Part shown: positions 1 to 64,000 of the stretch, piece by piece
Layout: each line of letters begins with the position of its first letter
How positions within the stretch are numbered: position 1 is the first letter of the stretch
From: Roseivirga misakiensis
GTDB taxonomy: Bacteria > Bacteroidota > Bacteroidia > Cytophagales > Cyclobacteriaceae
NCBI RefSeq assembly: GCF_001747105.1
Contig: NZ_MDGQ01000005.1
Span: 1,922,001-1,986,000, forward strand
Reading direction: 5' to 3'
DNA: 64,000 bases
Notes under the pieces: generated by a model
The model's input: only the letters and a program-made list of their open reading frames with translations
Told to the model about the DNA's origin: nothing
Databases searched by the model: none
Made by a program: the position numbers and the translations under genes

Positions 1-313
1 GCATGTTCAGCCCTATCACGATGGTATCGACTTTGTCGGCCACCATATCACCATTAGTATCGGTCAAAGCATATACATTCTTTTGACGCCTATTGCCAAC
101 AAAAACGGTCTTTCCATCTTCCGTCCTCGCTAAAGACCGTGCGTCAACAATATTTGGAGCATAAATGGAAATTTTAAAGCCTTCCGGTAGATTCACAAGT
201 GATAGCAGTGAATCGTATTCGGGAAAACTTACTGTGGCTACATTATTCTTATTACATGCCGCAGTTATTGCCATAATGACGACAAATAAGGACACTAGAA
301 TAGTTTTTTTCAT
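1..313 (-). CDS. PQQ-type sugar/sorbosone dehydrogenase-like lipoprotein (partial, N-terminal part only)
   Basis: The reading frame starts with ATG at 313 and runs off the left edge of the window, so only about 104 residues are visible. The first 20 residues are a lipoprotein signal ending in a lipobox (ITAAC), so the mature protein should be anchored in the envelope through Cys. The following residues (LPEGFKISIYA, then VDARSLAR..DGKTVFVGNR) resemble the first blade of soluble glucose/sorbosone dehydrogenase beta-propellers, which oxidise sugars with PQQ. The propeller itself is outside the window, so the family is likely but the substrate cannot be given. It is divergent from the ABC-F gene, with about 106 bp between the two starts. 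Confidence 0.7.
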   Translation of the reverse strand, partial: MKKTILVSLFVVIMAITAACNKNNVATVSFPEYDSLLSLVNLPEGFKISIYAPNIVDARSLARTEDGKTVFVGNRRQKNVYALTDTNGDMVADKVDTIVIGLNM

Positions 314-407
314 GGTTTAAGATTTGAAACGAAGGTATCAAAATTTCTAAGAGTGGCATTAAAACTATTTTATCAATGGTCCATGTTTGATTTGTTTGTG
401 GGAAGGC

Positions 408-415
408 TAATTTTG
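408..415 (+). promoter_or_regulatory. Bacteroidota -7 box (TAATTTTG) for the ABC-F gene
   Basis: The box is an exact match to TAnnTTTG, with a TTTG at 386-389 as a possible -33 element (18 bp spacing). It ends only 4 bp before the ATG at 420, so the predicted transcript would begin at or within a few bases of the start codon, meaning a leaderless or nearly leaderless mRNA. Confidence 0.6.
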
Positions 416-419
416 CGGC

Positions 420-2336
420 ATGATTGCCATCAATAACCTTTCTTATCTCATTGGAGATCGTCCACTTTACGAAAACGCTTCTCTACATATTAAGCCTAAT
501 GATAAGATAGGTCTGATCGGTCTAAATGGTAAAGGAAAATCTACGCTCCTTCACCTCATTATCGGGAATTATCAAGTCACTTCCGGAGAGATAACTAAAA
601 GTAAAGACTGCACGATTGGCTTTTTAAATCAAGACTTATTGTCTTACCAATCCGATGACAGCATCGTAAATGTGGCCATGGAAGCGTTTAGCGAAGCCAA
701 TGCGCTACAGGCTAAAATTGACGATATACTCAAACAGATGGAGGTCAATTATGAGGAACACCTCGTCGATAAATTAACAAGGGCGCAAGATCAATTTGAA
801 GCCTTGGGCGGCTATAGTTTACAATCTGAGGCGGAAGCTATATTAGAGGGGATCGGCTTTAGAACAGAAGATTTACAAAGGCCTTTAAGGGAGTTTTCAG
901 GGGGCTGGAGAATGCGTGTAATGCTAGCGAAGCTTTTACTTGAAAAGCCTTCCTTACTTATGCTAGATGAGCCGACCAACCACTTGGATTTACCTTCTAT
1001 TCAGTGGATAGAAAACTATCTGAGAACGTATGAGGGTGCTATTATCGTGGTTTCTCATGATAGAAAATTTCTCGATAATGTAATCACCTCCACTGTTGAA
1101 GTAGCACGGCAAACGCTAACTCAATACTCAGGTAATTATTCATTCTATTTGAAGGAAAAAGCACTTCGAGAGGAAATCCAAAAAGGGGCCTATGAAAACC
1201 AACAACAACAAATAAAGCAAACGGAACGCTTCGTAGAACGCTTTAGGTCTAAAGCTACAAAAGCTAGACAAGTGCAGTCGAGGGTAAAATCTCTTGAAAA
1301 AATGGATCTGATTGAAGATGTTGTTGACGAAAATGTCACCATGAATTTTCAATTTGGTTTCAAACAAAAGTCTGGTCGATATATCATTGAATTGGACAAC
1401 ATTTCTAAGTCTTATGGTGATTTAGAAATTCTTAAGAATACATCGGCTAAAATCGAGCGTGGCGATAAGATTGTACTGATTGGTGCTAACGGTAAAGGAA
1501 AATCCACCATGCTAAGGATTATTGCCGGTACCGAACCGATCGAAGGGCAAAGGAAAGAAGGTTTTAATGTACTGACGGCATTTTACGCTCAGCATCAGCT
1601 CGAAGCGCTGAATTTAGAAAATGAGATTCTGCAAGAACTCCAACAAGCGGGTAGTAATAAATCCGAAAGAGAGCTAAGGGGTATTTTAGGTTGTTTTTTA
1701 TTCCAGAATGAGGACGTATTCAAAAAGATAAAAGTACTATCTGGAGGAGAGAAATCACGGGTGGCTCTATCAAAGACTTTGCTATCGGAAGCAAACTTTT
1801 TGATGATGGATGAGCCAACGAACCACTTGGATTTCCTTTCGGTGAACATTCTTACTCAGGCTTTACAGCAATATGAGGGTACGTTTGTGATCGTTTCTCA
1901 CGATAGACATTTTGTCTCGCAAATCGCCACCAAAGTATGGTTCATTGAAGACGGTCAACTCAAAGAGTACCCTGGCACTTATGACGAATACGCACACTGG
2001 CAAGCAAAACGAGAAAAAGAAGCGGCCGCAGCGGCCGTTCAAAAGACAGTAGTTGAGCCTAAGGTAAAAACCAAACAGAGCAAGCCCAGAAACAATGAGA
2101 GCGAACAAAAGCTCAAAAAACTCAAGAAAGAACTAAGCAGTATAGAAGATCAGATTGAAGGATTAGAGCAACAGATTAAATCGGTAGAACTCGAAATGGG
2201 AGATCAGTCTGTTTTTAGCAATCCCGATCTATTAGCTGAAAAGAGTCAAAACCACCAGATGCTTAAGGAAAAGGCTGAAAAGCTCAATAAAGAATGGGAA
2301 TCACTCGCCGAAGAGATTGATGATTTAGAAGGCTAG
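420..2336 (+). CDS. ABC-F family ATP-binding protein (ribosome-associated type)
   Basis: This is a 638-residue soluble protein with two ABC ATPase domains and no membrane segment, the ABC-F layout. Walker A motifs are at about residues 34-42 (GLNGKGKST) and 354-362 (GANGKGKST). ABC signatures (FSGGW, LSGGE) are near 159 and 439, and Walker B motifs (LDEPTNHLD, MDEPTNHLD) near 182 and 461. A charged interdomain linker lies near 240-300. The C-terminal 80 residues are a predicted coiled coil after an Ala-rich stretch, as in Uup/YdiF-like members. Family members bind the ribosomal E site and relieve stalled translation; which subfamily this is cannot be decided by eye. It is convergent with the next gene, 2 bp apart. 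Confidence 0.93.
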   Translation: MIAINNLSYLIGDRPLYENASLHIKPNDKIGLIGLNGKGKSTLLHLIIGNYQVTSGEITKSKDCTIGFLNQDLLSYQSDDSIVNVAMEAFSEANALQAKIDDILKQMEVNYEEHLVDKLTRAQDQFEALGGYSLQSEAEAILEGIGFRTEDLQRPLREFSGGWRMRVMLAKLLLEKPSLLMLDEPTNHLDLPSIQWIENYLRTYEGAIIVVSHDRKFLDNVITSTVEVARQTLTQYSGNYSFYLKEKALREEIQKGAYENQQQQIKQTERFVERFRSKATKARQVQSRVKSLEKMDLIEDVVDENVTMNFQFGFKQKSGRYIIELDNISKSYGDLEILKNTSAKIERGDKIVLIGANGKGKSTMLRIIAGTEPIEGQRKEGFNVLTAFYAQHQLEALNLENEILQELQQAGSNKSERELRGILGCFLFQNEDVFKKIKVLSGGEKSRVALSKTLLSEANFLMMDEPTNHLDFLSVNILTQALQQYEGTFVIVSHDRHFVSQIATKVWFIEDGQLKEYPGTYDEYAHWQAKREKEAAAAAVQKTVVEPKVKTKQSKPRNNESEQKLKKLKKELSSIEDQIEGLEQQIKSVELEMGDQSVFSNPDLLAEKSQNHQMLKEKAEKLNKEWESLAEEIDDLEG

Positions 2337-2338
2337 CC

Positions 2339-3772
2339 TTACTCCTCTTTTCTGGTCAAGAAATAATTTACAGAAAGCCCAAAACCGATCGCTGACGATG
2401 GCGAGCTTGCAGATACATTGCCTGAAGAAAAGAATCTTCTATAATTGAAGTCAGCACTTAAACCTAGCTTAGGATTTAATCTGTAATTGACACTTACACC
2501 AGAAATACCACTGAAATTTGTTCTGTTAAGAAAGTCGCTGTCACTAGGATTCGCTTTTCTTGTGTCAAGAAAATTCAAATCACCTTTTACTTTATAGGCA
2601 AGGAAGTAGTCAATTCCCGCCCCAAGTTGAAATGAGACATCTAGTTTTCCCCAGGTGGCCACTTTATACCCTATGGTAGATTGTATGAATAAACTCTGAA
2701 TCGTATTCTCAATGTTATAAGTCCCAATGAAGAACACATTCTCTGCATCAAACCCAAAAGGTATGTAAATAGGCAATGATCTTCCGTCTTCGACCGAATA
2801 GGAGTTTGCAGAATTTCTAAACTTAAATTCTGAGTAACGCAAACCGACATTTAGCGTCAGTCTTTTACTCATATCGAAAGATGCTCCTATTCCAGCACTA
2901 ATCGCACCTAGGGCCTCTCCTTCCGAATTATCTACAGCGCCATCAAGTGTCGAAAAATTATTGGCCTCTCTTAATGCAGCGGATTCAACGACATCTGCGG
3001 AACCAAGCCCTGACGAAATATTGAGAACATTATTACCAAATGAGCCATTCAAACTCCTCTCTCTACTAATACTGGCCACAGACTGCGTATTTAGTGCCTC
3101 AGCATTAGCTTTAATGATACTATCTGTATCTGATTTCTGATTTGAAGAAGCCTGCAAATCACTCAGTTCAGTATCCAAAACAGATTCGTTCAAAATTGAC
3201 TCGCTTGATTTCTTTTCTCCAGTTAGAGACTCTTTAGTTTTTACTTCACTCTTATCGACGGCAGCAACCGTTTCAGCCTTCAATAAGTTCTGATCGATTA
3301 TTCTATCCGATATAGTCGCTTCATCATTTGTGAGTTTCGCTGCCACTTTGCCCCCTTCACTCTCAACATTTGAAGTTTTAGCCAATAAACCATTGACCAA
3401 AGGCTGTTTACTTAAACTTTTATTTTCATCATTCGACTCACTAGAAGCAAGCGCATTCTTGTCAATTTTCTCATTAAGATGTGCCTTAGTATTTAGAGAA
3501 TCTTTGACTTTCGAATCATCATTAGATTTGGCAGTCAACTGGGTTTCCGGAGTCGGCTTATTGTTCGAAGCAAAGAATCCATCGCGCCATAAAAAACCAA
3601 AAGTTGTGGCTATGATTAGACCAGCGGCTACCCCGTAGGTCTGCCACATAAAGAATATTCCTTTTTTCTTTTTAGGTCCAATAGCAGATTCAACACCTGC
3701 CCAGACTCGTTCTGATGGTTGAAATTCAACACCATCGAATGCGTCTTTCATATTATTTTCAAAACTGCTCAT
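2339..3772 (-). CDS. Anti-sigma-like N-terminus fused to an outer-membrane beta-barrel domain
   Basis: This 477-residue protein starts with a short cytoplasmic segment (about 1-40, with a PSERVWAGVE motif common in Bacteroidota anti-sigma-like proteins). One membrane helix follows (about 43-62), then a long low-complexity Ser/Asn/Lys-rich linker (about 70-290). The C-terminal part has alternating beta-strand patterns ending in an aromatic strand (LSVNYFLTRKEE). Its start overlaps the stop of the upstream ECF sigma gene in an ATGA junction, so the two are co-translated. Inference: the N-terminus binds the sigma factor. A single polypeptide that crosses the inner membrane and also ends in a beta-barrel-like domain is topologically odd; the barrel assignment rests only on strand pattern. 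Confidence 0.7.
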   Translation of the reverse strand: MSSFENNMKDAFDGVEFQPSERVWAGVESAIGPKKKKGIFFMWQTYGVAAGLIIATTFGFLWRDGFFASNNKPTPETQLTAKSNDDSKVKDSLNTKAHLNEKIDKNALASSESNDENKSLSKQPLVNGLLAKTSNVESEGGKVAAKLTNDEATISDRIIDQNLLKAETVAAVDKSEVKTKESLTGEKKSSESILNESVLDTELSDLQASSNQKSDTDSIIKANAEALNTQSVASISRERSLNGSFGNNVLNISSGLGSADVVESAALREANNFSTLDGAVDNSEGEALGAISAGIGASFDMSKRLTLNVGLRYSEFKFRNSANSYSVEDGRSLPIYIPFGFDAENVFFIGTYNIENTIQSLFIQSTIGYKVATWGKLDVSFQLGAGIDYFLAYKVKGDLNFLDTRKANPSDSDFLNRTNFSGISGVSVNYRLNPKLGLSADFNYRRFFSSGNVSASSPSSAIGFGLSVNYFLTRKEE

Positions 3773-4335
3773 GACATTGAAATATTAGATTGAACAACTT
3801 GATTTGCCTCATCGAGCATTGCCTTTAATAAAGCACGAGCTCGCGCGTACTGTGACTTTGACGTTCCTTCAGAAATTTCTAATTGTTCGGCTATTTCTTT
3901 ATGCGGATAGCCTTCTATTGCAAAAAGGTTAAACACCGTTCTACAACCAACTGGTAACTTGTGAAGCATGGCCATTATTTCAGTAAAGTGTAAATGAGAA
4001 ATCACCAACTCTTTCTCTACATGCAGCGGCGTTTTCTCTATATCCAACATCGGTTGTTCATATAGCTTTCGCCTATTATGATTGATCGATGTGTTAATGA
4101 CAATTCGTTTGAGCCAAGTCAAAAACTGGGCTTCCTGTCTGAAGGATTCAAGGCTATTAAAGATTTTTATAAATGCATCTTGGAGTATATCTTCGGCGTC
4201 CTCTTGTGACTTACCATAACGCATAGCCACTGGCATAAGCTTTGCAGCATAGCGATCATAAAGTTCGCGTTGCGCCTTAAGCTCACCCTTAATACATTTA
4301 TTAATTAATTCTATATCTTGAATCATTGACGCCAA
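3769..4335 (-). CDS. ECF-type RNA polymerase sigma factor
   Basis: This is a 188-residue sigma-70 family protein with only regions 2 and 4. Region 2 carries the DAEDILQDAF motif and FLTWLKRIVINTSIN. Region 4 carries LPVGCRTVFNLFAIEGY followed by the helix-turn-helix HKEIAEQLEISEGTSKSQ. Region 3 is absent, as expected of ECF factors. The annotated start is ATG at 4335; a second ATG three codons later (4326) is equally possible. Its last codon overlaps the start of the anti-sigma/beta-barrel gene, the usual ECF pair arrangement. It is divergent from the T9SS Plug gene, with an inverted repeat in the shared upstream region. ECF factors of this group are often autoregulated; that is inference here. 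Confidence 0.93.
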   Translation of the reverse strand: MASMIQDIELINKCIKGELKAQRELYDRYAAKLMPVAMRYGKSQEDAEDILQDAFIKIFNSLESFRQEAQFLTWLKRIVINTSINHNRRKLYEQPMLDIEKTPLHVEKELVISHLHFTEIMAMLHKLPVGCRTVFNLFAIEGYPHKEIAEQLEISEGTSKSQYARARALLKAMLDEANQVVQSNISMS

Positions 4336-4396
4336 GGACCTTCGCCTTCAAATAATATGACACAACAAAAAACTAAAAGGTTGTTAAGGCAAGAAT

Positions 4397-4418
4397 TTTT
4401 AAACCAAACGGTTTTAAA
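4397..4418. repeat. Inverted repeat between the divergent sigma and Plug genes
   Basis: Arms TTTTAAACC and GGTTTTAAA surround a 4-bp AAAC centre, with one mismatched position. It lies 12 bp before the Plug start and about 60 bp before the sigma start, so it could be an operator or promoter element for either gene. No regulator can be named. Confidence 0.4.
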
Positions 4419-4430
4419 TAGAAACTCAAA

Positions 4431-5693
4431 GTGACCAAAATTAAGCTGATTTTCTTGTTAATACTTCTTTCTTCCAAAATCACTTTGGCGCAGAAAAAAT
4501 TGGTCTATGGAGATCATGTATATGAAAACACCATAAAAACCGTCCAGCTTTACCCACAGGGATCGTCGATTCAGGCTAGTTTAACACCTGCGGTAAAAGA
4601 GCTAAATGATGGCCCAAATTTAGTCCTCGAGTTTGATGACCTAAGAGATGATGCTGATTATTTCTTTGTCTATTTTATTCACTGCAATGCAGATTGGTCG
4701 GTTTCTAAGATGAAACCTACCATGTACTTGAAGGCATTTAATGAGTTTGAAATTGAAAATTTTGAATTCAGTTCTGAATCTAAAACCAATTACGTCCACT
4801 ATACTTTTCAAATTCCTTCATTTAAAGAATCAGGAAATTATTTGGCTGTAGTCTATCGCGATCGAAATAAAGAAGACATTATTCTATCTAAGCGTTTTTC
4901 AATATATAATAATCAAGTTGGAGTTGGTGGAAACATCGGTAGGTCTTCGGTTGTCAGTAAAAGACAAAGTCATCAACGTGTAGAAGTGACATTGAATTAC
5001 GGCGATTTAAGAACATTTGACCCTGCCATGGATTTCACTGTAGTCGTCCGTCAAAATGCTCGTCCGGATAATATGAAAGTTGATTTGAAACCAACTTTTA
5101 TTGATGAAAATGCCAAACTAATTCGTTACCAAAACCTTGGTGATGAGAATGACTTTTTAGGTGGCAATGAATTTCGGCTTTTCGATATCAGCACTGTGAA
5201 CGGTTCTGGCCGAAATGTAGCAAAAATTGCTTTTGAAGAAAATAAACCGGTCGCTCAATTACGGCTAGATCAAGAGCGTGACCCCGCCTTTTTCCAGTTC
5301 CTGGATATTAATGGCCAATACTATATAAGGGATTTAGAGAGTCTGCGTACTGGTACTATAACTGCGGAGTATGTGGAGGTCGAGTTTCTTTTGGACATAC
5401 CGAAAATAACGGATGACATTTATGTTTTGGGGGCTTTTAACCTGTGGAATCGAAATGAAGAGTCGATACTGAAGTACGATCCGGTAAAAGAGCAATACAG
5501 CGCTAAACAACTTTTAAAACAAGGTTGGTATAACTACACCTACTGGGTAGATGGAAATGAACCAAACTTGATTGAAAATAGCTTTTTCGACACTGAAAAC
5601 CTCTATGAAGTTTTCATTTACTACAGACCGATGGGAGCACGTGGTGACCAGCTGGTTGGCTACAGCAGCATACCTTTCAACAATCGCCGTTAG
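4431..5693 (+). CDS. Type IX secretion system Plug protein (DUF5103 family)
   Basis: This 420-residue exported protein has a signal peptide (about 1-20, ending LAQ) and the DUF5103 pattern, including LVLEFDDL..DADYFFVYFIHCNADW near 62-90 and a C-terminal Ig/carbohydrate-binding-like domain (DDIYVLGAFNLWN, near 325). This family is known as the Plug of the T9SS SprA translocon, which blocks the periplasmic side of the pore; that role comes from family knowledge. The start is GTG at 4431, chosen because it is the only start that preserves the signal peptide. Its stop overlaps the stop of the convergent Cas6-like gene. Its presence implies a T9SS elsewhere in the genome. Confidence 0.9.
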   Translation: MTKIKLIFLLILLSSKITLAQKKLVYGDHVYENTIKTVQLYPQGSSIQASLTPAVKELNDGPNLVLEFDDLRDDADYFFVYFIHCNADWSVSKMKPTMYLKAFNEFEIENFEFSSESKTNYVHYTFQIPSFKESGNYLAVVYRDRNKEDIILSKRFSIYNNQVGVGGNIGRSSVVSKRQSHQRVEVTLNYGDLRTFDPAMDFTVVVRQNARPDNMKVDLKPTFIDENAKLIRYQNLGDENDFLGGNEFRLFDISTVNGSGRNVAKIAFEENKPVAQLRLDQERDPAFFQFLDINGQYYIRDLESLRTGTITAEYVEVEFLLDIPKITDDIYVLGAFNLWNRNEESILKYDPVKEQYSAKQLLKQGWYNYTYWVDGNEPNLIENSFFDTENLYEVFIYYRPMGARGDQLVGYSSIPFNNRR

Positions 5694-6505
5694 ACCGTTA
5701 CCGCTTCTCTTGAGAAATGATATTTCTCTGTACGCTCAATTGGATTGGCGTTCGCTAAATCGAGCATTCCAAAACCTTTGAAGGTATAATCACCGAGACC
5801 AGAATTGAAAATAAACTCTTGCACTTCCTTGGCTGCATACAGCTTGAATGGTAGTGTATAGCCTCTAACCTCGTATTTTACATCGTTGTCATAAACGGAA
5901 TAGATTCGGGCGAATTTTTTACCTCTTTCCTGAATTCTCATCAGGTAGTCACTGTCAGGAACAATTTGGAACTTGCTAAAGCTTGCCATTTGCTCATCGG
6001 TATAGAGGCCTGTGGATTCCATTCTTCTAAAAGTAGAATCATAAAGTAAATCTGAGAATTCATCGGTATCTGGAAAAACGAAACGTTTCCCGTTTTCATC
6101 ATGGAAACCATTCGATCGAATTGGTACCAATGGAGAAATACACAGGAACTTGGATACTTCATCAAGCACTGGATTCTTCTCCATTTCGGTATATAACGGG
6201 CTCACCTTCAGATTCGAAAGCTCAATTTGCTCGAATGAGAAAACTTGATCTAATAGGTAATCCAAAAACAGCTGATCGGCTGAAGACAACACTAAGGTGA
6301 CAAGGTTGGAATAATAATGCAGACCATTTCTCGAGATTTTCGTCTGTCCTTTCAGGCCAGAAAAATTGTAATCAGGATAATCTATATAATCTTTTCTTCC
6401 TCCTTTTACCAAAGCTCCTTTTAAAAATTGAGCTAGAATATGTTGGTGATGGAATGGTAAAAAAGCTCCTTTATTCTCAAGTTTAAAAACAATCCTTATT
6501 CTCAC
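5690..6505 (-). CDS. Stand-alone Cas6-like RNA endonuclease family protein
   Basis: This 271-residue protein has two RAMP-fold hallmarks of Cas6: an N-terminal strand followed by a His cluster (FHHQH, residues 18-22) and a C-terminal glycine-rich loop (GLGDYTFKGFGML, about 236-248), which matches the GxGxxxxxGFG signature of Cas6. Cas6 cuts CRISPR repeat RNA within the transcript; His19/His20/His22 are candidate catalytic residues. No other cas gene and no repeat-spacer array is visible within the window, and the neighbours are the T9SS Plug (stops overlapping by 3 bp) and ychF. It may act in trans on a distant array or have another RNA target. The Cas6 assignment rests on these motifs only. 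Confidence 0.72.
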   Translation of the reverse strand: MRIRIVFKLENKGAFLPFHHQHILAQFLKGALVKGGRKDYIDYPDYNFSGLKGQTKISRNGLHYYSNLVTLVLSSADQLFLDYLLDQVFSFEQIELSNLKVSPLYTEMEKNPVLDEVSKFLCISPLVPIRSNGFHDENGKRFVFPDTDEFSDLLYDSTFRRMESTGLYTDEQMASFSKFQIVPDSDYLMRIQERGKKFARIYSVYDNDVKYEVRGYTLPFKLYAAKEVQEFIFNSGLGDYTFKGFGMLDLANANPIERTEKYHFSREAVTV

Positions 6506-6605
6506 AGCGCCTTCATTTTTGGTTAAAAATTCCCAGGATAAAACTCCTGTGTTGGCTGCTTAACTATATGTTTATGAGAATGTTTTGGAATTAGACAAAA
6601 TAATA

Positions 6606-6623
6606 CTGGTGGTTGTCAACCAG
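6606..6623 (-). terminator. Possible weak terminator after ychF
   Basis: Reading on the minus strand just past the ychF stop, CTGGT and ACCAG can pair around an 8-base loop and are followed by TATTATTTTG. The stem is only 5 bp, so this is tentative. Confidence 0.35.
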
Positions 6624-6624
6624 A

Positions 6625-7722
6625 TTACACATTAAACCTAAAGTGCATCACGTCGCCATCTTGGACGATGTAGTCTTTACCTTCTATGGCCATTTTTCCA
6701 GCTTCTTTTATAGCCACTTCAGTCTTTAAAGCTTTGTAATCATCTATTTTGATAACCTCTGCCTTGATAAACCCTTTTTCGAAGTCCGTATGAATAACAC
6801 CAGCGGCTTGCGGAGCCTTCCAACCATTTTTGATGGTCCAGGCCCTAACTTCTTGAGGACCAGCTGTAAAGTAAGTGATTAGTTCCAATAGCGCATACGA
6901 AGCTCTGATCAATCTATTCAAACCAGATTCTTTTAAGCCATATTCCTCAAGGAACATCTCTTTCTCATCCTCGTCTTCCAACTCGGCAATTTGAGCTTCT
7001 ATAGAGGCAGAAATCATGATTACTTGGGCATTTTCAGCGGCAACTGCTTCTTTGAGTGCTGTCACATGGTCGTTACCAGTGTGTACCGCTCCCTCCTCAA
7101 CATTGGCCACATAGATTACGGGCTTGATGGTTAGAAGAGAGAGGTCATGAATCATTTTCAGTTCATCTTCATCTGCTTCAACAGATCGAGCATTCGCACC
7201 ACCTTCTAAAGCTGTTTTATACTTTTCTAAGACAACAAGTTCTTTCTTAGCAGCAGCATCACCAGATTTGGCAATTTTCATCAAACGCTGTATGCGTTTG
7301 TCAATAGACTCTAAGTCTTTGAATTGTAATTCTGTATCTATGACATCCTTATCGAAAACAGGGTCCACAGAACCAGCCACGTGAACCACATTATCATCGT
7401 TGAAGCAACGAACTACATGGAGAATGGCATCTACCTCTCTAATATTGGCCAAGAACTTATTACCGAGTCCTTCACCTTTACTAGCCCCTTTCACGAGACC
7501 TGCGATATCAACAAATTCAATGACGGTTGGGAGTACTTTTTTAGGATCAACTAAGTCTTCTAAAACCTTTAAGCGATCGTCAGGTACAGTGACAATACCA
7601 ACATTTGGTTCAATTGTACAGAAAGGAAAGTTTGCCGCTTCAGCTTTAGCACTTGAAAGTGCATTAAACAACGTAGACTTACCGACGTTCGGTAAACCAA
7701 CAATACCGCATTGTAATCCCAT
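6625..7722 (-). CDS. ychF: Redox-regulated ATPase YchF (OBG-family)
   Basis: This 365-residue protein has the full YchF length and architecture. The P-loop is GLPNVGKS at residues 9-16 and switch regions follow (DIAGLVKGASKGEGLGN near 72-88). A helical insertion lies in the middle, and the C-terminal TGS domain contains the conserved RAWTIKNGW, IHTDFEKGFI and GDVMHFRFNV segments. YchF proteins bind ATP rather than GTP, associate with ribosomes and modulate oxidative-stress responses (family knowledge). A canonical -7 box lies 45 bp upstream of the start. The gene is transcribed alone. Confidence 0.97.
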   Translation of the reverse strand: MGLQCGIVGLPNVGKSTLFNALSSAKAEAANFPFCTIEPNVGIVTVPDDRLKVLEDLVDPKKVLPTVIEFVDIAGLVKGASKGEGLGNKFLANIREVDAILHVVRCFNDDNVVHVAGSVDPVFDKDVIDTELQFKDLESIDKRIQRLMKIAKSGDAAAKKELVVLEKYKTALEGGANARSVEADEDELKMIHDLSLLTIKPVIYVANVEEGAVHTGNDHVTALKEAVAAENAQVIMISASIEAQIAELEDEDEKEMFLEEYGLKESGLNRLIRASYALLELITYFTAGPQEVRAWTIKNGWKAPQAAGVIHTDFEKGFIKAEVIKIDDYKALKTEVAIKEAGKMAIEGKDYIVQDGDVMHFRFNV

Positions 7723-7766
7723 AAGAATAATAGATTTTTTGAAACGATTTCATCCGAAATCGGCCG

Positions 7767-7774
7767 CAAAGATA
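7767..7774 (-). promoter_or_regulatory. -7 box (TATCTTTG) for ychF
   Basis: On the minus strand the sequence is TATCTTTGCGGCC, an exact TAnnTTTG match, 44 bp before the ychF ATG. This predicts a leader of roughly 40 nt. Confidence 0.65.
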
Positions 7775-7901
7775 GTAATTATTGGGCGCTTGAATAAATC
7801 CGCATCGAATATTGTAATCAATGAGGGCTCTCTAGATAATTTTCATAAAAAATCAGACGAATTTGAAGTGTATTAGGCGCTAGATAAGCGCCATGATCGA
7901 A

Positions 7902-8252
7902 CTAATCCCAGCTCAATTCACTATTTCCATCTGCCTCTCCGTTGCTAGATTCCATAGAGTATTCAGGTTTCTCTTCATCAAACTGATCGAAGTCGATTTC
8001 AGGCATCAACTCCTCTTTGACGTGATCCACAGTTTCGTTAAGGGCATTAACGAATTTTGAGAAATCCTCTTTATACAAAAAAATCTTGTGCTTTTCGTAA
8101 GTAAAACCGTCCTCTTTGTACTTTCTTTTACTTTCTGTAATCGTGAGGTAATAATCGTTAGAGCGTGTTGCTTTAATGTCAAAAAAATAGGTTCTTTTCC
8201 CAGCTCTTACCCTTTTAGAAAAGATCTCATTTCGGTCCTTTTGGTCTTCCAC
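7902..8252 (-). CDS. PUR family DNA/RNA-binding protein (DUF3276)
   Basis: This 116-residue protein is a Bacteroidota single-PUR-repeat protein. Residues 8-75 contain the conserved core (EIFSKRVRAGKRTYFFDIKA, then YYLTITESKRK and KIFLYKEDFSKFV). An acidic tail of about 40 residues follows, ending in SELSWD. PUR domains bind single-stranded nucleic acid as intertwined dimers; the cellular role in Bacteroidota is not defined. It is divergent from the DUF58 gene across a 183-bp AT-rich spacer in which I found no clear promoter match. Confidence 0.9.
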   Translation of the reverse strand: MEDQKDRNEIFSKRVRAGKRTYFFDIKATRSNDYYLTITESKRKYKEDGFTYEKHKIFLYKEDFSKFVNALNETVDHVKEELMPEIDFDQFDEEKPEYSMESSNGEADGNSELSWD

Positions 8253-8435
8253 TATCCTTGCTTTTTCCTTTTTAAGGTCGAATAAAAAATAATAACTGTG
8301 TTAATATAAACCATTAATAATTACTATTGCAAGAACCGTAAAAATAAAACTGAAAACTAAAAAGTCATATTTAGAGTAATCTTATAGACCTTAAAGAACC
8401 GTTAATTCAGTCAGTAACTTTTTTAATCAGATCAA

Positions 8436-9341
8436 ATGCAGTTTTCGTTAGAGGAAATCAAAAAATTTGGAAATATAGAACTCCTTGCTAAGCAGATGGT
8501 TGAAGGGTTCATTACTGGCTTACACAAATCGCCTTACCATGGTTTCTCAGTAGAATTTGCTGAACATCAATTATACAACAACGGTGAAAGCACTCGACAT
8601 ATCGACTGGAAAATCTACGCTAAGACTGATCGACTTTATACAAAACGTTATGAGGAAGAAACTAATCTTAGGTGTCAATTAGTCATTGATCAATCTTCTT
8701 CCATGTACTACCCTGCCGAAAATTATGGCAAAATGAGGTTTAGCGTGATGGCTGCGGCTTCTCTGACGTATTTACTCCATAAACAACGCGATGCGGTGGG
8801 TTTACACACTTTCACGGATCAGCTAGAAATTGAAACACCAGTAAAGTCCTCCGCGACACATATCCATAAACTGTTTTTACAAATGAACAGCTTGTTGGAA
8901 AAAGAGCGAACCGAAAAAAGAACTAACGTAGCCCAAATTCTGCACCAGCTAGCGCAAAAGGTTCACCGAAGGTCACTCGTTGTTTTGTTTAGCGATATGT
9001 TCGATAATCAAAACAATGAAGAAGAGTTAATGGCAGCTTTACAGCATTTGAAGCACAAAAAGCATGAAGTGCTCCTTTTTCATGTTACCGATCATAAAAC
9101 CGAATTTAACTTCGAATTTGAAGATCGTCCGTATGAGTTCATTGACTCAGAAACAAAAGAAAGAGTAAGGCTAAATCCTGCGACCATAAAAAAAGACTTC
9201 AAAAAACAAATGGATGCTCACTATCACGAGCTATACCTCAAGTGTGCTAAACTAAAAATCGATTTGATTGAAGCAGATATTAATCAAGGTTTTGACCAGG
9301 TTATGAAAGCCTATCTGATCAAAAGGGGCAAAATGATTTAA
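8436..9341 (+). CDS. DUF58 domain protein (vWA-like fold)
   Basis: This 301-residue protein carries the DUF58 signature (ESTRHIDWKIYAKTDRLYTK, about 49-68) followed by a vWA-like domain with the MIDAS motif DQSSSM near residue 89, which should bind a divalent metal. DUF58 proteins usually sit next to a MoxR AAA ATPase and BatA/B-type vWA proteins and are thought to work with them as a chaperone-like system. No MoxR or Bat gene is adjacent here; it is monocistronic in view. The start is the ATG at 8436, directly before conserved sequence. Confidence 0.9.
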   Translation: MQFSLEEIKKFGNIELLAKQMVEGFITGLHKSPYHGFSVEFAEHQLYNNGESTRHIDWKIYAKTDRLYTKRYEEETNLRCQLVIDQSSSMYYPAENYGKMRFSVMAAASLTYLLHKQRDAVGLHTFTDQLEIETPVKSSATHIHKLFLQMNSLLEKERTEKRTNVAQILHQLAQKVHRRSLVVLFSDMFDNQNNEEELMAALQHLKHKKHEVLLFHVTDHKTEFNFEFEDRPYEFIDSETKERVRLNPATIKKDFKKQMDAHYHELYLKCAKLKIDLIEADINQGFDQVMKAYLIKRGKMI

Positions 9342-9417
9342 GGAAAACGAAGGAATTCACCTCCAACTCAAGTACTTATCACAGAGTACATTCTAATCCC
9401 ATTGTGTCACAGGTAGA

Positions 9418-9439
9418 AATTTGAATAACCATTCAAATT
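9418..9439. repeat. Perfect inverted repeat upstream of the NACHT gene
   Basis: Arms AATTTGAAT and ATTCAAATT pair perfectly around AACC. It sits in the 234-bp gap between the DUF58 and NACHT genes, about 137 bp before the NACHT start. It could be an operator or a weak hairpin; no T-run follows, so a terminator is unlikely. The rest of the gap is AT-rich without a recognised element. Confidence 0.4.
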
Positions 9440-9575
9440 GAAGCAATGAGACAAAATTAATCTTCCATCAGTCTTTTACCCATGTCAAATTGTACTAAGA
9501 ATTGATAAAAAGAAACAAAACTGGTAATTTGTAAAGATAAAGGAAGAGTTGTCCAATTAGCCCAAGAACAAACAA

Positions 9576-12500
9576 TTGTCAATTAAAGACCTCCTCGATT
9601 ACTCTGATAGTATAATCACCATAACCGCTGGAGTGGTTACAGTAGTATTAGTCATTTTATCCAGAACAAAACTTCAAAAGACTCTTTTTGAGTGTTATGT
9701 GATTCTTACCAGCATAAGACAAGCTATGCATGATTTAAGAGTTTCTCTAGCCAAAAATGACTCTGAGCATCCCAAGGAAAGAATTGTTGATGGAGATTAC
9801 AATGTCAGTAAGAATTCCTTAGCTACCTATAATGATATACTAAAAAAGTCCGCTGGAAAAGTGACTTTGATTTCATCTCAGATAACGGAATTAATAAGAA
9901 ACACAAATTCAATGGTTGTTTCAAGACAATTTGAAATTATAACCAACGACGAAACGATATCAGAAAACCTGAAACTTATTGATAAGCTCATCGAAGACTG
10001 CGATAAAACGAATAAGTTAATCAAACTAAGGCTTTCTTATTTAAAAAAAGTCAACCTAACTAATCGATCAAGGCGCAAAATTGCCAAATCTTATCCAATC
10101 GGAATTATAGTTTTTGAGCCTACAAACGAGGAAAAAAAAGACCTAAGAGAGAAAAAAGAAGAGTTATTAAACGAATCATTCAAGCTAGAACAGCAACGGC
10201 AGGAGCTTATCGAAAGCACGATGAATTCTGACTCTCCTGAGGACCTCTCAAACCTTCATGCATTAAATGGTAAAATTGACAGCCAAGGAATCGAGCTCAA
10301 TACACAAAGTAAGTTTCTTGGTAAGTCGACCTATGTATCAGAAATGGTAGAAGTCATTTTAAAGGCTAGTGGACATAAAATTGAATCAATAGACTATCAA
10401 GAGAACAGTGAAAATGTAGATATAAAGTCTATTAAAGAGAATGAGCTTCATTTGACCCGATGTTCTATTGAACCGATCAGTGAAGATTCAATTATTGAAC
10501 TCCAAAATGCTACAAGTGAAATTAAGTACCACTATAGCAGTATCATTTGTGATAATATCATAGAGCCCAGCGCTAAAAAACTTCAAGAAGATTTGCCTAC
10601 ACTTGAAGTAAAAACTGTCAGTGAATTTATCAGAGGAGAGTTTTACCTAGACGCTTATCTGACATGGCTACAAAATGGTTATAAAAAAGAAGGAATCGCT
10701 GACTTAAATATTCCACTGAGCGTTACCGAACAGGTCACTAATTCTCAGAAAAATCAAAAGAAACAATACTCAGAACAAGTAAAATTAAGCGGGTATCTAG
10801 ACAATTGGATAAAAAGTGGGAATAGCAACAGGCACTATACAATTTTAGGTGATTACGGCACCGGTAAAAGCTGGTTTTGCTGGGAATATGCGATTCAACA
10901 GCTACGTGAATATCAAAAAAACCCTGTAGGTAATCGCTTGCCTATTCTTATACATCTCAAGGAATACAAAACATTCAAAACATGGGAGGACCTTTTTGAA
11001 CTGTTTTGTGAACGGTTTAAAATCACTAAGCTTAAGTTTGAGGTCTTCCAAGAGCTTAATTCACTTGGAAGGTTCTTGATCATATTCGATGGTTTTGATG
11101 AGCTTTTTACTGCTCCAAAGAGCCAACCTGCAATCGAAAAATTCTTTCAGTTAAATCGCGCAGCACCTGCAAATAGCAAGGTACTCCTCACGTCTAGAAC
11201 TACGTTTTTCCGAAATATAGATGATGAAACATTTGATCCTAATCAGAGCGATGGACTTCCGCTAGAACAAAGAGTAGACTTAAAAGTACATCCTAATTTC
11301 AAAAAACTCTTCCTAAAACCATTTGAGGATACGGAGATCAAAGGTTACCTAAAAAAGAAAGCCCCTTTAGACTGGGAGCAGTCATACTATAAAATTAAAA
11401 ATCACCCCAATCTTTTCGATTTAGCAAAGCGGCCCATTTTACTTAAGATGATATCGGAAACACTCCCATTCTTAGAAGAAAAGGAGGATTTTAACGAGTT
11501 CGACTTATATAGTACATACACTGATCAATGGATTAACGAAGCCGGCGTTGGTAGAACTAAGAACCTTCTTAAACCTAAGCAGAGACTAGACTTAATGACA
11601 ACTGTAGCTTGGAAAATGTACACCGACGGTGGTTTAACAATTAAGAACAAAAAGCTAGATGCAATTATTTCAAGATTTCTGCCTGAAGAAAAGTGGGATG
11701 ACGTTGTTGAAATACTTGATGAAATCAAAGGACATACTTTCCTAATTACCAACGACAAAGACACTTATTGCTTTGCGCACAAGAGCTTCTTTGAATTTTT
11801 TATAGCATTAGAATTGGCAAACAAAGTAAGCGAAGAAAATAAAGAGGACCTACAGAAATTAAATAAGCGAATTGAACAAGAAATTCTGGCCTTCTTAGAC
11901 CATACCAGACTTTCTGTACAGATCTTATCTAGTTGGTTATCTGAAAAACACAAGGGTAATGATCAAGCTATATTCAATGGAAACTTGATCAATCTCTTAA
12001 GGACTCAAGGGTTTGACTTTAAGGGATTTGACTTTTCAGGTTTAGCCATACACTATCCTAACTTTAGCAACAGTAACGTGACAGGCGCCAATTTCCAAAA
12101 CACCCTGCTAATTCAGTTCGACGCTAGAGATGCAATTATGGATAAGGCAAATTTCGTTAATGCAAAACTAGAAAGCCTGATACTTGGCGTACGATCATCT
12201 GCTAAATATGTCACAAGTTCGATCAAGCACATCGCAGTACCTAATGGGAAAAATGAAATAGAGCTTTACCCAAGTGATCAGCCTAATCAGCCAAAAATCA
12301 TTCTTTCTGGACATCATGATTCTGTGGCCAATTTAGCCTTTAGCCCGTCTGGTAAGCTCCTGGCATCTAGTAGTTTTGATAAGTTTATTATTCTATGGGA
12401 CGTTGAAAAAGGCAAAGAGGTATTACGATTGAAAGGACATCATGATACCGTTTATGGTTTGGCATTTGGACGAAATGGAAAGCTGATAGTTTCGGGAGAC

Positions 12501-13238
12501 AACAGTCATACGCTAAAGGTATGGAATACCCAAGACGGTAAAGAAATGCTTTCATTTAATTGGGGTCACTCAAAAGCTATTTACTCAATCGATTACCATC
12601 CAAAAATGGATTTAATCGCTACAGGAAGCTTTGATTCAACCATAGGAATATGGTCTTTCGAAAAAGAAAACGACGAAGTCGAGCTAGAATTGATAGGCCA
12701 GCTAGATGAACACACGGACCTAGTAAATCATGTCTGCTTCAGCCCTGATGGCAAGATGCTAGCGAGTGCAAGTAATGATAAAACAATCATTTTATGGGAC
12801 ATTAAGCCAGAAAACCCCAAACCGGTATTTAGAAGTCGATTGGAAGGTCACGACCAAGTAGTATGGTCCGTTTTTTTCTCGCCAGATTCAAATTTTTTAG
12901 CAAGCGGGGGATCTGACAATAAGGTTAGAATTTGGGATATAATTACAGGAGAACAAATCAATTTATTAGAAGGACATACGGCAGATGTTTGGTCCGTAGT
13001 TTTTAGTAAAGACGGACAAAGAGTAATAAGTGGAAGCTTTGATAGTTCATTAAAAATTTGGGACTGGAAATCAAAGACAAACAAATTGTTAAAATCTCAT
13101 AGCCTAATAGAAGACAAAAATTCAGAAATGTCATGTAAGGGTATGCACATTAGTAAACAAGAAATTTCCGGACTAAGTACTCTTCAAACAAACTTCCTCT
13201 TCTTAAAAGGAGCCATATTAGACGAAAATGGAGATTAA
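9576..13238 (+). CDS. Membrane-anchored NACHT-type STAND NTPase with pentapeptide and WD40 repeats
   Basis: This 1220-residue protein opens with one membrane helix (about 14-29) and long coiled-coil-rich helices (to about 410). A NACHT NTPase follows: Walker A GDYGTGKS near 425-432, Walker B LIIFDGFDEL near 502-511, and LFLKPFEDTEIKGYL near 580. Residues about 810-870 are pentapeptide-like (FKGFDFSGL, VTGANFQNT). Six clear WD40 repeats (about 905-1170, each ending in WD/WN/WS) and a second short pentapeptide-like tail (KGMHIS..FLFLKGAIL) complete it. The start is TTG at 9576. Bacterial NACHT proteins are a recognised antiphage class; the sensor would be the propeller and the effector the membrane segment (inference). 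Its end overlaps tyrA by 11 bp. Confidence 0.88.
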   Translation: MSIKDLLDYSDSIITITAGVVTVVLVILSRTKLQKTLFECYVILTSIRQAMHDLRVSLAKNDSEHPKERIVDGDYNVSKNSLATYNDILKKSAGKVTLISSQITELIRNTNSMVVSRQFEIITNDETISENLKLIDKLIEDCDKTNKLIKLRLSYLKKVNLTNRSRRKIAKSYPIGIIVFEPTNEEKKDLREKKEELLNESFKLEQQRQELIESTMNSDSPEDLSNLHALNGKIDSQGIELNTQSKFLGKSTYVSEMVEVILKASGHKIESIDYQENSENVDIKSIKENELHLTRCSIEPISEDSIIELQNATSEIKYHYSSIICDNIIEPSAKKLQEDLPTLEVKTVSEFIRGEFYLDAYLTWLQNGYKKEGIADLNIPLSVTEQVTNSQKNQKKQYSEQVKLSGYLDNWIKSGNSNRHYTILGDYGTGKSWFCWEYAIQQLREYQKNPVGNRLPILIHLKEYKTFKTWEDLFELFCERFKITKLKFEVFQELNSLGRFLIIFDGFDELFTAPKSQPAIEKFFQLNRAAPANSKVLLTSRTTFFRNIDDETFDPNQSDGLPLEQRVDLKVHPNFKKLFLKPFEDTEIKGYLKKKAPLDWEQSYYKIKNHPNLFDLAKRPILLKMISETLPFLEEKEDFNEFDLYSTYTDQWINEAGVGRTKNLLKPKQRLDLMTTVAWKMYTDGGLTIKNKKLDAIISRFLPEEKWDDVVEILDEIKGHTFLITNDKDTYCFAHKSFFEFFIALELANKVSEENKEDLQKLNKRIEQEILAFLDHTRLSVQILSSWLSEKHKGNDQAIFNGNLINLLRTQGFDFKGFDFSGLAIHYPNFSNSNVTGANFQNTLLIQFDARDAIMDKANFVNAKLESLILGVRSSAKYVTSSIKHIAVPNGKNEIELYPSDQPNQPKIILSGHHDSVANLAFSPSGKLLASSSFDKFIILWDVEKGKEVLRLKGHHDTVYGLAFGRNGKLIVSGDNSHTLKVWNTQDGKEMLSFNWGHSKAIYSIDYHPKMDLIATGSFDSTIGIWSFEKENDEVELELIGQLDEHTDLVNHVCFSPDGKMLASASNDKTIILWDIKPENPKPVFRSRLEGHDQVVWSVFFSPDSNFLASGGSDNKVRIWDIITGEQINLLEGHTADVWSVVFSKDGQRVISGSFDSSLKIWDWKSKTNKLLKSHSLIEDKNSEMSCKGMHISKQEISGLSTLQTNFLFLKGAILDENGD

Positions 13239-14082
13239 GCAAATTGCAATAATTGGTGTTGGTTTATTAGGAGGGTCATTAGCCCTAGCCGTTAAATCAA
13301 AATTACCCGACGTGAGAATCGTAGGACTTGATACTGATGCTGATAGAGTTAAAACAGTAATGGATCAAGGCATTATCGATGAAATAGGCGGGTCTATTGA
13401 AGGTACTATTGCTAAATCAGATGTCTTAATACTCGCTTCTCCAATTGCCTCTATACGGCAACACCTAAAGTTACTTTCTAGGCTCAAGATCGATAAAGAG
13501 CTGATTCTTTTCGATATAGGAAGTTCTAAGAGGGGAATTATTCAAGACATGGAGAGTCTTCCCAATAATATTTGTGCGATTGGCGGTCACCCCATGACCG
13601 GCCCGATGACAAGTGGTTATACTGAAGCTCATCCAAATATGTTCAAGGAAAAAGTATTTGTTATAACACCTAGTAAGAACAGTACAGCGCAGGGCTTGCT
13701 TTGGCTTGAAAATTTTGTAGAATTAATTGGCTCAAGACCTGTAACGGTAAATGCAGATAAGCACGATGACATAATGGCTTCTATCAGTCATTTACCTAGT
13801 CTAATTTCCATTCCATTTCTCACAATGGTTGATCGAAAAGATGATGATCTATATTGGTTACTATCTGCAGGTGGGTTTAAGCGAATAAGTAGTCAAATAA
13901 ATGATAATCCTGCTATGTGGAAAAGCATTTTATATGATAATAGAAAATCGATCGCTTCAAGTTTAACGGATCTCAACAAAGAAATTACGAATCTAGTGAG
14001 TAGATTAGAAAGTGATGATCAAAAACTCATTGAGGATATTTTCACTACTGCCCAGAAGGCGTATCTGGAAGGGCTAGAATAA
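13228..14082 (+). CDS. tyrA: Prephenate dehydrogenase family protein
   Basis: This 284-residue protein is the TyrA NAD(P)-dependent dehydrogenase, which converts prephenate to 4-hydroxyphenylpyruvate for tyrosine. It has an N-terminal dinucleotide-binding motif (GVGLLGGS, 10-17), the GGHPMTGP substrate loop near 119, and the catalytic-His motif SHLP near 186. The usual second His of SHLPH is Ser here. There is no ACT or chorismate mutase domain. The ATG lies inside the end of the NACHT gene (11-bp overlap, different frame), so translation is probably coupled and no separate promoter can be seen. Whether it is the housekeeping tyrA or a paralogue attached to the NACHT gene cannot be told from one window. 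Confidence 0.85.
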   Translation: MEIKQIAIIGVGLLGGSLALAVKSKLPDVRIVGLDTDADRVKTVMDQGIIDEIGGSIEGTIAKSDVLILASPIASIRQHLKLLSRLKIDKELILFDIGSSKRGIIQDMESLPNNICAIGGHPMTGPMTSGYTEAHPNMFKEKVFVITPSKNSTAQGLLWLENFVELIGSRPVTVNADKHDDIMASISHLPSLISIPFLTMVDRKDDDLYWLLSAGGFKRISSQINDNPAMWKSILYDNRKSIASSLTDLNKEITNLVSRLESDDQKLIEDIFTTAQKAYLEGLE

Positions 14083-14092
14083 AAATTGAACT

Positions 14093-14671
14093 CTAACGAG
14101 TAAGTGGTACTCGAAACATATTAAATGTAGTGCGATTATCAGATTTATCCTGAATACCCTCTTCTACTAAAGTCATTTTGTAGTATTCCCCAGCCACTTT
14201 TGCACAAACAACGGCAGTATTTTTTCCAAACTTCCCCTCTACAACGTACTTAGGTGCTAAAGCTGTATTTTCAACAGGAGCAACCATGGCATTCGGGTAA
14301 ATCCTTTTCAAGTTTGTAGCACACTGCTTTAATGCCTGTGGGTGCGAAATAACCTCCGTGATATCATCATTCTTAATACTATTGTTGAGCTTAAAAGTTG
14401 AATGACTGATGGACAAAATGACTTCTTTAACCAGTTCTAAATCTTTGTCAAGTAGAGCCTCCTGAGACTCTTTGACCACCCCTCCAATACTATTTTGGAC
14501 CGCCATAAGACCATATTCGACCTCTCCACTCAAAAGTGCTTCTACTACATTCTTGGACGATATCAATGGGACAAGTTCAAAAGAGCCCTCAGTTAGTTGC
14601 ATTTCTTCTGTGACTGCCAAAGCAGCAGCGTGATTGTGACTGTGAAGTACGCCCTGATATCCTATTTTCAT
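14093..14671 (-). CDS. Divergent prephenate dehydratase-like protein without ACT domain
   Basis: This 192-residue protein matches only the catalytic half of prephenate dehydratase (prephenate to phenylpyruvate, phenylalanine route). Retained are the start (KIGYQG..HSHNHAAA), the VQNSIGG segment near 80 (ENSxxG in the family) and SHPQALKQC near 130. The usual TRF motif near the end of the domain is replaced by TTF (NRTTFNMF), and the regulatory ACT domain that normally follows is absent because the gene stops there. It may be a feedback-insensitive enzyme or a repurposed periplasmic-binding-protein-like fold. It converges on tyrA with a 10-bp gap and is 32 bp downstream of the ferredoxin gene, probably in one transcript with it. 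Confidence 0.72.
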   Translation of the reverse strand: MKIGYQGVLHSHNHAAALAVTEEMQLTEGSFELVPLISSKNVVEALLSGEVEYGLMAVQNSIGGVVKESQEALLDKDLELVKEVILSISHSTFKLNNSIKNDDITEVISHPQALKQCATNLKRIYPNAMVAPVENTALAPKYVVEGKFGKNTAVVCAKVAGEYYKMTLVEEGIQDKSDNRTTFNMFRVPLTR

Positions 14672-14703
14672 CTATCGTAGAATGTGGAGAATTTTATCAA
14701 TAC

Positions 14704-15054
<351 letters not shown>

Positions 15055-15125
15055 CTAAATCTTGTTACCCTATTTCAACACAAATGAAAGCATGAAGTTT
15101 CATGAAATCGGATATTTTTCAGCCA

Positions 15126-15133
15126 CAAAAGTA
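15126..15133 (-). promoter_or_regulatory. -7 box (TACTTTTG) for the ferredoxin gene
   Basis: This is an exact TAnnTTTG match on the minus strand, 77 bp before the ferredoxin ATG. It faces away from the plus-strand box at 15168-15175. Confidence 0.5.
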
Positions 15134-15167
15134 ATATGGAATTTATAAGGGAAGTAAAGTTAACCTG

Positions 15168-15175
15168 TATTTTTG
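15168..15175 (+). promoter_or_regulatory. -7 box (TATTTTTG) for the acyl-CoA reductase gene
   Basis: This is an exact TAnnTTTG match followed by CG, 16 bp before the ATG at 15192, predicting a very short leader. Confidence 0.6.
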
Positions 15176-15191
15176 CGTCAACTTTAAGAAA

Positions 15192-16202
15192 ATGACAGTA
15201 GCGCAGCGGAAAGAAGCATTAATCGGACTTGGTGATTGGTTTAGAAATATAGATGAGACCAGCCTAGCAACACTCTCTTTAAATGCCGTAAATGCCAATA
15301 ATTGGTTTACTCCAGAAAGTGTAAAAGCCAGTTTCAGCGCATGGGGTCAGGTACTTACAAGTGAACAAATTGATGAATGGACGGCAACTCACTCGCTTGA
15401 ACCTCAGGCAAACAAGAAAATAGGCCTTATTATGGCGGGAAACATTCCACTTGTCGGGCTTCATGATTTACTCGCCGTATTGATCGCTGGCCATACAGCG
15501 TGTGTCAAATACTCATCTCAAGATAAACCGTTGATGAGCGCTGTGGTGAATAAGCTGAAAGCATTAAACCCGTCATTGGCAAGTAGGATTATCGTGATCG
15601 AGCAACTCAAAGATGTAGATGCTGTAATTGCAACTGGTTCGGACAATAGCGCCAGGTACTTTAAACATTACTTTTCTAAATATCCCCATATTATCCGACA
15701 GAATAGGGTTTCTGTAGGTGTTATAAATGGAAGGGAAAGCGAAGAGGAACTTGCGAAAATTGGACAGGATGCATTCCAGTATTATGGACTAGGCTGTAGA
15801 AATGTCTCTAAATTGTTCTTCCCAACGGGCTATGAACTACCGAAGTTTATCAAGTCTCTAGAACGGTTTGAACCAGTGATCAATCACCATAAGTTTCGAA
15901 ACAATTACGATTACAATAAATCGATCTATTTAGTCAACAGAGAAGATCATTTGGATTCAGGTTTCTTCCTCATGAAAGAATCAAATGAATTGGTTTCACC
16001 GATCTCGGTGCTGTTCTATGAGTTTTATAATTCCGAAGCTGAACTTGCTCTCAAGCTTTCTACCTATACCGATAAAATTCAATGTACGGTTTCGGCAGAC
16101 GGTTGGTATGAAGGCAGTTTACCTTTTGGGGAAGCGCAGTGCCCTGCACTTTGGGACTATGCAGATGGAGTAGATACGCTAGAGTTCCTTTCGAGTCTCT
16201 GA
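15192..16202 (+). CDS. Acyl-CoA reductase (LuxC-like)
   Basis: This 336-residue protein belongs to the LuxC-like branch of the aldehyde dehydrogenase fold found next to ferredoxin in many Bacteroidota. The central region holds IGLIMAGNIPLVGLHDLLAVLIAGH (seen in pieces near 78-102), a nucleotide-binding pattern near 150 and the Cys of YYGLGCRNVSK near 204, the candidate acyl-thioester nucleophile. LuxC enzymes reduce acyl-CoA or acyl esters to aldehydes; no luciferase genes are present, so the role here is not bioluminescence. Its last 24 bp overlap the convergent metallopeptidase gene. Confidence 0.85.
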   Translation: MTVAQRKEALIGLGDWFRNIDETSLATLSLNAVNANNWFTPESVKASFSAWGQVLTSEQIDEWTATHSLEPQANKKIGLIMAGNIPLVGLHDLLAVLIAGHTACVKYSSQDKPLMSAVVNKLKALNPSLASRIIVIEQLKDVDAVIATGSDNSARYFKHYFSKYPHIIRQNRVSVGVINGRESEEELAKIGQDAFQYYGLGCRNVSKLFFPTGYELPKFIKSLERFEPVINHHKFRNNYDYNKSIYLVNREDHLDSGFFLMKESNELVSPISVLFYEFYNSEAELALKLSTYTDKIQCTVSADGWYEGSLPFGEAQCPALWDYADGVDTLEFLSSL

Positions 16203-16952
16203 TACTTGGTATTTGTTTCTTCGATAATGTCGTTTAAAACCCTTAACAAATTGACGTAATCCCTTTTTCTGTTCAGCAATAATAGTTTCTAAGGGTGTAA
16301 TTCCTTTTTGTATCCCATCCAAAACTTTAGTAAGTAAGAGCCTGTCGTCTTGATACATGTAATTCACAATCGCCCAAGATAAACCGTAACTCTCGTTGGT
16401 CGTAAGATCCTCCCAAGCCTCCCGATCAAGGGATAAAAACCTTCTCAGTTCTCGACTTGTTCGATAACTGATATTGAGGGCTTCAGTGTAAAAGAGGTCT
16501 TCAGTTGTCAAATTCCCCAGACTGTCAAGCCGAAAAGAAGACATCACCTCTGCAAGCCCCTCATCCAACCAGGGATATTCCTGCAAACCTATGCCTGCCG
16601 TAAGTGCATGACTAATTTCATGGTTTAATGACCTCAGAAATTCTTGATTTTTAAAAACCACTATTTCGTTCTGCCCCTCGATAAAAAATGCAGTCGTAAA
16701 TCGATCTAAAGCACAGCATTCACTCGCATAATCATAGAAATCGGAGTAATCGCCATAAACCTTCACATTAATCACCTGATCAGAAATATGATCGAATTGC
16801 TTGCGATAAAAGTTGTTCTGAAAGCGTAGCCCAAATTCTATCTTCGCTACTTCTTTGGGAGTTACTTGACTACCAATAGTGGATATCTGTAGGCGCTGAC
16901 CGAAAAGCGTTAACTCAAGAAAGAAGAGCGTTATAAAAGTTAGTTTTTTCAA
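16179..16952 (-). CDS. Secreted gluzincin-type metallopeptidase (peptidase MA-like)
   Basis: This 257-residue protein has a signal peptide (1-19, ending FGQ) and a zinc site: HEISH at 111-115 and a downstream E131 in WLDEGLAE, the two-part pattern of gluzincins such as the peptidase MA-like group. It should therefore be a small periplasmic or surface zinc protease; the substrate is unknown. A Cys-Cys pair at 79-80 may form part of a disulfide. It converges on the LuxC-like gene with a 24-bp overlap and is divergent from the AtoE-like transporter gene. Confidence 0.78.
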   Translation of the reverse strand: MKKLTFITLFFLELTLFGQRLQISTIGSQVTPKEVAKIEFGLRFQNNFYRKQFDHISDQVINVKVYGDYSDFYDYASECCALDRFTTAFFIEGQNEIVVFKNQEFLRSLNHEISHALTAGIGLQEYPWLDEGLAEVMSSFRLDSLGNLTTEDLFYTEALNISYRTSRELRRFLSLDREAWEDLTTNESYGLSWAIVNYMYQDDRLLLTKVLDGIQKGITPLETIIAEQKKGLRQFVKGFKRHYRRNKYQVSETRKEL

Positions 16953-17014
16953 TTTTTCGGTGCGCTGTAAAGAATTTGGTTATCAAATCTGACATTTTTG
17001 ATACAACTTTAATC

Positions 17015-18364
17015 ATGCGAGAAGAAAGCCTATATCTAAAGTTTGTCAAGAACATTCTCCCCTCTCCATTCTCTATTGCAGTGCTCTTGACAGTGCTAAC
17101 CGCGGTATTAGCATTGATGTTTACTTCGCGGCCTGAAAACGCCATCTACTCTCATCCCATCGTTATTTTAGACTATTGGCAGACTGGCTTTTGGGAATTA
17201 TTGGAGTTTACCATGCAAATGGCCCTCATTTTAATTTTAGGCCATGTGCTCGCCCTTACACCTCTTTTCAACAAGCTAATCAATCGACTTACACTATACT
17301 GCGACAGCACTGCAAAAGCTGCGTTTCTAGTCAGTTTAGTTACAATTTTTATGAGTTTCATCAACTGGGGACTCTGCCTAGTATTTGGGGCTATTTTCGC
17401 ACGAAAAGTCGCTGAAAATGCACAGAAAAATGGATGGAACCTGAATTATCCTTTGATTGGCGCAGCTGGTTATGCTGGCATGATGTGTTGGCATGGTGGT
17501 TTTTCAGGGTCAGCACCACTAACGGTTTCTGGTACCGATCATTTTCTAGCCGATCGTATAGGTATTATTGGAATTGAGGAGACAATACTCTCAACTATGA
17601 ACCTCACCACATCCGCACTTCTCATCATTATCATACCCATCGTGTTTTACCTACTCGGTAAACGAACCTCTTCGACCGAAATCAACCTACCACATTACCA
17701 AACTGATGTAAAAACTCAAGAAAAAGCTACAGGTGGTGAGCGTATTGATCATTCTAAAATTGCCGCAGTCGCCTTTGGCTCAGTAATATGTTTTCTAGCC
17801 ATTAGGCAAGTTTACATATCCCCTAAAGGTGCTGGATTATCATTTATTGGTCTTAACTACATTAATTTCTTTCTTTTTGGACTTGGCGTGTTGCTACATG
17901 GTTCTTTCAATAACTTCTTGTCTGCTATACAGTCTGCTATTGGTGGGGCGGCAGGCATTATTATACAATTTCCATTATATGCTGGTATCATGGGGATAAT
18001 GAAGTATTCGGGGCTGGGCGCTTTAGTTTCAGAAGGCTTCGTAGAAATATCAAATGCAACTACACTCCCCATTTTCACTTTATTCAGTGCTGGACTAGTC
18101 AATGTATTTGTGCCTAGTGGTGGAGGCCAATGGGCAGTACAGGGGCCCATCATCACCGAAGCCGCACAAACTCTGGGTGTCTCTGTGCCGAAAGCCGTTA
18201 TGGCCCTATCTTATGGCGATCAATTGACTAATATGTTACAACCTTTTTGGGCGCTACCGCTGCTTGGTATTACAAAACTAAAAGCCAAAGACATACTGCC
18301 ATATAGCATGATTATTATGGGTGTTGGGCTCGTTATATTCTTGACTATGTTATTAGCATTTTAA
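17015..18364 (+). CDS. Short-chain fatty acid transporter (AtoE family)
   Basis: This 449-residue integral membrane protein with about 11-12 hydrophobic segments matches the AtoE family: conserved NWGLCLVFGAIFAR near 120, AAGYAGMMCWHGGFSGSAPL in pieces near 150-170, and VPSGGGQWAVQGP near 367. AtoE proteins take up short-chain fatty acids such as acetoacetate or butyrate. An upstream TTG at 16976 would add 13 residues; the ATG at 17015 (MREESLYLKF) is preferred because family members start close to the FVKNILPSPF segment. It is transcribed alone, divergent from the metallopeptidase. Confidence 0.88.
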   Translation: MREESLYLKFVKNILPSPFSIAVLLTVLTAVLALMFTSRPENAIYSHPIVILDYWQTGFWELLEFTMQMALILILGHVLALTPLFNKLINRLTLYCDSTAKAAFLVSLVTIFMSFINWGLCLVFGAIFARKVAENAQKNGWNLNYPLIGAAGYAGMMCWHGGFSGSAPLTVSGTDHFLADRIGIIGIEETILSTMNLTTSALLIIIIPIVFYLLGKRTSSTEINLPHYQTDVKTQEKATGGERIDHSKIAAVAFGSVICFLAIRQVYISPKGAGLSFIGLNYINFFLFGLGVLLHGSFNNFLSAIQSAIGGAAGIIIQFPLYAGIMGIMKYSGLGALVSEGFVEISNATTLPIFTLFSAGLVNVFVPSGGGQWAVQGPIITEAAQTLGVSVPKAVMALSYGDQLTNMLQPFWALPLLGITKLKAKDILPYSMIIMGVGLVIFLTMLLAF

Positions 18365-18381
18365 TGCCCTGAACACAATCA

Positions 18382-19242
18382 CTAGTGAAGCATATTGAGA
18401 AAGTCGTTCACATACTTTTCTTCATAATCATAAATAGCCATAATATGCTTGCTATCTACATCCCAGAAGTCAGTGGTCGATTTGTTTGAAGCTTCAAAAA
18501 TCTCTCGACCTAATTCGTAGGGTACTTGATCATCGTTTTTACTATGAGAAATAATCACTGGAATGGTTAACGCTTGAATGGCTTCTTTTGCTGGAAAGTC
18601 GTTGTTCATAATTAATGGAATTACCCACTTAAAACGCTCCAAATTGAGTGCTCTGGCATATACCTTTCCAATATCAGGAAAAGACCCAAATGTACCTTCT
18701 AGGACCAATCCGTCAATCTTATTTTGACGTTCTTTAGCTGTCATAGTTGCAAAGGCTCCACCTAGTGACTGCCCCCAGACTATCAGTGGTTTTTGGGCTA
18801 CCTCATCTAACCGCGCTACTTGATCGAAAACGTTCAGCGCATCTTCTTTCAGTGTAACTGAATTTTTTGCTTCACCAGTAGATTGACCGAATCCACGACG
18901 TTCAAAACAAAAAACTTGAAAGCCTTTTTTAAGTAGTGGTTCATAAGACTTTTGAATACTAGACATCAGGTGCATTCCCTTGCCCGAATAGTGAAAAATA
19001 GTGCCGATCGCCTCCTCACTCGATGGTTTGAATAAAACACCATGTAGCTTCACATCGTCATCAACTTCAAAAAAGAATTCTTCGAAAGAGGATTGGGAGC
19101 TAAACTCGGCGTATTCCGATCCATTGACTTGATAAATCATTCGATCAGAAAATCTTGAGAACCTGAGAAATAGTATGGCTACTACTAATAGAGTAATAAT
19201 CGTGATGCCTAGAATCTTAAAAAATTTCAATAGCTTTTTCAT
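18382..19242 (-). CDS. Membrane-anchored alpha/beta hydrolase
   Basis: This 286-residue protein has an N-terminal membrane anchor (about 9-27) and a serine hydrolase fold. The nucleophile elbow is GQSLGG (Ser159), an aspartate follows in HSKNDDQVP and the histidine in DSKHIMA, completing a catalytic triad. It resembles Bem46/YqkD-like hydrolases of unknown substrate. A longer frame begins at 19278, but the ATG at 19242 directly precedes the basic residues and membrane helix and is preferred. Upstream on this strand are a -7-like box (TAGCTTGG, 19275-19282) and, exactly 30.5 bp further, the palindrome at 19304-19321, suggesting activation by the palindrome-binding regulator. Confidence 0.88.
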   Translation of the reverse strand: MKKLLKFFKILGITIITLLVVAILFLRFSRFSDRMIYQVNGSEYAEFSSQSSFEEFFFEVDDDVKLHGVLFKPSSEEAIGTIFHYSGKGMHLMSSIQKSYEPLLKKGFQVFCFERRGFGQSTGEAKNSVTLKEDALNVFDQVARLDEVAQKPLIVWGQSLGGAFATMTAKERQNKIDGLVLEGTFGSFPDIGKVYARALNLERFKWVIPLIMNNDFPAKEAIQALTIPVIISHSKNDDQVPYELGREIFEASNKSTTDFWDVDSKHIMAIYDYEEKYVNDFLNMLH

Positions 19243-19274
19243 TGCCGTAAGATTGAGATGGTAAAAAACTAAGA

Positions 19275-19282
19275 CCAAGCTA
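19275..19282 (-). promoter_or_regulatory. -7-like box (TAGCTTGG) for the alpha/beta hydrolase
   Basis: It matches five of the six fixed positions of TAnnTTTG on the minus strand. Its upstream edge lies 30.5 bp from the palindrome centre, as in the three other copies. It predicts a leader of about 25 nt. Confidence 0.5.
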
Positions 19283-19303
19283 AGCTTACCTACTTAGTCC
19301 TTA

Positions 19304-19321
19304 GCTACTCTCAAGGGTAGT
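19304..19321. promoter_or_regulatory. Palindromic operator, copy 1 (ACTACnCT-NN-AGnGTAGT family)
   Basis: The site reads GCTACTCT-CA-AGGGTAGT; the arms share CTAC.CT/AG.GTAG. Its centre is at 19312.5. It lies between the divergent hydrolase and DUF6090-like genes, and the spacing to the minus-strand -7 box points to the hydrolase as the target. Confidence 0.65.
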
Positions 19322-19415
19322 TTTCTCAATAATCGAGCGTTATTAGTACTCAAACACTATAATTCACTATCACACAAATCGTTATCTTAGCACAGACAGA
19401 CTAATAATTTAAATT

Positions 19416-20159
19416 TTGGCCAATAGATACAGCCTTTCAGGAGACCGAAGAAGAAACCCTTTTGGTACGATTGCCAGAGGAACATTGGAATTATTCATTA
19501 TCATCATCGGGATTTACATTGCCTTTCAGTTAGAGAACAATCGAGAAGCCAAAAACAAAGCTGCTCTAGAAAAAAACTACCTGGAGCAATTATTGGAAGA
19601 GGTAGAAATTAACCAAGAAGAATTAAAGGCCGATCAGGATGAGCGAAACGAACAACTCGTGTTCTTGAAGAAAATTCTAGAAACGCCACTAAGGCAAGTG
19701 GATGCTGATACGCTTAGAAAAGCAGTAGATGCTTTATTTACAGTGAGACTCTACTCCCCGACCGATGCGGTTTACCAAGACCTCGTTTCTTCTGGGAATC
19801 TCGGCATCATCAAATCTGATGAATTTAAACGTGTCTTGATGTACTATAGAAGAGCCCTTTCCAGAGTACCTAGCACTGAAGATCGAGATGTTAAACTCAT
19901 TTCAGACCAATTGGAACCTTACCTGATGGAGAAGCAACTACTCTCTTTTCTTGAGCCCCATAGGGATTTGAACGAAATTTCTATTTCGCTTGACCAAAAG
20001 GATCGTATGATTCGCCAATTGTTGAGAGACAGGAAGTTTATTGACCTCGTTTATTTGCGCATTCATACCATACAAGATGTCATCTTTTTTGAGAATCCTA
20101 TGCAGTGGCATTTGCGGAATATGAAAAAGCTTTTGGAAGAGGAACTTGGCCTTTCTTAA
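19416..20159 (+). CDS. DUF6090-like single-pass membrane protein
   Basis: This 247-residue protein has a short basic N-terminus, one membrane helix (about 23-40, LFIIIIGIYIAFQLENN) and a helical, charged remainder. The helix-plus-QLENNRE junction and the phrase SSGNLGIIKSDEFKRVLMYYRRAL are typical of a Bacteroidota family usually annotated DUF6090. No function is known. The start is TTG at 19416, needed to include the membrane helix; no ATG lies nearby. A near -7 match (TATCTTAG) lies about 25 bp upstream. Confidence 0.75.
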   Translation: MANRYSLSGDRRRNPFGTIARGTLELFIIIIGIYIAFQLENNREAKNKAALEKNYLEQLLEEVEINQEELKADQDERNEQLVFLKKILETPLRQVDADTLRKAVDALFTVRLYSPTDAVYQDLVSSGNLGIIKSDEFKRVLMYYRRALSRVPSTEDRDVKLISDQLEPYLMEKQLLSFLEPHRDLNEISISLDQKDRMIRQLLRDRKFIDLVYLRIHTIQDVIFFENPMQWHLRNMKKLLEEELGLS

Positions 20160-20219
20160 CCCTGGAAAACCGCTCCAATATCATTGCCTATTTCAGGTTT
20201 TATTTCATCTCTTTTTTGA

Positions 20220-20227
20220 TATCTTTG
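20220..20227 (+). promoter_or_regulatory. -7 box (TATCTTTG) for acnB
   Basis: This is an exact TAnnTTTG match followed by CGCC. It is 134 bp before the acnB start, so the transcript would carry an unusually long leader of about 125 nt for this window. I recognise no riboswitch in it. Confidence 0.6.
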
Positions 20228-20361
20228 CGCCCCTTAACGAGTTTATTCTTGTAGACTCAGACTTAGGCCAAAAACACCTTTTTTAGGCCATAATCAAGGA
20301 AAATTGATTTGACCGAAGTCGAGTTTGACAAGTCAGTTTTAGCAAATAAAAAATTGTTCGT

Positions 20362-23151
20362 ATGAGTATTTATGAAGATTACATTAAAGAGATCGAAGAA
20401 CGAAAAGGTCAAGGGCTTCACGCCAAGCCGATCGATGATAGCAATTTACTAAGTGTTATTATCGATCAAATCAAAGATCAAGATAATCCACACCGAAAAG
20501 ACTCTCTTAATTTCTTCATTTACAACACCCTTCCAGGTACAACGAGCGCTGCAGGTGTAAAAGCGAAATTCCTGAAAGAAATAATAACTGGAGAGGCCTT
20601 GGTAGAAGAAATTCAACCCTCTTTTGCCTTTGAACTACTCTCTCACATGAAAGGTGGTCCTTCTATTGAAGTACTGCTGGATTTAGCACTGGGTAATGAA
20701 GAAGATATTGCAGCAGAAGCTGCTAAAGTGCTCAAAACCCAAGTATTTTTGTATGATGCAGATACAAAACGACTTGCAGATGCCTACAACAATGGTAGTG
20801 CTATTGCAAAAGAGATTATTGAGAGCTACGCTAAAGCTGAATTTTTCACCAAACTTCCAGAGGTAGAGGAAGAAATAGAAATCGTGACTTTTATTGCAGG
20901 AACCGGTGATATCTCTACGGATTTATTATCTCCCGGTGCCGATGCACACTCTAGATCCGATCGCGAACTTCATGGCCAATGTATCTTCGAGCATAACCAC
21001 AAAATGCAGCAAGATCTAATTGCTCTTAAAGAAAAACACCCTGATAAGAGAGTAATGCTTATTGCCGAAAAAGGCACGATGGGCGTAGGTTCTTCAAGAA
21101 TGTCGGGTGTCAATAATGTAGCCTTGTGGACAGGTATTCAAGCAAGTCCCTATGTACCATTTATCAACATTGCACCAATTATTGCAGGTACTAACGGCAT
21201 TGCACCTATTTTCTTAACCACTGTTGGCGTAACTGGTGGAATAGGCATCGACTTAAAAAACTGGGTCCAGAAAAAAGATGAGAATGGTAATACCATTCGC
21301 GATCTAGAAGGGGAGCCAATATTGGAACAAACATACTCTGTAGAAACTGGTACAGTTTTAACAATCAACACCAAAGAGAAAAAGCTTTACAATGGCGATC
21401 AGGAATTGATGGATATATCTTCGTCACTCACGCCACAGAAAGTTGAGTTCATCAAAGCAGGCGGATCATATGCCGTTGTATTTGGTAAGAAACTACAAAC
21501 CTTTGCCGCCAAAACCCTTGGTATAGAAGCACCAGTAGTTTTTGCCCCATCAAAAGAAATCTCTCACGAAGGCCAAGGACTAACGGCTGTTGAGAAAATC
21601 TTCAATAAAAATGCAGTTGGCAATACGCCAGGAAAAACTTTGCATGCTGGTTCTAACGCCCGTGTAGAAGTAAACATTGTTGGTTCTCAAGACACAACAG
21701 GTCTTATGACATCACAGGAGCTTGAAATGATGGCTGCCACTGTGATCTCTCCTATCGTTGATGGTGCTTACCAATCAGGATGTCATACAGCCTCAGTTTG
21801 GGATAAAAAAGCACAAGCAAACATCCCAAAACTGATGAAGTTCATGAATGATTTCGGTTTAATTACGGCTCGTGATCCTAAGGGTGAATACCATGCCATG
21901 ACCGACGTTATTCATAAAGTACTAAATGACATTACAATTGACGATTGGGCGATCATCATCGGTGGTGATTCTCACACCAGAATGTCGAAAGGTGTGGCTT
22001 TTGGAGCCGACTCTGGTACTGTAGCGCTTGCGCTAGCCACTGGCGAAGCTTCAATGCCTATTCCTGAGTCTGTAAAAGTGACCTTTAAAGGAAACATGAG
22101 AAGCTATATGGACTTCAGAGATGTAGTTCATGCCACACAGCAACAAATGCTGAAGCAATTTGGCGGAGAAAATGTATTCCAAGGAAGAGTGATCGAAGTA
22201 CATATTGGTACTTTAACAGCCGACCAAGCCTTTACATTCACCGATTGGACAGCGGAAATGAAAGCCAAAGCTTCGATCTGTATTTCGGAAGACGAAACGC
22301 TGATTGAGTCACTTGAAATCGCTAAGTCAAGAATTCAGATTATGATCGAAAAAGGCATGGACAACGATAAAGCCGTGTTACAAGGTCTGATCGATAAAGC
22401 GAATACTAGAATTGCTGAAATCAGATCGGGAGAAAAACCTGCTTTGACGCCAGATAGTAACGCAAAATACTATGCGGAAGTAGTTGTCGATTTAGATGTG
22501 GTCGCGGAACCAATGATCGCCGATCCAGATGTAAATAACAACGATGTTTCTAAACGTTATACACATGACACCATTAGACCGCTTTCATACTATGGTGGTA
22601 CTAAAAAAGTAGATCTCGGATTCGTAGGTTCTTGTATGGTACACAAGGGTGACATGCAAATTCTGGCACAAATGCTCAAGAATGTGGAAGCGCAACAGGG
22701 TAAAATAGATTTCCAAGCACCACTAGTTGTAGCACCTCCTACTTACAATATCGTAGATGAGTTAAAAGAAGAGGGAGATTGGGAAGTTCTTCAAAAGTAT
22801 TCGGGCTTCGAGTTTGACGACAACAACCCCAAAGCGACTGCTAGAACTAGTTATGACAACATGCTTTATTTGGAGCGCCCAGGTTGTAACCTCTGTATGG
22901 GTAACCAAGAAAAAGCTGCACCGGGTGATACTGTGATGGCTACTTCTACTCGACTTTTCCAAGGTCGTGTAGTTAAAGATTCAGACGAGAAAAAAGGTGA
23001 ATCATTGCTTTCATCGACTCCAGTGGTGGTATTATCGACGATCTTAGGAAGAACCCCAACGATGGAAGAATATGAGAAAGCAGTGGACGGAATAGTCTTA
23101 ACTAAATTCTCTCCTCCAAATAAAGAATTGAGCACTATAGCAGCATCATAG
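20362..23151 (+). CDS. acnB: Aconitate hydratase B (bifunctional with 2-methylisocitrate dehydratase)
   Basis: This 929-residue protein has the AcnB layout: an N-terminal HEAT-like domain (about 1-160), the swivelling domain (about 170-390 with GTMGVGSSRMSGVNN) and the catalytic domains. Iron-sulfur ligands are in GSCMVHKGD and in RPGCNLCMGNQ near the C-terminus. The SGCHTASVWDKKAQANIPKL segment (seen in pieces near 474) and IIIGGDSHTRMSKG are conserved. It interconverts citrate and isocitrate in the TCA cycle and can act in the methylcitrate cycle. AcnB proteins can bind mRNA when the cluster is lost (family knowledge). A strong intrinsic terminator follows. Confidence 0.97.
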   Translation: MSIYEDYIKEIEERKGQGLHAKPIDDSNLLSVIIDQIKDQDNPHRKDSLNFFIYNTLPGTTSAAGVKAKFLKEIITGEALVEEIQPSFAFELLSHMKGGPSIEVLLDLALGNEEDIAAEAAKVLKTQVFLYDADTKRLADAYNNGSAIAKEIIESYAKAEFFTKLPEVEEEIEIVTFIAGTGDISTDLLSPGADAHSRSDRELHGQCIFEHNHKMQQDLIALKEKHPDKRVMLIAEKGTMGVGSSRMSGVNNVALWTGIQASPYVPFINIAPIIAGTNGIAPIFLTTVGVTGGIGIDLKNWVQKKDENGNTIRDLEGEPILEQTYSVETGTVLTINTKEKKLYNGDQELMDISSSLTPQKVEFIKAGGSYAVVFGKKLQTFAAKTLGIEAPVVFAPSKEISHEGQGLTAVEKIFNKNAVGNTPGKTLHAGSNARVEVNIVGSQDTTGLMTSQELEMMAATVISPIVDGAYQSGCHTASVWDKKAQANIPKLMKFMNDFGLITARDPKGEYHAMTDVIHKVLNDITIDDWAIIIGGDSHTRMSKGVAFGADSGTVALALATGEASMPIPESVKVTFKGNMRSYMDFRDVVHATQQQMLKQFGGENVFQGRVIEVHIGTLTADQAFTFTDWTAEMKAKASICISEDETLIESLEIAKSRIQIMIEKGMDNDKAVLQGLIDKANTRIAEIRSGEKPALTPDSNAKYYAEVVVDLDVVAEPMIADPDVNNNDVSKRYTHDTIRPLSYYGGTKKVDLGFVGSCMVHKGDMQILAQMLKNVEAQQGKIDFQAPLVVAPPTYNIVDELKEEGDWEVLQKYSGFEFDDNNPKATARTSYDNMLYLERPGCNLCMGNQEKAAPGDTVMATSTRLFQGRVVKDSDEKKGESLLSSTPVVVLSTILGRTPTMEEYEKAVDGIVLTKFSPPNKELSTIAAS

Positions 23152-23176
23152 CCAATAACTTGCTGAAAGTATCGAG

Positions 23177-23216
23177 AGCCATTTTTAAGGATCAAACCTT
23201 TTAAATGGCTTTTTTA
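23177..23216 (+). terminator. Intrinsic terminator after acnB
   Basis: AGCCATTT pairs with AAATGGCT, and an inner AAGG/CCTT stem closes an ATCAAA loop; TTTTTT follows. It begins 25 bp after the acnB stop. Confidence 0.8.
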
Positions 23217-23354
23217 TTGACCAAGAGTGAGGTTCAAACCCTAAACCCAAGTCGCGGGCAAGGACGACCATTTATGAGTGAGGGGTTGTTTATCACCTCA
23301 TAATTCAAGAAATTTCTTGTAACAACGCTTTTAAGGTCAACTAAAAACTCGAAT

Positions 23355-25712
23355 ATGATTTGGTCAAAACTGAAATTTGCCATCAGGGCGATATCCAGAT
23401 ATAACTTCTTTACCCACATTCAAATCCTTGGATTAGCAGTAGCGCTTAGTGCAACTTGTCTGATTTACTTTTTCGTCAATACGGAACTTAATGTGGATAG
23501 TCATATTTCTGAAAAAGAGACTATTTACAGAGTAATCAGAAAAGTTGAAGAGGCGAATTCATCCTACAAATCGCCTACTCTTCCTGGTCCGTTCAATGAC
23601 CTCATTAGTTTACGCGCTGAACTACCTAAAGAAAATATTTTAAGAGTATATCAAGATGACGAGCTTATAACATATGATAACCAGTCATTTTTTGAGCCTA
23701 ACGTTTTGTATGTGGACAATAATTTTCTGGATGTTTTGGATTACAAACTTCAAATAGGAAATCCTGCCACTATTTTAAAAAATGTCAATTCTGCAGTTAT
23801 CTCTTCTCGAATTGCCAAGAAATATTTTGACAAGACTAACCCTATTGGCGAAACCTTAGAGGTTGAAGGCAAAGGAACTATCGAAATTGCAGGTGTACTT
23901 GCCGAGGAGACGACCAAGAGCCATTTACAAGTTGATTTTTTAGTCAATAATAGCGCTATGGGATATTCCAGCAGGTTTCTCACAGATAAGGAAACTCACG
24001 TTTTTAGTTATTATCTAAAAATTCCAAGCCAAGCCTTAGAAGTTATAGAATACGCCCTCAAAGATTTAAGTGATGAACATTTAAATCTCAACACATCAAA
24101 AAGTGTTTCTTTAGAACTCCAACCGCTTACCGATATTTACCTGGATGAGCCAATGAAATATGACATTGCTCAACACAACAATTGGGTACTGATACAAACC
24201 CTTGTAGTGATCGGCATTATTCTTCTAACGGTCGTTGCAGCGAACTTTGTCAACCTCAACATCGCCAAACTATTTAAAGGCGTAAAAAAGGTCGGAATCA
24301 AGAAAGTTTTAGGGTCCACAACAAGAACTTTAATTTTTGATTGGGCACTCGAGGTCTATTTGGTGATTCTTTTTGCCACCTTAGTCGCTTATGGAGGTTG
24401 TTATTTCATTTTACCTTACCTCTCACAACCTTTCGGTATTAATGTCAGTTTACCCCAGACCAATACTTTAATACTTATCATATTTTTGATACCCACCCTT
24501 TTAACCAGTATAATCACAGCGGTTCCAGCATTCATTCTGCTTTCTATAAAACCTTCTGAAACTTTAAAAGGAAAAGTGACAGGTGTTAAGACGAACGTTG
24601 TGCAACAAGGCCTTTTAAGTATGCAGTTTGCAACAGCATTTGTGATGATTGTATTGACCGTGGTCATTGTAAAACAGTTTCAATTCATGCAGTCAAAAGA
24701 AATTGGACTCAATGGTGAACAGGTTTTAATCTTTGATTCAAACAACAAGCATTCATGGCAAAACAGAAATCACATAACGGATGAAATAAAAAAGATTAGC
24801 GGAGTTAAAGATATAGCGATGGCTTACGGAGGCTTGCCCAAAAGCCCATCAGAAATCTCTGCATATGAAATTGACGGTTTACAATTTCAATGGAACACCG
24901 CCATTGTACAACCAAATCTAATTGACCTCTTAGATATTAAAATCGTTGCTGGCAGAACATTCGACGAGCAAATCGTTTCTGAAATGGAGAGTAGTGTTCT
25001 CTTAAATGAAAGTGCGGCCAAGATGTTGGGCTGGCCCCAAAAAAACCTTGTCGGACAGAACTTATCACTAACTGAAAATAGTGAAACTAAAAAGGTGATC
25101 GGCATTGTAAAAGATTACCATTACCAATCGCTCAAAAGTGAAATCGAGCCACTTGTTTTACAATCATCAAACTGGGGCGAAACTTTCATAGTCAAAATAG
25201 CCAGTCAAAATTATGCAGGCATATTGTCTGAAGTTGAGGAAGTATGGAAACAGTACGTACCCCGATACCCTTTTTATTATCGTTTTCTAGATGATTCTTT
25301 TCAGCAAATGCATTTAGAAGACACAAAAAATCGACAAATAATCTTTCTGTTTACTATTCTCACCATTCTGATCACTTCCATGGGAACGTTAAGTATGGTG
25401 GCTCTGATTCAAGAGTCTAAAGTGAAAGAAGTTACTATTCGGAAAGTGCTCGGGGCACCTCTAAGTGGAATTTTCTATTTATTGAGTTTCAATTTCGTAA
25501 AGGTGCTCACATTTTCAAGCCTCATCGCGGTACCGCTCGCCTGGCTAATGGCCAAAAGATGGCTCGATGAGTTTAGTTATCGGATAGATATTTCTCCATC
25601 ACTTTTTCTAATTGGCTTTTCTTTATTGAGCGTTATTATTATCACTTTAATCATCAGCCAATCTTGGAAGACTGCCACTTTAAATCCAGTAAAACGGCTA
25701 AGAGCTGAATAG
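23355..25712 (+). CDS. FtsX/MacB-like ABC transporter permease
   Basis: This 785-residue protein has the duplicated MacB-type permease layout of Bacteroidota. There is a first helix near 20-38, a large periplasmic MacB-PCD domain (about 40-260), three helices (about 275-400), a second helix and periplasmic domain (about 420-650), and a final three-helix FtsX domain (about 660-785). The VAANFVNLNIAKLFKGVKKVGIKKVLG and VKEVTIRKVLGAP motifs mark each FtsX half. Such permeases work with an ABC ATPase in mechanotransmission or peptide export; no ATPase gene is adjacent, so the partner must be elsewhere. Confidence 0.88.
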   Translation: MIWSKLKFAIRAISRYNFFTHIQILGLAVALSATCLIYFFVNTELNVDSHISEKETIYRVIRKVEEANSSYKSPTLPGPFNDLISLRAELPKENILRVYQDDELITYDNQSFFEPNVLYVDNNFLDVLDYKLQIGNPATILKNVNSAVISSRIAKKYFDKTNPIGETLEVEGKGTIEIAGVLAEETTKSHLQVDFLVNNSAMGYSSRFLTDKETHVFSYYLKIPSQALEVIEYALKDLSDEHLNLNTSKSVSLELQPLTDIYLDEPMKYDIAQHNNWVLIQTLVVIGIILLTVVAANFVNLNIAKLFKGVKKVGIKKVLGSTTRTLIFDWALEVYLVILFATLVAYGGCYFILPYLSQPFGINVSLPQTNTLILIIFLIPTLLTSIITAVPAFILLSIKPSETLKGKVTGVKTNVVQQGLLSMQFATAFVMIVLTVVIVKQFQFMQSKEIGLNGEQVLIFDSNNKHSWQNRNHITDEIKKISGVKDIAMAYGGLPKSPSEISAYEIDGLQFQWNTAIVQPNLIDLLDIKIVAGRTFDEQIVSEMESSVLLNESAAKMLGWPQKNLVGQNLSLTENSETKKVIGIVKDYHYQSLKSEIEPLVLQSSNWGETFIVKIASQNYAGILSEVEEVWKQYVPRYPFYYRFLDDSFQQMHLEDTKNRQIIFLFTILTILITSMGTLSMVALIQESKVKEVTIRKVLGAPLSGIFYLLSFNFVKVLTFSSLIAVPLAWLMAKRWLDEFSYRIDISPSLFLIGFSLLSVIIITLIISQSWKTATLNPVKRLRAE

Positions 25713-25735
25713 TTATTGATTAAAGTGCCTAGCCT

Positions 25736-26260
25736 ATGAAAAATTTTGAAACCAGACTTAAAGGAGGCCACCCAAACTCGCTTGGCAATACCATTGTGGT
25801 TGTCGAAGAGGTATTAAATGAACCAACACATTTCGATGAACTTTTCAACTGCTATTTCAGCGAAGATGAAATCGTAAGGTTACGAGTTTCCAATGCGATG
25901 AAACGGATATGCAAAGAAAAGCCTAGTTGTCTTATCCCCTACATCGATCGCTTCATAACTGAGATTTCGCTGATCGACCAAGCCTCCACCAAATGGACAA
26001 TAGCGCAACTTTTTGAATACTTAGATACCGATTTATCGCCTCAACAATATGCCAGTGCTAAATCAATTATCAAACGTAACTTAGAAATCGAGTCTGATTG
26101 GATTGTTCTAATCAATTCTATGCAAACGCTGGCAAAATGGTCGAAAAAAGACGAAGAGCTTGCTCAATGGTTAATGCCTCACCTTGAAAGGCTATCTAAA
26201 GACAGCAGAAAATCAGTCTCGAAACAGGCTTTAAAATTTGCTCAGCACAATAGTGGATAA
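25736..26260 (+). CDS. HEAT-like repeat protein
   Basis: This 174-residue soluble, all-helical protein shows HEAT-type periodicity: FSEDEIVRLRVSNAMKRICK (in pieces near 42-62), DQASTKWTIAQLFEYL and ESDWIVLINSMQTLAKWSKKD each look like one repeat helix pair. It has no signal peptide or catalytic motif. It starts 23 bp after the FtsX permease on the same strand and may be co-transcribed with it. I recognise no specific family function; a protein-binding scaffold is the conservative reading. Confidence 0.7.
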   Translation: MKNFETRLKGGHPNSLGNTIVVVEEVLNEPTHFDELFNCYFSEDEIVRLRVSNAMKRICKEKPSCLIPYIDRFITEISLIDQASTKWTIAQLFEYLDTDLSPQQYASAKSIIKRNLEIESDWIVLINSMQTLAKWSKKDEELAQWLMPHLERLSKDSRKSVSKQALKFAQHNSG

Positions 26261-26376
26261 TCTCAAGATTCGTAGCTTTTTATGCCATTTTCAAAACTTC
26301 GAAAGCTCAGCAAAACATGTATCTCTATAAAAAGTTTTACGTTAAGATTCTCAAACACAAAACAACACCCTAATTA

Positions 26377-26889
26377 ATGATGAGAAAAAGTTTACTCCTC
26401 CTTGTTTTGATACAAATCCTTTTCAGTTGCTCAAATGACTCTGAGTGTACGAAGACGATAAACATTCCACAGGTTTATTTCATCAACAACCAGTCTTACA
26501 CCTATAACATTACTCAAGAGGTACCATGTGACTTTGAAGAAGCTACAACAGCCGTAGAAATCAGCCCACCAGTATTTGATAACCTTAGTCACGAAGTCAG
26601 AGTGTTTAACTTCACACCTGATACAGGAAGCAACACCTCTCGGCTGGAGTTTGAAATTGCATTGACTAATACTGGAGCCACTAGAGTGACTGGTGTGGCT
26701 GTGGTCACTTTAGACTCTGATGGAACCGAAATACAATTAAATTTTTCAGACCAGAATGGAGGGCTTTGCCGAGCTCTTGAGGCCAATGGTAGTTGTGTGC
26801 TCTCATTTGATCAAGAAACCTCATTAGACCTAGGTCTGGTAAACGAGGTTAGTTTTGTAAGAGTGGATTACTTTCTCATTAGTGAATAG
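26377..26889 (+). CDS. Lipoprotein of unknown function
   Basis: This 170-residue protein has a lipoprotein signal peptide with lipobox LFSC (Cys at about 18), so it should be lipidated and placed in the envelope. The mature part is Thr/Asn/Val-rich with beta-strand patterns (VRVFNFTPD, FEIALTNTGATRVTGVAVVT) that resemble an immunoglobulin-like or DUF11-like sandwich. It has several Cys residues (about 24, 49, 131, 140) that may form disulfides. I recognise no family. It is transcribed alone. Confidence 0.7.
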   Translation: MMRKSLLLLVLIQILFSCSNDSECTKTINIPQVYFINNQSYTYNITQEVPCDFEEATTAVEISPPVFDNLSHEVRVFNFTPDTGSNTSRLEFEIALTNTGATRVTGVAVVTLDSDGTEIQLNFSDQNGGLCRALEANGSCVLSFDQETSLDLGLVNEVSFVRVDYFLISE

Positions 26890-26975
26890 AATTTCTGCCG
26901 CAAACCTTATGACCTAGAATCGTATCCAACGAGAATTTTATTACAACAAAAATTTCATAAACATTAATAAAGGAA

Positions 26976-27275
26976 ATGATTGCAAGAATATGGCATGGTC
27001 GTACGAACGCAGAGCACTTAGATGAGTATACTTCATAGATGAGGGAGCTCGCGATACCCGACTATCAGAAAACTCCAGGTTTCATTGATTTAACTTTTCT
27101 CAGACGGATTGAAAACGATGTAGCCCATTTCACCCTTATCACCTATTGGGATAATCTAGAGGTCATTAAGAACTTTACTGGAAATGATTTCGAAAAGGCT
27201 AAGTATTACCCTGAGGATAGAAATTACTTACTTGAGTTTGAGGAGAGGGTAATTCATTACGAAGTGTTCTCTTAG
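26976..27275 (+). pseudogene. Antibiotic biosynthesis monooxygenase (ABM)-like protein with an in-frame amber codon
   Basis: Reading from ATG 26976 gives MIARIWHGRTNAEHLDEYTS, then TAG at 27036-27038, then in the same frame MRELAIPDYQKTPGF and the rest of a dimeric alpha/beta-barrel ABM-like domain, ending at 27275. Without the stop it would be a normal-length protein of about 99 residues. The truncated frame starting at 27039 lacks the first beta-strand, so it is unlikely to fold alone. Possible causes are a real nonsense mutation, a sequencing error or restart at the ATG that directly follows the TAG. The rest of the frame is undamaged, so any inactivation is recent. Confidence 0.75.
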
Positions 27276-27421
27276 CAATAAAAGCATTTACTCATTTAGA
27301 GAAGTAGTATCTCAGCCAAAACCTCTGGTCATTTTCACATTATCGACTTTAGGTCAAGACCAAAGATTTAAGCATCTTGAAAACTAGAACCAAACAAAGC
27401 CACCAACATCAATAATCACCT

Positions 27422-29263
27422 TTGAAGATTTACGAAGACAATATTGAACAATGTGATAATGAGTTATCTGAAATAAAGGAGCAAGCAAAACGCTACTCAC
27501 TCCTAAGGGTAACATCGTTTCTAGCTTCTCTAATTCTCATCATTGTATTGGCCAATGAAGGTATGATTGCAGGTTTATGGCTTGCAGCACCAGTTTCTAT
27601 TATAACCTTCGCCTATTTTCTCGATCGGTACAACAAATTAAATGAGAGAAAGAATAGTCTGACTCATTTAAGGGCAGTAAATAAAAATGAATTGCTCCGA
27701 CTTTCAAATGAACTTGACGCCTTCCCTACTGGTTCCAAATACCTTGAAAGAGATCATGCCTATATTACCGATTTAGACATCTTTGGGGCTCATTCCCTAT
27801 TCCAGCTTTTAAATAGAACCACAACAGAGTCGGGAAACAGCTATTTGGCAAAATGGCTCACAAATCCAGCGAAAAAGAAAACAATTCTTGAAAAGCAAAA
27901 AGCAATTCAAGAGCTGGCACCAAAACTCGAATGGCGGCAACAATTTGAAGTTGCTGGACGACCATTTGAAAATAAAGAAAGTGAATACCAAAAGCTCTTA
28001 AATTGGTTTAAAACGCCAGAAAAGCTTTTGCCAAATAAGATAATCTATTTCGTTGGAGCCTTCGCGCTAGGGGTTATTGCCACAACTTTGACCATACTGT
28101 GCATTATTCACATCGCATCAGATGATATAAAATATTATTCCCCTTTGCTGTTTATCGTCCTGCTGATCAATTTCTTTATCCTGAAGAAATTAACACCACT
28201 GGCCGAAGAAATTATAGATAGTACACATAATAATGTTCAAACCCTTGGTGGATATCAAATGCTGGCAGCAGCAATTTTATCTGAGAAGTTCAACTCGAAA
28301 AAATTGATCAAGCTTCAGACTAATTTGTATCAAAACGATCGATCGGCTACAGATGAGATCAAACAATTGAGGAAGATATTAGAAGTATTTCAACTCCGGG
28401 GTACAAAAAGAAGTGATAACAATAAGTTCTATGGACTATTTAATGTTGCGTGGTTATTCGACGTCTATTTGATAATCCTCGTAGAAAAGTGGAAAAAAAG
28501 AAATAGGGATCATATTCGACCTTGGTTTGAGGCAATAAGTGAGTTTGAAGCTTTAAATAGTCTAGCAGGTTTCACCTACTCAAATCCAGGTTATGAATTC
28601 CCAGAGATAAAAGAAGAACCTTATCATTTAAGTTTCTCGTCCATTGGTCATCCGTTAATCAAGGCTAGTAACAGGGTCTGTAACGACTTCTCATTGAATG
28701 AACGTGGTCAAATTGCTATGATAACTGGCTCTAATATGGCCGGCAAGAGTACTTTCCTAAGGACAATTGGGATAAATCTGACACTAGCATTGATGGGAGC
28801 TCCTTGTTGTGCGAAAACTCCAAAAGTATCTGAAATGATCATGTTCACGAGCATGAGAACACAAGATAACTTGATCGAAGGCGTGTCATCCTTTTATGCA
28901 GAGCTAAAAAGAGTCGAACAACTCCTTGAACAAATCGAAAGCGGACGACCGATATTTTTTATGCTCGATGAAATGTTTAAGGGAACGAACTCGGAAGATC
29001 GCTATAAAGGTGGCGTTTCATTAATCAAACAACTGAATGAACTCAATGCATTTGGGATAATTTCTACTCACGACTTAGAGCTAGCCAACTTAGCTGGTAA
29101 GCACCTGATTGTAGCCAATCATAGTTTTAATAGCAAAATAAAAAAAGGAGAACTTGAGTTCGACTATAAACTCACAGACGGTATCTGTACCGATTTTAAT
29201 GCTAGCGAACTGATGAAAAAAAGCGGCATTAAAATTCTGAATGACATTGAAAAACTGAAATAA
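27422..29263 (+). CDS. Membrane-anchored MutS-family ATPase
   Basis: This 613-residue protein has two N-terminal membrane helices (about 29-65), a MutS core-like helical region, two further helices (about 200-245), and a C-terminal MutS ATPase domain. Walker A is TGSNMAGKST (about 434-443) and Walker B is FFMLDEMFKGTN (about 512), followed by the STHDLELA motif. The mismatch-binding domain I of true MutS is absent. Such membrane MutS homologues are common in Bacteroidota and have no established function. The start is TTG at 27422, required to keep the N-terminal helical region. It is transcribed alone. Confidence 0.88.
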   Translation: MKIYEDNIEQCDNELSEIKEQAKRYSLLRVTSFLASLILIIVLANEGMIAGLWLAAPVSIITFAYFLDRYNKLNERKNSLTHLRAVNKNELLRLSNELDAFPTGSKYLERDHAYITDLDIFGAHSLFQLLNRTTTESGNSYLAKWLTNPAKKKTILEKQKAIQELAPKLEWRQQFEVAGRPFENKESEYQKLLNWFKTPEKLLPNKIIYFVGAFALGVIATTLTILCIIHIASDDIKYYSPLLFIVLLINFFILKKLTPLAEEIIDSTHNNVQTLGGYQMLAAAILSEKFNSKKLIKLQTNLYQNDRSATDEIKQLRKILEVFQLRGTKRSDNNKFYGLFNVAWLFDVYLIILVEKWKKRNRDHIRPWFEAISEFEALNSLAGFTYSNPGYEFPEIKEEPYHLSFSSIGHPLIKASNRVCNDFSLNERGQIAMITGSNMAGKSTFLRTIGINLTLALMGAPCCAKTPKVSEMIMFTSMRTQDNLIEGVSSFYAELKRVEQLLEQIESGRPIFFMLDEMFKGTNSEDRYKGGVSLIKQLNELNAFGIISTHDLELANLAGKHLIVANHSFNSKIKKGELEFDYKLTDGICTDFNASELMKKSGIKILNDIEKLK

Positions 29264-29372
29264 TCTTTCATTTTTTCGCCCTCGATAAAAATTTAATTTC
29301 TCTTGACCGCAGGTATTTAGAATAAATGTCATCTAATCAATTGAAGACATTTTTAAACCTAAATCTGCTGCT

Positions 29373-30170
29373 ATGAAACACTCTAAATATTTTACAATTG
29401 CCTTAATAGGATTATCGCTAACATTTTTCTCTTGTTCAAAAAATGATGATGACGATACTGATGATGATACTGAAGCGGAAGAAACAACCGTTGGTGTAGC
29501 TACGCCAGTTTCTGCATTCGATGAGTTTAACAGTGATGCCGTAACGGTTTCTTTTGATGGCGATGAAATCACTATTGAATCGAATGGAGTGCCCAACCAT
29601 ACTTCTCCTTACTGGGAAGAAACCAATCCACTTTATATAGAACCTGTGGTAGCAGTGGCTTTAACACCAGGTCGTATTGGTGGGGATAGAAGCTTTACGC
29701 TGACAGTTTCTACCAACCCTGCTCTAGCCACGGTTAGCTCCGCAACTGGATTAGGTCCGATTGGCATTTCCGTTACTGGCGTCCCTATTTTTAATGATAC
29801 AGAAGGTCCTAACAGACCAATAGAGGAACAAATAGTGGAAACATTTGACTATGCTGGAGCGCATAATGGCCCTAGCGGTTATCACTATCACGTTGAATCA
29901 TATGATGTCCCAGAGAATACTGTACTTTCTCACGATGACGAAAAGCTAGTAGGTATTATGGCCGATGGTTTTCTTATATATGGAAGAAAGTGTGACGTAC
30001 TCGGAGACCATCCAACCGATCTTGATGTTTCTGGCGGTCATACATCCGCAACACAGCATAGCGACGGGGTAGATTTCTATCATTACCACATCATTAACGA
30101 ATTCTATTTAGGAACTATAATCGCATTATTTGCTGGCAATTTACAGGGTACACCTAGTAGTATCTTCTAA
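29373..30170 (+). CDS. YHYH domain lipoprotein
   Basis: This 265-residue protein has a lipoprotein signal (lipobox FFSC near residue 21), an acidic Asp-rich linker and the YHYH domain. The signature appears as GYHYHVE (about 170) and again as FYHYHI near the C-terminus, with YGRKCDVLGDHP between. His and Asp clusters suggest metal binding. The family is often found near copper- and heme-related genes; its biochemical role is unknown. The next gene, a MORN-like protein, follows on the same strand after a hairpin. Confidence 0.85.
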   Translation: MKHSKYFTIALIGLSLTFFSCSKNDDDDTDDDTEAEETTVGVATPVSAFDEFNSDAVTVSFDGDEITIESNGVPNHTSPYWEETNPLYIEPVVAVALTPGRIGGDRSFTLTVSTNPALATVSSATGLGPIGISVTGVPIFNDTEGPNRPIEEQIVETFDYAGAHNGPSGYHYHVESYDVPENTVLSHDDEKLVGIMADGFLIYGRKCDVLGDHPTDLDVSGGHTSATQHSDGVDFYHYHIINEFYLGTIIALFAGNLQGTPSSIF

Positions 30171-30200
30171 TTACGATTTGATTTTTTTCGATTGAGAAGG

Positions 30201-30230
30201 AGCCGCCATTCAAGTTTATTGAAGGCGGTC
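30201..30230 (+). terminator. GC-rich hairpin between the YHYH and MORN-like genes
   Basis: CCGCCATTCAA and TTGAAGGCGG pair with one bulged base around GTTTA. No run of T follows, so it is either a weak terminator or an mRNA-processing hairpin. Confidence 0.45.
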
Positions 30231-30259
30231 TTCCTATTAAACATTTTAACGATTTCACT

Positions 30260-30892
30260 ATGATAACCGCAAGGGCTTTCTACTGGACATTTTCGATAGC
30301 ACTTTTTTTAATGCTCTTCTATGGATTAATGGATGGTACATCTTCCAAAAGTGATAGTGATCAATCTTACTTAGACATTCCTGAAATAACCGTTGATAAG
30401 ACGGCTCTCACATATGATCATAAGGTATCACGCTGGCTTATAGAGGGCTCACCGTTCTCAGGATATGCTGTTCTATATCACCCAGATGGAAGTTTAAAGG
30501 AAAAGGTGGGCATTCTAAAGGGAAAGAAGGAAAACGCATCCATTCAATGGTACCCTGACCAACATTTCAAGAATATCACATATTATCAGAATGGAAAACT
30601 ACACGGTGAAAAAAAAATCTGGACGAGAGACGCGGAACATATACTTATAGCACATTATCAGTTCGAAAAAGGTAAGGCACATGGTGAACAAAAGAAGTGG
30701 TACCCGACAGGAGAATTATTTAAAATTTTGAATATGAATATGGGCAAAGAAGATGGTCTTCAAAGAGCTTTTCGGAAAAATGGAGACCTATTTGCCAATT
30801 ACGAAGCTAAAGAGGGCAGAATTTTTGGGCTGAAGAAAGCCGCTTTATGCTATGGGTTAGAAGATGAGAATATTACTACACAGAGTAATTAA
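30260..30892 (+). CDS. MORN-like repeat protein (YwqK-type)
   Basis: This 210-residue protein has an N-terminal membrane or signal segment (about 6-22) and then tandem MORN-variant repeats of about 22 residues with the pattern YxxGxLxxxxxYxxGKxHG (for example YQNGKLHGEKKIW and FEKGKAHGEQKKWYPTG). Related proteins are annotated as YwqK-family antitoxins, but no toxin gene is present here and that name should not be taken as function. It lies 89 bp after the YHYH gene on the same strand. Confidence 0.78.
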   Translation: MITARAFYWTFSIALFLMLFYGLMDGTSSKSDSDQSYLDIPEITVDKTALTYDHKVSRWLIEGSPFSGYAVLYHPDGSLKEKVGILKGKKENASIQWYPDQHFKNITYYQNGKLHGEKKIWTRDAEHILIAHYQFEKGKAHGEQKKWYPTGELFKILNMNMGKEDGLQRAFRKNGDLFANYEAKEGRIFGLKKAALCYGLEDENITTQSN

Positions 30893-30990
30893 ATCACCTC
30901 TTTTTAATTTGATTGCTACCACAAAAAACGAGTTTCCTCAAGTAAAAAGACCTAATACGAAAGGTCAGCTCAAGCCCTACCTAAAAAAGA

Positions 30991-31008
30991 ACTACTCTCA
31001 AGAGTAGT
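30991..31008. promoter_or_regulatory. Palindromic operator, copy 2
   Basis: The site reads ACTACTCT-CA-AGAGTAGT with perfect 8-bp arms, centre 30999.5. A TAGTTTTA box begins exactly 30.5 bp downstream, pointing to the membrane HExxH gene at 31114. Confidence 0.7.
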
Positions 31009-31029
31009 AGATTAGGATTCAGTTTCTCT

Positions 31030-31037
31030 TAGTTTTA
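31030..31037 (+). promoter_or_regulatory. -7-like box (TAGTTTTA) for the first membrane HExxH protein
   Basis: It matches five of six fixed positions of TAnnTTTG. It is 76 bp before the ATG at 31114 and 30.5 bp from the palindrome centre. Confidence 0.5.
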
Positions 31038-31113
31038 AGACTATAGCACACAGCAGTTAGATTTTTTAAAACTAGTGATCGATCAAATATCGTCACGCTC
31101 AAAATGACTGATC

Positions 31114-31659
31114 ATGAAAGGAGAAATTCGCTTCAATTACGTTGCTACACTTTTTATCGCAGTGCTAATTAGTTGTTTCTTGCACGAATTCGCCCATTGG
31201 ATTACTGGAGAAATTCTTGGTAACAGAATGTCCATGTCACTTAACGGTGCAAACCCAATATCTGGCGAATATCCAGAGCAGTGGCACGCCAACATTATCA
31301 GTATTGCTGGCCCATTACTTACGATATTACAAGCAATTATCTTCTATTATATTATCCATAAGAGACAGAACATAAACCTCTACCCTTTTATGTTTTTCCC
31401 ATTTGTCTATCGGTTCGCTGCGGGAATTGCTAATGTTTTTGGGGCCAATGATGAAGGCAGAGTAGGTTTATCATTTGGATTAGGTTTGTATACCATATCC
31501 GTTGTCTTTAGTGGATTATTATTATTCTTGGTTTGGAAGGTTTCGACCAAATATAAACTAGGTTTAAAATTCAACCTGATCACCTTTTTGCTTTCAGCCG
31601 TATTTTTATTCACAATAGTCTTTATTGACCAATATTTCAAAATCAAAATTATTGGATAA
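31114..31659 (+). CDS. Small integral membrane HExxH protein, copy A (M50-like?)
   Basis: This 181-residue protein has about five membrane helices. The first holds HEFAHW (about 24-29), the zinc-binding HExxH pattern inside a membrane segment, as in M50 site-2 proteases. A second conserved block, GANDEGRVGLSFGLG (about 109-123), has an Asp that could be the third metal ligand. It is clearly paralogous to the protein at 39033: both share LNG..P..G, IISI..PL.T..QA and a C-terminal DQ.FKI.I. The size is below that of known M50 proteases, so it may be a minimal intramembrane protease or a non-catalytic relative. It has palindrome copy 2 upstream. Confidence 0.75.
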   Translation: MKGEIRFNYVATLFIAVLISCFLHEFAHWITGEILGNRMSMSLNGANPISGEYPEQWHANIISIAGPLLTILQAIIFYYIIHKRQNINLYPFMFFPFVYRFAAGIANVFGANDEGRVGLSFGLGLYTISVVFSGLLLFLVWKVSTKYKLGLKFNLITFLLSAVFLFTIVFIDQYFKIKIIG

Positions 31660-31859
31660 TAATCCCCATAGAGAAACTTCAACCATGAAGTAAGATTAAA
31701 AAAAGCCAACTCAAGGACACTTATTGAGGCAATTAATCACAACTCTTTCCGCATTGTAGTAGTTATTTAAATGTATCCGTAGCATATTAGTTACGTATAA
31801 ACCCCGTTCTTGACATTTAATGTTTGGAAGTAACAGAAACGACTAAAACCAAAAGTTCT

Positions 31860-34124
31860 ATGGCATTTGATATTGACATGATTAAGGCTGTATATAACAG
31901 AATGCCCGCTCGGGTTGAAGCAGCTAGAAAACTCTTAGGAAAACCACTTACACTATCCGAAAAAATACTTTACTCCCATTTGTGGGAAGAAAGTACTAAT
32001 GAAGCCTTCGTAAGAGGAAAATCTTATGTGGATTTTGCACCAGACAGAGTTGCTATGCAAGATGCTACAGCCCAAATGGCACTATTACAGTTCATGCAGG
32101 CAGGTAAGGATAAAGTGGCTGTACCTTCCACTACACATTGCGATCACTTAATACTAGCCAAACAAGGTGCCGATAAAGACTTGAAAAGTTCACTTACGGC
32201 ATCTGGTGAAGTCTTCAATTTTTTAGAGTCAGTTTCGAATAAGTACGGTATTGGTTTTTGGAAACCAGGCGCAGGAATTATTCACCAAGTAGTCTTAGAA
32301 AACTATGCTTTCCCAGGTGGGATGATGATCGGAACAGATTCACATACTGTGAATGCAGGTGGCCTAGGGATGGTAGCCATTGGCGTTGGAGGTGCTGATG
32401 CGGTAGATGTAATGGCGGGGATGCCTTGGGAACTAAAATTCCCGAAACTGATCGGCGTAAAACTTACTGGAAAAATGAACGGTTGGACCGCTGCTAAGGA
32501 CGTAATCTTAAAAGTTGCCGGTATCCTCACGGTAAAAGGCGGAACAGGCGCAATAGTCGAATACTTTGGTCCAGGTGCCCTTTCGCTGTCGGGTACTGGA
32601 AAAGGGACCATTTGTAATATGGGAGCAGAAATCGGTGCCACAACGTCGACCTTTGGTTATGATGACGCGATGGAACGCTACCTCAGAACCACCGATCGTG
32701 CGGATATAGCTGATTTAGCTAATGAAATCAGACCACATTTAACAGGTGATCCTGAAGTATACGCTAACCCAGAGCAATATTTTGATCAGGTGATCGAAAT
32801 AGATCTAAGTACACTTGAGCCACATGTAAACGGACCTTTTACACCAGACAGAGCAACTCCTGTCTCCAAAATGAGAGCAGAAGCCGAGGCAAATGGATGG
32901 CCAATGGATGTAGAATGGGGCTTAATCGGATCTTGTACCAACTCTTCTTATGAAGATTTATCCAGAGCCGCCTCCATCGCCCAACAAGCGGTTGATAAAG
33001 GTCTTACCACAAAAGCAGACTTTGGTATCAACCCAGGTTCAGAGCAAGTTAGGTTTACGGCAGAAAGAGACGGTCTATTACAAATTTTCGAAGACCTAGA
33101 CGCCACTATCTTCACAAATGCGTGCGGTCCATGTATTGGTCAGTGGGAACGCGCTGGTAACAATGAAAGGGTGAATACTATTGTACACTCTTTTAACCGT
33201 AACTTCTCAAAAAGAGCAGACGGCAACCCTAACACCCATGCCTTTGTCACTTCTCCCGAAATGGTAGCCGCGATTGCGATTTCAGGAAACTTAGGCTTTA
33301 ACCCAATTACCGACACCTTAACCAACGATAAAGGTGAAGAAGTAAAGCTAGACCCTCCTGTTGGAGACGAGTTACCAGACAAAGGCTTTGATGTAGAAGA
33401 AAACGGCTATCAAGCACCTGCCGAAGATGGAAGTAATGTTCAAGTCATTGTAAGTCCAGACTCAAAAAGACTACAATTGTTGGAGCCTTTCGATCCTTGG
33501 GACGGTAAGAATATTACGGGTGCAAAGCTTTTAATAAAAGCATTTGGAAAATGTACGACTGATCATATCTCTATGGCCGGGCCGTGGTTAAGGTTCAGAG
33601 GCCATTTGGACAATATTTCTGATAACTGCTTGATAGGTGCTGTGAATGCCTTTGGCCAAGCTACAAACAAGGTTAAAAATCAAATAACCGGTGAATATGG
33701 CCCCGTACCAGCTACTGCCAGACAGTACAAAGCGGAAGGCATACCATCCATAGTGGTTGGCGATCATAATTATGGAGAAGGTTCATCGAGAGAGCACGCA
33801 GCCATGGAACCACGATTTCTTGGGGTTAAAGCCGTTTTAGTGAAATCTTTTGCACGAATTCATGAAACAAATTTGAAAAAGCAGGGCATGTTAGGCTTAA
33901 CGTTTGCCGATGAATCAGATTATGATAAAATCCAGGAAGATGATACGATTAACTTCTTAGACTTAGTCGATTTTGCTCCCGGTAAACCGTTAACAATTGA
34001 GTTTATCCACGCCGATGGTTCTAAAGACATAGTACTAGCAAATCATACTTATAATGAAGCTCAAATCGGTTGGTTTAAGGCAGGTTCGGCACTCAACCTA
34101 ATTAAGCAAGAGGCAAACCAATAA
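31860..34124 (+). CDS. Aconitate hydratase, mitochondrial type
   Basis: This 754-residue enzyme interconverts citrate and isocitrate. It matches the mitochondrial-type aconitase: [11 protein letters not shown] near 89, [14 protein letters not shown] near 161, cluster cysteines in [11 protein letters not shown] and [11 protein letters not shown], and the C-terminal swivel domain with [19 protein letters not shown] (in pieces near 637). A longer frame starts at a TTG at 31824, but the ATG at 31860 ([12 protein letters not shown]) gives the usual family length. Together with acnB at 20362 it gives two non-homologous-order aconitases within 14 kb. A strong terminator follows. Confidence 0.95.
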
Positions 34125-34146
34125 GTAGAAACTAAATAAGTCACTA

Positions 34147-34184
34147 AAGCCCGTTCTAAATTGAACGGGCTTTTTTTGTTCAAT
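34147..34184 (+). terminator. Intrinsic terminator after the mitochondrial-type aconitase
   Basis: AGCCCGTTC pairs perfectly with GAACGGGCT around TAAATT and is followed by seven T. It begins about 23 bp after the stop codon. Confidence 0.92.
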
Positions 34185-34348
34185 ATCATATAATTTGTCA
34201 GGGTGTTTATTGCTGGATTAGCTTATAAAAAGAGAATCATTTAACTTAAATCAATGGCTCTCCAGTGGCAATCACTTGATTATAGATAATTAGAACACTA
34301 AATAATGATTACGCAGCCAATGCTTTTCACGCCCTTTATGATATCAAC

Positions 34349-35386
34349 ATGACTAAGAAAAAGCCGAGAAAAATCTTTGGGATTGTACTAATTATAGTCT
34401 CAATAGGCTCGCTCTATTTTGTGCCTTGGCTTTTAGTGAAAGCTTGGATTCTTCCGCTACCAAGTAGTATACAAGACCAACTTGAGCAAGCAATTGACCA
34501 TGGCTTTGATGGTGTAGTAGTCTATGTGGATCAAGGAGGTAAAGCTCCACAATACTTTGCCGCAGGTTGGCACGATCGAGAATTGAAAATACCTGCTAAG
34601 CCGCAAGCCTTGTTTAAAATTGCAAGCATCAGTAAGCTCTATGACGCGGTAGCTGTCACGAAATTAGTAAGCGCAGGGCGACTTAGTTTAGACGAGACCC
34701 TTGGAAATTACTTACCGCAATTAGTAGGGCGGATTCAAAATGCTGAACGAATCACCATTCGACAGATGATTCAACACAGAAGTGGAATACCGAATTTCAC
34801 GGACGCACCCAACTTTTGGGCTAACCCTACCCGATCGTATGAAGAAAGTCTCGCTTTGATAGATGGTCTATCGGCTAATTTTGAACCAGGGGAAGGTTAC
34901 GAATACTGCAACACTAACTATCTACTGATCAACAAGATTATGGATAATGAATTGGGATACAGCAACTTTAAATTTATACAAGAAGAAATCTTGACTCCTT
35001 TAAATCTTACTAACACTTATCAATCGCTAAAAGAGGTGGAATTAGATGAAGTAATGAGTGGTTACCACGTTGGATACTCATCTGATTTAAAAGAAGATGA
35101 GCATGGTATGTTGGCAACTGCACAAGATGTTGGGACATTCCTAAGAGCGCTCAACGACGGGTCGGTATTCGCGGAAAGTGAAAAGGAAATTTACAGTTCA
35201 ATATACAATTATGAGCACTCAGGATGGGTACCAGGTTATCAAAGCTTCGCAAAGTATAATGAAGAACTAGACGCCGTTTTTGTTGAGTTCTACAACACAA
35301 CAGATCCAAAACTCTACAATTGGAATCTATCTGAAATTATCAATGCCCGGATCGTCAGAATTTTTAAAAGGCAAAAAGGTTCATAG
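34349..35386 (+). CDS. Serine hydrolase of the beta-lactamase/class C PBP family
   Basis: This 345-residue protein has an N-terminal membrane anchor (about 9-30) and a beta-lactamase-like domain. The SxxK motif is SISK at 93-96 with Ser93 as nucleophile, and the YxN motif is YCN near 176. The HSG-type third motif (YEHSGWVPGYQS) is near 291. Members hydrolyse D-peptides or esters in the periplasm; the substrate is not predictable and it need not be a resistance enzyme. It is transcribed alone with 224 bp upstream holding the previous terminator. Confidence 0.85.
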   Translation: MTKKKPRKIFGIVLIIVSIGSLYFVPWLLVKAWILPLPSSIQDQLEQAIDHGFDGVVVYVDQGGKAPQYFAAGWHDRELKIPAKPQALFKIASISKLYDAVAVTKLVSAGRLSLDETLGNYLPQLVGRIQNAERITIRQMIQHRSGIPNFTDAPNFWANPTRSYEESLALIDGLSANFEPGEGYEYCNTNYLLINKIMDNELGYSNFKFIQEEILTPLNLTNTYQSLKEVELDEVMSGYHVGYSSDLKEDEHGMLATAQDVGTFLRALNDGSVFAESEKEIYSSIYNYEHSGWVPGYQSFAKYNEELDAVFVEFYNTTDPKLYNWNLSEIINARIVRIFKRQKGS

Positions 35387-35518
35387 ATGTCATAGTCATT
35401 TTATCTCACCAAAATAGGGTCTGACTAGGGCTAAGATAAGGTATTGCAAAGTGACTTCGTTTTGAAGCCAATACTTTCAATTATTAGTTAAATAGTACTT
35501 TAGTGTTAAAAATAAAAC

Positions 35519-36178
35519 ATGACATTTCTATTAGCATACCTGCTCATAATTCAAGGTAATCAAAGTAGTTTAAACTGGGAACGAATTTACATTGACGAAT
35601 CGCTGTCTGTAGAACTCCCAGAGAATCATCAAGTTATTGATACACTCGGACAGGTGGTGTATTTAGCTGAAACAGATTATTCAATCATAACGTTGAGCAG
35701 CGTTTTGGAATCTTCTTTGCCAAGTGGAGAGTCAATCCCTTCAAATAGCATTGAAGAACTGAATAAGTTTTATGACGGATTCGAAAAAGGCACCACAAAT
35801 TCTAAAAATGGGAGGATAACTGAGAGTGAAAGGATTGTATTAGACTCACTCGTAGCTCGAACTTTTCGAGCAGATTACCCAAATGGAGAAACAATACTTA
35901 ATCAATTGGTAGTTGTACGAGACCGAATTTATTTTGCTGCAACAAGATTTAATACAGAAAACTTAGATCACGCTAGATCAGAGTCTAGTCGATATTTTAG
36001 TTCGTTTCAACTTAATGTTGATCCAAATAAACAACTCAAGAATCAATCCACCGATCATTCAATAGCCTATAAAGTAGGTTATTTCATAGGAAAGTCTATC
36101 GGTTATTTGGTAATTCCGTTAGTCATTGTCATAGTAGTTGTAATCCTTAGAAAAGTCAGGAAAAAGCGAGTTGAGTAA
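35519..36178 (+). CDS. Hypothetical protein with C-terminal membrane helix
   Basis: This 219-residue protein begins with a short hydrophobic stretch that may be a signal peptide (about 1-14), has a mixed alpha/beta extracytoplasmic part (LSVELPENHQVIDTL, RTFRADYPNGE, NQLVVVRDRIYFAATRF), and ends with a membrane helix (about 190-209) and a basic KVRKKRVE tail. The pattern of strands resembles small lipoprotein-like PsbP folds, but I do not recognise the family. It is probably anchored in the inner membrane with the bulk outside. Confidence 0.6.
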   Translation: MTFLLAYLLIIQGNQSSLNWERIYIDESLSVELPENHQVIDTLGQVVYLAETDYSIITLSSVLESSLPSGESIPSNSIEELNKFYDGFEKGTTNSKNGRITESERIVLDSLVARTFRADYPNGETILNQLVVVRDRIYFAATRFNTENLDHARSESSRYFSSFQLNVDPNKQLKNQSTDHSIAYKVGYFIGKSIGYLVIPLVIVIVVVILRKVRKKRVE

Positions 36179-36251
36179 TAATCATGGGGGACAGAATTTG
36201 TATAAAATCAAAAGCTGTTTTGTAAAATTGATCGACTAAAAGATTATCCAG

Positions 36252-36494
36252 ATGAATCTAGATGATATAAATGCTCTATCTGACGAGGAATTATTGGAAG
36301 CGGCTAGGAAAGCAAAGACCTCAAAATCATATGATGCAGTGATTATAGGGCTACTCCTTGGAGTTTCTATTTACAGCATAATCACAAACGGTTTTGGACT
36401 TCTCACTTTCCTCCCACTACTCTATTTTCCCATTGCCTCAAAAAACGAAAAACACCGCAAGGCGATTTTGAATGCCTTAAAAGAACGAAAATGA
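36252..36494 (+). CDS. Small two-helix membrane protein
   Basis: This 80-residue protein has a short N-terminal amphipathic helix (LSDEELLEAARKAKTSKS), two closely spaced membrane helices (about 29-44 and 47-62) joined by a tight turn, and a basic C-terminus (EKHRKAILNALKERK). This helix-hairpin layout is common in small Bacteroidota proteins of unknown function. The start fits the conserved LDDINALSDEELL-like beginning of such proteins. Confidence 0.6.
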   Translation: MNLDDINALSDEELLEAARKAKTSKSYDAVIIGLLLGVSIYSIITNGFGLLTFLPLLYFPIASKNEKHRKAILNALKERK

Positions 36495-36609
36495 TAAAGT
36501 ATTTTGGTGGACTTTCCATTTAAGACTTAACCATGAAAATTTCTTAAGAAAAAATTCGCAAATTACATTCATCACGCTACCCTTTGAAGGTGGATTAATA
36601 ATTGCGAAA

Positions 36610-37026
36610 ATGATGATTGAACTTCCTTTTGACTATTGGAATAAATTAGCGGCTCAACTAATAATTACCTGCGCTTTTCTCGGTGGGTTTTCAATTGCAA
36701 TTACCGCCAATCTCATCATCAACAAATCGAACGACAAACTCCATAATAGAATACTAAAAGCATCTACCGTTTCTTCTGGAGGGTTCCTGATAACGATTTT
36801 TGCTTTCACTAAAATCCTATTGCTCACCACTGAAGGTTATCCTTTTGATGTCACTGAAAATGACATCAACATCCCTAGAATTATAGGGATGATTACTTAT
36901 TTAATAGGCATTATTTCTATTCTCACCGTTATCGCTCTATCTGGCTGGACAAAGTCAAGAAAAACTGGAATTTTCACTACGATCGTGGGCATCATTACCT
37001 TTATTCTGATCCTCTTGTTCTTCTAG
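36610..37026 (+). CDS. Four-helix membrane protein of unknown function
   Basis: This 138-residue protein has four predicted membrane helices (about 13-33, 52-70, 89-107, 117-137) and little soluble sequence apart from two short loops. No catalytic motif is visible. Two ATG codons are adjacent at 36610 and 36613; either could be used. I recognise no family. Confidence 0.6.
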   Translation: MMIELPFDYWNKLAAQLIITCAFLGGFSIAITANLIINKSNDKLHNRILKASTVSSGGFLITIFAFTKILLLTTEGYPFDVTENDINIPRIIGMITYLIGIISILTVIALSGWTKSRKTGIFTTIVGIITFILILLFF

Positions 37027-37142
37027 TTATGAGAGGGAAAAAATAATTCGAAAGATCATTTAATAGCATTTTTTGTAACAGTCTTTTCGAAAGCAGCGGA
37101 CACGGCTTTAGAACAAATACAAGGCACTGGAGTTCTCAATTA

Positions 37143-37490
37143 ATGCTGACGCTTTCCTTAGTGCTTAATATTATCGTGCTAATTCCGGTTTGTTATTCAT
37201 TAATGACTAACGCGGAAAACCTTAGACGAGCAGCTGGTGATTTTACCCCAGCTAGAGGTATACTTTTGGCTATTTATCTGGCGATTCTAATGGCCTCTGT
37301 TCTTTTACTCATCTTAGATAAGCCAGAGTTTGCCTTTGCATTACTATTCATACAGGTGGTGTATAAACTGCTAACACCATTCACGGTGAAAACGATTAAG
37401 AATCCAATTGTAATCAGTAATCTTTTCATAGCGACCTTTCATGTTTTCACATTAGTCACAATGATCCAAAAGAAGGTTATCGTGTTGTGA
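37143..37490 (+). CDS. Small membrane protein of unknown function
   Basis: This 115-residue protein has about four hydrophobic segments (about 2-20, 40-60, 63-80, 92-110) with the loop NAENLRRAAGDFTPARG between the first two. There is no signal-peptidase site or recognisable domain. It lies on the same strand as its neighbours with more than 85 bp on either side, so it is probably transcribed alone. Confidence 0.55.
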   Translation: MLTLSLVLNIIVLIPVCYSLMTNAENLRRAAGDFTPARGILLAIYLAILMASVLLLILDKPEFAFALLFIQVVYKLLTPFTVKTIKNPIVISNLFIATFHVFTLVTMIQKKVIVL

Positions 37491-37577
37491 TTTTCTGTTA
37501 ATAATATAATCCTTGATTATATTGAAGCATCAACAAAATGAAACTCAAAACCGGCATTCCGCTTGACGTAAAAGGTT

Positions 37578-38960
37578 ATGATCAAAAAAACAACCCTCCT
37601 AAGTCTGCTCACATTCCTTTGTTTGAATACCAAAGGACAGAACATATACAATATAGTTTGCAGTGGTAATCTCACTCAAATTGACAGTGTACTTAAACAT
37701 GAAAAATTAACTTCTACTGATGAACAAGGACGGTCTTTGCTTCACTGGGCTGTGGGTTGTAATCAAATACCTGCTTTTGATGAATTGGTCAAACGCGGCT
37801 TAAAGCTTAATCAAGAGGATAAAAACGGACATACAGCACTTTATGTAGCCGTCCAATTCAAGCGAGACACCCTTTTGAATAAGATCATTCAAATGCAAAA
37901 AAACAATACGTGGAAGGTAAAGCAGGGTGCACTGCTGCTAGAACGAGCCATATTAGACAACAACCTCCCCTATGTTCAAAAGCTTGTAAATAGTGGGATT
38001 GATATAGAAATCGTTAATAAGCGAGGTAGCAGCCCACTCGAAATAGCCAATAGAGTCGAAGCCGATGAAATAGCAAAGTGGCTTGTGTCTCAAGGGGCAG
38101 ACGAGTCTCGAGTAAGAAGTTTTACTGTTCGCGGCAGTTATCTCGGACAAACTCCACCGCGTCTTGAGAGAAAAGTATTTGCCCCCAATTTTATTTCTAC
38201 CGAAGAATATGAATTTGGCTCTGTGTTCAATGCGGCAGGAACCGAATTCTATTATGCCGTAGAAAAAGGTGGTAAGCCATTTATACGTTATACCAAACTC
38301 GAAAATGGTGCTTGGAGTCAACCAGTTACTATTCTGTCAAGTGATAAATATGGATATAATGATCCATTCCTCTCTCCTGACGAAAACAGGCTTTACTTTA
38401 TCTCTAAAAGATCTTTAGACGGAAATTCTGCCAAAGACGATCATGATATTTGGTATGTAAAAAGAGAAGGTGACGCTTGGTCTGAGCCCATAAACGCTGG
38501 ACCCAATATAAATTCGGAATTCAACGAATACTATATTTCGTTCACCCAAACTGGTACTATGTATTTTGCATCAAACGTAAATGCATCGGCCAATCGTAAA
38601 CAATCGAATCAAGACATTTATTACTCAAAATTCATCGACGGAAAGTTTCAGAAACCGGTAGTACTAGGGTCAGCCATAAACACTGAAAATTATGAAGCCG
38701 ACGTATTTATAGCACCTGATGAATCTTACCTTATTTTTTGCTCAACTCGCCCAGAAGGCCTAGGTCGTGGAGACCTTTACATCAGTTTTAAAAATGACAA
38801 TGGTGGCTGGTCTGAGGCAGTCAATATGGGTGAATTGGTCAATACAGAGCATCATGAATTATGCCCTTACGTAACGCCGGACGGAAAATACATGCTGTAT
38901 ACAAGTAACGAGGACATCTATTGGATCAGTACTGAAGTGTTTGAACAACTAAAAAAGTAA
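37578..38960 (+). CDS. Secreted ankyrin-repeat / PD40 beta-propeller protein
   Basis: This 460-residue protein has a signal peptide (1-21), an ankyrin-repeat region (about 40-180; DEQGRSLLHWAVG, NGHTALYVAVQF, RGSSPLEIANR are repeat cores) and a C-terminal PD40/TolB-like propeller (about 200-455) with repeated motifs such as LSPDENRLYFISKR, FIAPDESYLIFCSTRP and VTPDGKYMLYTSN. Both parts bind proteins or carbohydrates in known families; no enzymatic site is visible. The PD40 part resembles surface-glycan or OmpA-associated propellers of Bacteroidota. The fusion of ankyrin and PD40 is uncommon. Confidence 0.8.
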   Translation: MIKKTTLLSLLTFLCLNTKGQNIYNIVCSGNLTQIDSVLKHEKLTSTDEQGRSLLHWAVGCNQIPAFDELVKRGLKLNQEDKNGHTALYVAVQFKRDTLLNKIIQMQKNNTWKVKQGALLLERAILDNNLPYVQKLVNSGIDIEIVNKRGSSPLEIANRVEADEIAKWLVSQGADESRVRSFTVRGSYLGQTPPRLERKVFAPNFISTEEYEFGSVFNAAGTEFYYAVEKGGKPFIRYTKLENGAWSQPVTILSSDKYGYNDPFLSPDENRLYFISKRSLDGNSAKDDHDIWYVKREGDAWSEPINAGPNINSEFNEYYISFTQTGTMYFASNVNASANRKQSNQDIYYSKFIDGKFQKPVVLGSAINTENYEADVFIAPDESYLIFCSTRPEGLGRGDLYISFKNDNGGWSEAVNMGELVNTEHHELCPYVTPDGKYMLYTSNEDIYWISTEVFEQLKK

Positions 38961-39032
38961 ACGTTCGCTAAACCCACACGTGCAACCTTTATTCATATTT
39001 ATCGGTCTTATGCGAAATAAAGCACTTCTATC

Positions 39033-39581
39033 ATGACCGACCAAAGAACTAACCTCAACTACATATTCTTTGGCATCTTTTCCGTCGCCTTTACTTGGCT
39101 TATTCACGAGTTTACCCACTGGGCAACGAGTGAACTTTTAGGTTATGACACTATCATGAGACTAAATGGAACGAGCCCAGTGAATGGTAGTATTTCCAGT
39201 GAATTACATGGGGCCATTATCTCTATTTCAGCCCCTCTTATTACAGTCATCCAAGCGCTGATTGCATTTTACTATTTAAAAGCGAAATCATGGAACAAGT
39301 ACGTCTACAGTCTGTTATTCACAGCCTTTTTTATGCGTCTTTTAGCCACATTCATGAATTTCTTTATGGCTAATGACGAAGCCCGAGTAAGCCTTTACTT
39401 AGGTTTAGGCACTTTTACTCTACCGCTGATTACCACCGCCATTTTATTCTTTATGGTCTATAAAATTGCAGGGCAGTACAACCTAACCCGTAAGTTCCAT
39501 ATCAGTACAACGGTGATCACTCTTATATTTATCTCCGCTTTGATCTTGTCCGATCAGTTCTTTAAAATAAGAATTATGTAA
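39033..39581 (+). CDS. Small integral membrane HExxH protein, copy B (M50-like?)
   Basis: This 182-residue protein is a paralogue of the 31114 protein. HEFTHW lies in the first membrane region (about 25-30) and MANDEARVSLYLGLG in the second conserved block (about 112-126); LNG..P..G and DQFFKIRIM are also shared. About five membrane helices are predicted. Unlike copy A, no palindrome is found in its 72-bp upstream gap. It lies 1.4 kb from the LuxR-type regulator that may control copy A. Function is unknown; a minimal membrane zinc protease is one possibility. Confidence 0.72.
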   Translation: MTDQRTNLNYIFFGIFSVAFTWLIHEFTHWATSELLGYDTIMRLNGTSPVNGSISSELHGAIISISAPLITVIQALIAFYYLKAKSWNKYVYSLLFTAFFMRLLATFMNFFMANDEARVSLYLGLGTFTLPLITTAILFFMVYKIAGQYNLTRKFHISTTVITLIFISALILSDQFFKIRIM

Positions 39582-39656
39582 AGGGCCATTTTAAGGTTAC
39601 CGTCGATGACTACTACAAGAGTTTCACATTTACTAGCATGAGTTGTGAGGACAAAA

Positions 39657-39686
39657 AGTAATAACCACCTTGGGTTACTATTTTTT
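39657..39686 (+). terminator. Possible terminator after membrane HExxH copy B
   Basis: AGTAA..CC pairs with GGTTACT with a 3-base bulge and is followed by ATTTTTT. It lies 76 bp after the stop of copy B and just before the EthD gene. Confidence 0.4.
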
Positions 39687-39697
39687 AACAAAATCCT

Positions 39698-40105
39698 ATG
39701 ACCATGAAAACCAAAATCACGCTTGCCATTGTTAGCCTTACGGCGTTGTTAATAAGTGTTGTGCCACTTACCGAACAAAAGCCTGAAGAAGGAATGATTA
39801 AAGTCACACTACTCTACGAAAATGGAGATGGTAAAACATTCGACATGGCTTACTACGAAGATAAGCATATGCCTTTAGTGGCAGAATTAATGGGCGATAA
39901 CCTAAAGTATTATAAGATCGATAAAGGCATTGGAGGAAGAACACCTGATGCACCTATTCCATTCTTAGCCATCGGCTATTTGTACTTCGATAAATTGGCG
40001 GATTATCAAGAGGCGATTGGTCCTAATGCAGAGAAAATCATAGGGGATATTCCAAACTTCACTAATATCCAACCCACGCTTCAAATCAGTCAAGTAGTCG
40101 AATAA
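39698..40105 (+). CDS. EthD family protein with signal peptide
   Basis: This 135-residue protein has an N-terminal signal or anchor (about 4-22) and a single dimeric alpha/beta-barrel domain of the EthD type: MIKVTLLYENGDGKTFDMAYYEDKHMPLV (in pieces near 34-62) is the characteristic strand-helix with the H-M-P motif. EthD proteins are small enzymes or partner proteins of oxidative pathways; exported versions are unusual. It converges on the LuxR-type gene across a shared terminator. An ATG two codons later (MKTKIT) is an equally good start. Confidence 0.78.
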   Translation: MTMKTKITLAIVSLTALLISVVPLTEQKPEEGMIKVTLLYENGDGKTFDMAYYEDKHMPLVAELMGDNLKYYKIDKGIGGRTPDAPIPFLAIGYLYFDKLADYQEAIGPNAEKIIGDIPNFTNIQPTLQISQVVE

Positions 40106-40114
40106 TACTAAACT

Positions 40115-40141
40115 AAAAGTGGCCCAACTCGGGTCACTTTA
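40115..40141. terminator. Bidirectional terminator between the EthD and LuxR-type genes
   Basis: AAAAGTGGCCC pairs with GGGTCACTTTA (one G-T pair) around AACTC. A-rich and T-rich flanks allow it to serve both converging genes. Confidence 0.7.
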
Positions 40142-40142
40142 C

Positions 40143-40901
40143 TTAAAGTAAATTATTCCGAGTCGCGTAAGTGACTGCTTCACTGATATTTGCCACATTC
40201 AACTTTTCAAATATCTTTTTTCTGTGGAATTTAACTGTATCTGGCGATACGAAAATCTTATCTGCAATCTCACTTATTGAGTGACCTCGAATGGAATATT
40301 GCATGATTTCTTTTTCCCGATCTGTGAGTACAATTTGTTCTAATTTACGCCAAGTCTCGGCTTTCAGATCGTATTCATAAGACTGATTCAGTCCATTTCG
40401 GTGGATAATGATATTTCCCGCATTTTTATTCTCAGAGAGTGATACAATGCATATGGCCTTCCATATCTTGCCTCGTTCTGTCAAAAAGAGTGGTGTTAAT
40501 TGTTGATTAATAAGCACCAAATTTCCGTCGGCAGCCTTGATGTGAAAATCGTAAGAAATACTACCATCTTTGCGCTGGTCCAATTCTATAGTTTCATAAA
40601 ACTCAAACCCCACCGCATTTATCTTCAGCAGTAAATCAAGGTCTTCTTTTGGCACATATTTGAAATAAAACTCATAGCCCATTTCAAGTACTTCTTCCCT
40701 AGAATGTCCGTTCAAAAATAAGGGGTTACTGGAGACATATTCAAAACCCTTCTTCTCGTAATCAATGATGTAAATACTCTTATTGGTAGCTCGAGAAAAG
40801 GCATCGACGACAGCTAGATAATTGTTTATCTGTTCAGCATCTGATTCTGTAACGTTCCAAACAGTATTATTAGAAGAGAAGAAGTCGTTAATGTCTGCCA
40901 T
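40143..40901 (-). CDS. LuxR-type transcriptional regulator with PAS-like sensor
   Basis: This 252-residue protein has an N-terminal PAS-like domain (about 25-150; NKSIYIIDYEKKGFEYVSSNPLFLNG, in pieces, is a PAS start) and a C-terminal LuxR/GerE HTH (about 190-252) with LTDREKEIMQYSIRGHS, EIADKIFVSPDTVKFH and KIFEKLNV. There is no response-regulator receiver domain, so the signal is probably a small molecule or redox state. Palindrome copies 3 and 4 lie 39 and 225 bp upstream of its start and face away from it. Such palindromes are typical LuxR-type targets, so this is the best candidate for their binding protein. Copy 3 would overlap its own promoter region, allowing autoregulation. Confidence 0.85.
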   Translation of the reverse strand: MADINDFFSSNNTVWNVTESDAEQINNYLAVVDAFSRATNKSIYIIDYEKKGFEYVSSNPLFLNGHSREEVLEMGYEFYFKYVPKEDLDLLLKINAVGFEFYETIELDQRKDGSISYDFHIKAADGNLVLINQQLTPLFLTERGKIWKAICIVSLSENKNAGNIIIHRNGLNQSYEYDLKAETWRKLEQIVLTDREKEIMQYSIRGHSISEIADKIFVSPDTVKFHRKKIFEKLNVANISEAVTYATRNNLL

Positions 40902-40939
40902 AGGCGTTCAACTTTGAGTAACTAATATAATGTATAAAA

Positions 40940-40957
40940 ACTACACTTGAGTGTAGT
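40940..40957. promoter_or_regulatory. Palindromic operator, copy 3
   Basis: The site reads ACTACACT-TG-AGTGTAGT with perfect 8-bp arms, centre 40948.5. It is 39 bp upstream of the LuxR-type start and 30.5 bp before the plus-strand -7 box at 40979. Confidence 0.75.
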
Positions 40958-40978
40958 CCTTAAATCAATAGTTCCTGA

Positions 40979-40986
40979 TAATTTTG
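40979..40986 (+). promoter_or_regulatory. -7 box (TAATTTTG) paired with palindrome copy 3
   Basis: Exact TAnnTTTG match followed by CG, directed toward the esterase gene. Confidence 0.6.
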
Positions 40987-41125
40987 CGAAAAAATGCCTC
41001 AGCACAAACCTGAAATCACTTAGCATTAAATAGAGAGCACCTCATAATTCCACTAAAACCTTTTCTGTCCCCATCGCCTTAAAACGCCACTTTATAATTG
41101 GCGCTTGCTGAGTTGATCTCTCAAT

Positions 41126-41143
41126 ACTACCCTTTGGTGTAGT
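41126..41143. promoter_or_regulatory. Palindromic operator, copy 4
   Basis: The site reads ACTACCCT-TT-GGTGTAGT; six of eight arm positions are symmetric. Its centre is 41134.5, again 30.5 bp before an exact -7 box. Confidence 0.6.
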
Positions 41144-41164
41144 CACTGAAAGGTAAAGGGCACA

Positions 41165-41172
41165 TACCTTTG
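41165..41172 (+). promoter_or_regulatory. -7 box (TACCTTTG) paired with palindrome copy 4
   Basis: Exact TAnnTTTG match, 228 bp before the esterase ATG. Confidence 0.6.
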
Positions 41173-41400
41173 AATATCAAAAGGTCAAAAACTCAAAACA
41201 ATCACCTTAGTCTATGGAATTGGGTCGCATTTAACTGAGAAGTTTTATATTAATCTATAGATGCTAATTGGCTATCACTTAATATAAACTCTAGAAAGTG
41301 ACCCATCAATCGTCAGTTTCAGGCGTCCCAGTTCCGACCTAAGACACCAGCCAAATAAAACAATTTCTAGAGCAAAAGAGCCATTCCTAGATTTACTCGC

Positions 41401-42786
41401 ATGAAAAGAACATTATCGACAGTCATTCTCTTTATTATTCCGCTCACATTCTTCGGACAGGTTCAGAAGGAAAAAGAGGAAAAGACCGAAGTCTATGAGG
41501 TTTTCAAAATAAAGTCCGAGTATTTCAAAGGGGAGGAAAGAACATTCAAGGTGGCACTGCCTCATGATTATTCAGCTGACAAAAAATATCCAGTGATTTA
41601 CACACTAGATGGTTCCTCAATGTTTGAAATGGTTGCTAGCTACACGAAATATTTAGGAAATCAGACGGTCGTAGATGGAGAAGACTACGCAACTAATGTG
41701 ATCCCGCCATCAATCGTAGTTGGTATTTTCCATAACAATAGAGGAATTGAAACAGAGCCTAATTTCACTGGCCTGGCCATGAAAGAGGGGCCTGAGAATT
41801 TAAAAAGTCATATAGTGAATGAAATAGTGCCCTATATCAATAAAAACTATGCGGTATCAGGCTATAACAGCATAATCGGTCACTCAAACACAGCTTACTT
41901 CACCACAAGACTTTTATTTGAACCAGAAATACCATTCAAAGGAATAATAGCCTTATCCCTCGTGAAAGGAGATGAAACTTTCAATGAAAAGTTAGTTCAA
42001 ACACTCCAGACAAATTTCGATAAAGTATTTTTTGTAGGAGCTGGCGATAAAGACAATGAATTCAACGAGTTGGCGCAGCGAATTAAAAGTGATGTCTCAT
42101 CGTCCAATGTAGCGGTAAAAAATTATATCTCTAACCACACCGATCTACCTGCAGCAGCGTTGAGTGACGGCATACAACATCTATTTTACAAATACAGAAA
42201 CTTTGGCAGGTTCCCAGAATTATCTCTTGAAAAAGACTTTGATGTCTCAAATTACATCGGTATTTATAAACAAACCATAAAGGCCGACTATGGCATTGAA
42301 ACGACAATGTTACCGGACGATTTTGGCTACTTCGTTGTCGAAACCGTCAATAGTGGAAATGTAACGGGGTTCGAAAAATTGTTGGCTTACGAAAAGGAAG
42401 TCAACAACTATGAATATCCCAATATCATGAAGTTCCACTACAGACGTGACCTAAAAGACCTTAAAGAGGCCAAGAATCTCGCTTATAAGATATTATCAAA
42501 TGAAAATGGAAATGATTATAGGTTCTTGGCAGGTCAAATTGATGTTTTCACCGACTTTTTTATCAATGACCTTGGCTCACCAAATGAGGCCATCTCTTTC
42601 TTAGAAAAAGCAAAAAAACGTTTTCCCGACTACACGCTAAATTTCAATTACTTCATTGCCAAAACTTCTATTGAAGAAGACGTACAAAAGAAAAAAGGAA
42701 AGGCCAGTCTTGAGTATTGTAGGAAGAACTTTAAGGCCAATAGGTACTTCGAACTAGCTGATTTAGGACGTCTTGAAATGAAGTAA
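41401..42786 (+). CDS. Secreted esterase (EstD/enterochelin-esterase-like alpha/beta hydrolase)
   Basis: This 461-residue protein has a signal peptide (1-20, ending FGQ), an esterase domain (about 30-290) and a helical C-terminal extension (about 300-460) with TPR-like helices (EAKNLAYKILSNE, EAISFLEKAKKRFPDY). The domain opens with the family's RTFKVALPHDYSADKKYPVIYTLDG (in pieces). The nucleophile elbow is IIGHSNTAYF; GHS is kept but the usual GHSxGG glycines are replaced, as in part of this family. The substrate is unknown. It is preceded by two palindrome-linked promoters, and the S41 peptidase gene follows on the same strand. Confidence 0.82.
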   Translation: MKRTLSTVILFIIPLTFFGQVQKEKEEKTEVYEVFKIKSEYFKGEERTFKVALPHDYSADKKYPVIYTLDGSSMFEMVASYTKYLGNQTVVDGEDYATNVIPPSIVVGIFHNNRGIETEPNFTGLAMKEGPENLKSHIVNEIVPYINKNYAVSGYNSIIGHSNTAYFTTRLLFEPEIPFKGIIALSLVKGDETFNEKLVQTLQTNFDKVFFVGAGDKDNEFNELAQRIKSDVSSSNVAVKNYISNHTDLPAAALSDGIQHLFYKYRNFGRFPELSLEKDFDVSNYIGIYKQTIKADYGIETTMLPDDFGYFVVETVNSGNVTGFEKLLAYEKEVNNYEYPNIMKFHYRRDLKDLKEAKNLAYKILSNENGNDYRFLAGQIDVFTDFFINDLGSPNEAISFLEKAKKRFPDYTLNFNYFIAKTSIEEDVQKKKGKASLEYCRKNFKANRYFELADLGRLEMK

Positions 42787-42923
42787 AGAACATTTTTTTC
42801 AATCATGTACCACCCTTGTTCACAAGTAGTTAGAGTCATTACTTACGGATCATTAGATTGATATGCGTTACAAAATGTACTAAGCGTGCGTCGCAAGAGG
42901 AAAGAAACAGCAAAAGTATATCT

Positions 42924-44558
42924 ATGATAAAGAGATCATTCTTAATCCTCATTCTAATATTAGGGGTTAAAGGTTTAACGGCGCAGAACAGTTTTACAGA
43001 TATCGAAAAGATTGCCGTTTTTGCGAAAGTCTATGGCTTCTTAAAATATTATCACCCTAGTGTCGCTTCTGGGAAATTCAATTGGGATCAAGTCTTTATT
43101 GATGAATTGCCTAAAATGCTAAAAAACGATGACACAGAAAGTCTTTCTAATTACTACTCCCAGTGGATTGAAAGTCTTGGAGAAGTGAATCCGTGCGAGA
43201 CATGTAACAATGAGAAAGAGCTATTTGAGAAGAATTTTGACCTTTCATGGACCCAAAACTCAACCGTTTTTAATAGTAAGGTTAAGTCTCAATTGAAATT
43301 TATTGAGGAGAACAGGTATCAAGGTGATCTGCATTATGTAACTACTCAATCTGTAGGTCAAATTAGAGTGATTAACGAACCAGAATACACTGACTTTCAA
43401 TACCCTAGCGAGACATACAGGCTTTTAGGTTTTATCAAATACTGGAATATTATTGAGTACTTTTTTCCCTATAAGCACCTTACTGACAAGCACTGGGATG
43501 CTGTTCTTTTCGAATCAATTGACAAGTTTAAAACCGCGCCAGACCAAGAGACATATCGAAATGCAATTAGAGAACTAGTTGCGAGTCTTGACGATTCACA
43601 TGCCCAAATCATCTTTGATCCATCAAAAAGAAACTATTTACCAATAAAACTTAGTCACATCGAAAATCAGGCCGTTATAACTGGTTTTTATAATGAAACG
43701 TTGGCTGAAGCTGCTAATCTAAAGGTCGGAGATGTTATATCAGAAATAAATGGACGAGCCCTTCAACAAGACAGGGAAAAGTTCACGAGGTTTTACAGTG
43801 GATCCAATCCGATCTCTAAAGCTGAAGGTTACTATCTCTATACCATTCTCAGAGGCGATGTCGAAAGTGTAGAAATGACCATAAAAAGAGGAAAAGAGAC
43901 CGTCAAAACTTCGGTAATGAGAGTTAACAGAAAAGACTTATTGGCTGAAACGAAAAAAGAAATTATAAAGTCAAAAGTGATTAACGATGACATCGGTTAC
44001 ATGGATATGGCGAACATAAAGGCACAAGATGTTAGCGCGATTTTAGATAATCTAAGGAATAAAAAAGCCATTATTATCGATATCCGAAATTATCCTGAAT
44101 TCATCTACATGCCGATTTCTAGGTATTTGAATTCATCAAGGAAAGCTTTTGCCACCACCTATCGTCCATACCTAAAATATCCAGGTAAATTTTTGCCTCC
44201 TCGTACTATTTCAACCAGGGGAACTTCAAATAACTACAAAGGAAAAGTCATAATTCTAGTGAATAGTGAAACTGTCAGCAGAGCTGAGTTTACGGCAATG
44301 GCATTTCAAACGGCAGATAATACTATAACCGTTGGCAGTCAAACCACTGGCGCAGATGGTGATGTTCTTGGTTTTAACTATCTAGGTGGTTACTTAACAA
44401 CCATGTCGGGAAATGGTATAGAGTACCCAGACGGGACCGAAACCCAAAGAAAAGGTGTTAAAATCGACGTGCTTGTTGAAAGAACAATAGCCGGCGTAAG
44501 AAATGGCAAAGACGAAATATTAGAAAAGGCGATCGCCATAGCCTCAAAGGAGAATTAG
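42924..44558 (+). CDS. S41 family (C-terminal-processing-like) peptidase
   Basis: This 544-residue secreted protein has a signal peptide (about 1-20), an N-terminal helical domain with KVYGFLKYYHPSV, a PDZ-like segment near 250-330 (LKVGDVISEINGR), and the S41 core with NDDIGYMDMANI and the nucleophile motif NSETVSRAEFTAMAF. A frame from 42858 would add 22 residues; the ATG at 42924 is preferred because it begins the signal peptide. Close relatives are annotated as tricorn/Ctp-like proteases. It lies 137 bp after the esterase on the same strand, and both may share the upstream promoters. Confidence 0.87.
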   Translation: MIKRSFLILILILGVKGLTAQNSFTDIEKIAVFAKVYGFLKYYHPSVASGKFNWDQVFIDELPKMLKNDDTESLSNYYSQWIESLGEVNPCETCNNEKELFEKNFDLSWTQNSTVFNSKVKSQLKFIEENRYQGDLHYVTTQSVGQIRVINEPEYTDFQYPSETYRLLGFIKYWNIIEYFFPYKHLTDKHWDAVLFESIDKFKTAPDQETYRNAIRELVASLDDSHAQIIFDPSKRNYLPIKLSHIENQAVITGFYNETLAEAANLKVGDVISEINGRALQQDREKFTRFYSGSNPISKAEGYYLYTILRGDVESVEMTIKRGKETVKTSVMRVNRKDLLAETKKEIIKSKVINDDIGYMDMANIKAQDVSAILDNLRNKKAIIIDIRNYPEFIYMPISRYLNSSRKAFATTYRPYLKYPGKFLPPRTISTRGTSNNYKGKVIILVNSETVSRAEFTAMAFQTADNTITVGSQTTGADGDVLGFNYLGGYLTTMSGNGIEYPDGTETQRKGVKIDVLVERTIAGVRNGKDEILEKAIAIASKEN

Positions 44559-44696
44559 CATTTGCAGCAGCTATCTTTCTGAATTTCACACAAGAATTAT
44601 TATCTTTTATAAGTTCAAATATTAGCTAGGTCATTTTTTGAATTTAAACCTCCTTTGACCTTGAACGTAAGTATTTATTCAATCAAACGACGCAAT

Positions 44697-44921
44697 ATGA
44701 GTGAGCTTAAACTTATCTACGAAGGTACCGATATTGAATCTCAGATTCTTAAATCTCAATTAGCAGAAGCAGGAATAAATTCACTTTTAAGAAGTGAAGC
44801 CAATGATGGACGAATTGCGGGTTTTGGCACCTTTGGCTCCTCAAGATTATTCATCAGTGAAATTGATACAAAAAATGCCATGGAAATTGTAGCGCTTTTC
44901 AAAACCCGAAACCAAGGTTAA
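44697..44921 (+). CDS. DUF2007 (putative signal-transducing) small protein
   Basis: This 74-residue protein matches the DUF2007 fold, a ferredoxin-like domain: LKLIYEGTDIESQILKSQLAEAGI (in pieces) is the typical strand-helix, followed by SRLFISEIDTKNAMEIV. Members are related to PII-like or GlnB-like folds and lack a defined role. A TTG at 44655 would extend it by 14 residues; the ATG at 44697 fits the family start. Confidence 0.82.
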   Translation: MSELKLIYEGTDIESQILKSQLAEAGINSLLRSEANDGRIAGFGTFGSSRLFISEIDTKNAMEIVALFKTRNQG

Positions 44922-44963
44922 GTTTCAAGCACTTGGCCGAATGTTCCATTTGTTATTAATAAG

Positions 44964-45536
44964 ATGAAGAAATTCTTTTTACTAGCATTTTTTCTAGTAC
45001 TCCCCTATCTATCGAATGCCCAAATTGAATCTACAGAAACGGCAAGCGTCGAAAAGTCAACGCTGGGTATTCAAACAGGAGTACTGGGACTTTGGGTATA
45101 TGGAGAAACCCAAATATCCGAAACCACAGTAATAAGAGGTGAATTCGGTTTCGAAGGAGAGATCTTTGGTGGAATTAATTTTGACAGAACTCAATATGCT
45201 TTTACCCCTAGTTTTATTATTGAGCCTCGGTGGTATTATAACCTAGAGAAACGCAGTGTTTTAGGTAAGAAAACCGCTTACAACAGCGCAAACTTCGTAT
45301 CGGTTCAGACGAGTTTTGAACCAGACTGGTTTGATGTATCGAATATCGACAATCGTTTAAGAGTTAATAGAATAGCCATTGTTCCAACTCTAGGTATGAG
45401 AAGACAAGTAGGCGCTCGTTGGAACTATGAACTAGGGCTAGGAATCGGATATGAATATACTTTTGATTCACAATTTGTGAATTCTGGAAACGCAATACTT
45501 CAACTCAATATCCGATTCGGTTACCGCGTGAAATAA
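44964..45536 (+). CDS. Outer-membrane beta-barrel-like protein
   Basis: This 190-residue protein has a signal peptide (1-19, ending SNAQ) and alternating strands with aromatic residues at their ends (YAFTPSFIIEPRWYYNLEKR, in pieces; NYELGLGIGYEYTFDSQF; AILQLNIRFGYRVK at the C-terminus), as expected of a small 8-strand barrel. Its stop codon shares one base with the ATG of the AraC-type gene, so the two are translationally coupled. This suggests the barrel and the membrane-bound regulator act together or are regulated together. Confidence 0.75.
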   Translation: MKKFFLLAFFLVLPYLSNAQIESTETASVEKSTLGIQTGVLGLWVYGETQISETTVIRGEFGFEGEIFGGINFDRTQYAFTPSFIIEPRWYYNLEKRSVLGKKTAYNSANFVSVQTSFEPDWFDVSNIDNRLRVNRIAIVPTLGMRRQVGARWNYELGLGIGYEYTFDSQFVNSGNAILQLNIRFGYRVK

Positions 45537-46585
45537 TGAGTTTAGAAGATCAAATGCTCTTCTTTTTTAGTGCGATCGGTGCATTTAATGGGCTTTTTTT
45601 GAGCCTATATTTCGGGGTATTTACAAAACAAAAAAGCAGGTCTTCTTATTTTCTAGCAGGACTATTATTTGTTCTAAGTGTGCGGGTGGCAAAATCCGTT
45701 TTCATGACCTTCGTGCCAGGAATTTCTAGCGATTTCATCCAAGTTGGTTTATCCGCATGCTTATTAATTGGTCCATTTCTATACTATTATGTACTAAGTG
45801 CCCTCGGTAAAGAAAAATCTAATAGTAAATGGATTTGGCATACGTTACCAATCGTGGTCGCTATGATCGTCGTCGGTTACTATTTTCCTTATCGTGAACA
45901 CAGATACCTATGGCAAAGAAAAATTGATGGTTATCTAGCATGGTTTCTTTTCACTCAGTGGCTTGCTTACATTATTATATCTGCTCGCGTTGCCCGTGAC
46001 GCCTTTAAAAGGGTCTTTTCAAAAGCGAATTCAGATAATATAGACTTCTGGTTGGTCAACTTAATTATCTGTATGGCCATAATCTGGCTTGCCTATTTTA
46101 CCAATGGTTATACATCATATATTGTCGGGGCTCTGTCCTTTTCATTCACACTCTATTTATCCATTTTAATTTGGGTATTTAAAAAAAGAGATAAGGTCTT
46201 ATTCTTTGAAGCACCGAAAAAATACGCCAATAAGAAAATTGATGCTGCACAGTCAAAAGATCTTATGCCAAGCATTGTTTCTGAATTTAAGGAGCAAAAA
46301 GCACATCACAATCCCTCACTAAAGCTCTCTGACCTGGCCAATAAACTTGCGGTACCGCCTCACTACTTATCCCAATATCTAAATGATAATTTGAATAAGA
46401 ATTTTTCAACCTTGGTCAACGAATATCGAATTGAAGATGCAACTCAGATGATTGGAGAATATACTCACCTAACGCTTGAAGCCATTGGTTATGAGTGTGG
46501 TTTCAAGTCAAACTCAGCTTTTTACAATGCTTTTAAGAAGTTTAAAGGGATTACTCCAGCGCAGTACAAGAAATCTATTTCTTGA
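45536..46585 (+). CDS. AraC-type regulator with 7TM N-terminal sensor
   Basis: This 349-residue protein has seven predicted membrane helices (about 8-225) and a C-terminal AraC/XylS DNA-binding domain (about 245-349) with LKLSDLANKLAVPPHYLSQYLNDN (in pieces) and the second HTH LTLEAIGYECGFKSNSAFYNAFKKFKGITPAQYKKS (in pieces). This 7TM-AraC type is characteristic of Bacteroidota. The signal sensed is unknown. The ATG overlaps the last base of the beta-barrel gene stop, so this pair forms an operon. Confidence 0.92.
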   Translation: MSLEDQMLFFFSAIGAFNGLFLSLYFGVFTKQKSRSSYFLAGLLFVLSVRVAKSVFMTFVPGISSDFIQVGLSACLLIGPFLYYYVLSALGKEKSNSKWIWHTLPIVVAMIVVGYYFPYREHRYLWQRKIDGYLAWFLFTQWLAYIIISARVARDAFKRVFSKANSDNIDFWLVNLIICMAIIWLAYFTNGYTSYIVGALSFSFTLYLSILIWVFKKRDKVLFFEAPKKYANKKIDAAQSKDLMPSIVSEFKEQKAHHNPSLKLSDLANKLAVPPHYLSQYLNDNLNKNFSTLVNEYRIEDATQMIGEYTHLTLEAIGYECGFKSNSAFYNAFKKFKGITPAQYKKSIS

Positions 46586-46715
46586 ATTTTCTAGTCATTT
46601 ATAAATCAGGAGATTTTATCAAGTAGTTTTTAGCGTGCTAAAAAACAGGTTAGGTATTATTGTCTAGTTCTGATAAAAAAGAATCCAACTTCATTATTAA
46701 CTAAAAGCTCAAAAA

Positions 46716-47135
46716 ATGAAAAAGTTCTTATGTCTAGCCATCTGTTTAATCTTTATACAAAACCTAAGTGCACAGGATGAAAACGCTGCTATTCGCAAAA
46801 CACTCAATAATTATATCATTGGATCTACACAAGGTCAGCCAAAACGTTTGTCAACTGCCTTCCACCCCGACTTGAACCTATATTACATTAGTAAAGGAGA
46901 GCTAAAAACTTGGTCTGGCAAAGCATATATAAAGGACACCAAGGAAGGCCAACCGACCGGTGAAAGTGGTAAAATATTATCTATCGACTACGAAAATGAT
47001 GTTGCAGTCGCAAAGGTTGAAATTTCACATCCCAAAAGCACAGTCCCATATATCGATTATTTTATGCTATTGAAAGCCAAAGGGAAATGGACCATTATTC
47101 ACAAAGCATTCACTAAGAAAACATCAGGCGATTAG
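46716..47135 (+). CDS. Exported NTF2-like (putative lumazine-binding) protein
   Basis: This 139-residue protein has a signal peptide (1-19, ending LSAQ) and a single NTF2-like domain: DENAAIRKTLNNYIIGSTQGQ and KRLSTAFHPDLNLYYISKGEL begin the cone-shaped fold, and AVAKVEISHP and YFMLLKAKGKWTIIHKAF complete it. The family is annotated as putative lumazine-binding but ligands vary. It is transcribed alone with a clear terminator behind it. Confidence 0.82.
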   Translation: MKKFLCLAICLIFIQNLSAQDENAAIRKTLNNYIIGSTQGQPKRLSTAFHPDLNLYYISKGELKTWSGKAYIKDTKEGQPTGESGKILSIDYENDVAVAKVEISHPKSTVPYIDYFMLLKAKGKWTIIHKAFTKKTSGD

Positions 47136-47159
47136 TTTAAAAACAAGTGCAATTGTTAG

Positions 47160-47196
47160 ACTCCCTATTTCATATCAGAGATAGGGAGTTTTTAAT
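47160..47196 (+). terminator. Intrinsic terminator after the NTF2-like gene
   Basis: ACTCCCTAT pairs with ATAGGGAGT around a 12-base loop and is followed by TTTTAATTTT. Confidence 0.85.
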
Positions 47197-47227
47197 TTTA
47201 AAGGCCTGAATCTTACAGATTATTTGC

Positions 47228-47269
47228 GTAACCGAATAGTTACACTTAAATTAGTAACCAAACAGTTAC
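47228..47269. promoter_or_regulatory. Tandem ArsR-type operators (two GTAACC..AGTTAC sites)
   Basis: GTAACCGAATAGTTAC (47228-47243) and GTAACCAAACAGTTAC (47254-47269) are two imperfect palindromes in direct repeat, 26 bp apart start to start, and each is followed by ACTT. The second ends 8 bp before the ArsR ATG at 47277, so binding would block the promoter or start, the usual ArsR autorepression. Confidence 0.75.
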
Positions 47270-47276
47270 ACTTTTC

Positions 47277-47606
47277 ATGAGACGTGATGTTTTTCAAGCT
47301 ATCGCTGACCCTGTACGACGGGACATTATCGAACTGCTTTCAAAAGAGTCGCTCACCATCAATGAGGTGGCCGACAAATTTGAAATTAGTCGACCAGCCA
47401 TATCTAAACATTTAAAGATTCTTAACGAGTGTGACATCATTGCTATTGACAAAAAAGGACGAGAGCGTTACTGTAAAATTCAGCCTCAACAACTGATCCC
47501 CGCCTTTTTGTGGATGGAGCAATATAAGGTGCTTTGGGAAGGTAAACTTGACTCTTTTGAGCGCTATTTAATGGAATTAAAATCTAAAAAAGAAGATAAT
47601 GAGTGA
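47277..47606 (+). CDS. ArsR-family transcriptional repressor
   Basis: This 109-residue protein is a winged-helix regulator: PVRRDIIELLSKESLTINEVADKFEISRPAISKHLKIL (in pieces near 13-50) is the ArsR HTH, followed by the wing. It lacks the metal-binding CxC motifs of classical ArsR, so it belongs to the non-metal SRPBCC-linked group. It overlaps the AHSA1 gene by 8 bp, forming the common ArsR-AHSA1 pair, and has two operator-like repeats directly upstream. Confidence 0.92.
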   Translation: MRRDVFQAIADPVRRDIIELLSKESLTINEVADKFEISRPAISKHLKILNECDIIAIDKKGRERYCKIQPQQLIPAFLWMEQYKVLWEGKLDSFERYLMELKSKKEDNE

Positions 47607-48045
47607 AGCTAATGACAGGACTTTAAGCCTTGAGAGAACCTTTGATGCGCCTATTCAACTTGTATGGGAAGCTTGGACTAAACCAGAACATATCGCCCAG
47701 TGGTGGGGTCCAAAAGGAATGGAAACAAGAATAATAGCCCATAAATTTGCTATTGGTGGCGCATGGAAGTATGCCATGACTATGCCCGATGGCAGTGAAT
47801 TTATCGCGGATGGTGTTTACAAAGACATTGTTGAATTGAAGCATATCATTTCTTCAGCTAATTTTAGGCCTATGACGGAGGGTGTAGAAATTCAAGCGTA
47901 TTTTGAAGCGGCTGGGGACAAAACTAATTTTCGATTCAGCGTTGTACACCCTACGGCGGAATATTGCCAGCAACAAGAGCAAATGGGCTTCATGAATGGT
48001 TGGGGCTCAGTTTTCGATCGATTATCGGAGTTCGTTGGCAAATAA
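47599..48045 (+). CDS. SRPBCC/AHSA1-domain protein
   Basis: This 148-residue protein is a START-like AHSA1 domain: RTFDAPIQLVWEAWTKPEHIAQWWGPKG (in pieces near 12-40) is the family signature, and the C-terminus ends GWGSVFDRLSEFVG. Such proteins bind hydrophobic ligands in a deep cavity; the ligand is unknown. It is translationally coupled to the ArsR gene, so it is the repressor's likely target. Confidence 0.92.
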   Translation: MSEANDRTLSLERTFDAPIQLVWEAWTKPEHIAQWWGPKGMETRIIAHKFAIGGAWKYAMTMPDGSEFIADGVYKDIVELKHIISSANFRPMTEGVEIQAYFEAAGDKTNFRFSVVHPTAEYCQQQEQMGFMNGWGSVFDRLSEFVGK

Positions 48046-48187
48046 TGAGTAGCGAGCATTAAATTTTAACCCAATCTACTCTGGATGTACTTCTTAACGA
48101 AGTGCTCTACGGTAAATAGACCCCTTTGTCATTAAGAAGCCATTAATTCAAAAGCAAAAACATAAATTCGCACAATTCATCATTTTT

Positions 48188-48195
48188 TAATTTTG
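48188..48195 (+). promoter_or_regulatory. -7 box (TAATTTTG) for the substrate-binding-like gene
   Basis: Exact TAnnTTTG match followed by C, 18 bp before the ATG at 48214. Confidence 0.6.
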
Positions 48196-48213
48196 CTTTA
48201 GTTACCTGACCAA

Positions 48214-49074
48214 ATGAGCGAAACACTTATACGCATAGGCGGTGTGCCTGAACACTTTAACCTGCCCATTCATCTCGCAAATGAAAAAGGACTTTTTAAA
48301 AAGCATGGCATAAACATAGAATGGACTGATTTTTACGGTGGAACTGGTCAAATGACCAAAGCACTTCGGGAAGATCAGATAGACGTTTGCCTATTGCTCA
48401 CCGAAGGCATTATAGCAGACATAATTAAAGGAAACCCGAGTAAAATTATTAGCGAATATGTGATCACTCCACTAACATGGGGCATCCATACTGGGTTAGA
48501 GAACCCACTACAACACAAAGACTTTACTTTTGATAAGAAACATGCCATCAGTCGCTTTGGGTCAGGTTCTCACCTTATTTCAATTGTAAACGCTAACAGT
48601 AAAGGTTACACTATTCGACCCGATCAATTCACTGTAATCAATAACCTTGATGGCGCACTTACATCTTTGAATACACTTGAAACCGACGTCTTTTACTGGG
48701 AAAAATACACCACTAAACCTTACGTGGATGCGGGTAAAATCCGAAGAATTGGAGAATACTTGACACCATGGCCATGTTTTGTTATCGCTGCCACAGAAAA
48801 GGTTTTAGACAATAGCTCAGAAGCAATAGACAAAATGTTGGATATTATTCAAGAAAGTTGCCAGCAGTTTATGCATGACAACGATATGATTCCACTCGTC
48901 AGCGAAAGGTATGATCAAAAATTAAAGGATATCGAAAGGTGGTACCACAGTACTGAATGGGCAGCTGATAGCTGGGTAAGCGATAAAATGATCAAGAGTG
49001 TTGTATTTCACTTAAAAGCAGCGGAAATCATCCAAAAACATCAACATATACCAGAACTTATCTGGAAACGATAA
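48214..49074 (+). CDS. Cytoplasmic periplasmic-binding-like protein (SsuA/THI5-like fold)
   Basis: This 286-residue protein has the type II periplasmic-binding fold of the SsuA/THI5 group: IRIGGVPEHFNLPIHLANEKGLFKKHGI near the N-terminus is the typical first lobe, and GGTGQMTKALREDQIDV follows. It has no signal peptide or lipobox, and no ABC permease or ATPase gene is next to it, so it probably does not feed a transporter directly. THI5-like enzymes of this fold make the thiamin pyrimidine but need specific His residues I cannot confirm. The function remains open. Confidence 0.75.
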   Translation: MSETLIRIGGVPEHFNLPIHLANEKGLFKKHGINIEWTDFYGGTGQMTKALREDQIDVCLLLTEGIIADIIKGNPSKIISEYVITPLTWGIHTGLENPLQHKDFTFDKKHAISRFGSGSHLISIVNANSKGYTIRPDQFTVINNLDGALTSLNTLETDVFYWEKYTTKPYVDAGKIRRIGEYLTPWPCFVIAATEKVLDNSSEAIDKMLDIIQESCQQFMHDNDMIPLVSERYDQKLKDIERWYHSTEWAADSWVSDKMIKSVVFHLKAAEIIQKHQHIPELIWKR

Positions 49075-49122
49075 TTCCGCTAATCACAGCACTTTAGCAA
49101 GCCTAATAACGATTAAACTGTG

Positions 49123-49539
49123 CTATCGATTGGCCCAATAATCAAATACCAAAACGTCAGCCAAAATCCCATCTAATAACGCACCGAAGGCCTTATGATC
49201 GGGGTGTGGTAAGTAAACTGCCCTATCCTCTTCGCTCGCAAAAGTAAGAAAGTAACTATGTGTGAAGCCTTTATCTAATCTCTCAGGGCTATTATTTAGG
49301 CCCCATTCAAATGCCTTTATTTCAGGTATCTTGCCCGGTAAAGCTAAAAAAGCGTCTTCTGCCTTCTTTACAGCAGCAGGGTCGGCGTCTTCGTTAAACT
49401 TAAACAGAACGATATGCCTTAATTCTGGCGCTACTGATTCCGTCGTTTTCGAATCATTTTCGTAATTGGCTAAACAGCCTGTTATCAATATGGTGCAAAA
49501 GAATGTGGTAACGAGTAATACTTTAGGGACTAATTTCAT
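49123..49539 (-). CDS. Dabb-domain lipoprotein
   Basis: This 138-residue protein has a lipoprotein signal (lipobox ITGC, Cys about 22) and a dimeric alpha-beta barrel Dabb domain: LRHIVLFKFNEDADPAAVKKAEDAFLALP (in pieces near 41-70) and FTHSYFLTFASEEDRAVYLPHPDHKAF (in pieces) are diagnostic. Most Dabb proteins are cytoplasmic stress-response proteins; a lipid-anchored one is less usual. It converges on the substrate-binding-like gene. Confidence 0.85.
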   Translation of the reverse strand: MKLVPKVLLVTTFFCTILITGCLANYENDSKTTESVAPELRHIVLFKFNEDADPAAVKKAEDAFLALPGKIPEIKAFEWGLNNSPERLDKGFTHSYFLTFASEEDRAVYLPHPDHKAFGALLDGILADVLVFDYWANR

Positions 49540-49699
49540 GTCTTTGTTTTCAGCGCTAGCGAATCAGTAAGTTATCAAATTAATGGGTAAATCATCTAAG
49601 ATTCTATTGACCAACCACCTATGTAAATACTAGTTGTCAAAGCTGATTACGGATTATTATTCTCTATATTTTGAAATCAACCCCTAAACTCAAAACTGA

Positions 49700-50995
49700 A
49701 TGATCAACCCTCGCCTACGCCTTTCACTTATTGCGCTCCTGTTTGCTGTAAATGTCACATTAGTTGCACAATCTGAATTTCTCCCAGGAAGCATTACCAA
49801 ATCAAACGGACAAACCGAAGAGGTAACCATAAAAACTGCAGGTTGGAAGAATAATCCATACTTCATCACCTATAAAAGTGCTGATAGTGATAAAATCATA
49901 ACGGGGAAATTGGAAGACATAGCTGCATTCGAAGTTTATGGGAAGGCGAAATATGTAAGGGCTGACGTGGCTTTTGACAGAAGTAGTGATCTACAAGGCC
50001 AATTATCAACGGTGCGTGATCCACTTTGGGAAAATGAAACCTTGTTTTTGAAAGTTCTAGTGGAAAGTGAAACCCCTCTCTTCCTTCACAAGACAAACAA
50101 AACAATGCGCTTTTACTATCAAAATGGCACCAACACTTACGAGCCACTTGTATTTAAGAAGTTTCTTTCGGGCCAAAGAGTCCAGCGGAATCGTGCCTAT
50201 AGAAAACAAATTCAAGATAACTTTTCGTGTGGCTACGATTTGGAAGGGTTACGAAAGGTCGATTATGAAATTAAGGATATGGTCAGTCTGTTCGTTAGTC
50301 TGAATGAATGCCAGAACCAAGAGGTAAAAGTAATGCAGTCGGAAGGCGCAAAAGGTTCTACAGTATGGGCCTTTCAAGCGGGGCCAAATGTGCTTTCTGG
50401 TACAATGACAAAGTCAATCATTGCTGCTGGTGGAACACAACCCGAATCGTATGCAACAGATATTGACTCCAAATTAGCCTTAAGAATCGGTATTGAGGGT
50501 GAGTATATGCTTCCCCAAAGTGTTAATAAATGGGCTATGTTTTTCGGGGCTTCTTATACAGGATTCCAAGCCAGTGGAAGATGGAACGATGTACTCTATT
50601 TCTCGAATCTGACCTTTCAACGTGGATTTCAGCGATGGGAAGCCACTGTAAGTAGCATCAATTTTAAGATTGGTATGCGGAGATATGTCCAACTTAACGA
50701 CAAATCAAGGTTATTCCTTTCATTTGGGTGGCAACCAGGTTTAAACTTGGATTTGAACTCAAGCGCCACTATATCTCTAATCGATGATAACATACTGACT
50801 ACAGGCGCTCAACTCGATGCGCAAGAAGTCAGTAACTTCATTATCGGTTTAGGTGGGCAGTTCGAAAACTTGATGTTGGAATTGCGGTACAATACGAAGA
50901 GGCAAGTTTTTAATGAATCCATACTTTACGACCTTGAATATCAAGGCTTTAGTATTATTCTAGGCTATAAATTCCTGAAAAACCTTAATAATTGA
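49700..50995 (+). CDS. Outer-membrane beta-barrel protein of unknown function
   Basis: This 431-residue protein has a signal peptide (about 1-23), an N-terminal soluble domain (about 25-215; LPGSITKSNGQTEEVTIKT, MRFYYQNGTNTYEPL) and a C-terminal region of alternating strands (about 225-431) ending in the aromatic strand GFSIILGYKFLKNL, consistent with a barrel. It resembles a Bacteroidota family sometimes misnamed tRNA modification GTPase; there is no GTPase motif. Its last 11 bp overlap the convergent TonB-domain gene. Confidence 0.72.
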   Translation: MINPRLRLSLIALLFAVNVTLVAQSEFLPGSITKSNGQTEEVTIKTAGWKNNPYFITYKSADSDKIITGKLEDIAAFEVYGKAKYVRADVAFDRSSDLQGQLSTVRDPLWENETLFLKVLVESETPLFLHKTNKTMRFYYQNGTNTYEPLVFKKFLSGQRVQRNRAYRKQIQDNFSCGYDLEGLRKVDYEIKDMVSLFVSLNECQNQEVKVMQSEGAKGSTVWAFQAGPNVLSGTMTKSIIAAGGTQPESYATDIDSKLALRIGIEGEYMLPQSVNKWAMFFGASYTGFQASGRWNDVLYFSNLTFQRGFQRWEATVSSINFKIGMRRYVQLNDKSRLFLSFGWQPGLNLDLNSSATISLIDDNILTTGAQLDAQEVSNFIIGLGGQFENLMLELRYNTKRQVFNESILYDLEYQGFSIILGYKFLKNLNN

Positions 50996-51407
50996 TCTTG
51001 TAGCCAAGCGTCTTTTCCTTTTTCTGCTCAACTTCTTTCTTGGAAGTAGTAATACTATAATTAATGGTTACGTTTTTAACGGGCTTTTGCGGTAACTTAA
51101 AGTTGACCTTTAGCTTTTTATGACTTGTAACAGTTCGGCCTTTGTTAAATGCCTTTTCGAATTTTAACAGTCTTACAAGTCTTACAACCTCTTCATCGCA
51201 CCCATAACCCAAAGACTGGATAACTTCAATTTGCTTCACTCTGCCTAATCCATCAACATCATAAGCAACCTCAACATCACCTTCTATACGCGCAGCTAAG
51301 GCTTCAGGAGGATAAACCAAATGTCCATCAACAAATTTCCTGAGCGCTGCATCTCCCCCACGATAGCGGGGCTTTTTTAAAGGCTGGTCTTTTCTTGGTT
51401 TAGACAT
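50985..51407 (-). CDS. Free-standing TonB C-terminal-domain protein
   Basis: This 140-residue protein carries a TonB C-terminal domain (about 18-106): DAALRKFVDGHLVYPPEALAARIEG and GDVEVAYDVDGLGRVKQIEVIQSLGYGCDEEVVRLVR (in pieces) are typical. It lacks the N-terminal membrane helix and Pro-rich spacer of a true TonB and has no signal peptide, starting MSKPRKDQPLKK, and ends in a basic tail. It shares one base with the upstream TPR/propeller gene, so they are co-translated. Without a membrane anchor it cannot energise a receptor alone; how it reaches the periplasm is unclear. Confidence 0.78.
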   Translation of the reverse strand: MSKPRKDQPLKKPRYRGGDAALRKFVDGHLVYPPEALAARIEGDVEVAYDVDGLGRVKQIEVIQSLGYGCDEEVVRLVRLLKFEKAFNKGRTVTSHKKLKVNFKLPQKPVKNVTINYSITTSKKEVEQKKEKTLGYKINY

Positions 51408-52693
51408 TAGTCAAGTTTAAACCTTCTTATCTCAATTGGCTTAGTTTTGGACAAATCTAGATTAAATTCTAGATCATAAGCACCCCATGGGCTGTTCGCC
51501 AAATAATAAAAATAGCCATCTTTAATCTGACCCAAAGTCGGTTCACCTAAACTAGCACCACCCCTATTGATCACCTCTTCACGCTCGATCACTCGACCAG
51601 ATTGATTCATAAAATAGCGCATTACCTTATAGGGCTTAGATCCGTTATGAATCGCAATCAGTGAATTATCATAGTAATAAAGACCATCAACCCCCTTCAG
51701 CAATATACTGCTTGGTGATGCTACTCGACGGATATTATCCTCGTTGCCATCTGGGTCTAGATTTACTCTAAATACACCTTTTATGTAATCAGAAACATAT
51801 AGAAACTTTTCATCATCGCTTAAGGTTAAGCCCTGCAGATTAAAATAAACATCGGTTAGGTCGAACTGCTTGCCGCTAAACGCCCCGATGTAATCAGTGG
51901 TATCTGTATTGTTTCGCGTCAAGTACGGTGTTCGACTATTCGTCAACCAAATCCTATCTGCCTTATCGATCGCGATATCTCCTATAGTAGAATCATCTTC
52001 AAAAACAAGGCCTTGAAGTACTTTAGCGTCTGACAATCGCACTTGCAAAACGGTTGATTTGCCTGTATCAGATTTCAAAAAACCATTTGTTTCAGGTATC
52101 GCTGCACAAGTGACCCAAAGGATATCAGCCTCGAAGTCTGGTTTCATAGCCAATACACCATAAGGTGTTTCTTCCAACCAATCAATGATGGTTCCATCAG
52201 CAAGAATCTTTACTATCTTTTTTTCCCTGATACTTCCCAGTAGCACTTCTCCATTGTCTAAAACCACAAAGCTCTCTGGGTGAAGAAAAGCAGCGTCTAC
52301 TGTTTTAAAGACTTCATCATTCACCTCTTCGGCGCTCATTTTATCCTTTAAGGCTAAAAGCTTTTTATAGTTTTTATGGGTACGAATATTGTCGAAATCC
52401 GAGTTGTTCTCAAAGTCGTAAGACGCATCCATCAGCATCATTTGGCTTAAGGATTGCACCGCTTTTATCTTTCGGCCTGTCAATGCCCATGCCGCCGCGA
52501 GTCTTGGCACTATTACCGGATGATTTGGCCTCAACGCATTGGCTTCACGCATATTCGACAGAAAAGCATCGTAGTCTTTTTCTTCGTACGCTTTTTGAGC
52601 AGCGCTGAAATAATCCTGAGCACTTAATTCATCTTGAGCGTAGGTCGGCAATGCCAAGAAACATATCAAAAGGAGAATCCAAGGTGACTTCAT
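51407..52693 (-). CDS. Secreted TPR plus SMP-30-like propeller protein
   Basis: This 428-residue protein has a signal peptide (1-19, ending TYAQ), a TPR-like pair of repeats (about 24-95; AQKAYEEKDYDAFLSNMREANALRPNHP in pieces) and a six-bladed propeller-like region (about 130-428) of the SMP-30/strictosidine-synthase type (GVLAMKPDFEADILWVT, GDIAIDKADRIWLTN, LQGLTLSDDEKFLYVSDY). Such propellers are lactonases or protein-binding modules; catalytic residues cannot be confirmed. Its stop overlaps the TonB-domain start. Confidence 0.78.
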   Translation of the reverse strand: MKSPWILLLICFLALPTYAQDELSAQDYFSAAQKAYEEKDYDAFLSNMREANALRPNHPVIVPRLAAAWALTGRKIKAVQSLSQMMLMDASYDFENNSDFDNIRTHKNYKKLLALKDKMSAEEVNDEVFKTVDAAFLHPESFVVLDNGEVLLGSIREKKIVKILADGTIIDWLEETPYGVLAMKPDFEADILWVTCAAIPETNGFLKSDTGKSTVLQVRLSDAKVLQGLVFEDDSTIGDIAIDKADRIWLTNSRTPYLTRNNTDTTDYIGAFSGKQFDLTDVYFNLQGLTLSDDEKFLYVSDYIKGVFRVNLDPDGNEDNIRRVASPSSILLKGVDGLYYYDNSLIAIHNGSKPYKVMRYFMNQSGRVIEREEVINRGGASLGEPTLGQIKDGYFYYLANSPWGAYDLEFNLDLSKTKPIEIRRFKLD

Positions 52694-52907
52694 CGGAGCT
52701 AGTGTTAAAATGGTCGATCTCAGTAAAGATGTCGAATAAGACTAAAAAATGATTCAATTTATAAACATTCAAAACGAGAAATAACCTTATGGGTTCGTCT
52801 TCCACTCTGAAACCAGCAAATCATACCACTCATATAATCTTAGATTTTGCCTTTTGAGGTGCCCTCATTTTGATTTAATTTCAAACACTTCTAACCTTAA
52901 AAAGACG

Positions 52908-55625
52908 ATGATTAGAACACTCAACAAAATTAGATCAATTGCTTTATGCGGCTTAATAGTAGCGCTTGGGCTTTCTGAGGCAATTGCCCAGCAAATACCT
53001 TCGCAAGTCGTGGAAAGTATTAAGTTTCGTGAAATTGGACCGACTCGCCAAGGTGGTCGATATGTAGATTTTGCGGTAGTAGACAAAGCACCAAAAGTTA
53101 TTTACGCTGCAACAGCGTCAGGAGGACTTTGGAAAACTATCAACAATGGTCAATCATGGAAGTCCATTTTTGATAATGAAAATATTATCTCTCTAGGCGC
53201 TGTGGCCGTAGATCAAAGAGATACGAGTATAGTGTGGGCTGGTTCAGGTGAAGCAAACAACTCAAGAAGTTCATACTGGGGCAATGGTATCTATAAATCG
53301 ACGGATGGCGGTAAGTCTTGGAAGAATATGGGGCTACCTGAGTCACACCATATCGGTCGAATTCTTATCGATCCAAAAAACTCTAACGTAGTATATGTAG
53401 CCGCTTTGGGTCATTTATACTCTGATAATCCAGAAAGAGGGCTTTACAAAACTACCAATGGCGGTAAGACATGGAAAAAAGTCTTAGAAGTGAAGAAAGC
53501 CGATGGAAAATACATTGGCGTGGTTGATATGGCCATGAGCCCTACCGATCCAAATACACTAATAGCTGCTGCTTACGATAAAATCCGTTCCCCCTGGACC
53601 TTCAACGAAGGTGGAGAAGGCAGTGGAATTTATAAAAGTACTAATGGTGGCCGTACATGGACTAAGTTAGAAGGCGGCTTACCAGGTGGTTTCCTAGGAA
53701 GAATTGGAGTGGCATATGCACCGGGTAACGCAAACGTGCTTTACGCCAACATAGAAAACGTCAATGTAGACGGTATTTCTGTTGAAGAAAGAAGAAGAAT
53801 GCTAGAAGTGGGTATTCCACTAAAAAGAGGTCAGCGCGTTAAAGGTGTAGAAATGTACCGTTCTAGCGATGGTGGCAAAACTTGGAGTAAAATTAGCCCT
53901 GATGGGGTCGATATTGGAGGTGCACCTTCATATTATTATCAACAAGTAAGAGTTGATCCGAATGACGAAGACCATGTCTATGTTATCGGTATTAGGGTTT
54001 GGGAAACAAAAGACGCTGGTAAAAACTGGGGTACTGCTTTCCGCTTTGGAGGCGATAACCACGCGATGTGGATCGATCCAGACGATTCTGAACATATGGT
54101 CTTAGGTTATGACCACGGTATGGGCATTACTTATGATGCTGGTAAAACGTGGTATCATCCAGATGAAATTCCTTTAGCACAGTTCTATGCAGTAGATGTC
54201 GACATGGACTACCCATATAATGTATATGGCGGTTTACAAGACAATGGTTCAGTAAAAGGACCAAGTAGCATGAAAGACGGTAGTGCCATAAACTTTGAGC
54301 AGTGGGCTCGTGTAGGTGGCGGCGACGGTATGTACAATGTTGTGGACAGAACAAACAATAGATTCCTCTATAACGAATCCCAGTTTGGACCATTGAGACG
54401 ACTAGATATGAAAACTGGCGAATCAAGGGCTATCAGATACAATGACAGAAGCCTTCGGTGGAACTGGAACTCTCCTATTGTAGTCTCACAGCATAACTCA
54501 AATGTTATTTATCATGCGGCAAACAAAGTATTAAAGTCTAATTACCGCGGAGAAAACTGGCAAGTAATCAGTGGGGACCTTAGTAATGACGACGCAATCA
54601 AAGCGGCTGGTACTGGTAATATTCAGTATGGTACGATTACTACACTAGAAGAATCACCACTAGATGAGGATGAGCTTTGGGCAGGTACAGACGATGGCAA
54701 CGTTCATGTTACTACGGATGGTGGTAAGAAATGGACTAACCTAAACGATAACATACCTAACAACCCTAAATACTGGGTAACTCGAATTGAAGCTTCATCA
54801 CACTACCCGGGAACAGCATATGTTAGTTTCAACGGTATGAGAAGAGATCAGTTTGGCGCTTACTTATACAAGACTACCGATCAAGGTAAAACTTGGACTT
54901 CTATCGCCAATGGACTTCCCGCTGAGCCTGTGAATGTAATCCGAGAAGATCACAAAAACCCAAATCTTCTTTTTGTAGGTACTGAGTTAGGCGTGTATGC
55001 TAGTATAGATGGTGGTGCTAATTGGACCAAGTTCATGACCAATATGCCAACTAACCCTGCCTACGACATGGTGATTCACCCAAGAGAAAATGACTTGGTT
55101 GTGGCAACACATGGTCGGGGTATCTTCATTGCAGATATTTCTCCTTTACAAGGCATGAATTCATCTATGATGAATAGTGCAGCATTATTTGACATTACGC
55201 CGGCTGTACAGTTCAATAGAGGCTTGAGAAATGTGGCAGCTTATACAAACTTCAATGGCGAGAGCAAACAGCCAGGTTCACACATGTACTTCTATTCGCC
55301 TAGCGGTGGAGAAGCTAAATTGACAATCTATAGTGGATCAAGAGAGGTTTATAAAATGGATATTGATGCAAAAGCAGGATTGAATCACCAAATTTGGCCT
55401 TTTGTGAAAATTGTGGGCGAAAGATCAGAGACTCAGCTGAAAAACTTAGCCAATCGCTATAAGCGTTTCGGAATGTCTGATGAGGACATTGCTGCACAAA
55501 TGAAAAACATGAAGTATATGACCGGACCTGTTGGACCTGGTACGTACAAAGTTGTTTTGGAGATTGATGGAAAATCAATGACCAAAGATGCAGTGGTTAT
55601 GAAAGATCACTGGTCAGGAAACTGA
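52908..55625 (+). CDS. VPS10/sortilin-like secreted propeller protein
   Basis: This 905-residue protein has a signal peptide (about 1-28) and a ten-bladed-type VPS10/BNR propeller built from repeats with the Asp-box pattern SxDGGKTW (for example YKSTDGGKSWKNMG, YKTTNGGKTWKKV, YRSSDGGKTWSKI, VTTDGGKKWTNL, YKTTDQGKTWTSIA). It belongs to the sortilin/BNR-like glycoside hydrolase-annotated family common in Bacteroidota; enzymatic activity is unproven. A frame from 52854 would add 18 residues; the ATG at 52908 begins the signal peptide. A perfect palindromic terminator follows. Confidence 0.88.
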   Translation: MIRTLNKIRSIALCGLIVALGLSEAIAQQIPSQVVESIKFREIGPTRQGGRYVDFAVVDKAPKVIYAATASGGLWKTINNGQSWKSIFDNENIISLGAVAVDQRDTSIVWAGSGEANNSRSSYWGNGIYKSTDGGKSWKNMGLPESHHIGRILIDPKNSNVVYVAALGHLYSDNPERGLYKTTNGGKTWKKVLEVKKADGKYIGVVDMAMSPTDPNTLIAAAYDKIRSPWTFNEGGEGSGIYKSTNGGRTWTKLEGGLPGGFLGRIGVAYAPGNANVLYANIENVNVDGISVEERRRMLEVGIPLKRGQRVKGVEMYRSSDGGKTWSKISPDGVDIGGAPSYYYQQVRVDPNDEDHVYVIGIRVWETKDAGKNWGTAFRFGGDNHAMWIDPDDSEHMVLGYDHGMGITYDAGKTWYHPDEIPLAQFYAVDVDMDYPYNVYGGLQDNGSVKGPSSMKDGSAINFEQWARVGGGDGMYNVVDRTNNRFLYNESQFGPLRRLDMKTGESRAIRYNDRSLRWNWNSPIVVSQHNSNVIYHAANKVLKSNYRGENWQVISGDLSNDDAIKAAGTGNIQYGTITTLEESPLDEDELWAGTDDGNVHVTTDGGKKWTNLNDNIPNNPKYWVTRIEASSHYPGTAYVSFNGMRRDQFGAYLYKTTDQGKTWTSIANGLPAEPVNVIREDHKNPNLLFVGTELGVYASIDGGANWTKFMTNMPTNPAYDMVIHPRENDLVVATHGRGIFIADISPLQGMNSSMMNSAALFDITPAVQFNRGLRNVAAYTNFNGESKQPGSHMYFYSPSGGEAKLTIYSGSREVYKMDIDAKAGLNHQIWPFVKIVGERSETQLKNLANRYKRFGMSDEDIAAQMKNMKYMTGPVGPGTYKVVLEIDGKSMTKDAVVMKDHWSGN

Positions 55626-55644
55626 TTTTAAAGAAACCGTTTTC

Positions 55645-55677
55645 AAAAGCCATCTCGATATCGAGATGGCTTTTTTT
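55645..55677 (+). terminator. Intrinsic terminator after the VPS10-like gene
   Basis: AAAAGCCATCTCGA and TCGAGATGGCTTTT form a perfect long stem with almost no loop, followed by more T. It could work in both directions. Confidence 0.9.
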
Positions 55678-55718
55678 ATGCCTCCCCCACCTCAAACAAA
55701 AAATGACAATAATTATTT

Positions 55719-55734
55719 ACGCAGTGCACTGCGT
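55719..55734. promoter_or_regulatory. Perfect 16-bp palindrome upstream of the MarR gene
   Basis: ACGCAGTGCACTGCGT is its own reverse complement. It lies 29 bp before the MarR ATG and overlaps a near -7 match (TTATTTTG, 55735-ish), the expected place for an autorepressing MarR operator. Confidence 0.75.
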
Positions 55735-55763
55735 TATTTTGTATATTTAAACAACGACAAACT

Positions 55764-56246
55764 ATGAGCGAAGATTTAATAAAGGCTTTAGGCTACTCGA
55801 ACCTTGATGCCAGGTTAAAAAGAATAAGCGATAAAATGACGCATAGCATCCGTGCTATGTATAAGCAACTAGATATCGATTGGGAACCCAACTGGTATCT
55901 TGTCTTAATATTGGTTCGCGATACACCTAATATTTCGGTGATGGAAATTGCGAATCGATTAAAATTCACCCACCAGTCTATTGATATTATGACCAAGAAG
56001 ATGGTCAATAAAGGATATCTCAGCACATCAAAGGATAAAGACGATAAACGAAAAACCATTTTTCAGCTGACACCAAAAGCCGAAGAGCGACTCCCTATAC
56101 TGACTAAAATTTGGAATAAGGGTACGGAAGCAATTTTCGAATTAATGAATGAGGACACAACGATCATCAAACACCTAGAAGTACTTGAGACTAACCTCGA
56201 AAAATCTTCTTTTGGTGAACGAATTATTCAAAAACTCAACGATTAA
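55764..56246 (+). CDS. MarR-family transcriptional regulator
   Basis: This 160-residue winged-helix protein has the MarR HTH (NISVMEIANRLKFTHQSIDIMTKKMVNKGYLSTSKDKDDKRKTIFQLTPKAEERLP, in pieces near 54-110) including the DDKR wing. It lacks an obvious pair of sensing Cys residues, so it is not clearly an OhrR. It is the first gene of a cluster with an OsmC protein 3 bp downstream, then cupin and VOC genes, and has a perfect palindrome upstream. Confidence 0.9.
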   Translation: MSEDLIKALGYSNLDARLKRISDKMTHSIRAMYKQLDIDWEPNWYLVLILVRDTPNISVMEIANRLKFTHQSIDIMTKKMVNKGYLSTSKDKDDKRKTIFQLTPKAEERLPILTKIWNKGTEAIFELMNEDTTIIKHLEVLETNLEKSSFGERIIQKLND

Positions 56247-56249
56247 AAA

Positions 56250-56720
56250 ATGAAAGAACATCACTACCAAATCGGTCTAGAATGGACAGGAAATAAAGGA
56301 AATGGCACCAAAGATTATAAATCTTACAGCAGAAACCATAGCATTACAGTGTCTGGTAAATATGATGAAATACTAGGCTCTTCCGATCCCTCATTTAGAG
56401 GCGACCGAGATCGCTACAACCCAGAAGAGCTCTTTTTATCATCACTTTCGAGTTGTCATATGCTGTGGTTTTTACATTTATGCGCCACAAATGGCATCAA
56501 TGTAAGGAGCTATAAGGACAGTGCTACTGGTGTAATGGAGGAGGCAACCAACGGCAGCGGCCGATTTAGATCGGTCACGCTGTACCCTTCCGTTATAATT
56601 GATCAATCAGATAAAATTGACAAAGCGCTATCACTTCACGAAGAGGCGAGTAAAATGTGTTTCATTGCTAACTCTTGCAACTTTAAAATCAACCACACCC
56701 CAAAAGTTACTTCAGAATAA
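56250..56720 (+). CDS. OsmC-family protein
   Basis: This 156-residue protein has the OsmC fold with both conserved cysteines: SSLSSCHMLWFLHLC near 64-78 and ASKMCFIANSC near 141-151. OsmC/Ohr proteins reduce organic hydroperoxides through this Cys pair. The second Cys block fits the family. It begins 3 bp after the MarR stop and is almost certainly co-transcribed. With the MarR regulator it suggests a peroxide or aldehyde stress response. Confidence 0.9.
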   Translation: MKEHHYQIGLEWTGNKGNGTKDYKSYSRNHSITVSGKYDEILGSSDPSFRGDRDRYNPEELFLSSLSSCHMLWFLHLCATNGINVRSYKDSATGVMEEATNGSGRFRSVTLYPSVIIDQSDKIDKALSLHEEASKMCFIANSCNFKINHTPKVTSE

Positions 56721-56766
56721 AGCTTCTCTAAATCACTTGAAATTAGAAATTCCAAAAGAGCCCATT

Positions 56767-57132
56767 ATGAAAATTGAGAAAGTAAACCTTCAAGCCAAAC
56801 TCGACACATTCCAAGATTTTTGGACACCAAAAATTGTTGGGGAATTAAACAATCAACACGTTAAACTCGCAAAATTCAAAGGTGATTTTGTGATGCATAA
56901 ACACGAACACGAAGATGAACTATTCTTTGTTGTTTCAGGTCAACTTTACATAGAACTCGAAGACCAAACCCTTTCATTAAATCCAGGTGAGTTTGTCATT
57001 ATACCTAAAGGTGTTTCTCATAAGCCATATGCTCCAGAAGTAACTAGCGTGATGCTTTTTGAACCAATATCCACCATAAACACAGGAAATAAGGAAGGCG
57101 AACTAACGGTGACTAATCTTGACAAAATCTAA
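56767..57132 (+). CDS. Cupin-domain protein
   Basis: This 121-residue protein is a single cupin: motif 1 is KHEHEDELFFVVSGQLYIEL near 47-66 with metal-binding His and Glu, and motif 2 is PGEFVIIPKGVSHKPYAP near 77-94. Such proteins act as dioxygenases, isomerases or binding proteins. A frame from 56599 overlaps the OsmC gene by more than 100 bp; the ATG at 56767 is preferred because it starts right before the domain. It lies 46 bp after the OsmC gene. Confidence 0.85.
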   Translation: MKIEKVNLQAKLDTFQDFWTPKIVGELNNQHVKLAKFKGDFVMHKHEHEDELFFVVSGQLYIELEDQTLSLNPGEFVIIPKGVSHKPYAPEVTSVMLFEPISTINTGNKEGELTVTNLDKI

Positions 57133-57139
57133 CACTATA

Positions 57140-57583
57140 ATGAGATACGCCCATACCAATATTGTGAGTAAAAATTGGGAAACACTAGTTGATTTCTATA
57201 TCAAAACTTTTGAATGTACCCTAGTTCCACCGACTAGAAATCAGTCAGGAAAATGGCTTGAAAAAGGCACAGGGGTAAAAAATGCGGAGTTAAAAGGTGC
57301 GCACCTTCGCTTGCCTGGCCATGGTCCAAATGGCCCAACATTGGAGATTTACCAATACTCCAAGATCCTCGATCACGGCCCCATTGCACCAAATTATAAG
57401 GGATTTTCTCACATTGCATTTGAAGTTGATAATGTCTCAGCAGTATTAGCGGCTGTTCAAGCAAATGGTGGTCTTGCCCATGGTGAAATTACCGAAAGGG
57501 TTGTGCCTGAGGTAGGTAAAATCACCTTTGTTTATGCTAAAGACCCAGAGGGGAATCTCATTGAATTACAAAGCTGGGATTAG
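57140..57583 (+). CDS. VOC-family (glyoxalase-like) protein
   Basis: This 147-residue protein has a VOC domain: MRYAHTNIVSKNWETLVDFYIKTFEC begins with the H ligand, GFSHIAFEVDN repeats it, and KITFVYAKDPEGNLIELQSW supplies the glutamate. It likely binds a divalent metal and acts as a glyoxalase, dioxygenase or resistance-type enzyme. A TTG at 57119 would overlap the cupin gene; the ATG at 57140 is better. It is the last gene of the MarR-OsmC-cupin-VOC group. Confidence 0.85.
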   Translation: MRYAHTNIVSKNWETLVDFYIKTFECTLVPPTRNQSGKWLEKGTGVKNAELKGAHLRLPGHGPNGPTLEIYQYSKILDHGPIAPNYKGFSHIAFEVDNVSAVLAAVQANGGLAHGEITERVVPEVGKITFVYAKDPEGNLIELQSWD

Positions 57584-57637
57584 GCAAATACAGATAGTAA
57601 TTAATTTTTCGTAGGTTCAATCAAATTCAATGTTATC

Positions 57638-58741
57638 ATGACGAGAAAAGAATTTATAAATATGTGCGCCATCTTGGGTGTCGGAATGCCCATCGGTAGC
57701 TCGTTGATTTCGTGCAAGAGTGATGATGCACCAACACCAATTTTTAATGGAAAAGTGATCATCATCGGAGCTGGCGCCGGAGGACTTTCTGCGGGGTATT
57801 TACTCAAACAACAAGGCATTGAATTCGAGATTTATGAGGCTTCATCAACCTTTGGTGGTCGAATGAAAATAAATACTGATTTTACTGACTTTCCCATCCC
57901 TTTAGGAGCAGAATGGTTGGAAACCAGTACTGATATATTTGCTCAAATTGTTAATGACTCAAGTGTCGAGGTCGATATTGAAACCTTTCCCGATGATCCA
58001 GATAGAAAGTTCATCAATTCATCTTGGTTCAACTTTTTCCAAACATATATCCTACCATCAATTGCAGACAACATAGTTTACAATACTCCGATTCAGTCAT
58101 TAGATTATTCTCAAGATCAAGTAAGATTGACCACAACCAACGGTGAATTAACCTCAGATAAGGTTATTGTGTCTGTACCGCTGAAAATCCTCCAAGATGG
58201 GGATGTCAGTTTCACGCCATCACTACCAACTTCAAAATTAAGTGCCATCGAAGGCATTACGATCTGGGAAGGATTTAAGGCTTTCTTTGAGTTCTCAACT
58301 AAGTTTTACGATGACAACAGAAATGTAAGTGTTTCACCAGCCACTGATGGTCACAAGTTATACTATAACGCCGCTTTCGGTCAAAACACCTCCAAAAATT
58401 TACTGGGACTATTTACAGTTGGAAAACCCGCTTTGGACTTTATCAACCGAAGTGGAAATGACTTGCGAGATTATATACTGAATGAACTGGATGAACTATA
58501 TAACAATCAAGCCACACCTAACTACATTCAACATACGACTCAAAACTGGAATAACGAGCCATATATTAAAGCTGGTTATCTCTCCGATTACGCCGATTGG
58601 CGTCAAGTACAACAATTGTCATCTTCCATTTCTAATAAGGTGTATTTTGCAGGGGGTGCCTACACAAATGGTGAAGACTGGGTGTCTGTTCACACCGCAG
58701 CGCAATCAGCCAGAAATGCCGTAAATGAGTTAATTCTATGA
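57638..58741 (+). CDS. FAD-dependent amine oxidase family protein, exported
   Basis: This 367-residue protein has a signal with a lipobox-like ISC (near 27) after a TRKEF start, then an FAD-binding Rossmann motif IIGAGAGGLSAGYLL near 47-61 and the GGRMK segment near 80. The C-terminus has the flavin-oxidase motif VYFAGGAYTNGEDWVSVHTA (in pieces near 337-356). The monoamine oxidase/phytoene desaturase superfamily is clear, the substrate is not. A lipid-anchored or Tat-like exported amine oxidase is uncommon. It follows the VOC gene by 54 bp. Confidence 0.82.
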   Translation: MTRKEFINMCAILGVGMPIGSSLISCKSDDAPTPIFNGKVIIIGAGAGGLSAGYLLKQQGIEFEIYEASSTFGGRMKINTDFTDFPIPLGAEWLETSTDIFAQIVNDSSVEVDIETFPDDPDRKFINSSWFNFFQTYILPSIADNIVYNTPIQSLDYSQDQVRLTTTNGELTSDKVIVSVPLKILQDGDVSFTPSLPTSKLSAIEGITIWEGFKAFFEFSTKFYDDNRNVSVSPATDGHKLYYNAAFGQNTSKNLLGLFTVGKPALDFINRSGNDLRDYILNELDELYNNQATPNYIQHTTQNWNNEPYIKAGYLSDYADWRQVQQLSSSISNKVYFAGGAYTNGEDWVSVHTAAQSARNAVNELIL

Positions 58742-58886
58742 TTCCAATGATGCTCTTGGCTCAAAATGAATTTTAATCGGTAAGCCTTCGGGCGATTAGC
58801 GCATGCCATTTAGCAATCTTTAACCGATTGGCTACTCAAATCATAAATTATTTTATTTACTTCGTGCTCTTATTAAGTAAGTTGAG

Positions 58887-59429
58887 ATGAGAGGTTCGAA
58901 TAAGCTCGTTGTGGCAGTCGCTATACTACTAATTGTAGGAAGTTGTGGTAAGAAAAACGTACCCCAAAACACCTTTTTCTACACTTTTAAAGTAGCTATC
59001 AAAAAGCAGATCACGGAGCCAACGATAATAAGTGGCTACTATGGGCAAATGAACCTTTATAAAGGAGATTTCTCTGTAAAAAACGACTCAACAGGCGTAT
59101 CAGAAAAAAAACCAGTCCCAGCCCGATACAGTATTTTACTATATGAGGCTAGAAACAAAGGTGCCATAGATTCCGCAGCTTACACTAAAAACGAAAAGCA
59201 ATATTACAACTTAAAAAAGCTTAAGAAAGCGAGTATCGAGCCTAAATTCGAAGTTGTTCCCAATAAATCAGGCTTCTACCAAATTGATAATAACGGCACC
59301 CCCTATCTGGTATTGATCTGTCTCAATAAGAAGACTGGCTATTTTCCAGGTGGTGTAGGCACACTCCCAGGACTTAGTAGCGAGTTGAAGCAATTGGAAA
59401 TGAGAGTCGATAACGAGGCTACTTTCTAA
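58887..59429 (+). CDS. Lipoprotein of unknown function
   Basis: This 180-residue protein has a lipoprotein signal (lipobox VGSC, Cys about 20) and a Lys/Tyr-rich mature region with strands such as FFYTFKVAIKKQ, YSILLYEARNKG and PYLVLICLNKK. I recognise no family. It is followed on the same strand by the Lhr-like helicase gene after 54 bp. Confidence 0.65.
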   Translation: MRGSNKLVVAVAILLIVGSCGKKNVPQNTFFYTFKVAIKKQITEPTIISGYYGQMNLYKGDFSVKNDSTGVSEKKPVPARYSILLYEARNKGAIDSAAYTKNEKQYYNLKKLKKASIEPKFEVVPNKSGFYQIDNNGTPYLVLICLNKKTGYFPGGVGTLPGLSSELKQLEMRVDNEATF

Positions 59430-59483
59430 GACATTTCAAATTTCATTTCCATAGTATGAGTGAATGAGCGAACTTAAGATCGC

Positions 59484-61931
59484 TTGAAAAATTCACCGAA
59501 ATACACATTCGATTTATCACCTGCCGAAAACTGGTTTACTGCTAAAGGGTGGCAAGCATTCCCATTCCAGAAAAAGACTTGGCAAGCCTATTTAGCTGGC
59601 AAAAGCGGTCTTTTAAATGCACCGACTGGAAGCGGTAAGACCTATGCGGTTTGGCTTGGCTGCGTGCTGGAAGCCATGCAATCTAATACACCCGCTAAAG
59701 GACTTCAAATTATCTGGGTAACCCCTTTACGTGCTTTAGCTAAGGATATTTGCGCAGCAATGCGTGAAGTAAACCAAGACCTGGACTTAGGATGGGACAT
59801 TGCACTTAGAACAGGTGACACTACGCAAGCTGAGCGCCAACGACAAAAGCGTAACATGCCACAAACCATTGTCACCACACCAGAAAGTATACATATCCTA
59901 CTCAGTCAAAAAGACGCCAAGAAAACCTTCGGGCAAGTAAAATCCGTCATAGTAGATGAGTGGCATGAATTAATTGGTGGAAAGCGTGGTGTACAGGTGG
60001 AATTAGCCCTGGCTTTTATGCGCCATTTAAAGGCCAACCCAATCAAAACATGGGCTATTTCAGCCACCATTGGTAATTTAGAAGAAGCGGCACAGGTACT
60101 TTTAGGCGATCAGTATGAAACTTGTGAAACGATTCGGGCAAATGTAGATAAGAAGATAGAAATAGAGTCTATTCTACCTAAAACAGTCAAAACGCTGCCT
60201 TGGGCTGGTCATTTGGGCATACACCTACTACCCCAAATCGTCCCCATTTTAGAAAACCACACCTCTACCCTCATGTTCACTAACGTGAGGTCGCAAACAG
60301 AAATCTGGTATCAAAAAATGATGCAGAACCTACCAGAGTATGCTGGGTTAGTCGCTATGCATCATGGATCTTTAGATATCGCTGTGCGACAATGGGTTGA
60401 AGATCGGCTGCATACTGGTAAACTAAAATGCGTGGTTTGTACCTCTAGTTTAGACTTGGGTGTTGATTTCAGACCAGTCGATATGGTTATTCAAGTCGGT
60501 GGACCCAAAGGTGTTGCACGATTTTTTCAACGTGCTGGTCGTAGCGGTCATCAACCTGGCGCCACCAGTAAAGTTTACTTCTTACCGACCCACTCACTAG
60601 AATTAATCGAAGCCGCCGTCCTGAAAGAAGCGATCGACAAGAAACAATTTGAAAGTCGGGTACCCCTTAGAAAATGCTTCGACGTTCTTGTGCAATATCT
60701 TGTAACACTGGCTGTTGGGCCTGGTTTTTATGAGAAAGAAACCTTTGACCAAATCAAGTCAACACATGCTTATGAGGATTTAACCCCAAAAGAGTGGCAA
60801 TGGTGCTTGGAGTTTATTACTACTGGTGGCAGAACTTTAAGCGCCTATGACGAATACTCCAAAGTAGAAATAGCACCTGACGGCCAGTATAAAGTCAGCA
60901 GTCGCAAGACCGCCATGCGTCACCGCATGTCGATGGGCACGATTGTTTCCGACCCCATGGTTAAAGTAAAATACCAAACGGGAAGCTATATTGGTACTGT
61001 TGAAGAGCTCTTTATTGCGGGACTTAGGCCCGGAGACACTTTTTGGTTTGCTGGGCGAAGTCTTGAGCTAATTCGAGTGAAAGATATGACTGCGCAGGTG
61101 AGGAAATCTAAACGCAAAACAGGTCCAATTCCGCGTTGGGGCGGTGGAAAAGCTTCTTTTACCTCACTTTTATCTCATGGCCTCAGGATCAAACTAGAGG
61201 ATGCTGCCCTAGGAAAGTATGTGGGTAAGGAAATGGAAACAATCCGACCACTTTTGGAGAAGCAAAGGGAGTTATCGACCATCCCCATGTCCAATGAACT
61301 ACTTATAGAACAGTTAAAATCCGACGAGGGTACCCACTTCTTTATTTACCCTTTAGAAGGCAAATACATTCATGAAGTACTTGCGGCCTTATGCGCTTAC
61401 AGAATCAGTGTAAGTCAGCCGATTTCCTTCTCTATTGCCTCCAACGATTACGGTTTAGAACTCCTCACCGACCAAGATATCAACGTGGAAGATTTCTTGG
61501 AATTAGACCTTTTCTCCCAAGAAAACCTAATGGACGACATTTATGCCAGCTTGAATAATACAGAAATGGCTAAGCGCAAGTTCAGAGATATCGCCACCAT
61601 AGCCGGGCTCATTTTTCAGGGCTACCCTGGCAAGGGCATTACAAACCGTCACCTTCAGGCTTCTTCTAGTATGATTTATAAGGTATTTGAAGATTATGAC
61701 CCTGACAACCTGTTAATGCAGCAAGCCAATGAGGAAGTCCTGAGCCTCCAGTTTGAAAAATCGAGACTTACCGAGGCGTTGGAACGGATTAATCAACAAG
61801 AAATCATTGTTAAAAAGCTATTGAAGCCTACTCCACTTTGCTTTCCGATAATGGTCGATCGGTTTAGGGAAAAATTTACTTCCGAAAGGCTTTCAGATCG
61901 GATTGAGAAAATGCAAATTGACTTTGACTAA
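59484..61931 (+). CDS. Lhr-type (ligase-associated-like) DEXH helicase
   Basis: This 815-residue protein is a superfamily 2 helicase: motif I APTGSGKT near 42-49, motif II DEWH near 156 and motif III SAT near 193. The second RecA domain has VCTSSLDLGVDF near 315 and QRAGRSGHQPGATS near 347 (motif VI). The winged-helix and Lhr-specific C-terminal region follow. It resembles the ligase-associated DEXH helicase of bacterial DNA-repair clusters, but no ligase or exonuclease gene is adjacent, only a lipoprotein and a LysR gene. The start is TTG at 59484, right before the conserved region. It ends 4 bp inside the convergent LysR gene. Confidence 0.88.
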   Translation: MKNSPKYTFDLSPAENWFTAKGWQAFPFQKKTWQAYLAGKSGLLNAPTGSGKTYAVWLGCVLEAMQSNTPAKGLQIIWVTPLRALAKDICAAMREVNQDLDLGWDIALRTGDTTQAERQRQKRNMPQTIVTTPESIHILLSQKDAKKTFGQVKSVIVDEWHELIGGKRGVQVELALAFMRHLKANPIKTWAISATIGNLEEAAQVLLGDQYETCETIRANVDKKIEIESILPKTVKTLPWAGHLGIHLLPQIVPILENHTSTLMFTNVRSQTEIWYQKMMQNLPEYAGLVAMHHGSLDIAVRQWVEDRLHTGKLKCVVCTSSLDLGVDFRPVDMVIQVGGPKGVARFFQRAGRSGHQPGATSKVYFLPTHSLELIEAAVLKEAIDKKQFESRVPLRKCFDVLVQYLVTLAVGPGFYEKETFDQIKSTHAYEDLTPKEWQWCLEFITTGGRTLSAYDEYSKVEIAPDGQYKVSSRKTAMRHRMSMGTIVSDPMVKVKYQTGSYIGTVEELFIAGLRPGDTFWFAGRSLELIRVKDMTAQVRKSKRKTGPIPRWGGGKASFTSLLSHGLRIKLEDAALGKYVGKEMETIRPLLEKQRELSTIPMSNELLIEQLKSDEGTHFFIYPLEGKYIHEVLAALCAYRISVSQPISFSIASNDYGLELLTDQDINVEDFLELDLFSQENLMDDIYASLNNTEMAKRKFRDIATIAGLIFQGYPGKGITNRHLQASSSMIYKVFEDYDPDNLLMQQANEEVLSLQFEKSRLTEALERINQQEIIVKKLLKPTPLCFPIMVDRFREKFTSERLSDRIEKMQIDFD

Positions 61932-62815
61932 GGCGTAAATTCCTCCAAGAAATTATCGATGAACGCGCTGATATGTTTTCGATTTCTTTGTTCCTCTTTC
62001 ACCACCAAATAGTGGCTTCTTTTTAGGCCATTCTTGCCGATCTTTTTGAAGACAAGTTCATCTGATAATTTATAGGATTTCAAGCTCCATTTCGGTAAGC
62101 AAACCACGCCCATATTAGCGACCACCATTTCTAATGAAACTTCAGTAAAAGGAATCGCAGTGACTTTTCTAGGGATAATTTTATTGGGCTTAAGAAAGTG
62201 CTCATAGACTGAGACACTTTCTAACGGAAATGAATTGATAATCAAGTTTAAATCAGCAAAATGACTAACATCCAAAAATTCTAAATCACTGAATTTATGT
62301 TCCTGATGCATAATCACAAAAATCTCGTCTTCTAACACCTTTTTAGTGAAAAGTGCATCCGACACAGGTGCCGAAGTCACAATAGCAACATCCACTTCAT
62401 TTGAAAGCAATTGAGAAACCGTGCTTTGGGAACCATCCAGGCTCAAATCGATTTCAATTTCAGGATAAAGGACAGCCATTTTCTGAACGAATGCTGGCAG
62501 TCCATGAAAAAATGATTGGCACTCGGCACTTAAACGAATACTTCCTTTCGATCCTTCTTTGATTTGTTCTATACTACTAAAACCAAGCTCAATTCTCTCG
62601 AAAAGTTCGTTGGCCAGTTTATGCAACTCAGCCCCTTCTTTGGTCAGGTTCCAATTATTTCTAGTTCTGTGAAACACCTTAAAACCAAGCCGTTCCTCTA
62701 GCTCCCGAAGCTGATGGCTTAGGGCAGACTGAGTAAGAAATAATTTGTCGGAGGAATTGGCAATATTACCCTCTTCTGCTATGGTTTTAATCAATCGAAA
62801 GTACTTCAGTTCCAT
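61928..62815 (-). CDS. LysR-family transcriptional regulator
   Basis: This 295-residue protein has the LysR HTH at residues 1-60 (KYFRLIKTIAEEGNIANSSDKLFLTQSALSHQLRELEERLG, in pieces) and a substrate-binding-like effector domain (about 90-290). It is divergent from the 50-codon ORF and the racemase gene, so the shared 121-bp region probably holds its operator and controls them; LysR regulators usually act on the neighbouring divergent gene (inference). Confidence 0.9.
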   Translation of the reverse strand: MELKYFRLIKTIAEEGNIANSSDKLFLTQSALSHQLRELEERLGFKVFHRTRNNWNLTKEGAELHKLANELFERIELGFSSIEQIKEGSKGSIRLSAECQSFFHGLPAFVQKMAVLYPEIEIDLSLDGSQSTVSQLLSNEVDVAIVTSAPVSDALFTKKVLEDEIFVIMHQEHKFSDLEFLDVSHFADLNLIINSFPLESVSVYEHFLKPNKIIPRKVTAIPFTEVSLEMVVANMGVVCLPKWSLKSYKLSDELVFKKIGKNGLKRSHYLVVKEEQRNRKHISAFIDNFLEEFTP

Positions 62816-62919
62816 AAGTTCAATTTACTGTAGATTATAATCGCATGTAGTTGAAAATAATTCAATGATCATGTCAAAAGCGCTCAAATTAGCCACATAG
62901 ACCTATGAACGGTTAAGAC

Positions 62920-62927
62920 TAAGTTTG
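62920..62927 (+). promoter_or_regulatory. -7 box (TAAGTTTG) for the 50-codon ORF and racemase
   Basis: Exact TAnnTTTG match only 9 bp before the ATG at 62937, predicting a leader of a few nucleotides. It lies in the LysR divergent region. Confidence 0.55.
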
Positions 62928-62936
62928 TTCAAAAGA

Positions 62937-63089
62937 ATGGATATGAATGCTGAAACGACCTGTATTGATTGCTGTGAGGCAATAGAATTGGACAGAAACA
63001 AAACCGAATGGATGCACTTAAGCCGCTTACTGGAACTCCTCTTTAGGATTAAAATTGTTGGTGCCGAAGATATGTCCAAAATAAAGTAA
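62937..63089 (+). CDS. Small ORF (50 codons) with Cys-rich N-terminus
   Basis: The frame reads MDMNAETTCIDCCEAI and continues for 50 residues to a TAA at 63087. Cys9, Cys12 and Cys13 form a CxxCC motif; the C-terminal half is helical (LSRLLELLFRIKIVG). It lies directly after an exact -7 box, 6 bp before the racemase gene and divergent from LysR, so it is probably translated with the racemase. No family is recognised. The alternative is a leader peptide without its own function. Confidence 0.5.
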   Translation: MDMNAETTCIDCCEAIELDRNKTEWMHLSRLLELLFRIKIVGAEDMSKIK

Positions 63090-63095
63090 GGTATT

Positions 63096-63788
63096 ATGAA
63101 AACGATCGGTATGATTGGAGGAATGAGCTGGGAATCCTCGAAAATGTACTACCAGTATGCCAATGAATATGTAAAAGAAAATCTGGGTGGTTCACATTCC
63201 TGTAAATGTGTTTTGGTCTCAGTAGATTTTGCTGAAATTGAGCGATACACTTTTGCGGGTCAGTGGAATAAAATTGGAGAAATGATGGCAACGTGCACCC
63301 GGCAATTAGAAGCTGCTGGTGCTGATATCATAATACTTTGTACCAATACCATTCACCTCGTAAGCGATTATATTGAAAGCAGTACACAACTACCATTCCT
63401 CCACATTGCCGCCGCCACAGGGCAATCAATAAGGTCAAGAGAACTACAAAAAGTGGGTCTCATAGGAACTAAATTCACCATGGAAAAAGATTTCTATACC
63501 ACTATCCTAACTAAGGACTTTGGATTGGATGTAATCGTCCCAGGTGCCGATGATCGCGAGATAATCCATGATATTATATATCAAGAACTTGTCAAAGGAA
63601 AGTTTACGGGTTCAGCCAGAAATAAGTGTACCAAGATCATTGAAAAGCTTGCTGCTCAAGGCGCTGAGGGAATAATTATGGGTTGTACTGAACTACCGAT
63701 TCTTATTCCCGAAAAACACCTCAATATTCACGCAATTGACACGACCAAAGTGCACATCCAAAAGGCACTCGATTGGGCGATCAGCTAG
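63096..63788 (+). CDS. Aspartate/glutamate racemase family protein
   Basis: This 230-residue protein is a cofactor-independent amino acid racemase of the Asp/Glu family. It starts TIGMIGGMSWESS, carries LCTNTIH near 87 and MGCTELPIL near 197, the two catalytic Cys regions on opposite faces of the active site. Homologues include YgeA/RacX-type broad-specificity racemases. It likely shares the promoter of the 50-codon ORF and is a candidate LysR target. Its stop abuts the stop of the next, convergent gene. Confidence 0.92.
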   Translation: MKTIGMIGGMSWESSKMYYQYANEYVKENLGGSHSCKCVLVSVDFAEIERYTFAGQWNKIGEMMATCTRQLEAAGADIIILCTNTIHLVSDYIESSTQLPFLHIAAATGQSIRSRELQKVGLIGTKFTMEKDFYTTILTKDFGLDVIVPGADDREIIHDIIYQELVKGKFTGSARNKCTKIIEKLAAQGAEGIIMGCTELPILIPEKHLNIHAIDTTKVHIQKALDWAIS

Positions 63789-64000
63789 CTATTCTTCCTT
63801 TATTACATCCACAGGATTCATAAAGGCCACTTTTAAAACCTGAAAGCCCATAATTCCTAGAGATAGGACAATGATACCTATAAGGATTAATCCTGTTTCC
63901 AATAGACTTGGAAATACTCTGTACTCAAATCCATTTAACCATTGATTTGAAATAACCTGATTCACAGGAATCGCGATCACCTCTGCCACTAATATCAAAA
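63789..64000 (-). CDS. FtsX-like ABC transporter permease (partial, C-terminal end)
   Basis: About 70 residues from the C-terminus are visible before the window ends; the frame continues to the right. The sequence has two membrane helices separated by NQWLNGFEYRV and ends with the FtsX-family tail VLKVAFMNPVDVIKEE, like the FtsX half of the permease at 23355 (which ends NPVKRLRAE). It is the second MacB-like permease in the window. Confidence 0.8.
   Translation of the reverse strand, partial: LILVAEVIAIPVNQVISNQWLNGFEYRVFPSLLETGLILIGIIVLSLGIMGFQVLKVAFMNPVDVIKEE

Follow-up and report, generated by a model that had tools for sequence, protein, structure and literature searches.

A single regulator protein very probably binds at the four palindromes in the 64,000-nucleotide stretch of the Roseivirga misakiensis genome analysed here (hereafter, the window). 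We consider it very likely that they are operators of the LuxR/GerE regulator encoded at 40143-40901, which would thereby command a class II activator regulon. Co-occurrence with the luxR gene among genomes, a fixed spacing to a promoter box, the resulting promoter geometry, and target homologues linked to luxR elsewhere together make a LuxR-type activator regulon very probable. We regard it as a new regulon of a known regulator type, a well supported assignment that is unusually well fixed by comparative data. To our knowledge, Bacteroidota offer few activator-operator pairs whose promoter geometry is known exactly; the present pair was defined phylum-wide from sequence alone and yields a testable regulon.

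The initial annotation had described intergenic palindromes of the form ACTACnCT-NN-AGnGTAGT at 19304, 30991, 40940 and 41126. A renewed search recovered all four, with 1, 0, 0 and 1 mismatches, outside window ORFs of at least 90 aa (Table 1). At each copy, a TAnnTTTG-like box begins 21 nt past the palindrome (offset 21), 30.5 from its centre, and the spacing, strands and mismatch counts first assigned to the boxes all proved correct on re-checking. Computed from the base make-up of the window's intergenic DNA, and allowing 21 offsets on either strand, a common offset at four sites, each with a box matching at least 5/6 positions, has a chance of about 6e-6.

Table 1. Coordinates of the predicted regulator, its putative operators, promoter boxes and targets, and of acyltransferase examples from related loci. 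Positions are those of the window unless a contig (C) or locus (L) is named.
Feature	Position	Strand	Remarks
LuxR-type (GerE) regulator, 252 aa	40143-40901	-	PF00196, E 2.9e-18; proposed binder/activator
Operator copy 1	19304-19321	acts on -	Palindrome, 1 mismatch; intergenic
Full element of copy 1	C5:1941275-1941321 (G000, the window's genome)	-	From palindrome plus box search
-7 box of copy 1, TAGCTTGG	19275-19282	-	5/6, one mismatch
Operator copy 2, ACTACTCTCAAGAGTAGT	30991-31008		Exact palindrome, 0 mismatches
-7 box of copy 2, TAGTTTTA	31030-31037	+	5/6, one mismatch
Operator copy 3, ACTACACTTGAGTGTAGT	40940-40957		luxR-proximal; 0 mismatches
-7 box of copy 3, TAATTTTG	40979-40986	+	Exact TAnnTTTG
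Operator copy 4, ACTACCCTTTGGTGTAGT	41126-41143		1 mismatch
-7 box of copy 4, TACCTTTG	41165-41172	+	Exact TAnnTTTG, offset as in copy 3
Predicted target, alpha/beta hydrolase	18382-19278	-	PF12146, E 6.4e-17; likely ATG at 19242
Predicted target, membrane protein, weakly M50-like	31114-31659	+	PF02163, 19.2 bits, cut-off 27.2
Predicted target, putative esterase	41401-42786	+	PF00756, E 1.9e-11
Possible second gene of esterase operon, S41 peptidase	42858-44558	+	PF03572, E 3.5e-13
FeeM-like acyltransferase, examples	L039:7196-7870; L065:7155-7865		34 more loci

Allowing three mismatches in the palindrome search gave 4 matches in the window against a shuffle mean of 1.6, with 7 of 100 shuffles reaching 4, and 124 matches per strand in the whole genome against 176 for a reversed control. 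At this loose threshold the palindrome by itself is not enriched, its counts being at chance level, and we dropped it as a stand-alone test. The signal resides in the near-exact copies and in their spacing: the 4.45 Mb genome has six palindromes within one mismatch, and none of the reversed control. Two of these sites, C5:458279 and C5:1868502, lie outside the window, and the predicted regulon reaches past it. They played no part in deriving the spacing rule, and at the preset offset each is followed by a box matching 5/6 positions, an agreement whose chance (same base make-up) is about 6e-4. The genome-wide check proposed in the initial annotation was accordingly borne out, as each of the six near-exact sites is followed at offset 21 by a box matching at least 5/6 positions and has a gene downstream.

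Promoters of Bacteroidota are unlike those of model bacteria, and a centre at -42.5 is the position of a class II activator, for example of LuxR at the lux box. The available part of a study of F. psychrophilum places the TAnnTTTG box at -12 to -5 (PMC9723704), which puts the palindrome centre at -42.5 and agrees with the earlier estimate of -42 to -43. On this basis, transcription is predicted to start near 19270 (minus strand), 31042, 40991 and 41177. The predicted leaders from copies 3 and 4 to the esterase gene would be long (about 410 and 224 nt); the leader-peptide candidates after these two copies are short ORFs of 9 and 8 codons, none of them convincing.

We then compared 78 loci encoding LuxR relatives of 47-67% identity (1.2 Mb in total), which we take to come from Flavobacteriia, Sphingobacteriia, Cytophagia and a few other classes. 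In the 600 bp upstream of luxR, 36 of the 78 loci have a palindrome with one mismatch or none, and 53 have one with at most two; the reversed control with at most two mismatches was found there in none. Over all the DNA of these loci we counted 102 palindromes with at most two mismatches, against 3 for the reversed control, and 69 of the 102 sit within 600 bp upstream of luxR. Their centres were intergenic in 82 cases and within predicted ORFs of at least 100 aa in 20, in DNA that is 16% intergenic. As the loci are mutually related, these counts are not independent events.

The spacing seen in the window recurred throughout this sample. On the strand opposite luxR, a box stood at offset 21 in 64 of the 102 sites, and the other offsets from 0 to 58 scored at most 3 each; offset 59 scored 27, a peak that equals 21 + 38 and stems from tandem palindromes. 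Indeed, among 66 de-duplicated promoters, 20 have a second palindrome exactly 38 bp upstream, with at most 3 at any other distance. On the luxR strand, offset 21 scored 3 and no offset exceeded 7. Stricter removal of look-alikes kept offset 21 in 37 of 56 sites (either strand). Two loci hold less than 150 bp upstream of luxR. Among the 76 with enough upstream DNA, 66 carry upstream of luxR, and directed away from it, a palindrome (at most three mismatches) with a box (at least 5/6) at offset 21, whereas control offsets 15, 18, 19, 20, 22, 23, 24 and 27 gave 0, 0, 0, 1, 0, 1, 2 and 2 loci. The ten loci that failed the offset-21 test were L037, L046, L054, L056, L061, L062, L079, L100, L102 and L103. 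Both marks of a class II layout, a site predicted near -42 and a fixed box spacing, are found well beyond the window, and the orientation first noted for copies 3 and 4, away from luxR, holds phylum-wide. In 66 aligned promoters, the bases that separate the palindrome from the box showed no conserved column. If the palindrome is the operator of this regulator, then regulator and operator appear to be old in Bacteroidota, and the target genes to have been exchanged.

We searched 70 genomes (11 with luxR, 59 without) for the palindrome, 21 free bases and the box. The luxR-negative set comprised 45 genomes, all those without luxR in our draw from six other families, and 14 of 17 from the same genus; the three of that genus excluded, G008, G015 and G017, are less complete or highly fragmented. 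A genome counted as negative with no match at E 1e-20 (same genus) or 1e-30 (other families, scored on at most six first-look candidates per genome). With at most two mismatches the element was found 12 times, always in luxR-positive genomes: six times in the window's genome, twice in G308, and once each in G102, G283, G330 and G348, hence in 6 of the 11 carriers. At exactly three mismatches, the 59 luxR-negative genomes held 18 elements against 33 for the reversed control, which marks them as chance, and the 11 luxR-positive genomes held 8 more elements with no control match.

Not every carrier of luxR conformed. We found no element in G070, G078 and G415, and three-mismatch elements only in G002 and G268; in G002, which has luxR and the palindrome (one copy within one mismatch), the box at offset 21 matches only 4/6 positions. 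In the 17 other same-genus genomes without a luxR relative (E 1e-20), palindromes with at most one mismatch numbered 10 and the control 11, a chance level. Among relatives, then, the motif goes with the luxR gene as predicted earlier, the element within two mismatches being confined to luxR carriers in the 70 genomes. A search for the exact palindrome in 395 genomes of the class was too strict to be informative as a co-occurrence test: it occurred in the window's genome (2 sites) and G226 (1) only and was absent from the nine other luxR-positive genomes of that set, and the reversed control occurred exactly once in each of five genomes.

The protein had been proposed as a PAS-LuxR activator. 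Its GerE domain is above cut-off, and all 49 family members aligned in our domain scan (of 79 proteins) match it; the PAS part stood less well, the PAS_3 match being weak (E 0.0074, below cut-off). Similarly weak PAS matches at E <=0.05 were seen among the 49 members, with PAS_3 in 5 and PAS_9 in 4. Neither an autoinducer-binding domain (25 of 26 families listed) nor a receiver domain was found among the Pfam matches of the window protein or the 49-member set. The best solved profile match was PDB 3clo (residues 99-251, E 3.8e-15). The role of the window protein as the likely activator is supported by the co-occurrence in 70 genomes and by the luxR-linked element in 66 of 76 loci.

Neighbouring genes and the tree divide the LuxR family roughly into three groups, marked by hydrolases, by DUF3667/small membrane proteins and by acyltransferases. 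No starred branch of the tree holds the window protein, so its placement in the hydrolase group is modestly supported. In this tree, made by a quick method, L101 and L109 are out of frame because their match lengths are not multiples of three; their branches are very long and we disregarded their placement. Convergent with luxR in the window lies a gene for an EthD family reductase (39698-40105, plus strand; TIGR02118, E 7.6e-25).

Homologues of the predicted targets elsewhere tie the scattered sites to luxR. The alpha/beta hydrolase gene at copy 1 lies 21 kb from luxR in the window's genome; in G002 (L152) a homologue of 66% identity is divergent from luxR with a palindrome in between, and in L037 (62%) and L041 (71%) homologues are second in the divergent direction. 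The window esterase is 27% identical to an esterase divergent from luxR in L037, and a second esterase, predicted as a target outside the window (C5:458 kb), is 53% identical to it. The other outside target, an S41 peptidase (C5:1868 kb), is 61% identical to a copy adjoining luxR in L062 and 39% identical over 146 residues to one divergent from luxR in L033. Because homologues of three scattered genes stand beside luxR elsewhere, they link these sites to luxR independently of the motif. No homologue of the M50-like protein was found in the related luxR loci. Thus, among the targets first proposed, the hydrolase and the esterase have luxR-linked homologues, whereas the HExxH/M50 call fell below cut-off and has no such homologue. 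The window esterase and the S41 peptidase gene behind it (71-bp gap) probably form one operon. Two different aconitases are encoded within about 14 kb of each other's outer ends in the window (20362-23151 and 31824-34124), one of them with AcnB-type domains.

In the mechanism that we propose, a LuxR/GerE dimer bound to the palindrome (centre at about -42.5) would lie over the -33 region and touch RNA polymerase on the TAnnTTTG promoter, as in class II activation. It would drive about five transcription units in the window's genome, mostly for hydrolases, and a small molecule may control it. Binding across the -33 region could alternatively be read as repression, with LuxR on a palindrome that overlaps the promoter and blocks polymerase. 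We think this unlikely: a centre at -42.5 with a single fixed spacing is the usual activator layout, and a repressor has no need of the one exact offset kept in 66 of 76 loci. The missing -33 motif counts little against repression: in F. johnsoniae, too, no such motif was identified across the genome, according to the available part of PMC7366714.

It is also unlikely that the palindrome is bound by another, unlinked GerE protein or regulator, with the adjoining luxR gene merely a target. The genome has 30 GerE matches, 26 of them over cut-off, so another binder is possible in principle; yet none of the 59 luxR-negative relatives carries the element within two mismatches, and the element stays by luxR, directed away from it, while neighbouring targets differ between luxR groups. 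We rejected a reading of the palindromes as terminators, repeats or mobile-element remnants that are intergenic by accident, which we hold to be highly improbable. RNA of the palindrome would form a 7-bp hairpin, but its fold z-score is only -1.4 (16 of 200 shuffles fold equally well or better) and there is no terminator-like site within 40880-41420. Variation of central and flanking bases among the copies, the fixed promoter spacing and the linkage to luxR also speak against it. Activation by the LuxR/GerE regulator thus remains our preferred reading.

In related loci, a different gene often occupies the divergent position. In 36 of the 78 it encodes a distant FeeM-like acyltransferase of about 225 aa, behind a palindrome promoter in 33 of the 36, an arrangement that suggests a LuxR/LuxI-like circuit. 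The FeeM profile PF21926 matches 25 of 33 aligned acyltransferases at E <=0.05 (best 1.3e-5); the one with a bit score given reached 17.5 against a cut-off of 27. The profile tallies contain no LuxI family match, and the profile search gave no PDB match at E 5. Of 11 luxR-positive genomes, 5 gave an acyltransferase match (a partial one in one case), and of 13 luxR-negative ones none did; the search positive in these five gave no match in the window's genome. In the DNA analysed, a ThiF-like gene is present in 30 of the 36 acyltransferase loci, and 20 of the 36 contain a gene for an NHLP leader, a LanM-type protein or a C39 exporter; the other 16 have none of these three among ORFs of at least 75 aa.

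The ThiF-like gene (L046:8781-9545 and 30 more loci) lies mostly just downstream of luxR, and ten palindrome-promoter matches point at it. In L055, L060, L064, L066, L071, L075 and L108, luxR sits amid genes for NHLP leaders, LanM-type (DUF4135) proteins, C39 exporters, HlyD and outer-membrane efflux. Hydrophobic short ORFs of 21-28 codons directly follow the -7 box in L034, L038, L040 and L041. Short ORFs also follow the palindrome promoter in L053 (promoter at 7131), L023, L043 and L107, encoding either a GGG (double-glycine type) leader or peptides of 67-68 aa with a signal-peptide-like start.

The acyltransferase is a candidate signal synthase in positive feedback with LuxR, and also a candidate peptide-acylating enzyme by analogy with the selidamides, as the available part of PMC9505594 describes them. 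A synthase is favoured only slightly by the 16 loci in which no NHLP, LanM-type or C39 gene was seen, because the count took in ORFs of at least 75 aa, so that smaller precursors would be missed, and because some of these promoters are followed by short ORFs of exported or double-glycine type. We raise as a tentative possibility an undescribed Bacteroidota cell-to-cell signalling system made of a PAS-like LuxR receptor, a divergent FeeM/LuxI-like synthase and peptide-export/hydrolase genes. In such a system LuxR would activate the acyltransferase gene from the -42.5 operator, and the enzyme would make LuxR's own fatty-acyl signal, giving positive feedback; organisms of the window type would have no synthase but retain the receptor with its regulon, and so respond to signals from their neighbours. 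In Flavobacteriia the regulator is linked to a FeeM-like acyltransferase, a ThiF-like protein and clusters for peptide export, which makes for a concrete candidate for flavobacterial signalling.

Among the literature matches listed, in titles and the beginnings of abstracts and mostly outside the subscription literature, we found no prior account of the operator or of the luxR-acyltransferase pair. Several known systems bear comparison. PDB 3clo is named only 'Transcriptional regulator', and the N-terminal part of the window LuxR lies outside the alignment with it. NarL/FixJ response regulators share the GerE domain, and the half-site TACnCT resembles the NarL heptamer; unlike them, the window protein has no receiver domain match, and its half-site spacing differs from the NarL 7-2-7 arrangement. 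PAS-LuxR regulators such as PimM of Streptomyces are likewise small, with a PAS-like N-terminus and a GerE C-terminus, and some relatives of the window protein also lie beside biosynthetic genes. However, PimM belongs to another phylum, the PAS assignment here is weak, and the comparison covers the proteins.

Clusters for selidamides, which are fatty-acylated RiPPs, bring together an NHLP leader, a lanthionine synthetase, an exporter and a GNAT-type acyltransferase, in the available part of PMC9505594. The same gene set occurs in part of the Flavobacterium luxR loci, in contrast to the 16 acyltransferase loci noted above. The LuxR/LuxI circuit with its lux box at -42.5 differs from the present system in its autoinducer-binding domain, for which we have a weakly PAS-like sensor part; in its promoter, which here is of the Bacteroidota type; and in its synthase, as the acyltransferase of the relatives has no LuxI profile match and gave no match in the window's genome. 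What the two have in common is the GerE domain, an inverted repeat at -42.5 (predicted here), a divergent regulator gene and, in the 36 related loci, a FeeM-like acyltransferase gene divergent from it.
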